Below, one piece after another: positions 1 through 64,000 of a DNA stretch of 64,000 nucleotides; positions within the stretch are counted from its first letter, which is position 1; each line of letters begins with the position of its first letter. This DNA comes from Cokeromyces recurvatus (taxonomy: Eukaryota; Mucoromycota; Mucoromycetes; Mucorales; Mucoraceae): contig NW_026251393.1 in the NCBI RefSeq assembly GCF_025118155.1, positions 434,001 to 498,000 of the forward strand, in the 5' to 3' direction. The notes under the pieces were generated by a model. It made no database searches. It was given only the letters and a program-made list of their open reading frames with translations, and had not been told where the DNA came from. The translations under genes were made by a program, and so were the position numbers.

Positions 1-580
1 GTTCCTCAGGACCTTTTAACCACTTTTCAACTACAAATGCCTTCATTTTAATTAATTATACTTTTTTTTTTTTTTTAGTGAAATAGAACAAAATGAAGCA
101 TTATTATTATGGAAAATGAAGCAGTAAAGTACCCTTTTTTTTTTCTAACCCAGACGATTTTCGCTGAGCTAATCTGTATTCACAACAGAAAAAAAAATGT
201 GGGGTAGAATATAAAGATAATCTGTATTATGAGATACATATTAAACAATAAAATGGATGTTAAAATTATAATAAAGATAAGTATTTAGACTCTATTATTC
301 AAAATTATTAATAAAGAGCGATATTAAGATATATACAGAGAACAGAAATGATGTGTTTAAAAAAAATTAGAGTCCAAAATTCAGGCCCCTCTATAAGCTC
401 TACCTCTCCTGATATCTCTGATCTATTTAATAGAGCTCCTATGTCTAGCCTAACTGTTAAGAAATTTAAAAATGATAATTGTTGAACAGTTAGAGATAAA
501 AAAGAAGTCATAATAAATCTGTGAAAACTTTGTATAAAACTTTTATTATAAATTGAACAAAAAGTTTCTTTTTTTTAAAG
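1..580. other. Left edge, no confident gene
   Basis: AT-rich sequence at the window edge. A short open stretch near 79-121 is bounded by a polypyrimidine-AG and a GTAAAG and could be an upstream exon of the fragment at 581. I could not phase it to that exon, so it is not called. Confidence 0.3.
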
Positions 581-1073
581 TATATTGCTCATGTAGATGA
601 ACTAAGCTTAACAAATTTTCAAACAATGGTAGCTTCATTACAGCAAGCCAAATTAGTAGCAGATAAGATACCAGAAGGTAATAACAACTTATATGTTCTT
701 TTTTGTAGGATAAATTGTTCATCTCTATTATAGCTTTAATAATAATAATAAAAAATAAGCAGGAAAAGCTAAAAATCAGGCTATTAAGATTTTCGAGTCC
801 TTATCACTTATTGAGGAATATATTGAGCCGGAAGATAGAATTCCTTTAAAAAACAAGGCAAAATGGCAAGAGTTAAGTGAACTGCGAGAACGAGCTATAA
901 AACAAATATAACAGCCCCCATTTGAAAGATATATTAGTAATACAAATGATGTGACAATATCAACTACTGCCATAACCACTTCCCCCTTTACTAGAGACCA
1001 TGATAGCAAAAACTGGAGAAACAACAGTAATTTGGAACATACAGCTACTGAAGAGAAAGATAAAAAAACTTGA
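581..1073 (+). pseudogene. Spliced gene fragment of unknown function, stop-interrupted
   Basis: Two open segments join in phase through a canonical intron. Exon 581-677 follows a polypyrimidine-AG, the intron 678-762 runs from GTAATA to AG, and the next exon starts at 763. The joined reading is charged and probably helical. It hits TAA at 909-911, but the same frame stays open to a TGA at 1071-1073 with protein-like composition, so the TAA may be a nonsense mutation. No start codon or family was recognised. It could instead be the 3' end of a live gene whose true stop is at 909. No other gene lies within 1.8 kb downstream. Confidence 0.3.
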
Positions 1074-1976
1074 TTTCAAAAAAAGTTATATACAACACCT
1101 TCCATCAGCATTAGATTATTTACGAGAATTATCATCAAGAACGTCTACTTTCAACATTGTTCAATAAAGAATATCTTATATGCATAGCCTCTATAGTTTT
1201 TTATACTTTGAGTTCAGACATTATTAGTTCTTTTTTTCTAAATGAATCAAAAATAGATATTATGTTTACCTTGTATTAGATGACGTGAATTGGCCATGTA
1301 GACATAGATGATAAAGGTTTATTTACCAAGTTTTCTAATTAAACAAAATTTTATAGTCTTTTTTAAAAAAAAATAAAATAAAACTATATATCTCTACTGG
1401 TTACAATTAGTATTTATTCTACTGTTCCATTTCCCTTTATTTATTCAATAAATAAATAAATTATTTATTGAGAAAAGATAAACTGATATCACAGCTTACA
1501 GCAAATAAATATAATAACTCAATAGATAAATAAATACATTTTTACTTCAGACACTACTGTAGATATAAAAAAGGTATACATTTATACAAGCTACTCTCAG
1601 ATATTTCTATATAGTATTACTTGTTAATGCCCTTTTATATACTCAAAGACTAGAGTCAAATATACTAAAGTCTATAAATGGACAAAATTTATATAAGCAG
1701 CAACAGAGAAGGGGAAAAAAGCTCCGTTTAAATAAATAAATAAATAAAAAAAGGGGGAGAAAGGAGCTTGGCATTCAATATGTATGATGATCTATATTTA
1801 AAGTGTAACAAAGGTAAACAGAGTCATATCGTTAAATGCCCTCTAATCGAAAACAATAAGCCACAATAAATCACTGTGCCTATTAGAAGCCTTTTGTTTA
1901 TGTGGAAAAAAAATATAAATAGGGGAAGGAAAAATTTATTTTTGCTTTTCTTTTTCTTTTCTTTTTCTTTGTGAAA
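1074..1976. other. Gene-empty AT-rich stretch
   Basis: No ORF with coding character on either strand. It contains A/T runs and short ATAA-type simple repeats near 1440-1550 and 1725-1750. Confidence 0.5.
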
Positions 1977-2110
1977 GTGATATTCTGAGGATATTGGTCA
2001 CTATAAACAATAAATCGTCAGTGATATTCTCCGGATAATGGTCACTCTAAATAATAAATCCCCCAGTGAAGTTATTTGGATGTATTGGTCACTTAAAATA
2101 TTCAATCCCG
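1977..2110. repeat. Three degenerate tandem copies of a ~45-bp unit
   Basis: Copies begin at 1977, 2021 and 2066, so the period is 44-45 bp. Each starts with GTGA and carries a GGTCAC about 20 bp later, giving a small GTGA/TCAC inverted motif inside each unit. Copies 1 and 2 are close; copy 3 is more diverged. The function is unknown. The repeat could be a transposon subterminal array or a minisatellite. Confidence 0.65.
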
Positions 2111-2881
2111 AGAGTATCTTTCATCTGGTGTTTTCACGTCTCTCGTTAAATAAAACTGTGAAAGGAAGCACATAATGATCAACCTCCACGATTGGTTGCT
2201 TCTGGAAACAGTAGTCTTTTTTATTATATAGAGAAGCTACTGGCTAATTGGATCATTACCCCTTTTTTATTATTAATTATAAATGAAAAAAAAACTTTTA
2301 GTAACGACTTGTAGAAGAAGATTCAATACTAACTAACTGAGCTTTGTAGTTGTTTATGTACTGTATTGATTATCATTTTTATAAGTTGGTGTAAATACTA
2401 GCAAAAAGAGTGCAAACAGGATTGTTAAATTAGTAATATCAATAAAAAAAACCAGGTTTTGGCTGTAATATTTTAATTAAAAATAGTGGTATAGACCATC
2501 GTGATAATAGACATTTTGCACTATGAAGTTGTTATTAAAACAAAAGAATCAAACTCAATGACTGAAGGTTATATCATATTACCAACAAAGCCTTTAAAAG
2601 GTATACTGAATAATTTTACCGTTAGAAAATAAATAAAGGGATTAATTAAAAAGAGTATAATATTCAGGGTGATATCTCAGAAAATAGATAAACATAAAAT
2701 TATATTAAAAGTTTGTAATAAGTCCACGAGACTGAACAATATATTTCTACAAGGCATGTAGTTAAAAAACTATTTCGCTTCTGGCTCCCCATCAATTTAA
2801 GCAAAATCAAAAAAAAATAACATACATAATTGAAAAGATTAGCGTATTTTTTTTAACTCTTTCTTTACAGCATTTAAGAAG
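2111..2881. other. Gene-empty stretch before the transposase relic
   Basis: AT-rich, with no convincing ORF. It may contain the 5' part of the decayed transposon at 2882, but I could not find terminal inverted repeats. Confidence 0.4.
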
Positions 2882-3749
2882 ATGAACATTATTTTTGAAG
2901 ACAGTTTAGGAAATCAACATGACATTGAAGGGAACGAAGTGATAGAGTTTCAAACGGAAGTTGATAACGAGATGTATCGACCGTTATACAGAGTCGAAAT
3001 CTCTCAAGAAAGAAATAAAAACGAAAATTGAAACACCACCAAACGACAAATAAAGAAACGAAAGTATATAAACACTATAAGGATGCTGAGAAAGAGAAGC
3101 TCTTTTTTCTTGGTGAGGAAAAAGGAATGAGCGTTCGTGCTGCTGCAATGTCTCTTAATATCAATGTTTGCACAGCATAGCACAGCACAGGGCTGGATGG
3201 TCAAGAACAACAAAGCTCCTCAGGAGTACATTTAAAGAGTTATGGATAGCGGAAGACCAGTGGGTAGACCATCAATTTTAACTGAGGAACATAAGGACTT
3301 CATGATTGAATGGGTAGATGAAAATACCAACACCGTTACATTAAACTATATGCTTAATGCATTGACTAATAGGTTTGGCAAACTCGATATCAGTAAAAGT
3401 GTCTTTAACAAATTTGTAAAGGAGAAATGTAAAATTACATTCAAGCAAGCACGTTTGCAATCCGTAGAGAGAAACAGCCCTGGAAAAAAAAAATGAAAAA
3501 CATTATTTGTAGATTAAAAAAATGTGTGAAAACAGATATGGGCTTCACCAGCAACTGCGTGTTTATTGATGAAGTTGCTTTCCAGATCAACCTCAGAAGA
3601 AATTTCTCTTGGTCCAAAGAAAGCGATCGTGCGATTTTGAAAGTACCCAAAACGAGAGCAAAGACCACTACCATTTTAGGCGCAAGATGCAATTTCTCCT
3701 TCTGGTATCGTGAATATCAGTATAAGAAGACCACGAGCGTTGCCTCCAT

Positions 3750-3787
<38 letters not shown>

Positions 3788-4064
3788 AGAGAGAAAAGTA
3801 GTAGGAGGATTCACTTCAAAAGTGAGCAGTAACAGTGGTACAGTTACTGGACATTACTTCAACTTTATCAGTAGTGTTTCGGATGTAATAGACCGTCATG
3901 AGGAATTTAATGATCATTATCTGATTATGGACAATGCTCCTATTCATAGACATCAAGACATTCAAAAGCTTATTGAGAGCCGATACTATAAGTGCGTATA
4001 TCAGTCCCCTTATTCGTCTGAGCTTAACCCAATCAAGCAATTTTACGTATACTTGAGTAGTGCT

Positions 4065-4103
<39 letters not shown>

Positions 4104-4112
4104 GCTGTGTGA
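2882..4112 (+). pseudogene. Tc1/mariner-IS630-type DDE transposase relic
   Basis: The frame opening at ATG 2882 is acidic, then broken. At about 3061-3180 it reads as an HTH-like segment and ends in a TAG within a duplicated ~10-bp block (CACAGCATAG/CACAGCACAG). The frame from 3242 continues with a GRPVGRPS linker typical of IS630/Tc1 transposases. The frame from 3493 contains VFIDEVAF (first catalytic Asp). The frame from 3822 contains IMDNAPIH (second Asp) and PYSSELNPIKQF (third acidic position). Several frameshifts, stops, an A34 run (3751-3784) and a T36 run (4067-4102) make it inactive. Its sequence differs clearly from the copies at 32-39 kb, so it is another subfamily. Confidence 0.85.
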
Positions 4113-5319
4113 TTTATTTTTTTGGAAGTACGCCAATTTTTTTTTTTTTTCCGTTTGGTGTATCAGCTGCAGGTATTAATAAAATTTTTAGTTTGTTGTT
4201 ACTTAGGTCCTCTGTACGACTCTCTGCCTCTCTTGGCTACTTTAAACATATACTTGAATGCTACCGTAAATATAATGCTTTTCTTTTCCTTTGACTTACA
4301 TGATATGCTTTAACTAAAATACTACGATTATTTACTAACAGAGGGAAAAAAAATAGCATAATAGGTGTAGTTTATTTTACTATCATGCCTTTATTAGTAA
4401 TAGTTATGACAGTTTGAAATGTAAATACTATAGTAGTAAATCATTCACACAAATATGTATATTTATTAAGAAATATTGATATAATAATTATTTATGAATA
4501 CATATTTAATGTTTAAATCAAAGCCCATTTATTTAATCACGGGCTTTAATGTTTTTTTTTTATTTTATTTTTTAATTTCAAATGTGAAAAATTATATAAT
4601 AAGGAATTTATCTGCGTGATAGAAGGTATTGTCAGCTTATATCAATTGCTTGTCTTTTTATTTAATAATGATAAAATAAGCATATAAACCTTACTATTAT
4701 GATTATTCATTCAGCTGATGCATACACATTATTCATTTAGTTTATATACAAATATAGAAGATGTTTAATTATAATTATAAAAAAGGAGACTAGACTAATA
4801 TTTTATCTCTTTCTTTTTTTTTTCTACTAATTGTAGTTCATAAATGTAATAAAAAATACATACTTTTACTAAACATTAAAAATAGAAAATAACCTTTTTT
4901 TTTTACATTTTATTGACAGTAATCTTTTACTCAATTCTTCTTTATAAAATATAGCTTCTGTTATTCCGCTTCTGCTCTTAAATATGGTTACACTTTTAAA
5001 TTATAATTGATACCATAATTTAATTTTTGATGTAGAACAGATTTATGTGTAACAATAAGAAAGATAAAGAGAGGCTTTGAGAAAGAAATAAATTATTATG
5101 AAGATACTTTTTTTGACCAATGAAATTAAATACATTTTTAAAAATAGATTTTTTTTAGAAAGAAGATCTACGTCAAAATAGGATAAAAAAGGAATGAGAC
5201 CTTAATTGTACCTTTTTTTTTTTCTTTTTCTCCTTAATTATTTTTTTTCTTTCTTTCTTGTTTTCTCCTTTCTTTTTTCTTTCTTTTTTTTTTAATCTGT
5301 ACAGTTTTATACCAAATAG
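4113..5319. other. Intergenic AT-rich stretch upstream of the mannosyltransferase
   Basis: No coding signal was seen. A strongly pyrimidine-rich tract (about 5212-5295, T and CT runs) lies just before the ATG at 5320. Such tracts are common in fungal promoters and 5' leaders in this window. Confidence 0.5.
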
Positions 5320-6504
5320 ATGTTACTTACAGAGAAAGCAACTAATATTTATACTGCGCCTTTACGAGGAAATAGAAGATTAATTGTATTAGTCTTGGCG
5401 ATTATTTCATTTATTATATTATCCATGCTTACATTTTCAAAATCATCACTAAATCTAGGTGGTCATTCATGTGGTAGAACAATTCGAACATTAAATGAAG
5501 CAGCAGCACTTTCTAGTAGTACTGGTGGTATAGGGTATAATGATCGAGGTGGACAAGCTAAATTTCTCAATTTAAACCATTTAGAAGCTACAGCAAACGC
5601 TAAAGAAGAACAAGAACATGTTTTAATTTTAACACCTCTTAAAAATGCTGCTGCTTATCTTCCTCGATATTTTGAATTAATAGATCGTCTTTCTTATCCT
5701 AAGGACCTTATCACTGTCGCATTTTTAGTATCAGATACAACAGATGATACTATTAAAATTTTAAAAGAAAAAGCCGATGAATTCTTAAACCGTCAAGACC
5801 CCTCTCAACGCTATCATGAAATTGCGATTTATGAAAAGGACTTTAATTTCCATTTACCTGAGGATAAAAGACATACATTTGAACTTCAACCTTTACGTAG
5901 ATCTTTTATGGCTCGTTCAAGAAATTATTTATTAACTGCAGCACTCCGTGAATATCATTCTTGGGTTCTTTGGTTAGATGTTGATGTGGTTGAATATCCT
6001 TCTACTATTCTTGAAGATCTTCAAAGTGTGAATGTTGATGTTGTCGTTCCAAATTGTTTACTTGAAACAGAAGATGGTTCATTTTGGGCCTACGATAAAA
6101 ATAATTGGCAAGAAACTGAGGAATCTATTGAAATGCAGAAAGAACTCGATCCTGTAAGTTATATATTTCTATACTTAAAAAAAAAGAAAAAAAAATCCTA
6201 ATGCTTGTAATAATAATGTTAGGAATATGTTTTACTTGAAGGATATTATGAATTTTTAACAAATCGTTATCTTATGGTGGATATGCCAACACATCTTGGA
6301 AAGTTCGAAAAAGTTCCATTAGATGGTGTAGGTGCTACATTTACACTTGTGAAAGCTAATGTTCATAGAGAAGGTGCAAATTTCCCTCCATATGTTTATA
6401 AACATCAAGTAGAAACAGAAGGTTTTGCAAAAATGGCAAAAGCAATGGGATTTGGTGTGTATGGATTACCTGGATATATTATCTATCATATTCGAAACTC
6501 ATAA
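5320..6504 (+). CDS. Anp1/Mnn9/Van1-family alpha-1,6-mannosyltransferase
   Basis: Two exons, 5320-6153 and 6223-6504, give 371 aa. The 69-nt intron starts GTAAGT and has a CTAAT branch site. It encodes a type II Golgi membrane protein: a short cytosolic tail, one TM helix at about residues 26-44, a stem, then the Anp1 catalytic domain. The domain opens with ILTPLKNA and has the metal-binding DxD in WLDVDVVEYP near residue 220. In yeast, Mnn9, Van1 and Anp1 form mannan polymerase complexes that extend the alpha-1,6 backbone of N-glycans in the cis-Golgi. The length matches Mnn9 (about 395 aa). I cannot tell which paralogue it is, so no symbol is given. The tail after the intron, ending in YIIYHI, is typical of the family. 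Confidence 0.9.
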
Positions 6505-7881
6505 GAAAATATATATATATATATATATAAATATTTATATAGATTATTAACATATCATCCCCCTCTTATATGTACTTGTTCCTCCTTATTTAATTTCATA
6601 TCTAGTATGCATTCTATTCTAATTCTACTATTACTGTTACTGTTACTGTTACTATTTTATAACTTAATTATACATTATTTGCTTTCAATTTTGCAAAATT
6701 CACTAATAAAAAATTTTCTATATACACATTTATACACTTACAGGAATTAAACTTAAAGTCTGTTACTATGCGTCCACAATATCTATTCACTTTAATTAAT
6801 TTTCTTTTATATATACACACACATATGTATATACTATTACACTCTATTATGATACTTAGTATTAGTAATAAAGTTCAGCATTTATCACCTTCCTTTTCAT
6901 TTGTAACGATATATGTGATACGATACGATACTATGATAATAATAAAAAAACCTGTTATATACAACTCAGACTAGGTACAAACGTAGCACGTTAAATATTT
7001 ATCCTCGTTTTTTTTATTCAAAATAATAGTTTATGTATAACCTATTACTTGTATTTTCCTGTATTTATTACGTGTTTAATTCTCCTCCAACAAGATAAAT
7101 ATATGAGTCTTGTATATCATTTTTATACATTTTATCACATGCATATTAAAGCAGTACTTTCCTTTCGTCTTTTCATTGTACTTGTTTAGTTTTAAAAAAA
7201 AAAAAGATTAGAAACCAATTAAAAATATTTGATCTAAATGGGTGAAAAGACAAAATTTATACAAATCTATTTTTGATTTTCATTGTTACTATTAAATAGT
7301 ATAATTCTTATGGGATACATTATATTCTATAACCTATGAAATGTTCCAACAATTCTATAAATTTTCCTTTTTATAACTTATAAACTTTTTTTTTTAAAAA
7401 AAAATAATAAAAATAAAAAAATACTAACAATAATTACTGTTATTATTTAGAAGGAAACTATTTTCATTATCACTGACTTACTACATAATAAAGTGGACTA
7501 ATTTCTTTTATATTTTAATTATTCAATAAATGATGTAAAGAGAAAGTTGTTAGTTTGATCTATTACTTATTGACAAAAGAACAGACTTTTGTTCAAATAA
7601 AAATGTAATACAATAAAAATATACACATATTTATTTATTTTACCATTTATTACATAAAATACAGCAACTTAATATTTGTGTAATGCGAAAGTGCGTCGAT
7701 CTATTTTACACGAAGAAAAGGAGTAAGTAGCAGGAGATAAAAGTTTGATAAAGCAGGAGTAATCCAAGGAGAAAGGAACAGTATTAAAGCCGTTATTCTA
7801 TTTATTTAAATAACATAAAAAAGAAAGCAGGATAGAATTATCAGTCGTATAGGAAAGTGTTTTAAGCACTTGTATTGTATA

Positions 7882-7931
<50 letters not shown>

Positions 7932-9703
7932 TTTCTTTTTGGTTACACTCATAAGCCCAGTTGGAGATGGATAAATTATCCTGTCTAAAACTGTGAGTGC
8001 ACTAAAAAGAAAGAAGAAATGGCATATGTATGGTACTCATGTTTTATTATGAAATTATACACTTGTATTGAAAAATTATCTATGTATGATAAGTTAAACT
8101 TTTTTTTTCTTTAGAATAACTTGTACATGAATATACACTTAAAAAAAAATAGGTTTATTTATTTCACACTATTTGAATTAAGTATAGGTATCTTATTCAT
8201 CAAATTCACCTAGACCAGTTTAAAATACAGAAAGTATGAAAAGCGTTTTTTTAGGTGTAAGGGAAATGAAAGAAAGAGGGAAAAAAAATAGGTACTTCTT
8301 TTATAACCGATGTAATTGTAATCAGTGGATGAATGAAAGAAACAGTGACCTGAGCAATCAATTAGATAACATTCGGTCAATATGATATAAATACGTTGTT
8401 ACATGTAAATAGTATTTAGTTATAATAGATTATAGGATATAATGCTTAGAATAAGAAATATGAATATGAATATGAATAGAATATTTATACCTTCCAGGTA
8501 CAAATGTCATGATTAAAAGTTCAATAAATATGAAAACTGTAAATTGTAGAAGATACAATGAACTAATTATTTTAACCGTAATATACATCTATGTCTTGTA
8601 TGTTGGTCTTTGTATTTAATATTCTTACTTTAGATGAGATATTCAATATATTTGTTTAGTATTAGTCTATTCTCAAGAAGATATATAGAACAAATGTAAA
8701 AGAATTTAGCTTATTATGACTAGTATCTAATCGAATGAAGTTATAAATTATAAAATTATGGTGTTCTCTCTCTACAGAAAGGACTATATCGACTAAATCT
8801 TTTATCTAAATCACTTAATTCTCTTATTTTAAGCTTCCTTAGTGTTCTTCTTCTTTATAAATCGTTGGCTCACTACTAAATTTGATTTACTATGAATACG
8901 TTGAGTTTTAGCTTTCTGCAATATATATATTTATATTTATATACATATTTGTTTTATTAAAAATAGTACTAATATCTTTTGAAAGTATACCTATTCTTTC
9001 CCAGTTTTAACTTATAAGTTTAGGACCAGTAAAATGATCCTTATACTCTTATGTATCTTTAGTTATAATTTTTTAATACAACTCACTTTTTTATTTTTCT
9101 AGAATATAAACACTATTATTATCTGTATTTTTAAATAATTAATATATGAATTTTATTAAAGTCTTCTATTTGCTTTTTATCTAACTTATTTTAAACTATA
9201 CTGTTGAATAGAAATGAGAATTCTGTATGTTTACTTGATTGAATAAACATCTCACTTTATTTTACATACAAGTTTTGATATGATCTTTATTTGGCATACA
9301 GTTATAATAGAGAAGGAAGTTTATCATAGAAATATATGGCTTCTATTTTATATTTAATATTTTCTAAAGTTAGTTTATGTTACATGATGTAGGAAATTAA
9401 AAGTAATATGAAGCTTATTCAATATAGAGATAGCTTAATATGTGTCCTTAGTGTTAATGATATTGTTTATTATAACTGATAAGCTTAAATCATATAACGA
9501 TCAAAACCTAAAGTAAGTATAAACGATACTGCACATCTAATTAGAATAGCTATGTCATAACATTCAACCAATAAGATTATTATCAACATTAGATTACTAA
9601 TAACTATTGTCTATTATGTTATCAGTCTAATTTTAGGACATTGCAGTAAATTCTAACAAAAAAGAAAATTACCAAGTGAATCAAGGCATAGACATGGTGC
9701 CTG

Positions 9704-9736
<33 letters not shown>

Positions 9737-11760
9737 ATATCAAATAATATTGCATGTTAGTGTTTAATGCGGCTAAATCATGGTTGTACCTTAGATGTCA
9801 AATACAGCTTGGTTACAATCATTTCCTTTGTATTAAACATTCTTAATATAGGATCAAGACATCGATAAAAAATGCCCGTTAAAAAAAAACCATAGAAGAA
9901 GCTTGTTATTTTGAAAAAAAGCTTCTATTGTCGCATATTCTGTCTATCATTTTTTTTCTTTCTTTCTTTGCCGATCCAACAGACACAATGTTAAGTTTCT
10001 TTTTTAAGATTATGCTTTCCATGTTTCTTAGAATTAACAATTATTAACACATTTATTAAAAATTAACTGTTATAGTAAAATTAATAAAACTGATTTCCCC
10101 GTCCTTTTTTTTTCTTTTTTTTTTTTAGGAATAGTAACATGAGAACGGTCATACTGAAAATAAACTATAATTAATATTTGAAATTATGGCTTTTAATCTC
10201 TATATTTTCAGATGTAAAAAGCGTGTTTATTTTATTAAAAAAAATATATGCAAATACGTTATCTATTAATGTTTTCAAATAAGCACAGACCAGAAGTACT
10301 TTTCACTTTATTAAAGAACCTACATATGATTTCAAACCGGGTATAATAAATATTAAAAAAAAATATGCTAAAAAAGTGAGGGATTAATTAGTTAATAAAT
10401 TTTTGAATTAAGTCACTAGAAACTTGAGGACATACCTTTTTTAATATAAGCATATAATTAAAATAAACAAAGAGAACCAAGTAGTCAAGCTAATACAATA
10501 TATAAATATATGCTATTGTTATTATTATTCCAATAGTCGATCATTATACTTTTTTAATAATTCACTAATCAGTAAATATCATTCTTTCCATACATTAGGC
10601 ATGTTTTCAAATACTTTGATTATACATTTTCTACTCAGTAGGTGATATCCTTTTCAAACTACAAAAATTATTTAACATATACTTTGGTATAAAAAAGAAA
10701 AGAAATATTGACTTTAGTAATTGAAATAAGGAAGAAAAATTATTATTTGAATTGGTTAGATAAGAACTTAAGTCTTGCTCTAGACATAATCATTTTTGGT
10801 GATATTTTAACAAGATAAAATTATACTACAAATCTATGAATGTAAAACAAAGCACTAGTGTTGTATTTCAGTCTAGTGAACTAAATTCTATTAATAATGA
10901 ACTATGCTAGTAATGTATTCAAGTAATCGAAATCTTTATATCTAGGCATCTTACCCAGATCGATATATACATTAATAATTATACCTAACTTTCAATATCA
11001 TTATTTACTCCATTACTTCTGGATCATGATATATAAGAACAATAGCTATTAGAGTAGTATACAAATGAATCAAGCCATATTCAAAGATCATTGATTAACA
11101 AGGATAAATATTCATGCACATATCTATTGCGCTGGGTAAATATTGTGTATCCGGATTAAAGCTTTGAATTACACTCCTAATTATTCATAAGCTAATTTAG
11201 TTAGTTTATATTATACATATATAGTGATATATTGTATTATTTTATTATGCTTTTTCTCCACCATTTAAAAAAAAAAAATCAGCGAGAAATCTTAAAAATG
11301 GTGTCAAAAATAATTATAGTAGAAGTAAAAGCTTAATATATTCTATTAAAATATAATAGCTTTTTTTTTTTAAATAAATCCTGATTTCTATTTTGAAAAA
11401 AAAAAAAAAAAGATATGAAATTTCCGATGTATCACTTAATTTTTACATAGTAGCTTTTGTAGATACTTTCTATTTTCCTATATTACATACCAAAAAAAAA
11501 TGGTCAATTACAATATATTTATTACAAGATACATTTCTCTTAGCTCTTCTAATAATATTAGATAGTAACTAAGATAGTAAAATAAAGATATTCAATGTAT
11601 TTTTGATAGGAGAGCAATAAAATATACATATACCTTGATAATTTCTGAAGTAAATAAAGAAGACATACGTCATACATTTTGAATCATTTGATTGGATGCG
11701 GGGTTTCAATTATACTAATTTAATGCTATTAATATATTAGAGACAGCGATTTCACAACAA
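6505..11760. other. 5.2-kb gene-empty AT-rich region
   Basis: No ORF over about 70 codons has protein-like composition on either strand, and no conserved motif was recognised. It holds long homopolymers (T run about 7888-7930, A run about 9703-9734, A run about 11395-11410) and ATAT microsatellite next to the gene at 6505. It could be intergenic space, decayed mobile DNA or a structural chromosomal region; the sequence does not decide. Confidence 0.5.
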
Positions 11761-11831
11761 GCTGGTATAGTATAGTGGCAGTACATCACGTTGTGGCCGT
11801 GTCGACGCAGGTTCGATTCCTGCTACCAGCA
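11761..11831 (+). tRNA. tRNA-His (anticodon GTG)
   Basis: The 71-nt cloverleaf is complete without an intron. The acceptor stem GCTGGTA pairs perfectly with TACCAGC and is followed by discriminator A. The D stem is GTAT/GTAC. The anticodon loop TTGTGGC gives GTG (His), and the T arm is GCAGG-TTCGATT-CCTGC. The anticodon stem has four pairs plus a U-U mismatch at its outer end (27:43). As in other eukaryotes, G-1 is not encoded and must be added after transcription by THG1, whose gene is at 45966-47067 in this window. Confidence 0.95.
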
Positions 11832-11835
11832 TTCG

Positions 11836-11841
11836 TTTTTT
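11836..11841 (+). terminator. RNA polymerase III T-run terminator
   Basis: Six consecutive T residues start 5 nt after the tRNA-His 3' end, the usual Pol III termination signal. Confidence 0.75.
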
Positions 11842-12357
11842 ACTTTTTTGTTTGTAAAGAAGTGTTTGTAGTCCATTTGCACTTGTTTCTTTTACTTGTT
11901 TAAAGGGATTATATTGAAGAAAAAGAAGTGATATAATATTAATTCTTTTTATTTTATTTTATTTTTTTCTATGAACTAAAATGATATTATAACTATTGTT
12001 GATAACATCTTTTGCAAAGTGCAAAACTATTCACATCTATGCTATACATTCTTTTGAAGAAACTCGATAAATGTCTATAGCTGTATACCTTATGCATTCT
12101 TATATCATTATAACGTCTTTTTCTTTTCTTTTTATTTTATTTTAGCAGCCTTCTGAACATGCAATTTAATATAATTCTTTATAAATCAAATTTTAAATTT
12201 CTCGTGTAATCCAAAATAAATAAATAAATAAATAAATGAAGATACACATTGAATAAATAGTTATTAATTAAATAAGTGCAGTAAAAGATTCAAATTACTG
12301 TTATTTATTTTTATTTTTTATTCTTTTTACTTTTCCTTAATTTGATTCAAACAAATA
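11842..12357. other. Intergenic between tRNA-His and APP1
   Basis: AT-rich, with TTTTA and AAAT simple repeats (about 11945-11965 and 12215-12236). No gene was seen. It presumably includes the promoter of the gene at 12358. Confidence 0.5.
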
Positions 12358-14374
12358 ATGAACCCATATAATAATGATAACACTAATGATTCTAATATCA
12401 GTTCCAATAGTTTAGACAATATTACATCTCGAGTTCGTAAACGCGATCGATTAAAATCTCTAGTTCAATCAGGCACATCCGCCATTAAGCAGGAGATTAA
12501 CAAAAGATATAATGAATATTATTACACTTCTTCATCAAAATCAATCTCACTTCGAAGCTTATCATCTTCTCAAACTTCTTTTACTGATTTACATACCAAT
12601 AATTCTTCATCTTCACTTTATCACCAAGTTGATGAGAATAGTAATGTGAATGACAATAAAATTCAGCGAACAGAAACACAAAAGGCTGTAGATGAAATTT
12701 TGCCAGAAGATGTTAGGTTATCAGAGACAGTTCAATCTCAGTGTTTATTATTTCCTACATATGCTTGCCAACTTGTTGATAGTAAAGATAATGCTACAAT
12801 TAGATATAAAACTGTTCTAGCGGGTTGGGCTTTTACTAAACCAAGTTCTACAAGCCGTTTAGATAGATTTTTGCGTGGTAAAATTTTAGCATAATTTTCA
12901 AATAGTAAATTTTAATGTGTATGTGTGTTTTTATTTTTATTTTTATTTTTATTTTTTATTTTATTTTAATAAAAGCTGCTGGTAGAACATATGGTGGAAT
13001 AGCACGCAATTCGGCAGAGGACGATCATTTCTCCAACTTGTTTAATCAATTTCGCTGTCAACCCATGCGAATGGCTTCAATTTGTTTAGCTTTACCCGGA
13101 ATTAACAGTTCCAATCATCATCATCATCATCATCATCACCACTACTACTTGGAGCATCTCACTGATACAAAACAGGGAAAAAAAGAAAATAATTCAAATG
13201 AGTTTACAACAACTATTCGTACTAATCCTAATGGACGATTTCAAGAAACAATTTATTTAGATTTTGAATCTGTATTTAATTTTATCCACCAAACTCAATC
13301 AGATCATTTAACTGTTAAAGCTAATTTTAGGAATCATAATGATGGTTCGTAAATAATAGCTGTATAAACATATATGTATTTATATGTTTAATACTTTTTT
13401 TTTCTTAAGATCCATTTTTTGGATATATAGATATAATTGAACCTGAAGGAATATCAATAATATCAGATATTGATGATACCATTAAAGTGACAGATATATT
13501 AGATGGAAAGGACGCTATTTTACAGAATACGTTTTTTCGAACAGCAAAGGAAGTACCACAAATGAACGAAGTATATCGCACATGGGTTAATGAGTGGGGT
13601 GCTCATGTTCATTATGTATCCAATTCACCTTGGCAAGTCTATCCTGCTCTCCAAGAATTCATGTCTCGTCATAATTTTCCTCAAGGTAGCATGCATTTAA
13701 GATCAATTACTACCCAAGAATTATTATTTTCTAGAAGGAATAGTGGCAACGCAGCTAATAAGATCAACAATAATAAACCGGGAAAACATAAGTTAGAAAT
13801 GATATCAACTATTCTTCAAGATTTTCCTTATCGTAAATTTATTTTAGTAGGTGATTCTGGTGAAATGGATCCTGAAATGTAAGAAAACAAAATAATGAAA
13901 AAAAAAGGCATTCATGTGTATGTCTTATATTTTTATATTGCTTATAGCTATCAGCAGATTTATAATGAACATCCAGATCAGATCATTAAGATCTTTATTC
14001 ATGATGTTTCATCCCATCGTGCCATCGTTGCTGATCGTGATAACTACAATAATAATCCTCAACATCAGCAATCTGATTCATATTATAATAGTTTACAAAG
14101 ATTTATTTCAAGAGAATCAACTCTTTTAAGAAGAGGAGCTACTCCTCAATTGGCAATGGATGCTTTAGCAGAAACAGAAATTCCCCCCAATAGTAATTCT
14201 CAAATAATAGCATCAACTAAATTAGAACAATTTGAAGAAAGAATGAAACAAATATCCAATCACATGAGAGAAGGAGTCTTTACGGTCTTTACATTGGCAT
14301 CCCAGCTTTTGTTAGATCCTGTTATTACAGAAGAATTTTTGTTGTTAAAAGCATCGCAGGACTTATTTTTATAA
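12358..14374 (+). CDS. APP1: APP1-type phosphatidate phosphatase
   Basis: Four exons, 12358-12877, 12976-13344, 13410-13878 and 13948-14374, give 594 aa; phases agree at every junction. The second donor is GTTCGT, not the usual GTAAGT-like form. The N-terminal ~130 residues are polar and Ser-rich. The catalytic domain (APP1_cat, HAD superfamily) has the DxDxT nucleophile motif at D316/D318/T320 (SDIDDTIK) and the downstream GDSGEMDPE motif. Yeast App1 is a Mg2+-dependent phosphatidate phosphatase that makes diacylglycerol and associates with cortical actin patches. A nine-residue His run lies in exon 2. The stop codon is only 5 nt from the stop of the convergent NAA30 gene. Confidence 0.92.
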
Positions 14375-14379
14375 TTTTA

Positions 14380-15012
14380 TTAAACCATTGTTTTACAAAA
14401 CAATTTAAGACGAAAAGCATCAACACCATTCAAATAATATCTATACAAACGCTTATCTTTGATGAATCCTAATCTTTGATATAATCCAAGTGCACCTAAA
14501 TTTGTATATTCTGTTTCTAGTACAACCTATTCAAAATATAGATTATTAACTTATTCATTATATGCATTTTTTTTTTACCTCATCTGCATCCATTTCCTTC
14601 ATTGCTTTGATAGCCATTTTAACAAGATTAGACCCAATAGACATTTTGCGATGAGATTTAGCAACCGCTAACATGGCAATATATCCACGAAGTCTATCTT
14701 TATGTCGATCTAATTTACAAATAATAACACCTACATATTTGTCTCCATCTTTAGCCTATTCTTTTTATAATCATAGTTAAAATTTTATGCTAGAAAGCAA
14801 TTTCGCTCTTTCTCTCTTTCTCTTTTTTTTTTGATTCGTACCAGAAAACATAAATTTGGCCAATTGTGTATAAAATATCGATATGTGTAAACTGAATATG
14901 GTTCTGACAAGTCATTTTCAATTAGACGCATAATGTGTGGTAGTTGTAGTTCTGATTCAAATTGATTATACACAACATTACATTTGTCATTACTATTCTT
15001 TATTGTCGTCAT
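14380..15012 (-). CDS. NAA30: NatC N-alpha-acetyltransferase catalytic subunit (Naa30/Mak3)
   Basis: Three exons on the minus strand, 15012-14842, 14755-14579 and 14526-14380, give 164 aa (yeast Mak3 is 176 aa). The protein is a GNAT fold. It begins with the NatC signature [20 protein letters not shown] and [14 protein letters not shown]. It has the acetyl-CoA-binding segment [16 protein letters not shown] (Q/RxxGxG-like) and ends with the beta-bulge region [13 protein letters not shown]. NatC acetylates nascent proteins starting Met-Leu, Met-Ile, Met-Phe or Met-Trp on the ribosome. An in-frame upstream ATG at 15078 exists, but the 22 extra residues look like untranslated leader. The gene is convergent with APP1, with a 5-nt gap. 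Confidence 0.93.
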
Positions 15013-15154
15013 GCTGTAATAAAATCTTGTATGGTGAATAATGAAAAAGTAAATAGAAAAAACGTCACTGCACATCAAATTTTAATTTATATTTCATATT
15101 TTACCTGGAGAAAATAATTTTCTTTTTTATTAAGTAAAGAAAAAAAAAAAAAAG

Positions 15155-15235
15155 ATGACAGAAAGTTTTGATGAAACAAGTCAGGCTTATAACAACATTT
15201 ATATGAAAGCTGAAGGTACCATTTATTAATTCTAA

Positions 15236-15266
<31 letters not shown>

Positions 15267-16530
15267 GACAAGGATTTATAAACAAATATTTTTATTGAAT
15301 CGATTAACAATAGATCCTGAAGAAGCTGATGTTTCATCTCAACTTCAAAATCAAACTAATAAAGATTTAGAAAATAACAAAGAAAAATCAGCATCTCGTC
15401 TTACTGATCTTGAAGAAAAGATCTTTACTCTTGAAGTAATGTGTAAAGCAAAAGATGATCATATTCAGCGTAAATATACATATTTGTATATGTTATCAAA
15501 TTATTGATCCCTTTATTAGACTTACAAAAGTATAAGTGTGAATTAGAAGAAACGAATGACAAACTTAATAGCCTCATTATAAAACAGAAGGAAACAATGA
15601 AAGAATTACAAAATAATATGAAAGAATACCAAATGAAATACCGAAAAGAGGAAGCTGACAATAATTTATTAAAGTCAGCGATTACAGAACTTTATGACAC
15701 AATAGAAAAAAAAGACCTTGAAATTAGCGATATAAAAAATGAAAAGCAAAGTAAATATAATATATAAACAGGAACAAAAAAGAGTTTATTATACTAATTT
15801 ACTTCTATTAATAGGAATAGAATCAGATAATGCAAAAATATTACAGAAAATATGTGAACTAAATGAATTGTAATTAAACTAAATTCAAGAAAAAAAAAAG
15901 CTTTACTCATATAGTTATTATAGACTGGAAACTACAAATAAAAATACATCAAAAAAAACATATCAAAGATCAAGTGCTGAATTAAAACAACTAACAATGA
16001 ATACAAAGTACAATAAACAAATTATAAAAGATAGGAGACCCTTACAAATGATCAATGATAATATTGATTCAACATTGGATTTGTTACCAAAAAAGAGATC
16101 TTTATCTCAATTAAATACATGCGATAACAAAAATAAGTCGATGATTATAAATCGACAATCTGTTAATAACCCTATTATTATTGAAGATGACAAGGAAAAT
16201 GAAAATGAGCCAGCTTCTTTCAACAAAAAAACTAAAACGATTAATACAAAGATAGAAAAAAGCTCTACAACACCATCCAATATCAATATACCCCCATCAG
16301 TTACTAATTCACGTCATCATCACGATAGATCTAATATGAAAGGAAGTACGTGTATTTCTTGTGCGAATTTTTATGGTAATGAAACACTATCTGTTCAATT
16401 AAATAATGAAGAAATTCATTTAACTGGTCAAGATCGTGTCCAACTTCATTCAAGGCATCGTAGACAACGAGCGACTACACCACCAGGGTTTTGGTCTGTA
16501 GGCTTTGCTTCTCCACCTGAAAAAGAATAG
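15155..16530 (+). CDS. CtIP/Sae2/Ctp1-like DNA end-resection factor
   Basis: Five exons, 15155-15215, 15314-15469, 15520-15750, 15815-15869 and 15924-16530, give 369 aa with consistent phases. The first ~170 residues are Lys/Glu-rich heptads, as in the N-terminal tetramerising coiled coil of CtIP/Ctp1. The middle is polar and disordered. The C terminus carries the family signature (SAE2/CtIP C-terminal domain): a CISC pair, then RVQLHSRHRRQ, then TTPPGFWSVGF. In the known family this region binds DNA and, when phosphorylated, activates the Mre11-Rad50-Nbs1/Xrs2 nuclease to start resection of double-strand breaks, including Spo11 breaks in meiosis. An A29 run lies in intron 1. The assignment rests on the C-terminal motifs. 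Confidence 0.85.
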
Positions 16531-17362
16531 TAACGTATTATTTATTTATATGCTTATAAACTTGCTTGTAACATATAATAAATGGCTTAGAAAAAAAAAA
16601 AGACACAGCAATGTGTACACGTAGGTTTTATGTACATACGAAATAATAGTATCAGCTTTATTGAATCAAAGCTATAAAAGACTGGATCTATTACTTTATA
16701 ATAAATAAATACTCGATAACTAATAATATGAAATCATCTGTTTTACTTGATACGAACATAAACTTTTGTCTCCATGTTACAACACTTTAAAAACTTATCT
16801 TTATCAGTAATGCTATTCACTTCTTTTATATGATTGACCTTTCAATATTTATTGATAATGAACTATTGCTTTCTTTTTCGTTGCTTTTCAATTAAATATC
16901 TTTCTCCACTAAAATATGTTAGAGCAATAAGCTTTTATGAATCTTTCTCATTATAACAAGAAAAAGAAAGCACAGTCAAACTTTTAAAACTGGTATATCC
17001 AATTCTTTCTCTTTTCTCTCTCTTTTTTTTTTTTTTTTTTTTATTTTTTTATTTTTTATTTTTATTTTTTTATTTTTTATTTTTTTATTTTTTTTAAAAA
17101 AAGGATATTTTTAAGCATGTTTTATTTACTTATCATATTACCATATATGTATAGTCAGATAAGAAACTTCCCCGCCGCTCCCCATATCTTTCAAACACCC
17201 ATTTGGTGCACCCTCGCTTTTTATTTATTATTGTATAAAAAAAAGTCAGGAAAAAGTTGTTTTCCTAGACAACTCAAGTGACTTTTTTTCACCAGTTATC
17301 TTATACAAAGAATTTTAAATTGTATATATCCAAATATACAAATACATATTTTTATCGTTATA
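16531..17362. other. Intergenic region with a long T/A simple-sequence tract
   Basis: No gene was seen. A (T)n/ATTTTTT tract occupies about 17015-17098. A GC-rich island at about 17171-17186 contains CCCCGCC and CTCCCC. This region should hold the promoter of the zinc-cluster gene at 17363. Confidence 0.5.
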
Positions 17363-18161
17363 ATGGAAATTAATCAGGGAGAGGTATTAAATACGAATAC
17401 GGTGAATGAAAAACAGAAAAGAGATCCGTCACAAATAAAAAGAAGGATTACACAAGCCTGTATTCTTTGTCGAAAAAAAAAGGTATACATAATATTTATA
17501 CAAATAAATATGTATACATGCATATGTATTGTTTTTTCTTGTAGAAGATAAATAAAATAGCTAAATAAAAATTTAGATTAAATGTGATGGAACAAAACCA
17601 GAATGTCTACATTGTCGAGAAGCTAACTTACAATGTCAATATACAGCATATAAAAAGAGAGGACCACATAAAGGTTATGTTCGACTTTTAGAAGAACGTT
17701 TAGCTCAATTAGAAAGAAGACTAGTAAATGCAGGTGCCGAAATCCCTCCTCCCATTTCAGTTTCATCAAATGATCAACTTTCATTCAATACTTCTCGAAT
17801 AGCAACATCTGTTGTTAATAGATCAGGTATTAAACATTTTTTTTTTAAATAGAAAGAAATAAAGAAAATGATTGACAATTGCATAACGTTGACATTTAAA
17901 ATATTGAAGAAACACTTAGAAGTTTACAAACTGAAGAGCCTATTGATTATGATAAAGATTTACCACCACCGGAAATCGTTACCCATTTGGTCGATTTATT
18001 TTTCCAATATATTAATTCTGTATTTCCTTTTGTTCATCGTGGTAGACTAAAGCAATCAATCATAGATGGAACAGTCTCTAAACCTTTAATTTGGAGTGTT
18101 ATGGCTATTGCAGCAAGGTTAGACTTAAAATAAAATTTGTTATGATTTTATATATCTATTT

Positions 18162-18192
<31 letters not shown>

Positions 18193-19957
18193 TTTTTTAT
18201 TTTATTTTTATTTTTTTATTTTTATTTTTTTTTTTTTTTTATTTTTTTATTTTTTTTATAGATTTTCGGACCATCCAAGTATTAAGACAGATCCTCCTTA
18301 TTGGGCAGGTGAACGGTTTGCTACAAAAGCAACTTCAATGATCAATGCTTCTTTGCTAGAACCATCAATTCCTAATTTACAGTTTTGGGGCATAATGTCA
18401 TGCTTAGAATATGGACGGGCGTCAGGAACAAAGTAGAGTATTATATTAATTATATGCATATTGAGTAATGTATTAACTTTCCTTTGTAGGTCTTGGATTT
18501 ATGGTGGAATTGCTGTACGTATTTGTCAAGAATTAGGGTTAAATAAAGAATCTACTTTAAAAACGCTTATTACATCAGCGGATGGAACAATAGATTATGT
18601 TGCAATGGCTTTACGTCGACGTATCTTTTGGAGTTGCCTTTGCATTGATAAGTAGGTATATTTCATTTATAGAAATAACAAATATTAATTTTTTTTTTAA
18701 ATAGATTTGCAAGTACAAGTATAAATCGCCCACAAGGATTTGGACTAGGTGAATATGATGCTGAATATCCAAGTTTATCAGAAAGTCGACTCTTACGAGA
18801 TCCACTTCAAGGATATACAATAGATAAAGTAGCAATATCGAGTGATCCACTTATGGATATTATACCTTCCTATATTCGTGTCCTTGAGCGTTTTGGAGAA
18901 ATTTGTAAATATATGAGTCGCACCAATAAATCAAATTTAACAATCGTTACCTGGCCTCCTATCTCTGAATTTGATAAGTTAAATTCTTTGATGCGAAGTT
19001 GGCTTGATACTTTACCGCCCATGTATTATTTTAATGCTATTCATCTGAAAACTTATCGAGAAACAGCAAGTCAAAATTATTTAAATTTTTGGTTATGTTC
19101 TCATGCCATGTATTGTACTGGCATGTTGGCTTTACATCGTGGTAGTTTGGCATATAGTGACCTAACAGCTGCTGAATTGGCTCCAGATATTTATGAAAGA
19201 ATACAAGTATCTATTCAGATATGTAAGGACAATGTTAATATTGCCATGGATGTCTTTGAGGCCCTAAGGGATATTTGTGGTTATAACGTATTGCCTTATA
19301 TGGGTTATTGTGCCTATATCTTTTCTACTGTCTTGATGACCTCTGCTTTCTCTTCTGATCCTCAATCGTATGGTAGAAGTAGTGCTGGACTTGCTATTTT
19401 GTTCGATACAATACAAGCTTTACGTCCTTATTGGCCAATGAGTGAAAAATTAGCATTAACTACGCGTGATATGCTATCTACTCATAGTCGACTTTACGAT
19501 GACCAACGACAAGAATATGGATATAGCAAAAATCAAAATAACATATCACCATTACCCCAACATAATCATGATACCGATGACAGTCCTGACATTCATTCAT
19601 TAGCTTCTATCTCTTCAACAGAAAATAATAATAATATTCATAGCAGTACGCCTAATACTTCATCATTACCTTACCCTTCCTTTATCTCAAATAATAGTAG
19701 TCCTATTTTACCAATTCCAACCTCATCTGTCGCAACTATAGTGCAATCGTCACCACCACCACCACCACCACTACAACAACAACAACAACAGTTATTAGCA
19801 GCGGTTACTACTGCAAACAATAATGATATTGATTTTAATAGTTATGAGTTCTTGTATGATTCTACCTTATTTGGACAAATCATTTTTGATATTAATTCAT
19901 ATAACCCAAAACTTACGATGAATGATAGTGCTCAACAACCCAATATCACTTCTTTAC

Positions 19958-19996
<39 letters not shown>

Positions 19997-20121
19997 ACAC
20001 TACTACTAACACTACTACAAATACAAATACATTAAGTTTGTATCCTACAACTGAAGCAACATCACGTTATTTATCACCACAACAGCAGCAAATTAAATCG
20101 ACACCTGCATGGCCTGTTTAG
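17363..20121 (+). CDS. Zn2Cys6 transcription factor with fungal-specific regulatory domain
   Basis: Six exons, 17363-17482, 17577-17826, 17910-18117, 18262-18432, 18490-18651 and 18705-20121, give 775 aa. The zinc cluster spans the first junction: CILC, RKKK, IKCDG, CLHC and a final C (about residues 33-60), the classic CX2CX6CX5-12CX2CX6-8C Gal4-type DNA-binding form. A basic linker and a short Leu/Glu-rich dimerisation helix (RLLEERLAQLERRL) follow. The middle region matches the fungal_trans/XlnR-like regulatory domain (segments such as IWSVMAIAAR, SWIYGGIAVRICQELGLN and RRRIFWSCLCID). The C-terminal ~230 residues are low-complexity, with poly-Pro, poly-Gln and a Thr run from (ACT)n. Target genes cannot be read from the sequence. 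Confidence 0.93.
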
Positions 20122-20135
20122 AAGAAATAATTATT

Positions 20136-20175
<40 letters not shown>

Positions 20176-20297
20176 TTTGTTTGTTTGTTTGTTTGTTTGT
20201 TTGTTAATATATTCCATTGTAATATCTATTTTCATTTTTTTTTATTTAATAATTATGATACATGATATATACATACATATATATATATATACATATA
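20122..20297. other. Short convergent intergenic with T run and (GTTT)n
   Basis: A T run of about 38 (20137-20174) followed by seven GTTT units lies between the zinc-cluster gene and the convergent oxidase gene. Confidence 0.6.
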
Positions 20298-22559
20298 TTA
20301 ATTTGTTACTGATAGCAAAGGTTTTCTAGCTTCTCTTTCTTCTTCTTCTTCTTCTTCTTCTGCATGACTGGGATCAACCCAAACATGCCAAATAATCGTA
20401 CTGAAGCCTACCAAGGTAGCAATAAGAGCAGCCATAATGAATCCAGAGTAATGTCTTGATTCCTTGAGTACTAAGCCCTGTTTACCTTCTGCATTTCCTT
20501 CAGCAGGTAAACCGGAGGCATGACAGATATCAATCAAGGGCTGTGGTAATGGCATCATCCTCTTTCTTGCCTCAGAGGGAGCAGTGATGAAGGTCAAAGC
20601 CAAACCTGCAGGGACATGCCAATCTACATGGCAATGAAAGAACCAGACACCAGGATTATTCGTTCTAAATCGAAGTACTACATAACCTTGAGAGGGGACG
20701 CCAATGGTATCACGATAGGTAGGGTTATCGGGGATCTTGACTGTGGTTTGATTATTGTATCTACCTTTATTTCTAGCGATCACCTGAAATACATGACCAT
20801 GTAAATGAACTATAGATTACAAATTAATATTCATATTCATGTATATATGTGTTGGGTTTACATTACATGGATGAGGTACAATATCAAGGTTTTCGATAAC
20901 AAGTTCAATGACTTGATTCAGTTCAAATATCGTCACTTGTGTTTCTGGTCCACCATAGACCAAAGGGTTATTGGCCAAGTCATCATTTTCCATTGTCAAA
21001 AGTGTATTTAAAGTAGGCACTAAAGGAGGAGAATAAGATATACCATTCATGACACCATATTTGATTCCATCTCTATCATCTGTAACAAAATCTACAGTGT
21101 ACTTGACTTGTCGGTCAACAGGTGTTAGAGGGGGTTCTTCGTTTAATGGGAATATATAGGCATCATCATAATTTCCTTTTTTAGGCCCATCGCGTGGAGC
21201 AAATGGAGACTGATGATTATAATAGATGGGTGCTTCAATATCTAACATATAAATAATAAGAATAAAAAATGTGAGTTCTTATGAATACATATTTTATATG
21301 AATCAATACTTTACTCAGCTGAAGACCTTTAGGATATTCAACAAACATGGCAGGTGCTATTCTAGCATGAAAACGGTAATTAAAATCGGTTGTATCTTTT
21401 GTATGAACAAGAATAGAAATACGTTGACCTGCTGCCATATAAACAGTTTTAGTGAGTGTAGGTTTTGTTAGAACCTAAATGATAATTAATTAATTAAAAA
21501 AAAAAAAAAAAAAAACCAGTAATTATGTATATTAAAAGGGAGAAAAATACGTACACCATCTACTTCAATAACTGTCATGTCATGATCATCAATACTAATG
21601 CCAAATGAAGCAATACCCGACATATTTATTAAACGAAGTCGATAAGTTCTTCCAGGCTTAAATGTTATAGTTGAATTGACATGATCGTTAATTAAACCTG
21701 ATTCTATAAATGGAACGCAATTAAAAAATGACTCAAATGTTGAATTCTAAATAACTTACGAGGAACAGGTGCACTGCCCTTAATATTTTCTCGGTTCAAA
21801 TATTTTTCAAGATTTGTATACGAGTTTTCATGATACCAGTCTATCATAGATTTTTAATAAGGAAAAAAAAAAAAGCAGATTAACAATCTTGTAAATACCT
21901 GATACTGTAATAATTTTATCTTCATCATATTCAAAGGGCTCATTTGGATCATAAACAATTAATGGTAATCGAAGACCATCCAAATATTGTACCTAAATGT
22001 ACATTTGGTTATTTTTTTTAAATATAATAAATGCATAATATAATATACTTTAAAATGACTATGGATCCAGAAAGTACCAGCTTGTGTTACAGGAAACTCA
22101 TAAGTAAAATTATGATTAGGAGGAATAGGACTAATCAATATATACTAATTAGTTAATTAAATATCAAATTGCAACATCATTCATCTTACCATTGAGTTAC
22201 CATGCCAGCTCCATCATAGATATTAGTTCCATTATTTTGAAATAAACCATGAGCATGAATAGAAGTTGGTTCATTTAATTTATTATAAACAGAGAGTACA
22301 AGTGTATCATTGACATTAAGTAAAATAGGTTCAGGTCTATATAAAATTACATTAAATAGAGATTCATCAATTACAATATATATAGTCACATTTACGGCCA
22401 TTGATCATTAATAGAAATAATTCTTCTCTCATTAAGTCCATCTGGATTAATATTCTTATATACTAAATTCCACTCATATTCAACTCTTTTTGCTTTTGAA
22501 ATACGAAATAATAATAACAGTAGTGTAAATAAAATAAATGGACATTTATTCTTCATCAT
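20298..22559 (-). CDS. Membrane-anchored multicopper oxidase, Fet3-type ferroxidase
   Basis: Nine minus-strand exons (22559-22396, 22336-22190, 22130-22049, 21992-21899, 21840-21760, 21703-21555, 21474-21315, 21241-20867, 20809-20298) give 587 aa with all phases agreeing. A signal peptide (about residues 1-24) leads into three cupredoxin domains with all four copper-ligand motifs: SIHAHG (about 82), WIHSHF (about 128), HPFHLHGH (about 414-421, across the last junction) and HCHVDWH (about 475-481). One TM helix near 536-558 and an acidic cytosolic tail follow, the layout of yeast Fet3, which oxidises Fe2+ for the Ftr1 permease at the plasma membrane. Two iron-GATA boxes in the promoter support that role. 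A membrane laccase is the alternative; the Fet3 Fe-binding acidic residues were not checked by alignment. Confidence 0.85.
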
Positions 22560-22695
22560 TTTTTTTTTTTTTTTGCTGAAAAAAAAAAAAATAATGACAG
22601 TGAAAGTTGTTTAAATTTAATTTATATTAAAAAAGGGGCGAGAGACTGTTAAATTCTATTGTTTGATAGAGAGGGAGAGAGAAAAAAAAAAAAAG

Positions 22696-22704
22696 ATCTG
22701 ATAA
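22696..22704 (+). promoter_or_regulatory. Iron-GATA-type box (ATCWGATAA), copy 1
   Basis: Reads ATCTGATAA, an exact match to the site bound by fungal iron-responsive GATA repressors (SreA/Fep1/Urbs1 class). It lies 137 bp upstream of the oxidase ATG in the divergent promoter shared with the seven-TM gene. Confidence 0.55.
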
Positions 22705-22809
22705 AGAAATTGCGGGGAGCAGCGGCTGTAAGAAGTTGAATGAAACATAATCCTACTATCAGATATAATCAACTTGTAAAACATAGAAATTCTATTCTTC
22801 TATTTCTCA

Positions 22810-22818
22810 ATCAGATAA
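22810..22818 (+). promoter_or_regulatory. Iron-GATA-type box (ATCWGATAA), copy 2
   Basis: Reads ATCAGATAA, a second exact match 105 bp from copy 1. An 8-of-9 match (ATCAGATAT) sits between them at about 22758. The site is 92 bp before the start of the seven-TM gene, so it could act on either gene. Confidence 0.55.
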
Positions 22819-22910
22819 CAAAGCAAAAAAAAAAAAAAAAAAAAAGTCTTATGTTAATCTACATCAACTTTTTTATTTTTATTTATTTTTAATTTTTCTT
22901 TAACAAAATA

Positions 22911-23917
22911 ATGAGATTTATTTATTTTTTATTACCAAAAGTAATCAATATAATTTTACTTGTATCAACATTGTATATTAAAAATGAAGAAAATAACAAA
23001 TTATTATTAATATTTTCAATTTCATTGGGGCTTTCAATACAAGTCATTATATCAACTATGTTTAATTATTTTATATCATTTACTCCTACATTATTACAGC
23101 AACAAAAGATCTTTTATTTAATGAGCATTCAACAGCTTGCTTACTCAACAGTATTGATTTTATCAACAACTTTCATGGGATTCAGTCATCAGCGACCGAA
23201 TAAAAGGAGTCGATTATGTTTATTTATAATTCCATTCTGTTATATATTAAATCAAGGCACAGATATCAATTTATATCTAATGAAACAAGTAAGAATAATG
23301 AAACAAGTAGTGAAAAAATAAAGATCTGATAAATAACAATTCATTTACAGAAGAGAAGAATAAGCTTACTTGATATAATACTTCATGTCAGAACTCTATG
23401 TTCTATCGTATCTACTATTCTATTCATCTCAATTCTCTTGTTTAGCTTCATTATTTATTTTACTATTTGGAGCAAAAGGAGAAAGAAGATCATGTATCAA
23501 AATGTCCTTAGACTCTTTATCTATTTTACAGGTGCTATTGAATTATCGAGTATCTTTGGTTATATTAAATCAATTCATTATGATAATCATCATTCAAACT
23601 TGATTCACATTATTCGAGAACAGAGAAAAGAGGGAGTAAGGATACTCGGTCATCATTACAGTACAGTGACTACTACTATTAAAAGTAGTAACAGTATTAT
23701 TTTATAGTAAAGTATACAGATATTATATACATTATCTAAATCGCTTATCTCACTCACTCTGTCATAATTCTATAGTCATTTATTCGGATTAAATGAAGAG
23801 CAACAAAAACAATATGACATAATAACTAGCTGGATGAGTACAGGCTATAGTCTTTATTTGCTTTGTATTTCATTCATCATACTTTGTATTATTTTGATTA
23901 CAAAAAATAAAAAATAA
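22911..23917 (+). CDS. Orphan multipass (about seven TM) membrane protein
   Basis: Three exons, 22911-23288, 23351-23706 and 23776-23917, give 291 aa; canonical splice sites and phases agree. Hydrophobic segments lie at about residues 5-22, 30-52, 70-92, 100-120, 138-162, 176-196 and 267-287, giving roughly seven helices. There is a basic loop (WSKRRKK) after the fifth and a long polar loop before the last. The layout resembles a small seven-helix receptor or transporter, but I recognise no family motif. It is divergent from the multicopper oxidase across a 351-bp promoter with iron-GATA boxes, so iron-linked co-regulation is possible. Function unknown. Confidence 0.7.
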
Positions 23918-23933
23918 AATAAGCTATTATAAT

Positions 23934-24533
23934 CTACTTCATTGCATATAAATGGGTATACATTCTTATTAAACTTTCATAACCAAGTCTATCATTACAT
24001 CTTAACAAGTTGGCTACATCACAATTAAGAGGCGAAGAAGGTTCTGGATTATTTAACAAAACTGAAATAGCCAATAGAGTAGATTTTAATGTCCAAGCTG
24101 GTGACCAAGCTGTCGATTTTAATATGTCTAAACAAATTTCACCAGTCTAAAACACACCATCATGACTAGTATTAATTTTTGATATACTTTAAATATAGAA
24201 GTCTATTATACCTTAAAATGTATATTTGGATGGCATATAGTGGTTATAAATTTTATGCTTGGTGGTTGAATAGGGTAATTGGATGGTATAAGAATTGATA
24301 ATTCAAACCTTCCACCTATATCAACATTAGTTCTTTTTCTCTCTCTCTCTCTTCTTATTATTCATCAACTACTCACCTTCGTAAGGTGTATCAGGTAATC
24401 CTGCCAAGATTGCTTTCCATTGTAGTAAATTTTCATCTGTTTCAGGTGCTAATTCAATAATCTCTGGATGAGAGTTAACTTCTTTCTCTATTTCTTTTAA
24501 TTCTTTTAATAATCTTCGAGATACTGCATCCAT
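23934..24533 (-). CDS. Ubiquitin-conjugating enzyme E2, Pex4-like
   Basis: Three minus-strand exons, 24533-24377, 24315-24212 and 24146-23934, give 157 aa, a bare UBC fold. The N-terminal helix is followed by PDTPYEGGRF, HPNIHF, and the active-site segment GEICLDILKSTAWSPAWT with catalytic Cys near residue 93. The C-terminal SPLNCDVANLLR and RMYTHLYA resemble Pex4, the peroxisomal E2 that monoubiquitinates the Pex5 receptor for recycling. Another class of E2 is possible because UBC paralogues are close. The gene is convergent with the seven-TM gene (17 nt between stops) and divergent from the PPAT gene across about 200 bp. Confidence 0.85.
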
Positions 24534-24736
24534 TTATATAATAGCAAGAATAAAAAAAAAAGAAAAAAAAAAAAAAAGAGAGAGAGATAAAGAAGCATTT
24601 TATTTTTTATACTAGTAAAAACCAATTATAACAGTTAGTTTAATAATTTCAATTACAGAACAATAATGTTTATTATTATCACTATTATTTATTTATCTAT
24701 TTATTTTTTTCTTTTGATTTTTTTTTTTCTGTCATA

Positions 24737-25799
24737 ATGTCAACATCCATCTTACTTCCACTTCATTTTAAACAAATTACAAGCCTAGAAAAACAACATG
24801 TTAGCTATATAGAACAAGCCATATTGGAAGCTATACGACAAGATCAATCACTTATCATTAGTGTTACCTGTGATGAAATAAAAGCTCATGTTGACTGTCT
24901 GGACGCAATATGGCAAAGACTTCAAGCATTTTTGGGCAATATTTATGTAGTTCAACTTCAGTTTACTTATACGCTCAATAAACCTTTATTTGAATGTAAT
25001 GTTGTGTTTAGTGATCTTTGTGGTTATAACGTACATCTCGAACCTTATATTCAAACTATTTGTATACCTGAAGGTTATATAGAATATTATACACGTATAC
25101 AGATGACTAGTATTAACGATTAACATAGATCATCTTCATGACAAACATACAACTAACTTCATATTAAAAAATGACTATAAACCAACTCAAAAAGTGCCTA
25201 CATTATTAACTCATAATAAATCATCTAATGGTCCAATAGAACCTTCAGTCTTTCAACGTATTGCAGTAGGGGGTACATTCGATCATATTCATGCTGGACA
25301 TAAAATTCTGTTAACGATGACTGCCATCCTTGCTAAACAAAGTATGGTAGTTGGTGTTACTGATGATTGTATGCTACTAAAAAAGAAGCATAAAGAGTTA
25401 ATTGCTTCTACAACAGAGCGTATTCAACATGTCAAAACTTACCTTGAATTAGTAAAAAGAAGTACAGACGATTTCAAATATGAAGTAGTACCTATTAAAG
25501 ATCCATTTGGACCTACTGTCACAGATCCTACTATTGATGCCTTGGTTGTATCAAAGGAGACATTGAAAGGCGGTGATTTAGGTAAAGGACATGAAAGAAA
25601 TGAACTTCATTAAACTATCATTCACTTATATAATTATTTAGTCAATAATGAAAGAGATATGCGTGGTTATCCTCCATTAGAATTACGTATCATTGATGTT
25701 ATTTCATCTGAAAATGCTTCTATTGGAGAGCAAGATATGAATATCTTAAAGATTAGTTCAAGTTGGATTAGAGAGTATATTGCCACAAAGCAGTCATAA
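24737..25799 (+). CDS. CAB4: Phosphopantetheine adenylyltransferase (CoA synthesis)
   Basis: Preferred model: exons 24737-25061, 25129-25581 and 25642-25799, 311 aa. The C-terminal half is the eukaryotic PPAT nucleotidyltransferase domain, with the ATP-binding GGTFDHIHAGHK (HxGH signature) and a late KISSSWIR motif. The enzyme adds AMP to 4'-phosphopantetheine to make dephospho-CoA; in yeast this is Cab4. The N-terminal ~110 residues are a variable region. Intron 1 is uncertain. A 67-nt intron starting GTATAC fits the usual size here, while a 34-nt intron from 25095 with the same acceptor is also in phase. The stop lies 18 nt from the stop of the convergent sulfotransferase gene. Confidence 0.9.
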
Positions 25800-25817
25800 T
25801 AAACTACTTTATTATCA

Positions 25818-26451
25818 TTAACCTCGATCAACGTCATAAATCCAGCCATTAAAATGTGCTGTGGAGGGATCAAATATTTCAATCAAACGATTATTAAGAT
25901 CTCGATATACTTTTTCAAGTCGATACCTTATAGAAAGCTTAGGTTTTTCTTTGTTTATAATATCTTGTTGTTGTTTGTTTAATGGAGAATAAGGGAATTC
26001 TTCTTGAATTAAATAGTGCCAATTGTTGATAAAATAGTCTGCATCAATTTCTAAGAATCTTGCTAATTTTTCAAAAATGGCTAAACGTTTTAATAAAATA
26101 TCTTCAGTTCGAATGATAAATAGTTGAGAAGGAGGAAATCGTTCCAAGAAAGGAATTAAGGCTGGATAATACATTCCTTTTGCAAGCAAATTAAATGCGT
26201 GTGTTTCATTTGATCCTTTTACTTTCCATGCAGCTTTTAAAAATACAGTTAAAAAAAAAGAAGAGAGAGAGAAAGAAGAAGCATATATTTCTATGTTTGT
26301 ATCGTTACCCCTAATTTCACTTCCTTCGTGACATCTGACAAATTTTTCCCATTCAACATTCGTATGCCCACAGCGATGTAAAATAGGCAATTCTAAATCA
26401 ATCAAGGCTTCGAATGATAAACCTAAATCTTTTTAAGAAAATATTTATTAT

Positions 26452-26490
<39 letters not shown>

Positions 26491-26609
26491 TACAAGCTTA
26501 CTTGAATTTTCATGTAAATACTGTGAATATGCTCTTGAAATAGGATCATTTAAAAAGAAAACAAGCTATAAATGACATATTATTAAAATAAACTGCTGCA
26601 CGCAAATTT

Positions 26610-26643
<34 letters not shown>

Positions 26644-27360
26644 CATGAGCAATAGTTCTTACTTTGACATTAGGTAGAATTTCTTTAATTCTTTTTGCTG
26701 TTAAATGACTCTTATAAAGATATTGTGGAGCATTTTCACCAACAATCCAATTTTTATTATTGCTTCTATTCTGCTCTAAAAATGGGAACTGTGAAAGATA
26801 AGTCTCAAACAAAACATTAGAAGAAGTCGCTTCATCCCAATTTTCTGTTTCTTCTTTATCCAAGAAAATAGTGGGTTTATCACTATTGTCAATTGCACTA
26901 ATAACTTGTGGATGATCCTTCAAAATTCGAAATACAAAAGATGCGCCTGCCCATTCTGATCCTGCAAAAATGAACGATGGTATTGGTTTTGCACATGATG
27001 TTACTTTATCATTAGGACAATTTCTTGGATAATATACTAAAAATGGAAATAATAAATATAATTACACTGGATTATCAATTTAAATGGCAGTAGTTTACAT
27101 TTTGGATGATGAGTAGGATGATTTAAGGGTTGATTAGTTATGTAGTGACGCCATTGAGCAGGTACCTTTTTCATTATAAAAGGCAGAAATATGGATTCAT
27201 CATCATTTGTGTTGTAATTATGCTGTTTCCAAGTAAAATTAATTGGATTAACAATGTAGAATAAAATAGTGGTAATAAAAGAACAGACAGTAATGAAGCA
27301 GATGAAGCAATAAGTTGAGGATATATTTTGTTGTTGTTTATTACTGTAATTTTCTGTCAT
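25818..27360 (-). CDS. Sulfotransferase-domain type II membrane protein
   Basis: Five minus-strand exons, 27360-27099, 27036-26663, 26565-26502, 26428-26309 and 26233-25818, give 411 aa. One TM helix at about residues 17-40 suggests a type II Golgi topology. The lumenal part resembles carbohydrate/heparan-type sulfotransferases (PF00685-like): PSFIFAGSEWAGASFVFRIL at the PAPS phosphate-loop position, NDPISRAYSQY at the 3'-phosphate site, and YYPALIPFLERFPPSQLFII with ED shortly after. The usual Lys of the phosphate loop (PKxGTT) and the usual Arg before DP/NP (RDP) are not present. Activity may therefore be altered or lost, or the family is divergent. Substrate unknown. The fold call is fairly firm, the catalytic role less so. 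Confidence 0.75.
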
Positions 27361-27511
27361 AATAGAGAAACAAGTTGTTTAACTTTTAACTTTAACATTC
27401 ATTATTATAATACAAAAGAAAAAAAAAAAAAAAAAAAAAAGAAAGAAAACGGGAGTTATTAAAGAATATTTTAAATTTTTATAATTATTCTGATTGTAAT
27501 AAAATTATAAT

Positions 27512-28002
27512 TTAATCTTTCTTTTCCTCTTCTTTTAATTTGATGAATGGCTGAGGATGCTTATTATATGCTGGCCAAGGAGGAATAATCACCTAATATG
27601 ACAATTAATAAGCTTGTGAGAACTCTCCCCTCCTCTACTCCACTTTTTTATTTTTATTTTTATTTTTTATGCAAAACACGTATATATATTTACCAATGCA
27701 GTTAATATGAGACCAATGCAAAATACAATCATAAGGAGTTGTATAGAACTCATACAATAGCCTACGGTAAAACTCGTAAACTAGTTATACATCTTTATTA
27801 GTTCAAGCAATTAGCGCTTTTTAAATAAGAATGACTTACGGCAGATGCAAATAAAAAATAACGCAATAATTGTTCTGTTTTCTTTTGACCTTCAAAATCC
27901 TTCAAAGAAAAAATAAATAAATAAATAAACTATTTAAAAAAACAAGTATTATTTATCGTTTAACTTTACAATTGTACATTCAAGAATATCTGCTAATGCC
28001 AT
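27512..28002 (-). CDS. SPC1: Signal peptidase complex subunit 1 (SPC12)
   Basis: Four very short minus-strand exons, 28002-27970, 27899-27840, 27780-27694 and 27592-27512, give 86 aa. The hallmarks are DFEGQK at the start, two TM helices (about residues 18-38 and 45-62) joined by a short turn, then PPWPAYNKHPQPF. Human SPCS1 has the same order (DYKGQK, two TMs, LPPWPIYRRHP). SPC1 is a non-catalytic part of the ER signal peptidase that helps separate true signal peptides from TM segments. Every exon here has a whole number of codons, so the gene is missed by ORF-based calling. Confidence 0.9.
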
Positions 28003-29005
28003 TTTTTTGAATTAAAGAAAAAAGAAGAGTAACTTGCTGTTCTCAGTAAGTGTATGAATATTAATTGGTCAATTTTTAAATCTCAGATAAAGCTGATTTT
28101 AGAGACAGAAAAGGTCTGCTAGAAGTAGTATCTACTATCATCCCTACAATAATAGAATTTTTGATATCTTTGAACATTCATGAAACAAGCGAATAAAAAT
28201 ATAACGTAAGCTTTTAAGCTAAAGTAAGGCTCTTGAAGAAATGATTTTTAGACTCGTTACAAGCTGATTTGGGAATACGATATTAAACGTTTATCATGTA
28301 ATGTATAAGATCAAGTTCGTCTTTGAATAAAAAGCTTTATTCCGACGTACATAAAAAAGGAGTTTATTCGACGAGTAGTATTATGCTACTACTACTAGTA
28401 ATGTACATATTAAATATTAATTATTCGACCATTAATATATAAATCTTAACTAGTAGAGCAAATTATTTAGTTCATTAAAAAAAAATCGAACCCACATTAT
28501 TGATGGAAATTACTTATTTCAAGGAGGTACTAGAAGCTTGTTATTGTTTAAAATAAATAGTGTGCCTTACCCCTAATGAAAACAAATTAGATTATGATAT
28601 ATTACGTAATATTTAAATTATATGTGATGATCCACAAATTAACCATTTTAGACTTTATTATGTTTCTATAAATAATAAATTCAATCATATTATTTACACT
28701 AGAAGGAAAATAATAAATAGTCCCTTTTTTCTTTAATTGAAAGGAACAAAATTACTATTTATTTAAAGCAGATTTTTCATAATCATTGTACATTGGTATT
28801 TGTTAATAATAAGGGTCCATTTTTTAAAGCTAAAAAAGGTTTCAGCCTCCCCCCAAAAAAAAAAAGTTCAAATTCCAGACTACTGACTTCTACTGTTAAT
28901 AGAGTATTATTACTGGAAGATACAATACTAAAACTAACAAATAGAAGCTTAATTAGACATTAATAAACTTACCAAAGTTTAAAACGTTTCATAAACTAAT
29001 AACTC
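28003..29005. other. Intergenic, no gene recognised
   Basis: AT-rich with scattered stops in all frames. It includes the SPC1 promoter side and the leader of the small ORF at 29006. Confidence 0.45.
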
Positions 29006-29256
29006 ATGTTACCATTTTTACCAGTAATGAAAACCTCTTTTATTGTTTTAGAAACACTAGGAGGGATCATCTATCTGTACCTTTATTATCAAATCAAGTA
29101 GGTTTATTCACCAATCATATTTATTTTATTAATAATATCGATAATTTCTTTCGGAGTTTTAACTCTTCCCTTCTTTTTCCGGTATTTTTTTCTAACAGTT
29201 TGTGTTCTTGTAGATCAACTATCCTAAAATACAAATCTATTATGGGAAAAGGTTAA
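29006..29256 (+). CDS. Possible tiny single-TM protein (44 aa)
   Basis: ATG 29006 opens an exon to 29097. A GTAGGT donor and a CTAAC branch site 20 nt before TTGTAG give a 116-nt intron, and exon 2 runs 29214-29256. The product is Met-Leu-Pro..., one hydrophobic helix (about residues 10-29), then a basic tail (SIMGKG). This is the architecture of small mitochondrial or ER complex subunits, but no family was recognised. It may be spurious. Confidence 0.35.
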
Positions 29257-29758
29257 ATATGAGATTTATGTCATTCCCTTATTGTTTTTTGCTTACATTC
29301 TGATATTGGTATCTGTTTATTTTGAGGAGAAGAGAATAGTAATAATTATAATAAAAAAAAAAGAAATGTGTGAGAATTATCAAGCATGTTTAAATAGCAG
29401 TCACTTCATGAGTCATTATGGGCAAATTTTAAATTACATGTAGAAAATGCTTATGTTTTTTTGACACTTGGTTGTTGTAAAGCCATTGTATATTTTATTT
29501 CAAGTCTCTATTATTTCCCCCCCCCCCTCCTCCCCCTCTTAATCTTATACCTTTACACACTTTATTATTATTATAAAACCATTAAGACTAATACGAGTCA
29601 GTTAGTCCCTTTGATTTATTTATTTATTAATGAAACCTTACCTGTGAAATATTTGTCAAATTTTAGATTCCGCGTAACTATATGATCTTTCTTTAGTTTT
29701 CTTAATTTCTTTTTTGTTTTTTTTCTTTCCTTTTTTTTTATTAACATAACATAAAACA
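29257..29758. promoter_or_regulatory. Asparagine synthetase upstream region
   Basis: No gene. It includes a C-rich tract (about 29518-29535, CCCCCCCC CTCCTCCCCC) and a strongly pyrimidine-rich leader (29690-29740) just before the ATG at 29759. No specific factor site is claimed. Confidence 0.4.
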
Positions 29759-31677
29759 ATGTGTGGTATCTGTGCCATTTATAACTATCAAGGTGATATT
29801 GACGCCTATCGTCAACGTGCTCTTTATCTCTCTAAAAAGTAAATCTTATAACATAATACAATCAATCAAACAACTGTACCTTAACAAGCTATATATTGTA
29901 TTTTATTTTATTCTTTTAGGATTAGACACCGTGGTCCTGATTGGTCTGGTTGTCATGTAGCTAACAACACAATCCTTTGTCATGAACGTTTAGCTATTGT
30001 CGGTGTTGGTAAGAAAAAAAAATAAATATTATATATCGAGGATGAATAACTTATATTTTATTTTAAGGCTCTGGTGCTCAACCTCTTGTTAGTGAAGATG
30101 GTAACCTTGTTCTTTGTGTTAATGGTGAAATCTATAACCATAAACAATTAAGAAAACAATTAAAGAAGCCTCATCAATTTAAGACTGAATCTGACTGTGA
30201 AGTTATCATGCATATGGTAGGTGAAAAATGAATCAGCTAAAAGGAAATAAAATAAAACTGACCTTTTATTTTATTTTATTTTATTTAAAAAAAGTATGAT
30301 GAAATGGGTACAGATCTTGTTCAACATTTAGATGGTATGTTTTCCTTTGTTCTGTTAGATGTTAAACGCAACCGTATTATTGCTGCTCGCGATCCTATTG
30401 GTATTACAACCCTTTACTACGGTTGGTCTAGTAAAATGCCCGAAACTGTCTTTTTTGCTTCTGAACTTAAATGTCTTAATGAAGAATGTGACACCATCTT
30501 GGCTTTCCCTCCTGGTCATCTTTATGATTCTGAGACTAAGGAAACCACACGTTGGTTTAACCCTACTTGGTGGGAACCTGAACGTATCCCTACTAACGAA
30601 GTAGATTATACACTTTTAAGAGAAGCTCTTGAAAAATCTGTTCGTAAGCGTCTTATGGCTGAGGTTCCTTATGGTGTTCTCTTGAGTGGTGGTCTTGATT
30701 CAAGTTTAATTGCTGCTATTGCTGTTAGAGAAGCTGAAAAGATTGCAAGAGGGGGTCGTCCTGCAGATCCTGATTTTGATGAAAGCGGTCCCATGAACTG
30801 GCCTGGCGTTCATTCCTTCTCTATCGGTTTACCCGGTTCTCCTGATTTAATTGCTGCTAGAGAAGTAGCTAAATATCTTAATACAATTCACCACGAATAT
30901 ACTTTCACAATTCAAGAAGCCTTAGATGCCGTTAGTGATGTCATTTATCATCTTGAAACTTATGATGTAACTACCATTCGTGCTTCAACTCCTATGTATC
31001 TTTTATCACGTAAGATTAAGGCAATGGGTGTCAAGATGGTTCTCTCTGGTGAAGGTTCGGATGAAGTCTTTGGTGGCTACCTTTACTTCCATCAAGCCCC
31101 TGATGCTCCTTCCTTCCATGCTGAATGTGTAACTCGTGTTAGAAACTTGCACACCTCTGACTGTCTTCGTGCTAATAAATCTACAATGGCATGGGGTCTT
31201 GAAGCTCGTGTTCCTTTCCTTGATAGAGACTTCTTGGAGGTTGCCATGAACATTAAACCCGAAGAAAAGCGTCCTAACTCAAAATTAGGTCGCATGGAGA
31301 AATATATTATTCGTAAGGCCTTTGATACCTCAGATGATCCTAATGCTAAGCCTTATTTACCTACAAACATCTTATGGAGACAAAAGGAACAATTCTCGGA
31401 TGGTGTTGGTTATAGTTGGATCGATTCTTTAAAGGCTGTGAGTGAAAATAAGGTTAGTTCAGAAGAATTAGCTCAAGCTGCATCTCGATGGGAAAAGGAT
31501 ACTCCTGATACAAAGGAAGCTTACATGTATCGTGTTATGTTTGAGCAATGGTTCCCTCAACCTGCTTGTACTGCTTCTGTTGTTCGTTGGGTTCCTCGTA
31601 CTGATTGGGGTTGTTCCTCTGATCCTTCTGGTCGTGCACAAAAGGTTCACGAGAAAGCTTACGAAAAAGAAGCATAA
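29759..31677 (+). CDS. ASN1: Asparagine synthetase (glutamine-hydrolysing)
   Basis: Four exons, 29759-29838, 29920-30008, 30068-30216 and 30295-31677, give 566 aa (yeast Asn1 is 572). Class II glutamine amidotransferase domain: Met-Cys start with the Cys nucleophile exposed after Met removal, RHRGPDWSG, and NGEIYNH. The synthetase domain has the PP-loop SGGLDSS, then [12 protein letters not shown] and RVPFLDRDF. It converts aspartate, glutamine and ATP to asparagine in the cytosol. Codon use in the long last exon is biased to C/T-ending codons, richer in GC than neighbours, which suggests high expression. Confidence 0.97.
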
Positions 31678-31717
31678 ATTATAATGATAATTGTATACAT
31701 TTTTACTTTCAATTTTA

Positions 31718-31749
<32 letters not shown>

Positions 31750-31990
31750 AAATGTGTATGTATATACAATATAACTCAACCTTCCTCTTTATATATATAG
31801 AAATAAATTTAAATTATGTGTATAAAAATCTCGATTTTTTTTTTTATTATTAAATCAGCATAATTGTTGTACATATTTACATATAAAGTAGAGTTCTACA
31901 AATTATATAGCATCAGGCGTATGACAGGCAAAAAGTTTATTTTATTAGGTTGACTGTCATAACAAAATAGAGTACATCATTATTATTATA
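31678..31990. other. Short intergenic before the composite element
   Basis: ASN1 3' region with an (ATT)n run at about 31720-31750. It ends in the TA dinucleotide (31989-31990) that borders the mobile element. Confidence 0.6.
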
Positions 31991-33075
31991 CAGTTAGTGC
32001 AACACTAAAGGATGGTTTTTTAAATAAAAGGATGGTTTTTAAAATTCTCAATAGGCGGTTACAATTTTCTCAAGAGGCGGTTTTCGATCCTCAGTAGATA
32101 TTTTTTACAGTTGCTTGTGACATTTTATTAGATAGGATTGCCTTTTAAGCAATCTTCAAATATGTTTACTGAATGTTGTACAAATGCTCAAAGATGTTCT
32201 GGAGGAACATTATTGCAAGCCTCAGTTATTCTTGTTGATAAGTCCTCTTTGGTTTGAAATTGACTACGTTTGACCTTATTTTTAACTATGGACCAAAATT
32301 ACTCAATAGGATTAAGCTCAGGGGAATAAGGAGGGAGATAAATGCACTTATATCCTCTCTCTCTCTCTCTGTCACCATAGTATCAATCTCGTTAGATGTA
32401 TGGATTGGTGCATTATCCATAACTATATAATATCCTTTCATTTCCAGAATGCAATCCATTTCATCCATTGTTTTCTGAATAAAATTCATATAATGTCCAG
32501 TGACAGTTCCTTTGGAAGCAGGCTTCTTTGGTGTTTGATGATGCTTTTCTTTTGCGATTACCAGAATCGATTTTTAGCCTTTTGAATGTGTGTTCCTGAG
32601 GATTTCAAAGCTCCATTGACACGACATACTTTGCCGAGATTGCACCCAAAACTATGGTGTGATATTGCTCTGGTGGTAGGAGTGATTACAATAGCTGGTG
32701 TGCCCTTAATAGATCATCCTCCTGGAGGTCTCATATTGATATCGAAGGCTGATTCATCAACAAAAAAACAGTTTTCAAGGTAATCCATATCTGTTTTGCT
32801 CCACTTCTCAACCCCACGCTATGTGGTTTGCAACTTTGGTGGAATCGTTTCTGGGAGCTGGATGACGAGTGATTTTTTTTTTTTTTGAATGAAAGGTTGC
32901 ATTCTGTTTTGAGGAAACTTCTCACACTTGATTCTTTCAGTGTGAATGATTCGAATTTTTCAGTAAGTGAACAAACTGCATCCACAACCCTGGCTTGAGG
33001 ATTACTGCCATAAAAATTTAAAAGGTGAATCTTATGCTTCTCATCAAGCTGGCCCGCTGATTTATTGATTTTATT

Positions 33076-33117
<42 letters not shown>

Positions 33118-33564
33118 CGAAGATATTCCAATCTTTATCCTCTTTCAGTCTCCTAGCCCATTTCTGTGCAGTTCTTTCAACAACACCGCCTGCTAATCTA
33201 CCAGAGTTGGCAGCATTGAACAACTTAATCCTATTGTAATAGACAAAAAGCAGTTTCTGATCATTGGTGTAGTTGTTATAACTCCTACTCCTATTGATCT
33301 TTACGTTGGTGGCAATCTCCTCCATCTCAGCATCTAAGGCTTCCATCTCAGTGTCCTTCTGCTCTGTATTTTGCTTCTCGCAGTAAAGTCGAAGACGAGT
33401 TAACGTTTTTAGATGGAAGGGGTTAATCTCTTCTTCGCATTCCATCGCATCGCACCCATTTTCATCACAACTATTTCCCTGGCCATCTTCCTAAGAAAAG
33501 TATGAACTCATTTAACAAAAGTAAAGAGAATTTTAAAAACCGCCCTTTAGTGTTGCGCTAACTG
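31991..33564 (-). pseudogene. Tc1/mariner-type element, left arm, dead DDE transposase
   Basis: A 1,574-bp element with terminal inverted repeats (CAGTTAGTGCAACACTAAAG... at the outer end, matching the inner end) and TA on both sides. The minus-strand transposase reading starts near 33445 with an acidic N terminus, then an HTH-like segment (GRLAGGVVERTAQKWARRL). It is cut by the T40 run at 33078-33117. It resumes with SAGQLDEKHK, the first catalytic Asp in FFVDESAF (about 32765), the second in YIVMDNAPIH (about 32425-32400), and PPYSPELNPIE followed by TAA where Gln is expected. Further stops follow. It cannot encode a full transposase. Confidence 0.88.
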
Positions 33565-33566
33565 TA

Positions 33567-33859
33567 CTGTGCTTCCACTCTCAATATACCTGATGTTTTT
33601 GATACTTGTGTCAGGATAAATGGCCCAGAAAAGGGGGACAAACTTGGTCATATGTTTGAAGCTAATTAGCCCAGCTGCTTGAAAATTAATTACCCGGTAA
33701 TTTGAACAGCTTCTTGTCAAAATGATTCTATCTAGGTTAAATTCGATACGACTCTACATATAAAGCTTATAAACAGATTTTATATTTATTTAAAGAAGGT
33801 ATGGGAGCAATAATAAGTACATATTTAATTATTGTTATGATGCGGGAAAGGGCTTTGTA
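33567..33859. repeat. Inner inverted repeat, left copy
   Basis: About 293 bp directly inside the left Tc1-like element. It is the inverse of 37796-38088. It carries no ORF. It may be the terminal repeat of an older element into which the Tc1-like element inserted, or simply sequence captured in an inverted duplication. Confidence 0.85.
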
Positions 33860-33868
33860 GATTACGAT

Positions 33869-34159
33869 TTATTTTAAATTAAGGGCATGATTAATCAGGG
33901 CTTCCTTCCATGCAAGTATATTTGGTATTTTATTTATATAGGGGATTAATTTTCTCGACGTAGTTGGGATTTCTACAACTACATCAGCTGTCCTATACAT
34001 TACACCATCGTAATGAACAAGCTTCTCAAAGTAAATGTATGCCCTATCGTATAGTAAAAAAGGAGATTTGGTAAACACTTTTTCCAAATCGATTGTACTC
34101 CATATAAAATCAGACAGCATCTTAAGACGATCTATAAATTTTTTTGAGACGATTTTCAT
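33869..34159 (-). CDS. Hypothetical 96-aa ORF inside the composite element
   Basis: A single uninterrupted minus-strand ORF with ordinary amino-acid composition, including basic N-terminal and aromatic-rich central parts. No domain was recognised. It is divergent from the ORF at 34201 (41 bp apart). It begins immediately inside the left arm, so it may be the remnant of a longer element gene. Confidence 0.4.
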   Translation of the reverse strand: MKIVSKKFIDRLKMLSDFIWSTIDLEKVFTKSPFLLYDRAYIYFEKLVHYDGVMYRTADVVVEIPTTSRKLIPYINKIPNILAWKEALINHALNLK

Positions 34160-34200
34160 TTTATTTTAGATCTTTCACTCAAACAATTAAAATTACAATA

Positions 34201-34476
34201 TGGATTTTATTCACTACAACCCATCAGAAGACCCTTATTTAAATTACGATGAGAGTTCAGACGAAATGGACCTTGATAATTTGGCATTTCAACATGAAGA
34301 AATTGAAAAGTTCGTTTACATAAACACAGTAATTGTCGTAGATCGTTACTGTACAATGGTTTTGGCACCTATTATTCTTGATACTGTCTTTAAGAGTTCA
34401 ATGTCGAAATGGTTAATATGTTTTCATTGTTATAAAGTTCTGTTATTGAATACCTACCATGTCTTTGCTCTTTAAA
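34201..34476 (+). CDS. Hypothetical 91-aa ORF inside the composite element
   Basis: The N-terminal ~37 residues are acidic and protein-like (SEDPYLNYDESSDEMDLDNL); the remainder is less convincing and may run past an unrecognised donor. It could be the first exon of a longer gene, possibly even of the gene at 35808 across the tandem repeats. No family recognised. Confidence 0.35.
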
Positions 34477-34695
34477 ATCAACCAAAGTTCCTAAACGATT
34501 CTTATCATTTGGTTAGTTTTTTTAGTTGTAACCATACTGCATATTTTCTTAGGAGGGGCTAGGTTTCAAATGTTAAGCAATTGGTCAATAACTTCTGTCG
34601 CAGGAGGCCACGTACTAAAACAGTTGACATTTATTTTCATCGCGCTGAGCTGAATTATAAAGCCTATATATAAAGAGAAGAGGAGGACTTAGAGC

Positions 34696-35630
34696 TTTGT
34701 CCCATTGCAAACATATGCAGATTACCTTAGTTTTTCCAAAGAGTAAATGAATAACAAGACAAGTAATAAGCTATCATGCCTAAGATACACCACGTTGTAT
34801 ATGAGGAGCGTAACCAACCCCTTTACTGTGTATAAAAGGCTCTGTCAAAACGAAGTGGTCTTCCTAAGGAATCACCCAAAGGAGACCGTTTCCAACCTTC
34901 GTTTAAAACATTCCCAAAGGAATGTTCCCAGGTCGCTATGCACTGGAACAGCTGGTAGTTATTCTCATCTTGTTGAGGTTTAATGCTTACAAAATAAAAT
35001 AAAATAAATAAGTTTTGTCCCATTGCAAACATATGCAGATTACCTTAGTTTTTCCAAAGAGTAAATGAATAACAAGACAAGTAATAAGCTATCATGCCTA
35101 AGATACACCACGTTGTATATGAGGAGCGTAACCAACCCCTTTACTGTGTATAAAAGGCTCTGTCAAAACGAAGTGGTCTTCCTAAGGAATCACCCAAAGG
35201 AGACCGTTTCCAACCTTCGTTTAAAACATTCCCAAAGGAATGTTCCCAGGTCGCTATGCACTGGAACAGCTGGTAGTTATTCTCATCTTGTTGAGGTTTA
35301 ATGCTTACAAAATAAAATAAAATAAATAAGTTTTGTCCCATTGCAAACATATGCAGATTACCTTAGTTTTTCCAAAGAGTAAATGAATAACAAGACAAGT
35401 AATAAGCTATCATGCCTAAGATACACCACGTTGTATATGAGGAGCGTAACCAACCCCTTTACTGTGTATAAAAGGCTCTGTCAAAACGAAGTGGTCTTCC
35501 TAAGGAATCACCCAAAGGAGACCGTTTCCAACCTTCGTTTAAAACATTCCCAAAGGAATGTTCCCAGGTCGCTATGCACTGGAACAGCTGGTAGTTATTC
35601 TCATCTTGTTGAGGTTTAATGCTTACAAAA
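34696..35630 (+). repeat. Three tandem copies of a 318-bp unit
   Basis: Copies start at 34696, 35014 and 35332. The third ends at about 35630, losing the AAAATAAAAT tail to an A run. The copies look identical: the same 78-residue plus-strand and 69-residue minus-strand frames open in all three, and stay open only because the DNA repeats. Each unit contains GTGTATAAAAGG (TATA-box-like) and a perfect hairpin AACATTCC-CAAA-GGAATGTT, with GGAATGTTCC resembling a heat-shock-element core. The array is 178 bp upstream of the cargo gene ATG. Confidence 0.93.
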
Positions 35631-35807
35631 AAAAAAAAAAAAAAAAGACAACAAAAACAAAAATAAAAAAAAAAACAAAAAAAAAAAAAAAAGTTAAGAG
35701 TAAGAAATATGATGATGCCAGAAAAAAAAATTGTCACGAATAGCATTTTTTAATTTATTTTAAGTCCTGTAAATATCTGATAACTTTGCTCTTTTCTCCT
35801 TAGAAAC

Positions 35808-37483
35808 ATGGAGGTCTCACATACAGAATGGATTCTACACAACTGGAAACCAGATACAACGTTCCAAGCGCTTGCCTTTGCTAAGAATTCGAAGTGTGAA
35901 GATTGGTTCTCTTGCTTACGTGTACTTGAAGGAGCTTTGATTAATATTGGTAGCTTGAATTTGAAACACAATACAAAGAGAGAGGTTATTCTGTGGGCCA
36001 GGAAGCACCAAAAGAAACCAAGAGAAGTACGCGTATTTTTTTTTCTAAAGCTTGTATTAATTATTAAAATTATGTTTAGCTGCTAGATACTACGTTGGTG
36101 AGACAGTTTTTTTACTTGAAGACCAGGCAGAAGCTCATGATAAATAAGAAATACCTTTCCTTGACTATTAAAAATAAGCTAATTGAGGATGAAATTAAAT
36201 TGGCTAAGGCTGATTCTGAAACACTTAATCGGGCTGATAAAAATCAAGAAAATAGTATTAGTTATGAAGATCATAATATAAACAATACAAGAGAGGATAT
36301 CAATGATTTTGCAGAAGATAAGTTTGAAACTGCAAATGATACAGTTGATGAACATAATATTCCATTTGAAGACATGTTTAAAAAATTAAATCAAAACGAC
36401 AAATGGTATCTTTCAACTGGTAAATGTGTGGATGATGAGCTTTTTATGTTTGGTCTGCAGTGCGAGTCTGATCATCCGAGCCGATCATTGATTATTGACC
36501 CATACGACAAGAACTACACCTCTTACAATGTGTTTACTGAAGAAGAACTTCAAGAAATCATAAACTATAAAAAGAAAAGCTTTCCAAAACCTCCAGATTC
36601 TTTGAAAAATTTTTTAAATCAATACAACCAAGACAGCACAGCTAAGCTTCGAACTGCTTTAGGAAATAATCATACTTTTCACTCTGACTACAACAAAGAA
36701 GAAAGCGCTGACAAGGACTGGATCAATCTGGTTATCTTTTCCCTGGTTCGAGAATACGAAAATGGTAATATGAATAGGACTCATAACGAACGATGGTATC
36801 AAACCCACATTTGGTCAATGATCGAATCTTGTTTCGATAAATTAAAGGATGTTGAGGCTGTCGGTGGCGAGTCTGCTTGTCTAGGGACTAAGAAAAGGAA
36901 AAATAACACAAGAATCATTGGATCCATTTCAAAAATCAGTCGATCTAAGTATGGTCACAAGTGCGACTTAATTTTTAGACAATACAACAATCAACATACT
37001 GTCCCTTTGGAGTTTGGTGCTAGTGAAGCCAAATCAAAGATTGAGGATGAATCTGGTACAAATTTTATGAATGAAGGCTTCTACAAGTTACCACGTACAC
37101 TGAAAGACATGTTGGACTCTTTACTCAAGGAAATCAACTTTGATCATCGTTCAGAGGCGATTCGCACTGTTGGATTTATTCATTCTGGCTTGTCAAGCAC
37201 GCTGATTGAGTTGGACAGACCCACCAAGTACATTTCGCGTGTTTCAAGATGCAAGACGTTGGTGATTAGTAACTCTGTGAATCAGTTTGGACCTACTGTC
37301 TTACCAGTTATTCTTTCTACCTGGGTGTGCTCTGAAATTGTCAAGGAAGTGTTTGAAATCATTTCGTCCAAAAATAAATCCAATGAAAATGACATTGCAT
37401 GGTTTGATAACTGTTTGGAGAGAAGGCCCCCCCAAATATGCCAACAACATCGTCATCAATCGAAACAGCACAAAAAAAATTGA
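35808..37483 (+). CDS. Cargo gene of the composite element, possible PD-(D/E)XK nuclease-like protein
   Basis: Exons 35808-36026 and 36080-37483, joined through a canonical 53-nt intron (GTACGC...TTTAG), give 540 intact aa. There are no stops or frameshifts, unlike the transposases around it. The N-terminal ~75 residues (TEWILHNWKP) form a helical domain. Residues about 110-170 are acidic and polar. The C-terminal half has YQTHIWSMIESCFDKL, then GHKCDLIFR with D369 and PLEFGASEAK with E384 and K391. The spacing is compatible with a PD-(D/E)XK restriction-like core, though the second half is E-F-G rather than E-x-K. The nuclease idea is inference; a transposition accessory or captured host gene is equally open. 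No known family was recalled with confidence. Confidence 0.7.
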
Positions 37484-37795
37484 AGTCATACCATTAAGAA
37501 TCCGTTTTCTTTTTTCTTTCTTTTCTTTTTTTTTTAAAAAAAAAACAAAAAGTAAAAGTTAGTTATTGATAGTACCTCTATAAAGTTTTTATCTATTATT
37601 GCCACACCCCTATATCATCATAAAGAGTCACTCTGTCATTCATGAATTTTTTTGTTAATAAAAAATAAACAATGTGGACGGGAGAGAAAGAGATAAGTAC
37701 CCCTTCTGAGCTGTTCAAAAGTAATATCATTGTTATGCAGCAACAGCTCAAAATAAAAAAAAAATATAATACAACGTTGTGTATATTAGGCAAGG
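37484..37795. other. Non-coding stretch after the cargo gene
   Basis: T- and A-rich 3' region (runs at 37524-37555) followed by sequence with no coding character up to the right inverted arm. Confidence 0.5.
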
Positions 37796-38088
37796 TACAA
37801 AGCCCTTTCCCGCATCATAACAATAATTAAATATGTACTTATTATTGCTCCCATACCTTCTTTAAATAAATATAAAATCTGTTTATAAGCTTTATATGTA
37901 GAGTCGTATCGAATTTAACCTAGATAGAATCATTTTGACAAGAAGCTGTTCAAATTACCGGGTAATTAATTTTCAAGCAGCTGGGCTAATTAGCTTCAAA
38001 CATATGACCAAGTTTGTCCCCCTTTTCTGGGCCATTTATCCTGACACAAGTATCAAAAACATCAGGTATATTGAGAGTGGAAGCACAG
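37796..38088. repeat. Inner inverted repeat, right copy
   Basis: Inverse of 33567-33859. It begins TACAAAGCCCTTTCCCGC and ends GAAGCACAG just before the TA that borders the right Tc1-like element. No ORF. Confidence 0.85.
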
Positions 38089-38090
38089 TA

Positions 38091-38537
38091 CAGTTAGCGC
38101 AACACTAAAGGGCGGTTTTTAAAATTCTCTTTACTTTTGTTAAATGAGTTCATACTTTTCTTAGGAAGATGGCCAGGGAAATAGTTGTGATGAAAATGGG
38201 TGCGATGCGATGGAATGCGAAGAAGAGATTAACCCCTTCCATCTAAAAACGTTAACTCGTCTTCGACTTTACTGCGAGAAGCAAAATACAGAGCAGAAGG
38301 ACACTGAGATGGAAGCCTTAGATGCTGAGATGGAGGAGATTGCCACCAACGTAAAGATCAATAGGGGTAGGAGTTATAACAACTACACCAATGATCAGAA
38401 ACTGCTTTTTGTCTATTACAATAGGATTAAGTTGTTCAATGCTGCCAACTCTGGTAGATTAGCAGGCGGTGTTGTTGAAAGAACTGCACAGAAATGGGCT
38501 AGGAGACTGAAAGAGGATAAAGATTGGAATATCTTCG

Positions 38538-38591
<54 letters not shown>

Positions 38592-39676
38592 AATAAAATC
38601 AATAAATCAGCGGGCCAGCTTGATGAGAAGCATAAGATTCACCTTTTAAATTTTTATGGCAGTAATCCTCAAGCCAGGGTTGTGGATGCAGTTTGTTCAC
38701 TTACTGAAAAATTCGAATCATTCACACTGAAAGAATCAAGTGTGAGAAGTTTCCTCAAAACAGAATGCAACCTTTCATTCAAAAAAAAAAAAAATCACTC
38801 GTCATCCAGCTCCCAGAAACGATTCCACCAAAGTTGCAAACCACATAGCGTGGGGTTGAGAAGTGGAGCAAAACAGATATGGATTACCTTGAAAACTGTT
38901 TTTTTGTTGATGAATCAGCCTTCGATATCAATATGAGACCTCCAGGAGGATGATCTATTAAGGGCACACCAGCTATTGTAATCACTCCTACCACCAGAGC
39001 AATATCACACCATAGTTTTGGGTGCAATCTCGGCAAAGTATGTCGTGTCAATGGAGCTTTGAAATCCTCAGGAACACACATTCAAAAGGCTAAAAATCGA
39101 TTCTGGTAATCGCAAAAGAAAAGCATCATCAAACACCAAAGAAGCCTGCTTCCAAAGGAACTGTCACTGGACATTATATGAATTTTATTCAGAAAACAAT
39201 GGATGAAATGGATTGCATTCTGGAAATGAAAGGATATTATATAGTTATGGATAATGCACCAATCCATACATCTAACGAGATTGATACTATGGTGACAGAG
39301 AGAGAGAGAGAGGATATAAGTGCATTTATCTCCCTCCTTATTCCCCTGAGCTTAATCCTATTGAGTAATTTTGGTCCATAGTTAAAAATAAGGTCAAACG
39401 TAGTCAATTTCAAACCAAAGAGGACTTATCAACAAGAATAACTGAGGCTTGCAATAATGTTCCTCCAGAACATCTTTGAGCATTTGTACAACATTCAGTA
39501 AACATATTTGAAGATTGCTTAAAAGGCAATCCTATCTAATAAAATGTCACAAGCAACTGTAAAAAATATCTACTGAGGATCGAAAACCGCCTCTTGAGAA
39601 AATTGTAACCGCCTATTGAGAATTTTAAAAACCATCCTTTTATTTAAAAAACCATCCTTTAGTGTTGCGCTAACTG
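38091..39676 (+). pseudogene. Tc1/mariner-type element, right arm, dead DDE transposase
   Basis: A 1,586-bp plus-strand copy of the left-arm element, with TIRs CAGTTAGCGCAACACTAAAG... and TA flanks at 38089-38090 and 39677-39678. It has the same HTH segment, the same interrupting homopolymer (A52 at 38538-38589), the same DESAF and MDNAPIH motifs and the same TAA after PELNPIE as the left copy. One visible amino-acid difference upstream of the A run is NRGRSYNN here against NRSRSYNN on the left. Sharing all lesions means the copies were inactive before, or were equalised after, duplication. Confidence 0.88.
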
Positions 39677-39678
39677 TA

Positions 39679-39924
39679 TATGACTCTTATATTAGGAAAA
39701 AAAAAAGCTGAATGACTTTGTCATTGTAACATTTCGTTATGATATTATACACTTTTAAATATAGCCGACTCTTAACAACAACACTGTTACTAATCTACCA
39801 GCTTTGTATTTAATCATCAAATTCTTCTTGTTTGCTTAATTAATTGTTACTGTATGCATATGTTTATAACAGCAGACCTATGTTTATAGTGTGATTTTTA
39901 ATACAATCTACTAAATATTGTATA

Positions 39925-39961
<37 letters not shown>

Positions 39962-40256
39962 TATTGTTGAGGAAAGTGTTAAGGTTGAACTAATATTTTA
40001 CATTTTTTGCACATTATTTTAAATGTCTTTCTTTAAGCCATCTTTTTCATTGTGTTGACTGTCGAGTAAACTTATTATAGATAGATTACAATATTTATAC
40101 TTTCTTCAAGGTCTATCAAATAGAATCTTTCTTGCTATACCAGATAAAATTTAAACTCAAGCTTAATGGACCTTATCATATAAATATATAAACTAGTTTA
40201 TTTTATTTAAAGATGACATACACACACACACACACTCTATATACATATACATAATT
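39679..40256. other. Intergenic, no gene recognised
   Basis: AT-rich flank with a T run (about 39929-39960) and a (CA)n run near 40216-40233, just beyond the 3' end of the coiled-coil gene. Confidence 0.5.
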
Positions 40257-41927
40257 TTATGGAAACATGTCTTGGTATGCATTAAAGTCAGTTTGCACTG
40301 ATGTATTTACCCTTTCCCATCGTTTCATTTCTTCATCTGCTTTGACGTCCCTTAATTCTTGTTCTAATCGCCTACGACGCTCTATTTCATTCTTTATCTC
40401 TTCTTCATGTTTTTCTTTAATATTAGCTACCAAATCTCTAAATTCCTTTCGTAAATTGCCATTATTATTATTATCACTATTATTACTCAATTGACACACT
40501 TGAGCATCATATAATTCCTTTTTTATTTTCTCCTTTTCTTGCTGTAGTTTCATGATTTCATCTTCAAATACTTTGCGTTCAAGATTAAAGTCTGTAATAT
40601 TTCGTGTCAAACGATCATATTCCTTTAAGATACGCTCCAATTCTGCTTCTACACTTGCTGATTGAAGTATCATAGCTGCTTCTCGTGTTGTATATGATTC
40701 TTGCGCTTCCTTGAATGCTTTCTTTACATCTTCCAATTCTTTTCTTAATAATAGTTCTGCATTATCACTATTTTTAGTAGTCATCACCTCTTCTTCTTCT
40801 TTTCCTTTCTTTGTTTCTAATAATTTTAGTTTTTCTTCAAGAGTTTGAATTCTCTTTGCATCCTCTAATTGCTTTCTCTGCCAATCTTCTAGCACACTCT
40901 TTACTGTTCTATTATGATCGTCTTGGCCTACTAAAACAATGCGTTCAACAGAAGCCCAGAGTGTTTTCATTTCATTTAATTCATCTTTCAATTCCTTATT
41001 GGCCGTGTTTATTTCATTTTGTGATAGTGCAATTCGTTGCTCATATTCTTCCTTTTGCTTTGCCAGTGCATCCTCTAGTAACGGTTCATTTAGTTTTCCT
41101 TTTAATTTCTCCAGTTCATCATCCTTTGCTTTTAAATCATGTTCCAGGGAACTAACTTGATCTTGCAAGGACTGTCGATGCCCTGTCTCACACCTCAATT
41201 GGTTCTTGAGTTCCTTTATTTTAGCCTCCTGTTGTTCGATTGTTGCTTGATATCTTTTCGAAGCCTGACTGTCTTCAGACTCATGATGATTCGATTGTTG
41301 AAGCTCATGAAATCGAATCAATTCTTCTTTCTGTTTTTGGTACTGTTGACTTAATCTGTCTATCACCTGATTTATCTTTTCTTCAATCGACATGGATACC
41401 AGGGTAGATGCCCCACTTTGATAGGATAGATCAGATGATGAAGCACTATGGGTAGTTGCAGTTGAAAGTGATGAGGTAGATGGTAATTTTTTAATAATCG
41501 GTATATTATTCTCCAACAGGTCTTGAGAGATATTTTCAAGTTTAAAGAGTATTGATTTTAGGTGCTTGTTGTATTCTATTGTTGTTGTTGTATTAAAAGG
41601 CTGTTGTTGATAAAGATATTTAGCCAAGACGCCAGCGGTATGTTCTAAATGACTCGCTTCTTGATATCGTAATCGTTGACTTGTAAAATAGAATTCATCT
41701 ATTAAAGATGCTGTCTTTTGTGTTGACTGAAATAAACTATATGCAAAGTCTTTGGACATTCTCGTATTATTATTATCTGTTATTGTAAATGATATTGCTG
41801 CAGCTCTTTGTATATCTATTTGGAGTCGAAGATGTTCATATAAAGTGTTTAGATCTATTTGCATCTTATTACATTTCTATATACATATATTTATATAAAA
41901 GGAAGAAAAAAAAATGTTAGCATTTCA

Positions 41928-41964
<37 letters not shown>

Positions 41965-42542
41965 CGCTTTTTTTCTCTTTTAAAATTTACTTCAACTAAT
42001 TCATTTGCTTCCATAAAATTTAGAGTCTTGAATTTGGATGCCATAATGGTAGCATGAGACAGATCTAACTCGTGTAACATAGCTTGATAATCATTCTTAT
42101 CACTCATTGATGTGCATAATACCAAGTTATTCGTAATAGAATGTAAATCAAGATGAGAAGCATATTGTTGCCATGGTAATTCAATCGGATCATCTATATC
42201 CGTGATATTGTTATCGTAAGAATTGAGTTCTGTCACTTTGTTGACAGGTTCAAAGGACGGCAATACATGCTTGTTTGTTGTTGCTGACAACATTTTCTCA
42301 TCATGACTTAGCTGAGTTACTGGGGAAGTATAAAACTTATTATTACTATTGCTTGTTTTTTGACAACTGATTGATTTTTTCCTTGAAGGTGTCCAAGTCC
42401 CTACATCTTTTATAATAGGTGCCTCACTACTATGAGTTGGGGGTTTCTTTAAAATTGGGGTTTTCAAATTGGTTGATTGTTTATTAGGATCAATAGCAAC
42501 ATAGTTTCTTGTAAAGTTTGTTTCTACTGGTGTATTCACCAT
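40257..42542 (-). CDS. Coiled-coil protein with 'Up-regulated during septation' domain
   Basis: Two minus-strand exons, 42542-41991 and 41876-40257, are joined in phase through a 114-nt intron that contains a 28-nt A run, giving 723 aa. The N-terminal ~150 residues are disordered, with proline-rich patches and GTWTPSRKK. Residues about 155-290 resemble the Usp1/PF15456 septation domain, with a helical segment around ELVEKCNKMQIDLNTLYEHL and the later SHLEHTAGVLAKYL. After a Ser-rich linker, residues about 340-690 are long Lys/Glu heptads predicted as coiled coil. Proteins of this type are linked to septation and cell-end scaffolding in filamentous fungi. Symbol not assigned; domain identity is moderately sure. 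Confidence 0.7.
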
Positions 42543-42868
42543 TACACTGTTTAGCTACATACATGCATTACTTTAGATCTTGACATTTATAGGTAATGTG
42601 TCTTTTTTTTTTTTTTTACCATTTCATTCTTGTTAACGTTACTCATATGTACTAGTATCTATAACAAGGTATTATGTATAAAAAAAAAGAAAAAAAAAAG
42701 AAAAAGAAGATAAAATAAAATAAAAAAAATGCAATATGATTACTTGCTTATTAAAAAGGGGACATATAAATCGTATTCATATAAAAAATAAAATAAATGA
42801 AAAACCTTGTTTCGAACTTGTTTTATTGACTTTTTGCCTAATTTATTACAATATAATTTCCGCCCTTA
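42543..42868. other. Short intergenic with A/T runs
   Basis: Divergence zone upstream of the coiled-coil gene and 3' region of INTS9. It contains T and GA-rich A runs (42602-42618, 42680-42728) and no gene. Confidence 0.5.
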
Positions 42869-45130
42869 TTATACTTCTTCTTTAACGGTTATAATTTTAC
42901 GTAATAATGCTCGAACTTTGTTATCATTTGCAACAATAATTATGCTATGGCCATCCATAATGATTTTTGCATTCATATCAGAAGGTAATTCAATCGTCGT
43001 GATACCGTTAATATCTTTAGTTATTTGCACGGGTATAAAATTCTATTATAAAATTAATTTTCTTTTTCTTTTCTTTCTTTCTCTCTTTCATCCTTTACCT
43101 CCTCGAATCTTTTAATAATTAACGTTAGTTCAGCGTTTAATTTTATTTCATTTTGTTGATTAAAGATAAGAGGTCCATCGTCTTTAACATTTAAATCAGG
43201 CTGAATTTCTAATTGATTATTATAATAATGCAAAGAGCCATGAAGAGGTGCCCAAGCAGAAAATGATCCGTCTTCATTAGTCATTATAATAGGATTAATA
43301 GTCTTTGCAAGCTATCTATATAGTTAGTGATTCTCTTTCAAATAGATATATACATATATACATATATATACATTTACCTTTTCACTCACTGATACTTTTT
43401 CCCAATTTCTATCAAGTTCAATATTTATAATATCTCCTGGTTTATATATATAAGCTTTTGTTGATGAATTCTGTTCCTCTTCTTCTTTTATCAATTCGGC
43501 CCCTTCCATGTCGGGAATGAGTAAATGATATGAATTGGTGTCATTTCTTTCCCAATGGGTATGCAGTATTGAAGGAATATCTTCTAGTTTGAGGCATGTG
43601 TCAAGAGGCAAATATATAAAATTCATTTTGCATCCTTTGGGTATTATGTCTTGAAATGAGCGATCTGTATTTGGATCTAGACATCATTTTAGTTTCATAC
43701 ATGTATTTATTATTCAAGCATACCAACTTACCTATAAATATACAGGTATTTAGTTCAGATTGTCCCCAATAATTTAAAAACCAAAATAACGGTCCTTTCA
43801 TGATACATGCCGAATCTCCTGTAAAGACAATACAAGGTTCCTGTATTCTTTTCTTTAAAAGTGCTGATGCTTCTATTGAGGTTATTGTTTGTACTGCACC
43901 AGTTTGCATTAATTCACCATGTCGTAAAGGCATTTGTGGTAAATAAAGTAAATCATGTCGTTCTGCATTCATCCATTCACCACAAATATTCGCATATTTT
44001 AAACTTTGGTCGGCAATAGGATTTACAACATAAATGGGTATCTGATGTCTTTCATGTCCAATCTCTTTATTACCAAGCAATTTAAAATGCTGCTCTATAT
44101 CTCCAACTAAATCAAATAAAATGCCCATCGATGGTGTTACTAAAAGGACATTATGTTGTGTTTGAATCGTTCGTGCTAATAATAAAATGAATAAGTCTAT
44201 TTACAATCCATAATGTGCTTATCTATTACCAATATGTCCGCATAACTTTGCTTTGGCCTTTTCAAAGGAGAGCTCATTTTGAGATAACTGACTAAGACCA
44301 CTGACAACAACAATGTCTACATCCTTTAAGGCATCACCATTAAATGGGGCAGGATGTAAATCCATGTGAATTGATGAATTGGATACAAATGCAATCTTTT
44401 TAAAACTTGTTTCTAATACCCAATTGGCGCTTCCTAAACTATAGCCTGAACTATAGGCTACCAAATTTAAAGCTGAAAACAAGGATAAAGTTTCTGTATA
44501 GCGTACAGGTTGGATTTTTTCAATACAAGATATAACATCTTCCATCGTATAGATGGTTGACCTCCAACCTTCAATAGCTAATTGCATGTTATCATCTGTC
44601 AGTTGAGAGAAGTGTGTAGCTGAACGAGGTTCAATTCTAGATGTAAAGAACTTGCTTTGATGACTATGATACTGAACTAATTCCTCCATGCGTTGTTTTG
44701 CATATTCAATTGTAGGTTCTGTGGCAATAATTCTTCCTTTATATCCCATATATTCTGTCAAAAACGGAAGACCTAGCATAAGTTGACTATTACTTATTAA
44801 TACAAGATCAATAGAGTCTAAATCAATGAGACTCATGTCGGGTATTCTAAACAGAGTTCTTTGTTCGCAGTTTTTAGCATTTTCCTTAACTGAAGAATAA
44901 CGTGTATCAGCAGCTCTTTTGCCCTGAGATGAGAATGATGATAAAATCGAACTTAGAGTATTACCCGCCTCGTAATAGTCTAGACCTGTTTCAACCGATT
45001 CGTTCTGTTCGTGTAGTTGTGGCAAGATTAATGTCTCTAAAGGACAATTCAAAAGTATTGTATGTTGATTTATTTTACATAAAAATGTATTGGGAACTGA
45101 ATCTTTATTATCTATGCATTGTATTTTCAT
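42869..45130 (-). CDS. INTS9: Integrator complex subunit 9 (metallo-beta-lactamase/beta-CASP)
   Basis: Five minus-strand exons, 45130-44230, 44175-43732, 43676-43378, 43311-43099 and 43042-42869, give 676 aa with agreeing phases (human INTS9 is 658). Collinear landmarks with INTS9 include LIDLDSIDLVLISNSQLMLG, LPFLTEYMGYKG then ATEPT, the insert with YTMEDV, YSSGYSLGSANW, NVLLVTPSMGILFDL, VFTGDSAC and WGQSELNT. INTS9 is the catalytically inactive partner of the endonuclease INTS11 in the nuclear Integrator complex, which cleaves nascent snRNA and other transcripts. The zinc-binding HxHxDH motif is absent, as expected for INTS9. CPSF2/Cft2 is the related alternative but matches less well. Confidence 0.88.
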
Positions 45131-45360
45131 TTTAAAATTTTCCTTTCGTGACTAAAATAAAGTAAAACCATTTATGCATAAGAATACAATACTGAAAGGG
45201 AGAGGGAGAAAGTGGAGGACAATCATTTATTCGTGGCTTAGAAATCAACAGTCATCGCTTTTTTTTTTTTGTTTCAATATTGTTCAAGAGAAAAGTTGGG
45301 TTTACATATTTTTTATTTTTCTTTAGTCACTACATATAAAAAAAAAAGGTTTCAAAAAAA

Positions 45361-45632
45361 ATGTATTTGATGTATTATTTAAACGAGAAGGGAGATCGTG
45401 TCTACACTCTTAAGGTAGTTAATTAAGAATAATTAAAAAAAAAATAACGTTTTGAAATTTAAAGTGATTTTTATTCATTTATTTATTTTAGAAAACTGAT
45501 CCTAATGGCTTCCCCACCAAGTCAGCTCATCCTGCTAGATTCTCCCCTGACGATAAATTCTCTCGTCATCGTGTAACTATTAAGAAGAGATTCAACATTT
45601 TACCTACTCAACTTCCTTCTCGCCCCTATTAA
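45361..45632 (+). CDS. NOP10: H/ACA snoRNP subunit Nop10
   Basis: Exons 45361-45414 and 45492-45632 give 64 aa, the normal size. The sequence follows Nop10 throughout: [18 protein letters not shown], then [18 protein letters not shown] and TIKKRF. Nop10 is the small scaffold that binds the Cbf5/dyskerin pseudouridine synthase in box H/ACA particles in the nucleolus. It is divergent from INTS9 across a 230-bp promoter with a T run. Confidence 0.97.
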
Positions 45633-45965
45633 ATGCAATTCTTTCATCTATCAACTCTATTTCAATGTCAATTTGTACGTTTTATATTTTTTTTTGTAAA
45701 TTTCAATGTCTCGAATAAAAAAGAAGAGCCTTTTTAAACTGAAGTTCGATAAAATAAATAATAGCTGAACATGTCATTATATATGTGTATGTGTATGTCT
45801 TGAAATGTTCAAAAAGACATCTTACAATTATTTCGTGACTTTTATCATTTATGAAAATATGTCCATTTTTTATTTTTTTTATTTTATTTTATTTTATTAT
45901 TATTTTTTTTTTTTTTTTTTTCATTTTTTATTTTCTTCAATCTCTATTCTGTTTTCATATAAAGA

Positions 45966-47067
45966 ATGGCCAATTCTAAATATGAATATGTCCGACATTT
46001 CGAATTAGCGGATAACATGCTACCTAATACATGGCTTGTTGTTCGTATTGATGGCCGTGGATTCCATAGGTTTGTCCGAAATCTTTTTTTTTTTCTTTTT
46101 CTTTTTTCTTTAGGTAATTGACTAATCTTATTTATTCAGATTTTCACAAGCACATAATTTTGCAAAACCAAATGATAGGCGAGCGATTGATCTTATGAAT
46201 CGTTGTGCTATTGAAGTTATGAAGGATATCAAAGATATTATTCTAGCCTATGGTCAAAGTGATGAATATAGGTAAGTATGGTATTATGTAATCAATGAAG
46301 AGACCCTTATTTAATATGCATTTAGCTTTATTATACCAAAATCATCAACATTATATTCTCGTAGATCAAGGTAAAATGATATACATATATAGATGAATCT
46401 TTTATTTATTTTCTATCAAAGTAAAATTTGTTCTACGATTGTAAGTCTATTTGCCTCAAATTATGTAATGCATTGGGCAGAATATTTTGGTGAAACCAAA
46501 CTACAATATGCACCATGCTTTGATTCCAGGACAGTTTGCTACCCTAACGATACAGTTTTACGTGATTATTTATGTTGGAGACAAGCTGATTGTAAGTTGA
46601 TAATGTATGTATGTATGAATAATTTCCCAAATTTAATGTTTATCTTATAGGCCATATTAATAATTTATTTAATACTACCTTTTGGGCTCTTGTTAACCAA
46701 GGAGGATTATCTGAAGAAGAGGCAGAAAAACGCTTAAGAGTAAGTGTGTGTGTATATGTTTGGAGTATTAACTTTAAATTTAACTCTCTCCTTTTTTTTT
46801 CTTCTTCTAAACAAACAAACAAACAAAAAGGGCACATTTTCAAAAGATAAGCATGAAATTCTATTTACACAATTCTCTATCAACTATAACAACATAGAGC
46901 CTATTTATAAAAAAGGTTCAACCATTATTCGTAAGAAGACAGAGGTCACTTCTATTTCTCCAAATTCTGGTGAAGAAGTAAAACGAATGAAGTTAGTGCC
47001 TACTGCTATCTATGAAGATATTATAGGGGATGCATTTTGGGAAGCTCATCCTGAATTGCTTAAATAG
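45966..47067 (+). CDS. THG1: tRNA-His guanylyltransferase
   Basis: Six exons, 45966-46069, 46140-46271, 46326-46370, 46422-46591, 46651-46739 and 46831-47067, give 258 aa; every junction keeps phase. The palm-domain metal motif is [14 protein letters not shown] (Asp about 29), followed by KPND, YGQSDEYSF (second metal Asp), YSRRSSK and [14 protein letters not shown]. The enzyme adds a G to the 5' end of tRNA-His in the 3'-5' direction, the identity element for histidyl-tRNA synthetase. Its substrate gene, tRNA-His(GTG), is at 11761 in this window and lacks an encoded G-1, as expected. Confidence 0.97.
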
Positions 47068-47391
47068 AATAGACATTTTATATATTTGTGTATGTAATAG
47101 AAAAAAAATTTTATGTACATGTGTATATATGTATGTATATGCAAATGTATATGTATACAGATATGTATATATATATATATATTTTTGTTATCAAATATAA
47201 TGACAGCATTACTTTTAATGTTTGTAAAATGACCAAAGATATTACTATTTATCAGATCTATCTTTCAAACAAAAAAATATTTATATTATTGTTATTATTA
47301 TAACTTTTCTGTATTACATAATCATACATAAACAACAATGAAAATTAAAAAAAAAAAAAAGTTTCGTTAGGTTGATTTATTGATTAATTGA
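47068..47391. other. Convergent intergenic, ATGT microsatellite
   Basis: Between the 3' ends of THG1 and the mevalonate diphosphate decarboxylase gene. It contains (ATGT)n/(AT)n repeats (47115-47185) and no gene. Confidence 0.6.
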
Positions 47392-48706
47392 TTATGCAAG
47401 GCTTTTAGGAAGGCCATTTTCAAGATTTAAAAGAGATTCAGAGTCGGGTAAGACACGAGGACCGTCATGAACCTTTGTATGGAGCAAACGACTCACGCTA
47501 TTCATAGGCTGAGTAGGGATAACGTTTTTATTAAATTGCTCATGGTGATTCAATTCTAATTTATCTCCTAGTTTTTCACCTTGATCAAGTACATGGTAAG
47601 GATCTGCAAAGAATTCATGAGCTGGTTTATCCGTAGGGAAATAATGGCCTATCAAACGAATGATTTCACGCATGTTTTCCTTTGGAGCATAGATGACAGC
47701 ATTGGGTCCAGCATCATAAGTGTAAGCAGCCTTCAGCTTACCATCAGGTGAAGTAGCGTTGTATTCATGAATAAGTTGAATGATGGCACGGGAGGTATCA
47801 TTCATATAAAAGATGGGTGGGTAAGTGTCGAGACAGACTGCATGGAACTGGTTTGAATCACGCATTGTCAATTCAGCAAAGGTTTGGAAATCGCGTTCAA
47901 GGATAGCCTTCTTCATGCCTTCCATACGCTCAGGGACAACATGCTTGATACGTTCAGTCATCAATGTACTTGATTTAATAGTAGACTGCATACCTGCAGT
48001 AGAGGAGGTACCCTTTTTAGCGTCCGAGACAACACAAATAAGAGCTTCTAATTCAGGCCAATGCGTTTCAGGTGCAACTTGAACAGCATAAGAATCAGAT
48101 CCATCTTCCTTTTCACCCATTTCCCAGGATACAAAACCACCAAAGAGGGAACGACAGGCTGAGCCGGATCCCTGACGTGCGATGCGAGAGATGGTAGAGG
48201 TAGGGACATCGAGTTCAAATAATTGGGATAATGTAAAAACCAAAGCGGCTAAACCGGAAGCAGAGGAAGCAAGGCCAGCAGCGGTAGGAAAGTTATTTTC
48301 AGAGCAGATATGAAGTCCATATGTAGACAAAGGCTCAAGAACTTTACCTTCAGCAGCTGCCTTGGCTTCCATCTCTTGACGAATAGCACGTGTCTCACGG
48401 AAACAATTGTGCATACGTTTGTTCTTTGTGATATCTTCTTCAATACCATTCAACCAAAGTCTATCTTGTGTAAATTCCTTTGAAGCAGAAATTGTTGTTT
48501 TACTATGAAGAATATCTTGTGATAATGTTACAGATAAAGAACTATTTGTAGGTAAAATAAGTTCTGTATCGCGTTTGCCCCAATATTTGATAACCTATTG
48601 AAAAAAAAAAGGGAGAATTTAGACATTCATCATTGACGATCAATAAGTTAAAAAATAAAATACCTACAGCAATGTTAACAGGTGCAGTACAGGTAACAGT
48701 CTTCAT
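47392..48706 (-). CDS. MVD1: Diphosphomevalonate decarboxylase
   Basis: Two minus-strand exons, 48706-48668 (13 codons) and 48594-47392, give 413 aa (yeast Mvd1 is 396). The junction rebuilds the family start APVNIAVIKYWGKRD. GHMP-kinase-fold motifs follow: NSSLSVTLS, NFPTAAGLASSASGLAAL (the ATP-binding GLASSAS loop), RQGSGSACRSLFGGFV, and VVSDAKKGTSSTAGM. The C-terminal domain contains YTYDAGPNAV. It converts mevalonate diphosphate to isopentenyl diphosphate in the mevalonate pathway, feeding sterols, ubiquinone and, in Mucorales, carotenoids and trisporic acids. It is divergent from mitochondrial GluRS. Confidence 0.97.
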
Positions 48707-51205
<2,499 letters not shown>

Positions 51206-51280
51206 TAATAATAAAATTATATAAATAAATACATCGCATTTATTTTTAAATTATAATAGTAATAATTATAATAAAATAAC

Positions 51281-51813
51281 TTATTGAGCGCTCAAGATGT
51301 CAGAGTCACCAGCATCAGTGATGGAGAGGACACTGGTACGGAAGAGCTTACCACAAGCAGTACCAAGATCGATGTTGTTACCATTGTAGTGGTGAACACC
51401 AGTCTTGGACAACATGGCATAGTATTCGATCTCAGACTTACGAAGAGGAGGACAGTTACCAGCAATGATGACCAACTTAGCTATAAGAAAAAAAAAAAAA
51501 GAGACATTAGCAAAACAGTTCGGGGGAACATTCTCTGCCCAAGATTGGTGGAAAATGAGGACAAGGATGAATGTTTTTTTTTTGTAGAAAAAGACTACAT
51601 TAAACGGGCTCCTGCCCCCCGAGAAGATTAAACAAAAAAAGGGGAAACTGTAGTCTATGAATATAAAATTATAAAAGATAACTTACCCTTTCCTTGACGA
51701 ATAGTCTTCAAGGTAGTCTTGTAACCAAGAGTGTACTTGCCAGACTTCATGACAAGTTGAAGACGAGAGTTAATGGATTCAGCATTCTTCTTGGACTTGA
51801 CAGTAGGAGCCAT
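51281..51813 (-). CDS. RPL30: 60S ribosomal protein eL30
   Basis: Exons 51813-51687 and 51480-51281 give 108 aa, the normal length. Family sequence runs throughout: [20 protein letters not shown], the [20 protein letters not shown] kink-turn-binding core, [15 protein letters not shown] and [14 protein letters not shown]. It is a large-subunit protein of the L7Ae fold. The coding sequence is clearly richer in GC and C-ending codons than its surroundings, as expected for a highly expressed gene. The 206-nt intron is the largest of the confident short genes here. The stop lies 76 nt from the convergent GluRS stop. Confidence 0.97.
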
Positions 51814-52325
51814 TTTATATATATATCTTTCTAACTGTTATAGATTATTAATTATTAATTCGAAAAAACGTCAATTTAAATATATTATACATTACACTTT
51901 AGTGAACACGAAAGAGAGAGGAAGATTATAATAATAAGATTGAGTTTCTGTTTTTAGATTAGAAAAAAAAAATTACTTGAAAATTTTTAGAATAATTTTA
52001 ATTGGATAAAAATATAAGCCACCACAAGCAACTCAATAAATAAATAATAATAATCATGATTTAAAGTTCCGAGCCGCACCTTTCAAACTTGCATACAGCG
52101 AAGCTGGGAAATATTGGTTAATTTAGAAATTTGAATGGTGATAATAGCAAAATAATTTAGTGCTTACTAAAAAAAAGTACTGGCGAAAAAAACCAAAAAA
52201 TGATTGACTCACCAATATTTTTAAATAAGCTCAGAGCAACATACCTGCATTAAATAACCAAAGCGATAACTTTGGCGGAGATTTGCTATTGTTTCCTTCA
52301 TTCTGGTTTTGACGCTTCTTTTCTG
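51814..52325. other. Region between eL30 and the Fanzor-like relic
   Basis: No gene was seen. It contains the eL30 promoter and the 3' flank of the Fanzor-like relic. Any guide-RNA or terminus sequence of that element would lie here, but I see no clear inverted repeat. Confidence 0.4.
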
Positions 52326-54460
52326 CTAAAAAACATCAGGGCGTTTACCTGTCTCTCTCAAGCTCATCAAGATCTTTTGAAAGTTTAAAACAACTGCCAT
52401 ATCTCGATTCCACAGCTTTCGTGGAATTTCCTTGACTTGTTCAAGGTTGGTCAACAGACAGTTACGATTTTTATATCTAATAGTTCAGTAATTATTATCA
52501 TTCTCTGTCGTATTAATACAATTCATACTGTTACTTTACCTCAATAAGCCATGCCATTTTACAGTTGGCATTTTGGCACTCTCTTATGGGGGCGAGGGTT
52601 GGCGACTGTTTTAAACGTTTCTAATAAACTTTCACAGGTTGGGGCAACATGAAGAAGTCTTATATTCGTCAATCTTGAATACTTGGAAGCCGTTTTTCTT
52701 CAGCATTCGAATGAGACCTTTGTTCCTGGTTGGCTCGTGATATTTTGTGTTTGAAGCAGACCAATTGCCAATAACAAGAATCTCATCATGACCAAACTTC
52801 TTTTTCAACTTCTTCACTAATATCTGGTCATTTTGATCACAGAAAATTTTGGATGAAAACTTCAGCTTTCGGAATGGCAAAACTTGAAGTTTCTCCAACA
52901 ATTCCCCGATATGTTGTTTTAGGTTGACTTCTTCATCCACGATCATCTTCTCTGCAAGTTCAAGCACCGTATTTTTGACTCCATCGTCCAATCTCTCTGA
53001 GATATGTCGTTGCTGTAACATTAGCTGCAAGTACGTATGGTACGGTTGAGATTGCGTTCGAGTGTCAGGAGAAGAAACGATGTCTTGAATATTTAAGACG
53101 AATAAATGTCTAAAATACAAGTTGCTTTTCTCATCCACACAAAAGTCAAACAGGGAGCCGGGGAAGTAAAGATCTTTGGATGATTTTGTTTCATTTCCAT
53201 AGTATTGGTTTAATACTTTTTCCATTGATGATCTTGTCTTAATGTAATCTACAAATTTGAGTACATCTACAGTGGATGACGGGGTTTTGGAAAGAAGAGC
53301 TTCATCGGATTCAACCATGGATGGTTTAGTTGACTTTCGTAAAGTTCTAAAGTGTCTTGATCTTTTTGATCTGTCATTTTTTGTAAAAACAAGAACTTTC
53401 TTGTGCTTGACCACACTGGTTTCTTTCATACAGTATAAAATATCACGTCTTTCAGGATCAATCAAAATGCATCTTCCATTCGCACTTGCCAGCTCTGCTT
53501 ATGTTAATGTTTCAATATACTGGGCATCATTGTCACTTCTTGTTCCACCTTCCTTTTTTGAAGTTCCAGGACTATCTTCTGTTAGCTTTTTCTTCCTAGT
53601 TGTAGCAGTATTTTGCTTTAGAATAGAAACACCAATTCCATCAGTCTCCAAAGTTCCTTCAAAATGAAGAGACTTATTTAATCCTTGTTCTTTAAAAGCC
53701 TTTTTTTTTCCAAATCAGTTACTTGAGCCCAGGTTTTAATTTTATCCTTCGCAGGCTTCTTGTTTTTGAGAATATGGAAGTTAACGATCTTACTATCCAC
53801 TGTCATATATGTGGGAATAAACATGGTTCGTATAGGAAAGCAAACGAATTCTTTCAACTTCTCTGATTCAACAAGTTGTGCAAGTCTATAAAAAAAACCT
53901 TGAAGTGATTTACTGGTCGAGCCAGTACATCATAGAAAATTGAATCTTTATGGAATCTGTAGTCTGTAGGATACATGGAGAATAGAGTTTCTATTTCTGA
54001 TATTGACTTTTCATCCAAGATGTCAGAATTGGGCATTTCTTTTTTTTTTTCGCCGCAGCAAGTTTTACTTGGGTGCAGGGAGTAAAGACCTCTTTACGGA
54101 CAGCTGCTTGTATGACTTTTGTGCTATATCCTTCTGTCGTCATTCTTTCTTGAAGAGCATTTGATTTTTCTTTCTTTTTTTTTTTTGCAAAGTTCGTTTA
54201 GCATTTCGCGGAGCCTATTCCCAAAATGGGCTTTGATATTATTGTAATAGGCGGTTTCAATTTTCGTACATTCGTACAAAGCAATTTGCTGCGCATATGC
54301 TAGTTTAAGTGGAATATAGCCGGCATTTTTTTTTAGCAATATAAGCCTTTGTGTTTGGCAATCAATTGTCTATATAATTTCGTTGTTTCTTTGAGGCGTG
54401 TTTTTCGAGATTTGGTACCATCATACACTCGTCTCAGATTAAGACTCAAGAATACTTTAA

Positions 54461-54503
<43 letters not shown>

Positions 54504-55414
54504 TGTTGACATAGCTTTTCAAGTCAAACTCGATATTTTTCACCAACTCACTTACAAAGATATACTTGATAAAGGCAAAAGTGTGGGTGACGATTGTATT
54601 AGTAATATATGCCGGCTTCCAAATGCTCTTTACAGTCGCCTTTACCGCTATGACGCGTTTGTCAGCTACTTCAATATTTCTTTCTGTAGCAGCAACCGAA
54701 CTTGCTTCAGAAACGGGGGATGTCTTGGTAGTACCCGTAGTAGTAGCTTTGATAGAAGCAGCAGCAGTAGATGTAGCAGTAGAAGCAGTGGATTTAGCAA
54801 CAACAGCAGTAGATATTGCAAAAGTAGAAGTTGAAGAACCTTTGGATTCCTTATGGGGAGCAAACTTGCTGGTTTCACCAGATGTAGTTTGTCTTGTGAT
54901 AGTTTCGCAAAAAAAATTTATCGTCAGAATCAAGATATGTAATCGTCCAAAGTCACTACGCTTGTACTAAATACTTCATTTGTTGTAGAAGGATCGATGT
55001 TGCTTGAACTTCCCACATTATATTGGACGTCAGGTAGAATTGCATCTCTAGCTCTTTCTTTGCCTTTGGCCCTCTTTCTTTGAGACTCATCATTTTGAGT
55101 ATTTTCTCTGCCTTATGTGGTTTCTATGTTAGTTTTAGCGTGCATTAAAAGGCTATCATAAAAGTACATACCTTTTCTCTTCCTAATAACAACAGTGGGA
55201 TTGAAAATCATCATCAGAGTTTTCTTGGATAGCTTCGTGATATATGTTAGAAGGACCAGGCGCTGTTTTTGAAACGGTCGTCGTGGCGTCTGCATGTCAA
55301 TCGTGTGGTTAATATTAGAAAAGTAGATAATTCTCTATATACTTTACCCTTTGTTTTAGCGGATTCTTTTTGAGAGGGTGTTATTGCGGTATCATCTTTT
55401 TTTTTTCTTCGCAT
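52326..55414 (-). pseudogene. Fanzor (eukaryotic TnpB-like) RNA-guided nuclease relic
   Basis: Read on the minus strand from about 55414. A disordered N terminus (KDDTAITPSQKES) and Ala/Ser/Thr-rich stretches lead into helical segments: KLAYAQQIALYECTKIETAY at about 54290, then YPTDYRFHKDSIFYDVLARP at about 53950. The RuvC-like domain follows: CILIDPERRDILYC (first Asp, about 53457), VIGNWSAS (about 52765), IDEYKTSSCC (about 52660), a CxxC finger, and LWNRDMAVVLNF (last Asp, about 52405). A 63-nt intron fits at 52539-52477. Lesions: TAA just before the first RuvC motif (ETLT-stop-AELAS), an extra C frameshifting the zinc finger at about 52640, frameshifts at A/T runs, and an A42-class run at 54462-54499. 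This order of motifs defines the TnpB/Fanzor family. Confidence 0.78.
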
Positions 55415-56306
55415 TTGCAAAGCATTCGCTTTCAGGATTTTTGGATGAAGTATTAAAAAAAGAGAATTACTTTGCTAGTTTATTGTAACTACTTTTTTTT
55501 TTTTTGATATATCTCGACACATATATAAACACATAATTTATGGGTTATTTATCATTACTATTATGTTTTTCTTTGCCTTTATCAATAACTATCAATTAAT
55601 GAACCAAAGCCAGGTAAATAAACTTTAACACGAGCTCTTATGAATATCTTATTAACTATTGAATAAAGCTGATTCTATAATAAAACCCTTGATCTGCATG
55701 TTCCAGTTATATAAGCCCATTATCGATAGACATAGTTTATAAGAACATGTGCGAAATTTTTTGTTTACACGTATATAAACATCTCAAAGATATAATTGAA
55801 TTGTGAAGACTGATCAGACTCTAAACACCATTGATCAGGGCTTTAACAAAGCTGTTGATATATATTTTCTTGTTCAAATTAACTATGCGTATCAGTCTAT
55901 AATAATAGTTTTTTAAAACGATGAGTTTAATCAAGGGCGCAAGGTCAGAGGCTATAGACTCACTTATTTAACTCTATATTTTTTTTTCAAAACTGAATTT
56001 AATTGAAACTTTTTGGGTTCTTGCAAAGAGGAAGAATCTGATGGCTAAAGGTACTTTATTCTTAAGAATCGCTGATAAATTTCAAGTGCTCAAAATAACT
56101 TTTAAAAACGGCCAATCATTTTTCAGCTTTTCGGTAACAATTTTTTTTTTAACAAGCGCCAAATTATTTTCTAAATTAACCAATATTTTCCAGCTTCACT
56201 GTATAATAAATATTGACAATAAAAATAGGCTAGTAGTAGTAGTAATAGACTACAGTTTTTATATAAATATGTATTTTATTATGTATACATTTAAAGATAA
56301 TTTTAT
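55415..56306. other. Flank of the Fanzor-like relic, no gene
   Basis: AT-rich; a weak open frame over 56041-56454 on the plus strand overlaps the RPN8 3' end and lacks protein-like composition. It may contain the 5' end of the decayed element. Confidence 0.45.
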
Positions 56307-57526
56307 TTATTCAATTTGCATATCTTCTGTTTTTTCAGTAGCTTCCTTCACATCAGCATCTGAGTCCTTTACTTCTTTCTTATCAGTCTCTTCTGTATTT
56401 TCCAAAGCATTTTCGTTCTTAAGATTTTCAATCTTATTATCAATCAAATTATGAAGAGCAATGACAGCACGAATCATACTTGACAAGTAAATTAATAATA
56501 ACTGATCATTTGTTTTTGTACTGAAAGAGTTGACCATATCTTGATTTTCAAGGTTGGGGAGTAAATTGAAGATATCCTGTAAATTGTAAATAATTTGGTG
56601 ATTTACAGGTAATTTACCACTCACAACTTTTTGAAGATAATCACGAATTTCTTCGAGACGGCCTTGAAGACCACCCAAAGATGATAACTGGGCAGCAATA
56701 CGTGTGGATAATGTACCAACTGCATTATCTTTAATATCTCTTAGTAAATGTTCTACACCGATTTCTTCTGCTTCCTCTGCAACTATCTCTGATGGAACAT
56801 GCATGAATGTTTTTGTTGTAGCTGTACCATCCTATAGAATCTTATCATAAATACATATACATACATACATACACATGTATAATATGTAATACAAATAGAT
56901 ACAAAACTTACATCCTTGATTTCTTCAATTGCAAAATAAGCATCTGTGGGTATTTCGGCATCATTAGGTTTAACATCAATAATGACAAGAACTGGATTAG
57001 GCGTATATCTCTTGAAAAGTTCGTTGATTTCTAAATCTGATGAACGAAGTTTTGGTCCACTATGATACCATCCAATTAGCTTTTCCTTTGCTAAGGGATT
57101 TCATACGCACATATGTATATATATATGTATATATTTAATTAACTGTATAATAGCATAAACTATCCCATTATGTATTTACCGTTAACTTTCTTGAACATGT
57201 CATTCATTGCTTCGACATAATTATGATCTAAAAACCAAACTGAAGGATCCTTTTCATCTTCTTCAAAAGGGACTAGAAATAAAAATAAAAGTAAGTAATT
57301 CTATAAATGCGTTGATTACTAGTTGTCTTTTTTTTTTTTTTTTTTTTTTACCAGCGAAGCTGTTGGAAATATTAACTGTCTTTCCTTTATTTTGACCGAG
57401 TAAAACACCAACAACGCGCTTTTTTGTATCCTTTGCAACACGATTATAATGATCAGTTGCTGAAAGTAAAACAAGAGGATGTACGTGAGCTATAACTGAA
57501 GGTTGAACGGTTGTTGTAGCAGGCAT
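56307..57526 (-). CDS. RPN8: 26S proteasome lid subunit Rpn8 (PSMD7)
   Basis: Four minus-strand exons, 57526-57352, 57272-57180, 57090-56912 and 56831-56307, give 323 aa. The MPN domain begins [15 protein letters not shown], with [28 protein letters not shown] and [11 protein letters not shown]. The catalytic JAMM residues are not complete, as is normal for Rpn8, the inactive partner of the deubiquitinase Rpn11. The C-terminal helices contain [18 protein letters not shown] and [21 protein letters not shown]. The acidic Glu/Lys tail (about residues 285-323) is longer than in many orthologues. A T run of about 24 lies in intron 1 next to the donor. Confidence 0.96.
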
Positions 57527-57564
57527 GTTATATAAATATATATGTGTATATATGTGTATACTAA

Positions 57565-57599
<35 letters not shown>

Positions 57600-58861
57600 T
57601 AATTCCAAGTAGTTAAACACAAAGATACTTACGCGTACGTCGGAAGACTAAAAAAAAAAAAAAAGAAATGATTTTATTTGACGCATTATATTGGTGTAGT
57701 TTGTTTTTTTTAAAAAAAAAAAATGTGACGTAAAACAAGCAGCCCAATCAAATCAATAGTTGTTGAGTGGGTTGCCTTATTTTTATGAAAATAGGTTTAT
57801 GATAAATCTCAAGGTAAACTATAAAGGTCAAAACTGCTCAAGTTAGATTATCGATAAAAAAAAAAAAAAAAAAAAAAAAAAAAGATAGCAAAATAACCCC
57901 TTTGGGATTAAGGATAAAGAAAAGAAAGGAAAAAATGCAAAAGTATAGCTATGGTATAATTAGTGAGGGGAAACTATCTTCGTCTAAGATGTAACAGAAG
58001 TAAAGTTGGATTTCTTCTTTTTTTTCTTCCTTTATTACGATGGAAGAGATAATGATAGGTTATGTAATATGATTAACTAACGAACAAATCAAGAAAGAAT
58101 ATTGAAATATGAATGCAGTTGATGTGCAGGGTTATCTTTAAAAGAAGAAAGATGAGAGGATGGTACATGATTTCAGACGTTTGAAGTCTATTTACTTGTG
58201 TTATCTACAATAACCAAACTATTTAGCATTTATTCTTGGCCATAATTCCGTAGCCCATTTATTCATATATTTCATCTCGACTTAGTAAGAGCTAGTCATA
58301 GTATCTAATTTGTTAGTTTATTCTTTTAGGAATGCACCATGTGGGTTCATGGCACATAAATAACATGATGCTATTTATTTTGTATAAAAAGTATACGGAC
58401 ACATTAATTCATCCTTGCTGTCATTTCGTATTAACATAAAGCAAAACCAATATGTTCCTTACTCTAAAAGAAAAAAAAAGAAAGTATTATTTCTCACAGT
58501 GAAAATAAGTTATTCTTTTACTGATGCAAAAAAAAAAAAGGGAGAACTAGATAAAATCTTAAGAATGAAATGCTTTTTACTCGATAATCGTACAGCTTTC
58601 TGACATTTACCTACATATAAGTTGTTATAGTGTTAAGAAAAACATATACAGTTGTACTTGTCAGACATGATGTTGAAGCAATAAATAATAGTCTTTTTTT
58701 TTTTTTTTAAATCAGTTCCTGAATACCGAAACTAAGTTTTGTCTTACTCAAATTTTATTGGATCGTCTGGTATATACGTCACATGTTTAAAATTGAATGT
58801 ATGCATTGAACACGCTTTTTTTTTTTTTTTTTTTCGTAATTTCTTTCAAAAGCATATAATA
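57527..58861. other. 1.3-kb intergenic, RPN8 / RAB2 divergent promoters
   Basis: No gene with coding character. It holds long A runs (about 57566-57596, 57857-57883) and T runs (58693-58708, 58818-58834). Confidence 0.5.
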
Positions 58862-60145
<1,284 letters not shown>

Positions 60146-60331
60146 AAAAAACATTTTATTTTTATTTTTATTTTTTTTTTTTTTTACGCATTATATATCC
60201 TTAATAACATATATAACATTTTTTATTTTTATTTTTTCATTACTAATAAATTCTTAAATTAACTCTAATCATTTATTGTTGTCTCTTTCTTTTCTTTTCT
60301 TTTATTTTATCTTATTACTATTATATCTAGA

Positions 60332-62447
60332 ATGATAGAAGAAGAAGAAGTAGTTATTAACAATAGAAGTCAACATGTACTTGATCATCATAACTTACAA
60401 ACATCCTTTTGTAAAATTAACTATGATGCAGCAGTAACTCAAATATTATTTCCTACTTCTACTGGTAGTCAGCAACTATTCACTACAGTCCAAAAATCGC
60501 GTGAATCAGTCATGTCTGATATAGAGGATACAATTGAGCAAATTATTACATCTATTATGATAGGTGAACCCATTAAATTACCATTTTTAACGAGAAAACT
60601 TGGCTCTACTCAACAGCACAAGTATTACATAATTTATAATAATAATAACAATAACAATAAAAATTAAACATGGAGTATATAATAGGAAAAGAAAAGAAAA
60701 AGAAGACATTAACAATGATTTAAATCCACACTATAATACTACTGAAGAAGTTGTCAATAATGTTAGATATTTATCTTTGTCTAATGCTGTGTCCACAAAA
60801 GCATTAGGTATATATATATATATATATATATACGTACTGTAAAGATAAGTATATAGCTTACCTATATTAATGTAGCTCGCTATATATCTGTGTTACAAAT
60901 GATTTATGAAGCTATTGCTTATCGAATAATGGTTACAAAACGAGATATGTTTTATAGAGATGTTCCACTCTTCGGTACTCAAGCTGTTGTTGATATTGTA
61001 AATTATTCAAAAATACACATATGATATATACAAGTATATATATATATATATATATATTTACATACATACATACATAGATTGTAGATGATATTTCATGTCA
61101 TTTTAATGTACCAAGATCATCATTAAATGTGGTAAACTATTTAATGAATAGTAAATGATTATTAGTATAGACTTACTTACTTGTATGATATAGAGTGCTG
61201 CTTCTAAAGGTCTCGTCTTTGGCCCTATCAGAATTAGATTGAAAAATAATAAAATTATGGATTGTATGAGTATTCACGAAGAAGAAGATGATTGTCATGA
61301 TCAAGTAAGTATATAGCATCAACATGATATATAAGCACATACTTACAGTAATATTGTTATTATTATTATTATTATTTTTAAAATATCACAGGGAATGCTT
61401 ATACCACCTATCCATCAAATTCTTGAGATACAATCAAAAGCAAGCTGTATGATTGTTGTCGAAAAAGAGGTTTCTATATATATAAATAAATATGAATATA
61501 TATATACATGTATACATATATGCATGCTTAAGAATATACATTTATATCTATATCTTTTGTAAATTTATTACATATATGTGATAGGCTACATTTAGATATT
61601 TAGTTTCAATTGGATTTTGTGAATCATTAACACAAAGTTGTGTATTAGTTACAGTAAGTATGCATATATGAATCTATTTTAGTATAAACACACACACACA
61701 TATATATATATACTATTTATATAAAATCACATAGGGAAAAGGATATCCTGATTTATGTACAAGACAATTCATTAAACACTTTTCTACTTGTTACAGCAGT
61801 AAACCTATTTTAGCTTTAATGGATAATGATCCTCATGGTCTTGATATTTATGCTACTTATAAATGGGGAGCAAGAGTGACTATAGTCAATACTAGTAATA
61901 TATTCATCTATTTATCTTTATATATATATATATATAGGCTATGGCGTTTGATGTCTTGAATCTAGCTGTTAACAGCATTCAATTAATTGGATTAACTTGT
62001 CAAGATCGAAAAGAGTATATATAACATATTCATATATAATATATCTTGATTTACCTTACTCCTTTTACTATTATAATGTTCCATAGATACTCAATTGCAC
62101 TAGAGTGCTATATTCATATGACAGAAAGAGATAGATCAAAGTGCCTTCATATGGTTCGAACTTATCATTTAAATGAAAATCCAGGTGAGAGTCAACTTAT
62201 TGAAAGAGGTTGGAGAGATATTCAAAATGAATTAAGTTCACAAAGTCACCAAGATTATATGTAATGTATTCTATTGATGACGTATTACATATCTATTCAT
62301 CTTTTTTTTCTTTTAATCAATAATAGAAATGAAGTTTATGCTTTATTAAAATCAGATTACAAGTGTGAACTACAGTCTTTGAATCATACTGGTCCTTATG
62401 GCATTAGTAATTATCTAACATCCAAACTTGACAAATATTTATCGTAA
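60332..62447 (+). CDS. SPO11: Spo11 meiotic DNA double-strand-break transesterase
   Basis: Eleven exons, 60332-60621, 60686-60807, 60876-60997, 61078-61131, 61194-61304, 61392-61469, 61585-61653, 61735-61875, 61938-62014, 62087-62260 and 62327-62447, give 452 aa with agreeing phases. The winged-helix domain has TKRDMFYRDVPLFGTQ, with the catalytic Tyr at about residue 164. The Toprim fold follows: IVVEKEA (Glu about 257), then LALMDNDPHGLDIY (Asp312, Asp314). These are the hallmarks of topoisomerase VI subunit A/Spo11. The protein makes meiotic breaks, staying covalently attached to DNA 5' ends until MRN and a CtIP-type factor (here at 15155) release it. It lacks premature stops, so the sexual cycle machinery looks intact here. 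Confidence 0.95.
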
Positions 62448-62565
62448 AAAAAAAAAAAAAAAAAAAAAGTCCGCTACTGTTGCTCAATTATGATTAACTT
62501 GATGTCCTTTTGCTGTATTTTATGTTGTTGCTCTTTTTTTTTTTTTTTTTTAAATAAATAAAACT

Positions 62566-63824
62566 ATGGCTGATGCGTAAGTCTTTTTTTTTTTCATGTA
62601 ATGAACTTATTTGAACATTAATTTAATGCTGATTTAGACAGCGAATGATTTTAGATCCTGGTAATTCATTGGAAATACCAAAATAACGCGAATTAACAAC
62701 TTTAATTTTTAGCCATTCGTGATTGGGTTTTGATCCCCATTTTATTTGTCATGGTCTTGGTAGGCATCCTTAGACATCACATTACTATGCTTATTACAGG
62801 TGCACCAAAGAAGCCACAATTAAAAGCTATTCGAGAATCGTAAAATGCTACTTTCTTTTTTTTTTTTTTTGCATGTTTATTTATTCATTTATTTATTCAA
62901 TAGTAAGGCATTGTTACGTGGTATGCGTTTAAGGATGGTTGGCAACAGTATTCCACAACATGCATTTTCAGTTCGTAAAGCCTATTTAGCAGATGCATTT
63001 GAAAAAGGAAAATATCTTAAAAACCCAGATGCAAATAAAGAGGGGGCACCTCCTATGAACCCAATGTCAGATCCTGATATGATGGAAGGCATGATGGAAG
63101 GAATGAAAAAACAAATAACCAACATGGTGCCCCAAATGATTATTATGGGCTGGATTAACTTTTTCTTTCAAGGATTTATCGTTAGTAAGTGAAATAGTGT
63201 TTGTTTGTTTGTTTATTACACATATTTATTTACCTTTAAATCATCTCTCTTTTCTCTTTAGTTAAACTTCCATTCCCTTTAACGCCCCGATTTAAACAAA
63301 TGTTACAAAGTGGTGTTGATACCCGTGATATGGATGTGACCTGGGTTTCTTCTCTTTCTTGGTATTTCCTCAATTTATTTGGTCTCGGTAGTGTTTTTTC
63401 GTTAATTTTGGGTGATAATAATGGTAAGAATCAATAATAGACATTTTGAAGTCCATTTTTAATATGTATACATTTATATTCATATTTTATAATAGCTGCT
63501 GGAGTTGATATGACTGCTATGAGTGCTATGCCAGGTATGATGCCAGGCATGATGCCAGGCATGGCTCAACCTGGTCAACCTCAAGATTTTAATAAGCTTT
63601 TCCTTGCTGAAAAAGAAAATGTGATGATTACACCTCATGTATGGGATTTAGATGATATTGAAGAAAGATTATTAAAAAAGTATGGTAAACAGCCCACTTC
63701 TAGTAAAAAACCATCAACACCTACTGCTACCACTACTGCTACAGTAATTAATAATAAAGAGCCTACTATACGCGATAAAATAAAAAAAGTGGCAGCACAA
63801 AAGAATCATAATAAACGTCGTTAA
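62566..63824 (+). CDS. EMC3: ER membrane complex subunit 3 (EMC3)
   Basis: Six exons, 62566-62576 (11 nt), 62638-62660 (23 nt), 62713-62839, 62904-63184, 63262-63423 and 63496-63824, give 310 aa. It is a member of the Oxa1/YidC/EMC3 insertase family. N terminus [16 protein letters not shown] leads into TM1 ([15 protein letters not shown]), then RHHITMLI, a cytosolic helical region, TM2 ([19 protein letters not shown]), KLPFPLT, and TM3 ([20 protein letters not shown]). A (PGM)n Met-rich stretch and a basic C-terminal tail follow. EMC3 forms the membrane-insertion groove of the EMC for weakly hydrophobic and tail-anchored proteins. It starts 118 bp after the SPO11 stop on the same strand. Confidence 0.96.
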
Positions 63825-64000
63825 ATATGAAGAATTTTTCACATACTCATTTGTTTTTTTTTATTATTATTATTTAACATGTGTATATATTTTAATGGAT
63901 TAACAGAAATGATAGCAGCGTCACATTTATATACATATAAAGTGTGTACAAGTAGAATAAATGTATAAACACGACTTATACTTTTAAAAAAAAGACACTA

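Follow-up and report, generated by a model that had tools for sequence, protein, structure and literature searches.

Does the 7.7-kb stretch bracketed by two near-identical inverted arms in Cokeromyces recurvatus move as one unit, or have separate transposons come to share its borders? We addressed this in the 64,000-nucleotide stretch of DNA analysed here (the window), for which an earlier note had proposed that the whole locus may move, or have moved, together with its cargo. The inverted pair, the Tc1-type elements, the TA borders and a cargo gene in between were all confirmed. We read the locus as nested Tc1-type elements with a composite-like architecture.

Arms, borders and outer elements

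The arms span 31991-33859 (1,869 bp) and 37796-39676 (1,881 bp), the lengths claimed for them, and in a global alignment they differ by two substitutions (31998 and 33289) and by 12 nt in a single T run. This homopolymer accounts for the difference in arm length, but not for every difference. Going by sequence, an inverted pair of such length and identity cannot be a product of chance. The outer ends are as described, CAGTTAG(T/C)GCAACACTAAAG with TA on each side; the border is actually TATA on both sides, so the mechanical repeat is 4 bp longer, running from 31987 to 39680. Assemblies are known to be error-prone at long inverted repeats, and the palindrome might be an artefact of this kind; given arms that differ at the positions above and flanks that have no second site, we consider this highly improbable.

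The arm proved not to be a single unit, as an internal TA-bounded Tc1 end lies in each (33564/33565 and 38090/38091). Each arm consists of a complete, TA-bounded but decayed Tc1-like transposon (1,574 or 1,586 bp) and 293 bp (295 bp with TA) of the terminal repeat of an inner element. This element, 33567-38088, is 4.5 kb long and lies exactly between the two decayed inverted Tc1-like copies (Table 1).

Table 1. Features of the locus, in positions of the window
Feature	Position	Strand	Remarks
Left outer border TA	31989..31990	.	TATA at 31987-31990
Left outer Tc1-like element, 1,574 bp	31991..33564	- (transposase remnant)	Same ends occur alone at C34:1132364-1133885
TA common to left Tc1-like element and inner element	33565..33566	.	
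Left terminal repeat of inner element	33567..33859	+	Starts CTGTGCTTCCACTCTCAATATACC; 295 bp with TA, 100% identical to right end
Continuation of left end	33860..33901	+	Homologous to C4 element; absent at right end
Three 318-bp tandem repeats	34696..35644	.	No other match in the genome
540-aa gene, exon 1	35808..36026	+	
540-aa gene, exon 2	36080..37483	+	Last 17 residues out of frame versus relatives
Right terminal repeat of inner element	37796..38088	-	
TA common to inner element and right Tc1-like element	38089..38090	.	
Right outer Tc1-like element, 1,586 bp	38091..39676	+	Lesions as in left copy; 52-nt A run
Right outer border TA	39677..39678	.	TATA at 39677-39680

The outer element shows TA target duplication: TA borders it at all four places in the window, and again on either side of the copy that stands singly at C34:1132364-1133885. 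It has terminal inverted repeats, CAGTTAGYGCAACACTAAAGG at both ends, and a search for them that allowed up to 3 mismatches matched the genome 10 times and the control 0 times. A search of IMG/VR with the outer end pattern gave no match. The DDE transposase is present but broken: five pieces of it align at 41-59% identity with a DDE_3 protein of 461 aa that this genome encodes in an open frame, and in the left copy the minus-strand remnant is split between frames and interrupted by a 40-nt T run. Compared with two copies on C34, the arm copies have indels and a 40-52-nt run in common, and therefore stem from one broken copy or were later homogenised. Since the transposase carries the same breaks in both, we predict that the outer copies are unable to mobilise themselves.

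Tc1-like elements are on record from Mucoromycotina: CreTc1 of 1,672 bp with a 218-bp terminal inverted repeat (TIR), and RoTc1 with a 211-bp TIR (PMC5630946). As far as the available text of that source goes, they agree with ours in order and host species, in long TIRs and in having a transposase of Tc1 type. Both the arms on the outside of this locus and the 1.7-kb copies seen here are elements of this general kind. The elements in that text are single and 0.9-1.7 kb long, and it mentions no 540-aa cargo or inverted bracket.

The inner element and its ends

Inner-type ends matched the genome 19 times at up to 3 mismatches (control, 0). TA stands on both sides of family members at C9:509018-513432, C1:1254083-1256239 and C56:661970-662375; TA duplication and terminal repeats were found in the window, C9A, C1 and C56 copies. 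Four transposase queries detected no transposase inside the inner element, and by its ends only we file it as a putative non-autonomous member of Tc1/mariner. Tc1 transposase C-terminal sequence adjoins inner-type ends at four of the 14 loci examined (C9B, C4, C26 and C49). We also considered C45 as a two-gene autonomous Tc1 and rejected it: inverted repeats of its own enclose the transposase within a larger element, and its roughly 10 near-identical copies in the genome argue against such a reading. No transposase and second gene were found within one end pair; at C9B both kinds of sequence are present, but a right end to match the left one did not turn up.

The ends of the inner element point to copying. 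The left end in the window matches C4 for 42 bp past the arm and the right end does not; moreover, the window's two ends are of one type, whereas those of C4 differ. The right end therefore looks copied from the left. An inner-family element at C9B likewise has near-identical repeats (269 bp, 96.7%). The tandem repeats reported within the element are real, three copies of 318 bp. No plasmid relatives of 33565-33900, the stretch tried, were found.

The carried gene and its spread

The 540-aa cargo gene holds as a two-exon model, and P0001, a protein of another record, aligns across the splice junction with no gap. After a C run near 37.43 kb the reading frame departs from that of relatives such as P0001, P0002 and P0004, which affects the final 17 residues. 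Seven Mucorales genera are named for relatives among the matches listed. No known protein family matched the 540-aa protein over the cut-off, transposase and nuclease families included; of 30 relatives a single one matched DDE_1, most probably P0009, which is longer. P0001 had no match in IMG/VR. The open-licence literature, outside which most subscription papers fall, yielded no description of this family, nor any of a Mucorales Tc1 unit with composite structure.

Members of the gene family tend to be flanked by inverted repeats: 7 of 11 loci, window included, versus 2 of 39 control windows (one-sided Fisher test, 1e-4). Leaving out the window itself, inverted repeats flank 6 of 10 loci (4e-4). 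Could the protein be the mobility enzyme of these elements, or an essential partner of it, rather than a passenger? Four terminal-repeat types hold the gene family (window and C9A; C62:858; C45 outside its nested Tc1; C63, with weak ends), and no transposase of their own was found in them. Acidic and basic positions D369, E384, E389, K409 and K415 (P0001 numbering) are conserved, and the protein may be a candidate PD-(D/E)XK nuclease. However, the family searches returned no such enzyme for the protein, and window-type ends are common to copies with Tc1 transposase sequence, which can supply movement. We therefore judge such a role in mobility, as enzyme or as essential partner, improbable. 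Somewhat less so, but still doubtful, is a broader proposal in which the protein represents an undescribed accessory or mobility class of Mucorales TA-inserting transposons, with end duplication that repeatedly encloses it in ends of one type, jumps of the elements between fungal families and, at this locus, a 7.7-kb eukaryotic composite transposon.

The gene's relatives point to travel between lineages. The 540-aa protein is identical to P0001 at 490 of 523 residues, gapless, and to P0002 of the distantly related mould Rhizopus arrhizus at 400 of 428 aligned residues, about 93.5%, while the neighbouring asparagine synthetase is identical to that of R. arrhizus at only 354 of 449 (79%). In Benjaminiella, a close relative, asparagine synthetase matches at 423 of 455 residues and the carried protein at 203 of 279. 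Because the carried protein so exceeds the neighbouring gene in identity to R. arrhizus, it is probable that the inner element or its gene was transferred horizontally, in either direction, between the lineages of Cokeromyces and R. arrhizus. This rests on protein records, of which P0002 lacks stretches of the protein, and on a calibration with a single reference gene. A second carried gene (C9A versus R. stolonifer) showed no excess identity. The locus is a concrete case of a protein-coding gene that non-autonomous Tc1-type elements seemingly carry from one fungal family to another. The gene family itself has no assigned function.

Nested insertions or a single mobile unit

Our preferred explanation, to which we give a probability of roughly 0.55 as a whole, joins stacked insertion, movement in trans, horizontal passage and inverted end copying. 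Three TA-inserting Tc1-type units would have stacked at shared TA sites in C. recurvatus. The middle one, non-autonomous, with the ends of a Tc1-type family of this genome and carrying the 540-aa gene, would have been moved in trans by a Tc1-type transposase, and a different decayed Tc1-like element would have come to lie in inverted copies on either side. One end, the terminal repeat with its abutting Tc1-like copy, was most likely copied in inverted orientation onto the other, by inverted end duplication or gene conversion, which would explain the near-identity of the arms. The identity of the 295-bp repeats need not stem from the same event as that of the Tc1 parts, since long near-identical repeats also occur at C9B. 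Further points weigh against this explanation: the sequence of events is a reconstruction and not taken from an intermediate allele, simple gene conversion does not readily account for an end of copying precisely at the outer TA, and the C4 copy has GTA and TTA as borders, with no clean TA duplication.

Alternatively, two Tc1-like elements may already have stood head to head, and the inner element may have entered the TA at their centre. The would-be junction is GCGCTAACTGTA|CAGTTAGCGC. CTAACTG-TA-CAGTTAG is a perfect palindrome and may for that reason be favoured as a TA target. Local inverted pairs do occur, for example in another Tc1 family on C32, where two open, 99% identical inverted copies (143514-144899 and 147439-148824) have 2.5 kb between matches. 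Yet a tight inverted dimer would have to form first, and the inner element would then have to hit this TA out of many; that the inner and outer segments of the arms look equally young would be a coincidence unless conversion had homogenised both. This leaves the head-to-head pair possible but unlikely.

Movement of the whole 7,686 bp as one unit is another rival, which we hold to be as unlikely as the head-to-head pair. Here the locus is or was a composite transposon, its outer Tc1-like ends used by a transposase supplied in trans, that landed at TA. We kept it because it would explain why the homology of the arms goes no further than the outer Tc1 ends, each bordered by TA (TATA) as in a landed unit. 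The two segments of the arm also seem to be of the same young age, with 2 differences in the Tc1 part and none in the 295 bp. Two elements do flank a cargo, but the transposase is broken in both, and outer and inner-family elements are also found alone with their own TA borders. The second copy of the centre that the earlier note suggested looking for did not appear, the centre as a whole occurring once in the 28-Mb genome. Nor did an empty site or donor appear in this one genome when the left flank (311 bp) and the right flank (574 bp) served as queries; the sole flank match besides the locus was one of 72 bp (79%) at C11, to the distal portion of the right flank. Three nested insertions would give the same borders as one composite insertion. 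Of the original interpretation, the Tc1-type, composite-like architecture with cargo in a fungal host stands, and movement as one unit is a possibility.

In bacterial composite transposons, a gene-bearing interior has a copy of a short mobile unit on each side, and Foldback-type elements have an inverted-repeat architecture. The locus shares with the former, and with KolobokP (PMC9587614), two short mobile copies around an interior with genes. In the accessible part of that source, the repeats of KolobokP are direct and its interior encodes a transposase of its own plus a His-Me nuclease, whereas here the repeats are inverted, of another family than the interior and both broken, and unit movement is only putative. 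The multi-ORF Tc1/mariner elements of ciliates, TBE and Tec, likewise carry extra genes within the superfamily; as the available description has it, they hold a transposase ORF, and Tec also a site-specific recombinase (PMC7325037), whereas here only the 540-aa gene was found. Sailor of Lobosporangium, 6,979 bp with a 1,362-bp TIR (PMC8533490), also has kilobase inverted ends; going by the text at hand, the long arms here differ from those of Sailor and Foldback in that they resolve into two separate transposons. The locus offers a place to test whether fungi show composite-like transposition and inverted end duplication.

At C34:1051285-1052881, a Tc1 copy of the outer family and an inner-type end occur in the order and orientation of the left arm. 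We considered this site as a second composite and rejected it, as the two are about 70 bp apart; we treat them as neighbours. No known RNA family was found in 31500-40200 up to an E value of 0.1; the only tRNA of the window lies elsewhere, at 11761-11831.

One element and the end of another in each arm

The earlier note had described inverted arms, their lengths, a homopolymer and outer ends bordered by TA, and all of these are present in the sequence. Since TATA flanks the arms on both sides, their repeat, taken mechanically, runs on to 31987/39680. Each arm is made of two parts and is not one unit. The outer part is a complete Tc1-like element with an identical-type terminal repeat at both ends, and the same element stands solo on C34, another contig of this genome, where a second copy has lost one end. 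Its transposase can be recognised as five pieces, spread over three reading frames. The innermost 295 bp of each arm, counting the TA, form one end of a different element that lies between the outer copies. At C34:1051285-1052881, too, an outer-family Tc1-like copy has an inner-type end about 70 bp away, arranged and oriented as in the left arm.

Coordinates and borders of the features discussed
Feature	Position	Length	Ends or content
Outer element, left arm	31991-33564	1,574 bp	TA at each border
Outer element, right arm	38091-39676	1,586 bp	TA at each border
Outer element, solo copy	C34:1132364-1133885		TA on both sides
Outer element, second C34 copy	C34:1051384-1052881		One end lost
Window inner element	33567-38088	4,526 bp, TAs included	Facing ends, TA both borders
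C9A element	C9:509018-513432	4,415 bp	Facing ends, TA both borders
C1 element		2,157 bp	Facing ends, TA both borders
C4 element		1,290 bp	Facing ends; GTA left, TTA right
Miniature element	C56:661970-662375	406 bp	Inner-type facing ends, TA both borders
C9B	from C9:502082		Left end, long internal inverted repeat
Carried gene	35808-36026 + 36080-37483	540 aa	Two exons
Tandem repeat	34696-35644	318 bp per copy	Three copies
Neighbour gene	40257-41864		100% identity to a Cokeromyces recurvatus record
C62:858 carrier	C62:856294-860779 (L037 2294-6779)	4.49 kb	TA-flanked; 1.07-kb inverted arms, 97.5%
C32 Tc1 pair	C32:143514-144899 + C32:147439-148824		Open transposase genes, inverted

With the first 26 bases of the inner element in their commonest spelling as the query, a search of the 28-Mb genome gave 19 matches with at most 3 mismatches, against 0 for the reversed control. 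Some of these ends face each other and delimit elements; the target duplication of the C4 element is not clean, as its unlike borders show. No matching right end for C9B was found among the inner-type ends, and the match list holds no facing partner for the other 8 of the 19. At 4/14 loci with inner-type ends (C9B, C4, C26 and C49), sequence for the C-terminal part of a Tc1-type transposase is found nearby, which ties the family to Tc1.

The two C4 ends diverge beyond about 165 bp: one (first kind) runs into transposase C-terminal sequence, and the other (second kind) matches the window's left end over about 337 bp. Both inner ends in the window are of the second kind, identical over 295 bp, and in C9B the two sides of the long repeat belong to the first kind, with 96.7% identity over 269 bp. 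Since the ends are alike in these two places and unlike in C4, it looks as if one end was copied from the other in the window and in C9B.

Origin of the bracket

The evidence on the bracket, the two arms around the inner element, consists of differences from C34 in common, near-identity of the arms and exact abutment at TA. Compared with both C34 copies, the arm copies have several short indels in common, and their T/A run, which is short in the C34 copies, is 40-52 nt long. The arms also differ by two substitutions, absent from the earlier note; at each of them a T in the left arm stands against a C in the right arm and in both C34 copies, so the left arm seems to carry the derived base in both cases. 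The right inner end looks copied from the left, and we infer that the bracket probably arose when the left end, together with the Tc1-like copy abutting it, was duplicated once in inverted orientation. The inner element could instead have inserted into a Tc1 inverted dimer, at the TA in its centre. Such pairs do form in this genome: two open Tc1 transposase genes on C32, 99% identical, lie inverted to each other with about 2.5 kb between them, and could be another bracketed unit. Still, we consider insertion into a dimer unlikely, and it is similarly doubtful that the finished unit moved as a whole. Left-end copying, insertion into a dimer and whole-unit movement leave the same borders and are indistinguishable from one allele.

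Published work describes long-TIR Tc1 elements in Mucoromycotina, C. recurvatus among them (PMC5630946), abundant Tc1/mariner elements in Mucorales (PMC7928374), a fungal Sailor with a 1,362-bp TIR (PMC8533490), ciliate Tc1/mariner elements with extra ORFs (PMC7325037) and Kolobok elements that resemble composites and include a nuclease (PMC9587614). No published account of the bracket or of the 540-aa gene family was found in searches of open-licence papers.

The carried gene and its relatives

No known protein family scored over the cut-off against the 540-aa protein. Among 30 relatives scanned, one matched DDE_1, two the MPN domain and two HR1 (weak); the DDE_1 match probably belongs to R. 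delemar P0009, which in our reading begins like a pogo-type transposase. In the tandem array upstream of the 540-aa gene, a 300-nt reference is 100% identical in all three copies, and the genome search gave no other match to this repeat.

The gene has 24 matches in its own genome, which we grouped into 17 loci; 12 were fetched and 11 tested, C62:1-6000 being omitted as truncated at the contig end. Flanking inverted repeats (at least 40 bp, at least 80% identity) occur at 7/11 loci versus 2/39 host-sequence windows (one-sided Fisher 1e-4, an optimistic value, as are those below, since the control windows share sequence with each other and all stem from a single region). Dropping the C23 pair, a seemingly low-complexity repeat with no TA at its ends, gives 7e-4; leaving out the window gives 6/10 (4e-4), and leaving out both gives 5/10 (2e-3). 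The loci C26:252, C1:2142, C26:238 and C1:67 showed no such repeats. The carriers differ in their ends, which are of the window type in the window, C9A and C9B, CAGTGCATCCACCG at C45, a weak CACYTTTTGCC pair at C63 and the TA-bordered 1.07-kb arms at C62:858. The last of these is an independent element, with 12-bp repeats within its arms and a gene of the 540-aa family.

The carried protein is identical to its relative P0001, whose source label is lgn, at 490/523 residues, with no gaps, and to R. arrhizus P0002, which is without stretches of the protein, at 400/428 aligned residues. The asparagine synthetase adjoining the element, the one reference gene in this comparison with R. arrhizus protein records, is identical at 354/449 aligned residues to R. 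arrhizus, 372/453 to R. microsporus and 423/455 to Benjaminiella poitrasii. The carried protein matches Benjaminiella at only 203/279 and the best R. delemar record at 67%. Cokeromyces and Benjaminiella belong to Mucoraceae and Rhizopus to Rhizopodaceae; a protein as variable as this one is elsewhere would not be expected to keep an identity of over 93% across families by descent, and horizontal transfer is likely. No Rhizopus-named match to the flanking coiled-coil gene appears among the 31 listed, many of them nameless. Against transfer of the carried gene stands a second one: the C9A gene matches R. stolonifer P0019 at 378/523 (72%), with no excess over asparagine synthetase (322/447), and so gives no sign of transfer there.

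Other Tc1 elements

We dropped C45 as a two-gene Tc1 element: its transposase lies between its own inverted repeats and has about 10 near-identical copies, so in our reading it is a nested Tc1, and we claim no two-gene family. Paired ends also mark out six Tc1-like elements, each about 1.71 kb long (C1:273922, C1:940946, C4:195808, C11:88908, C23:775287 and C64:571276); they have 146-bp TIRs (measured in four) and open frames of 452-461 aa, and have perhaps been recently active.
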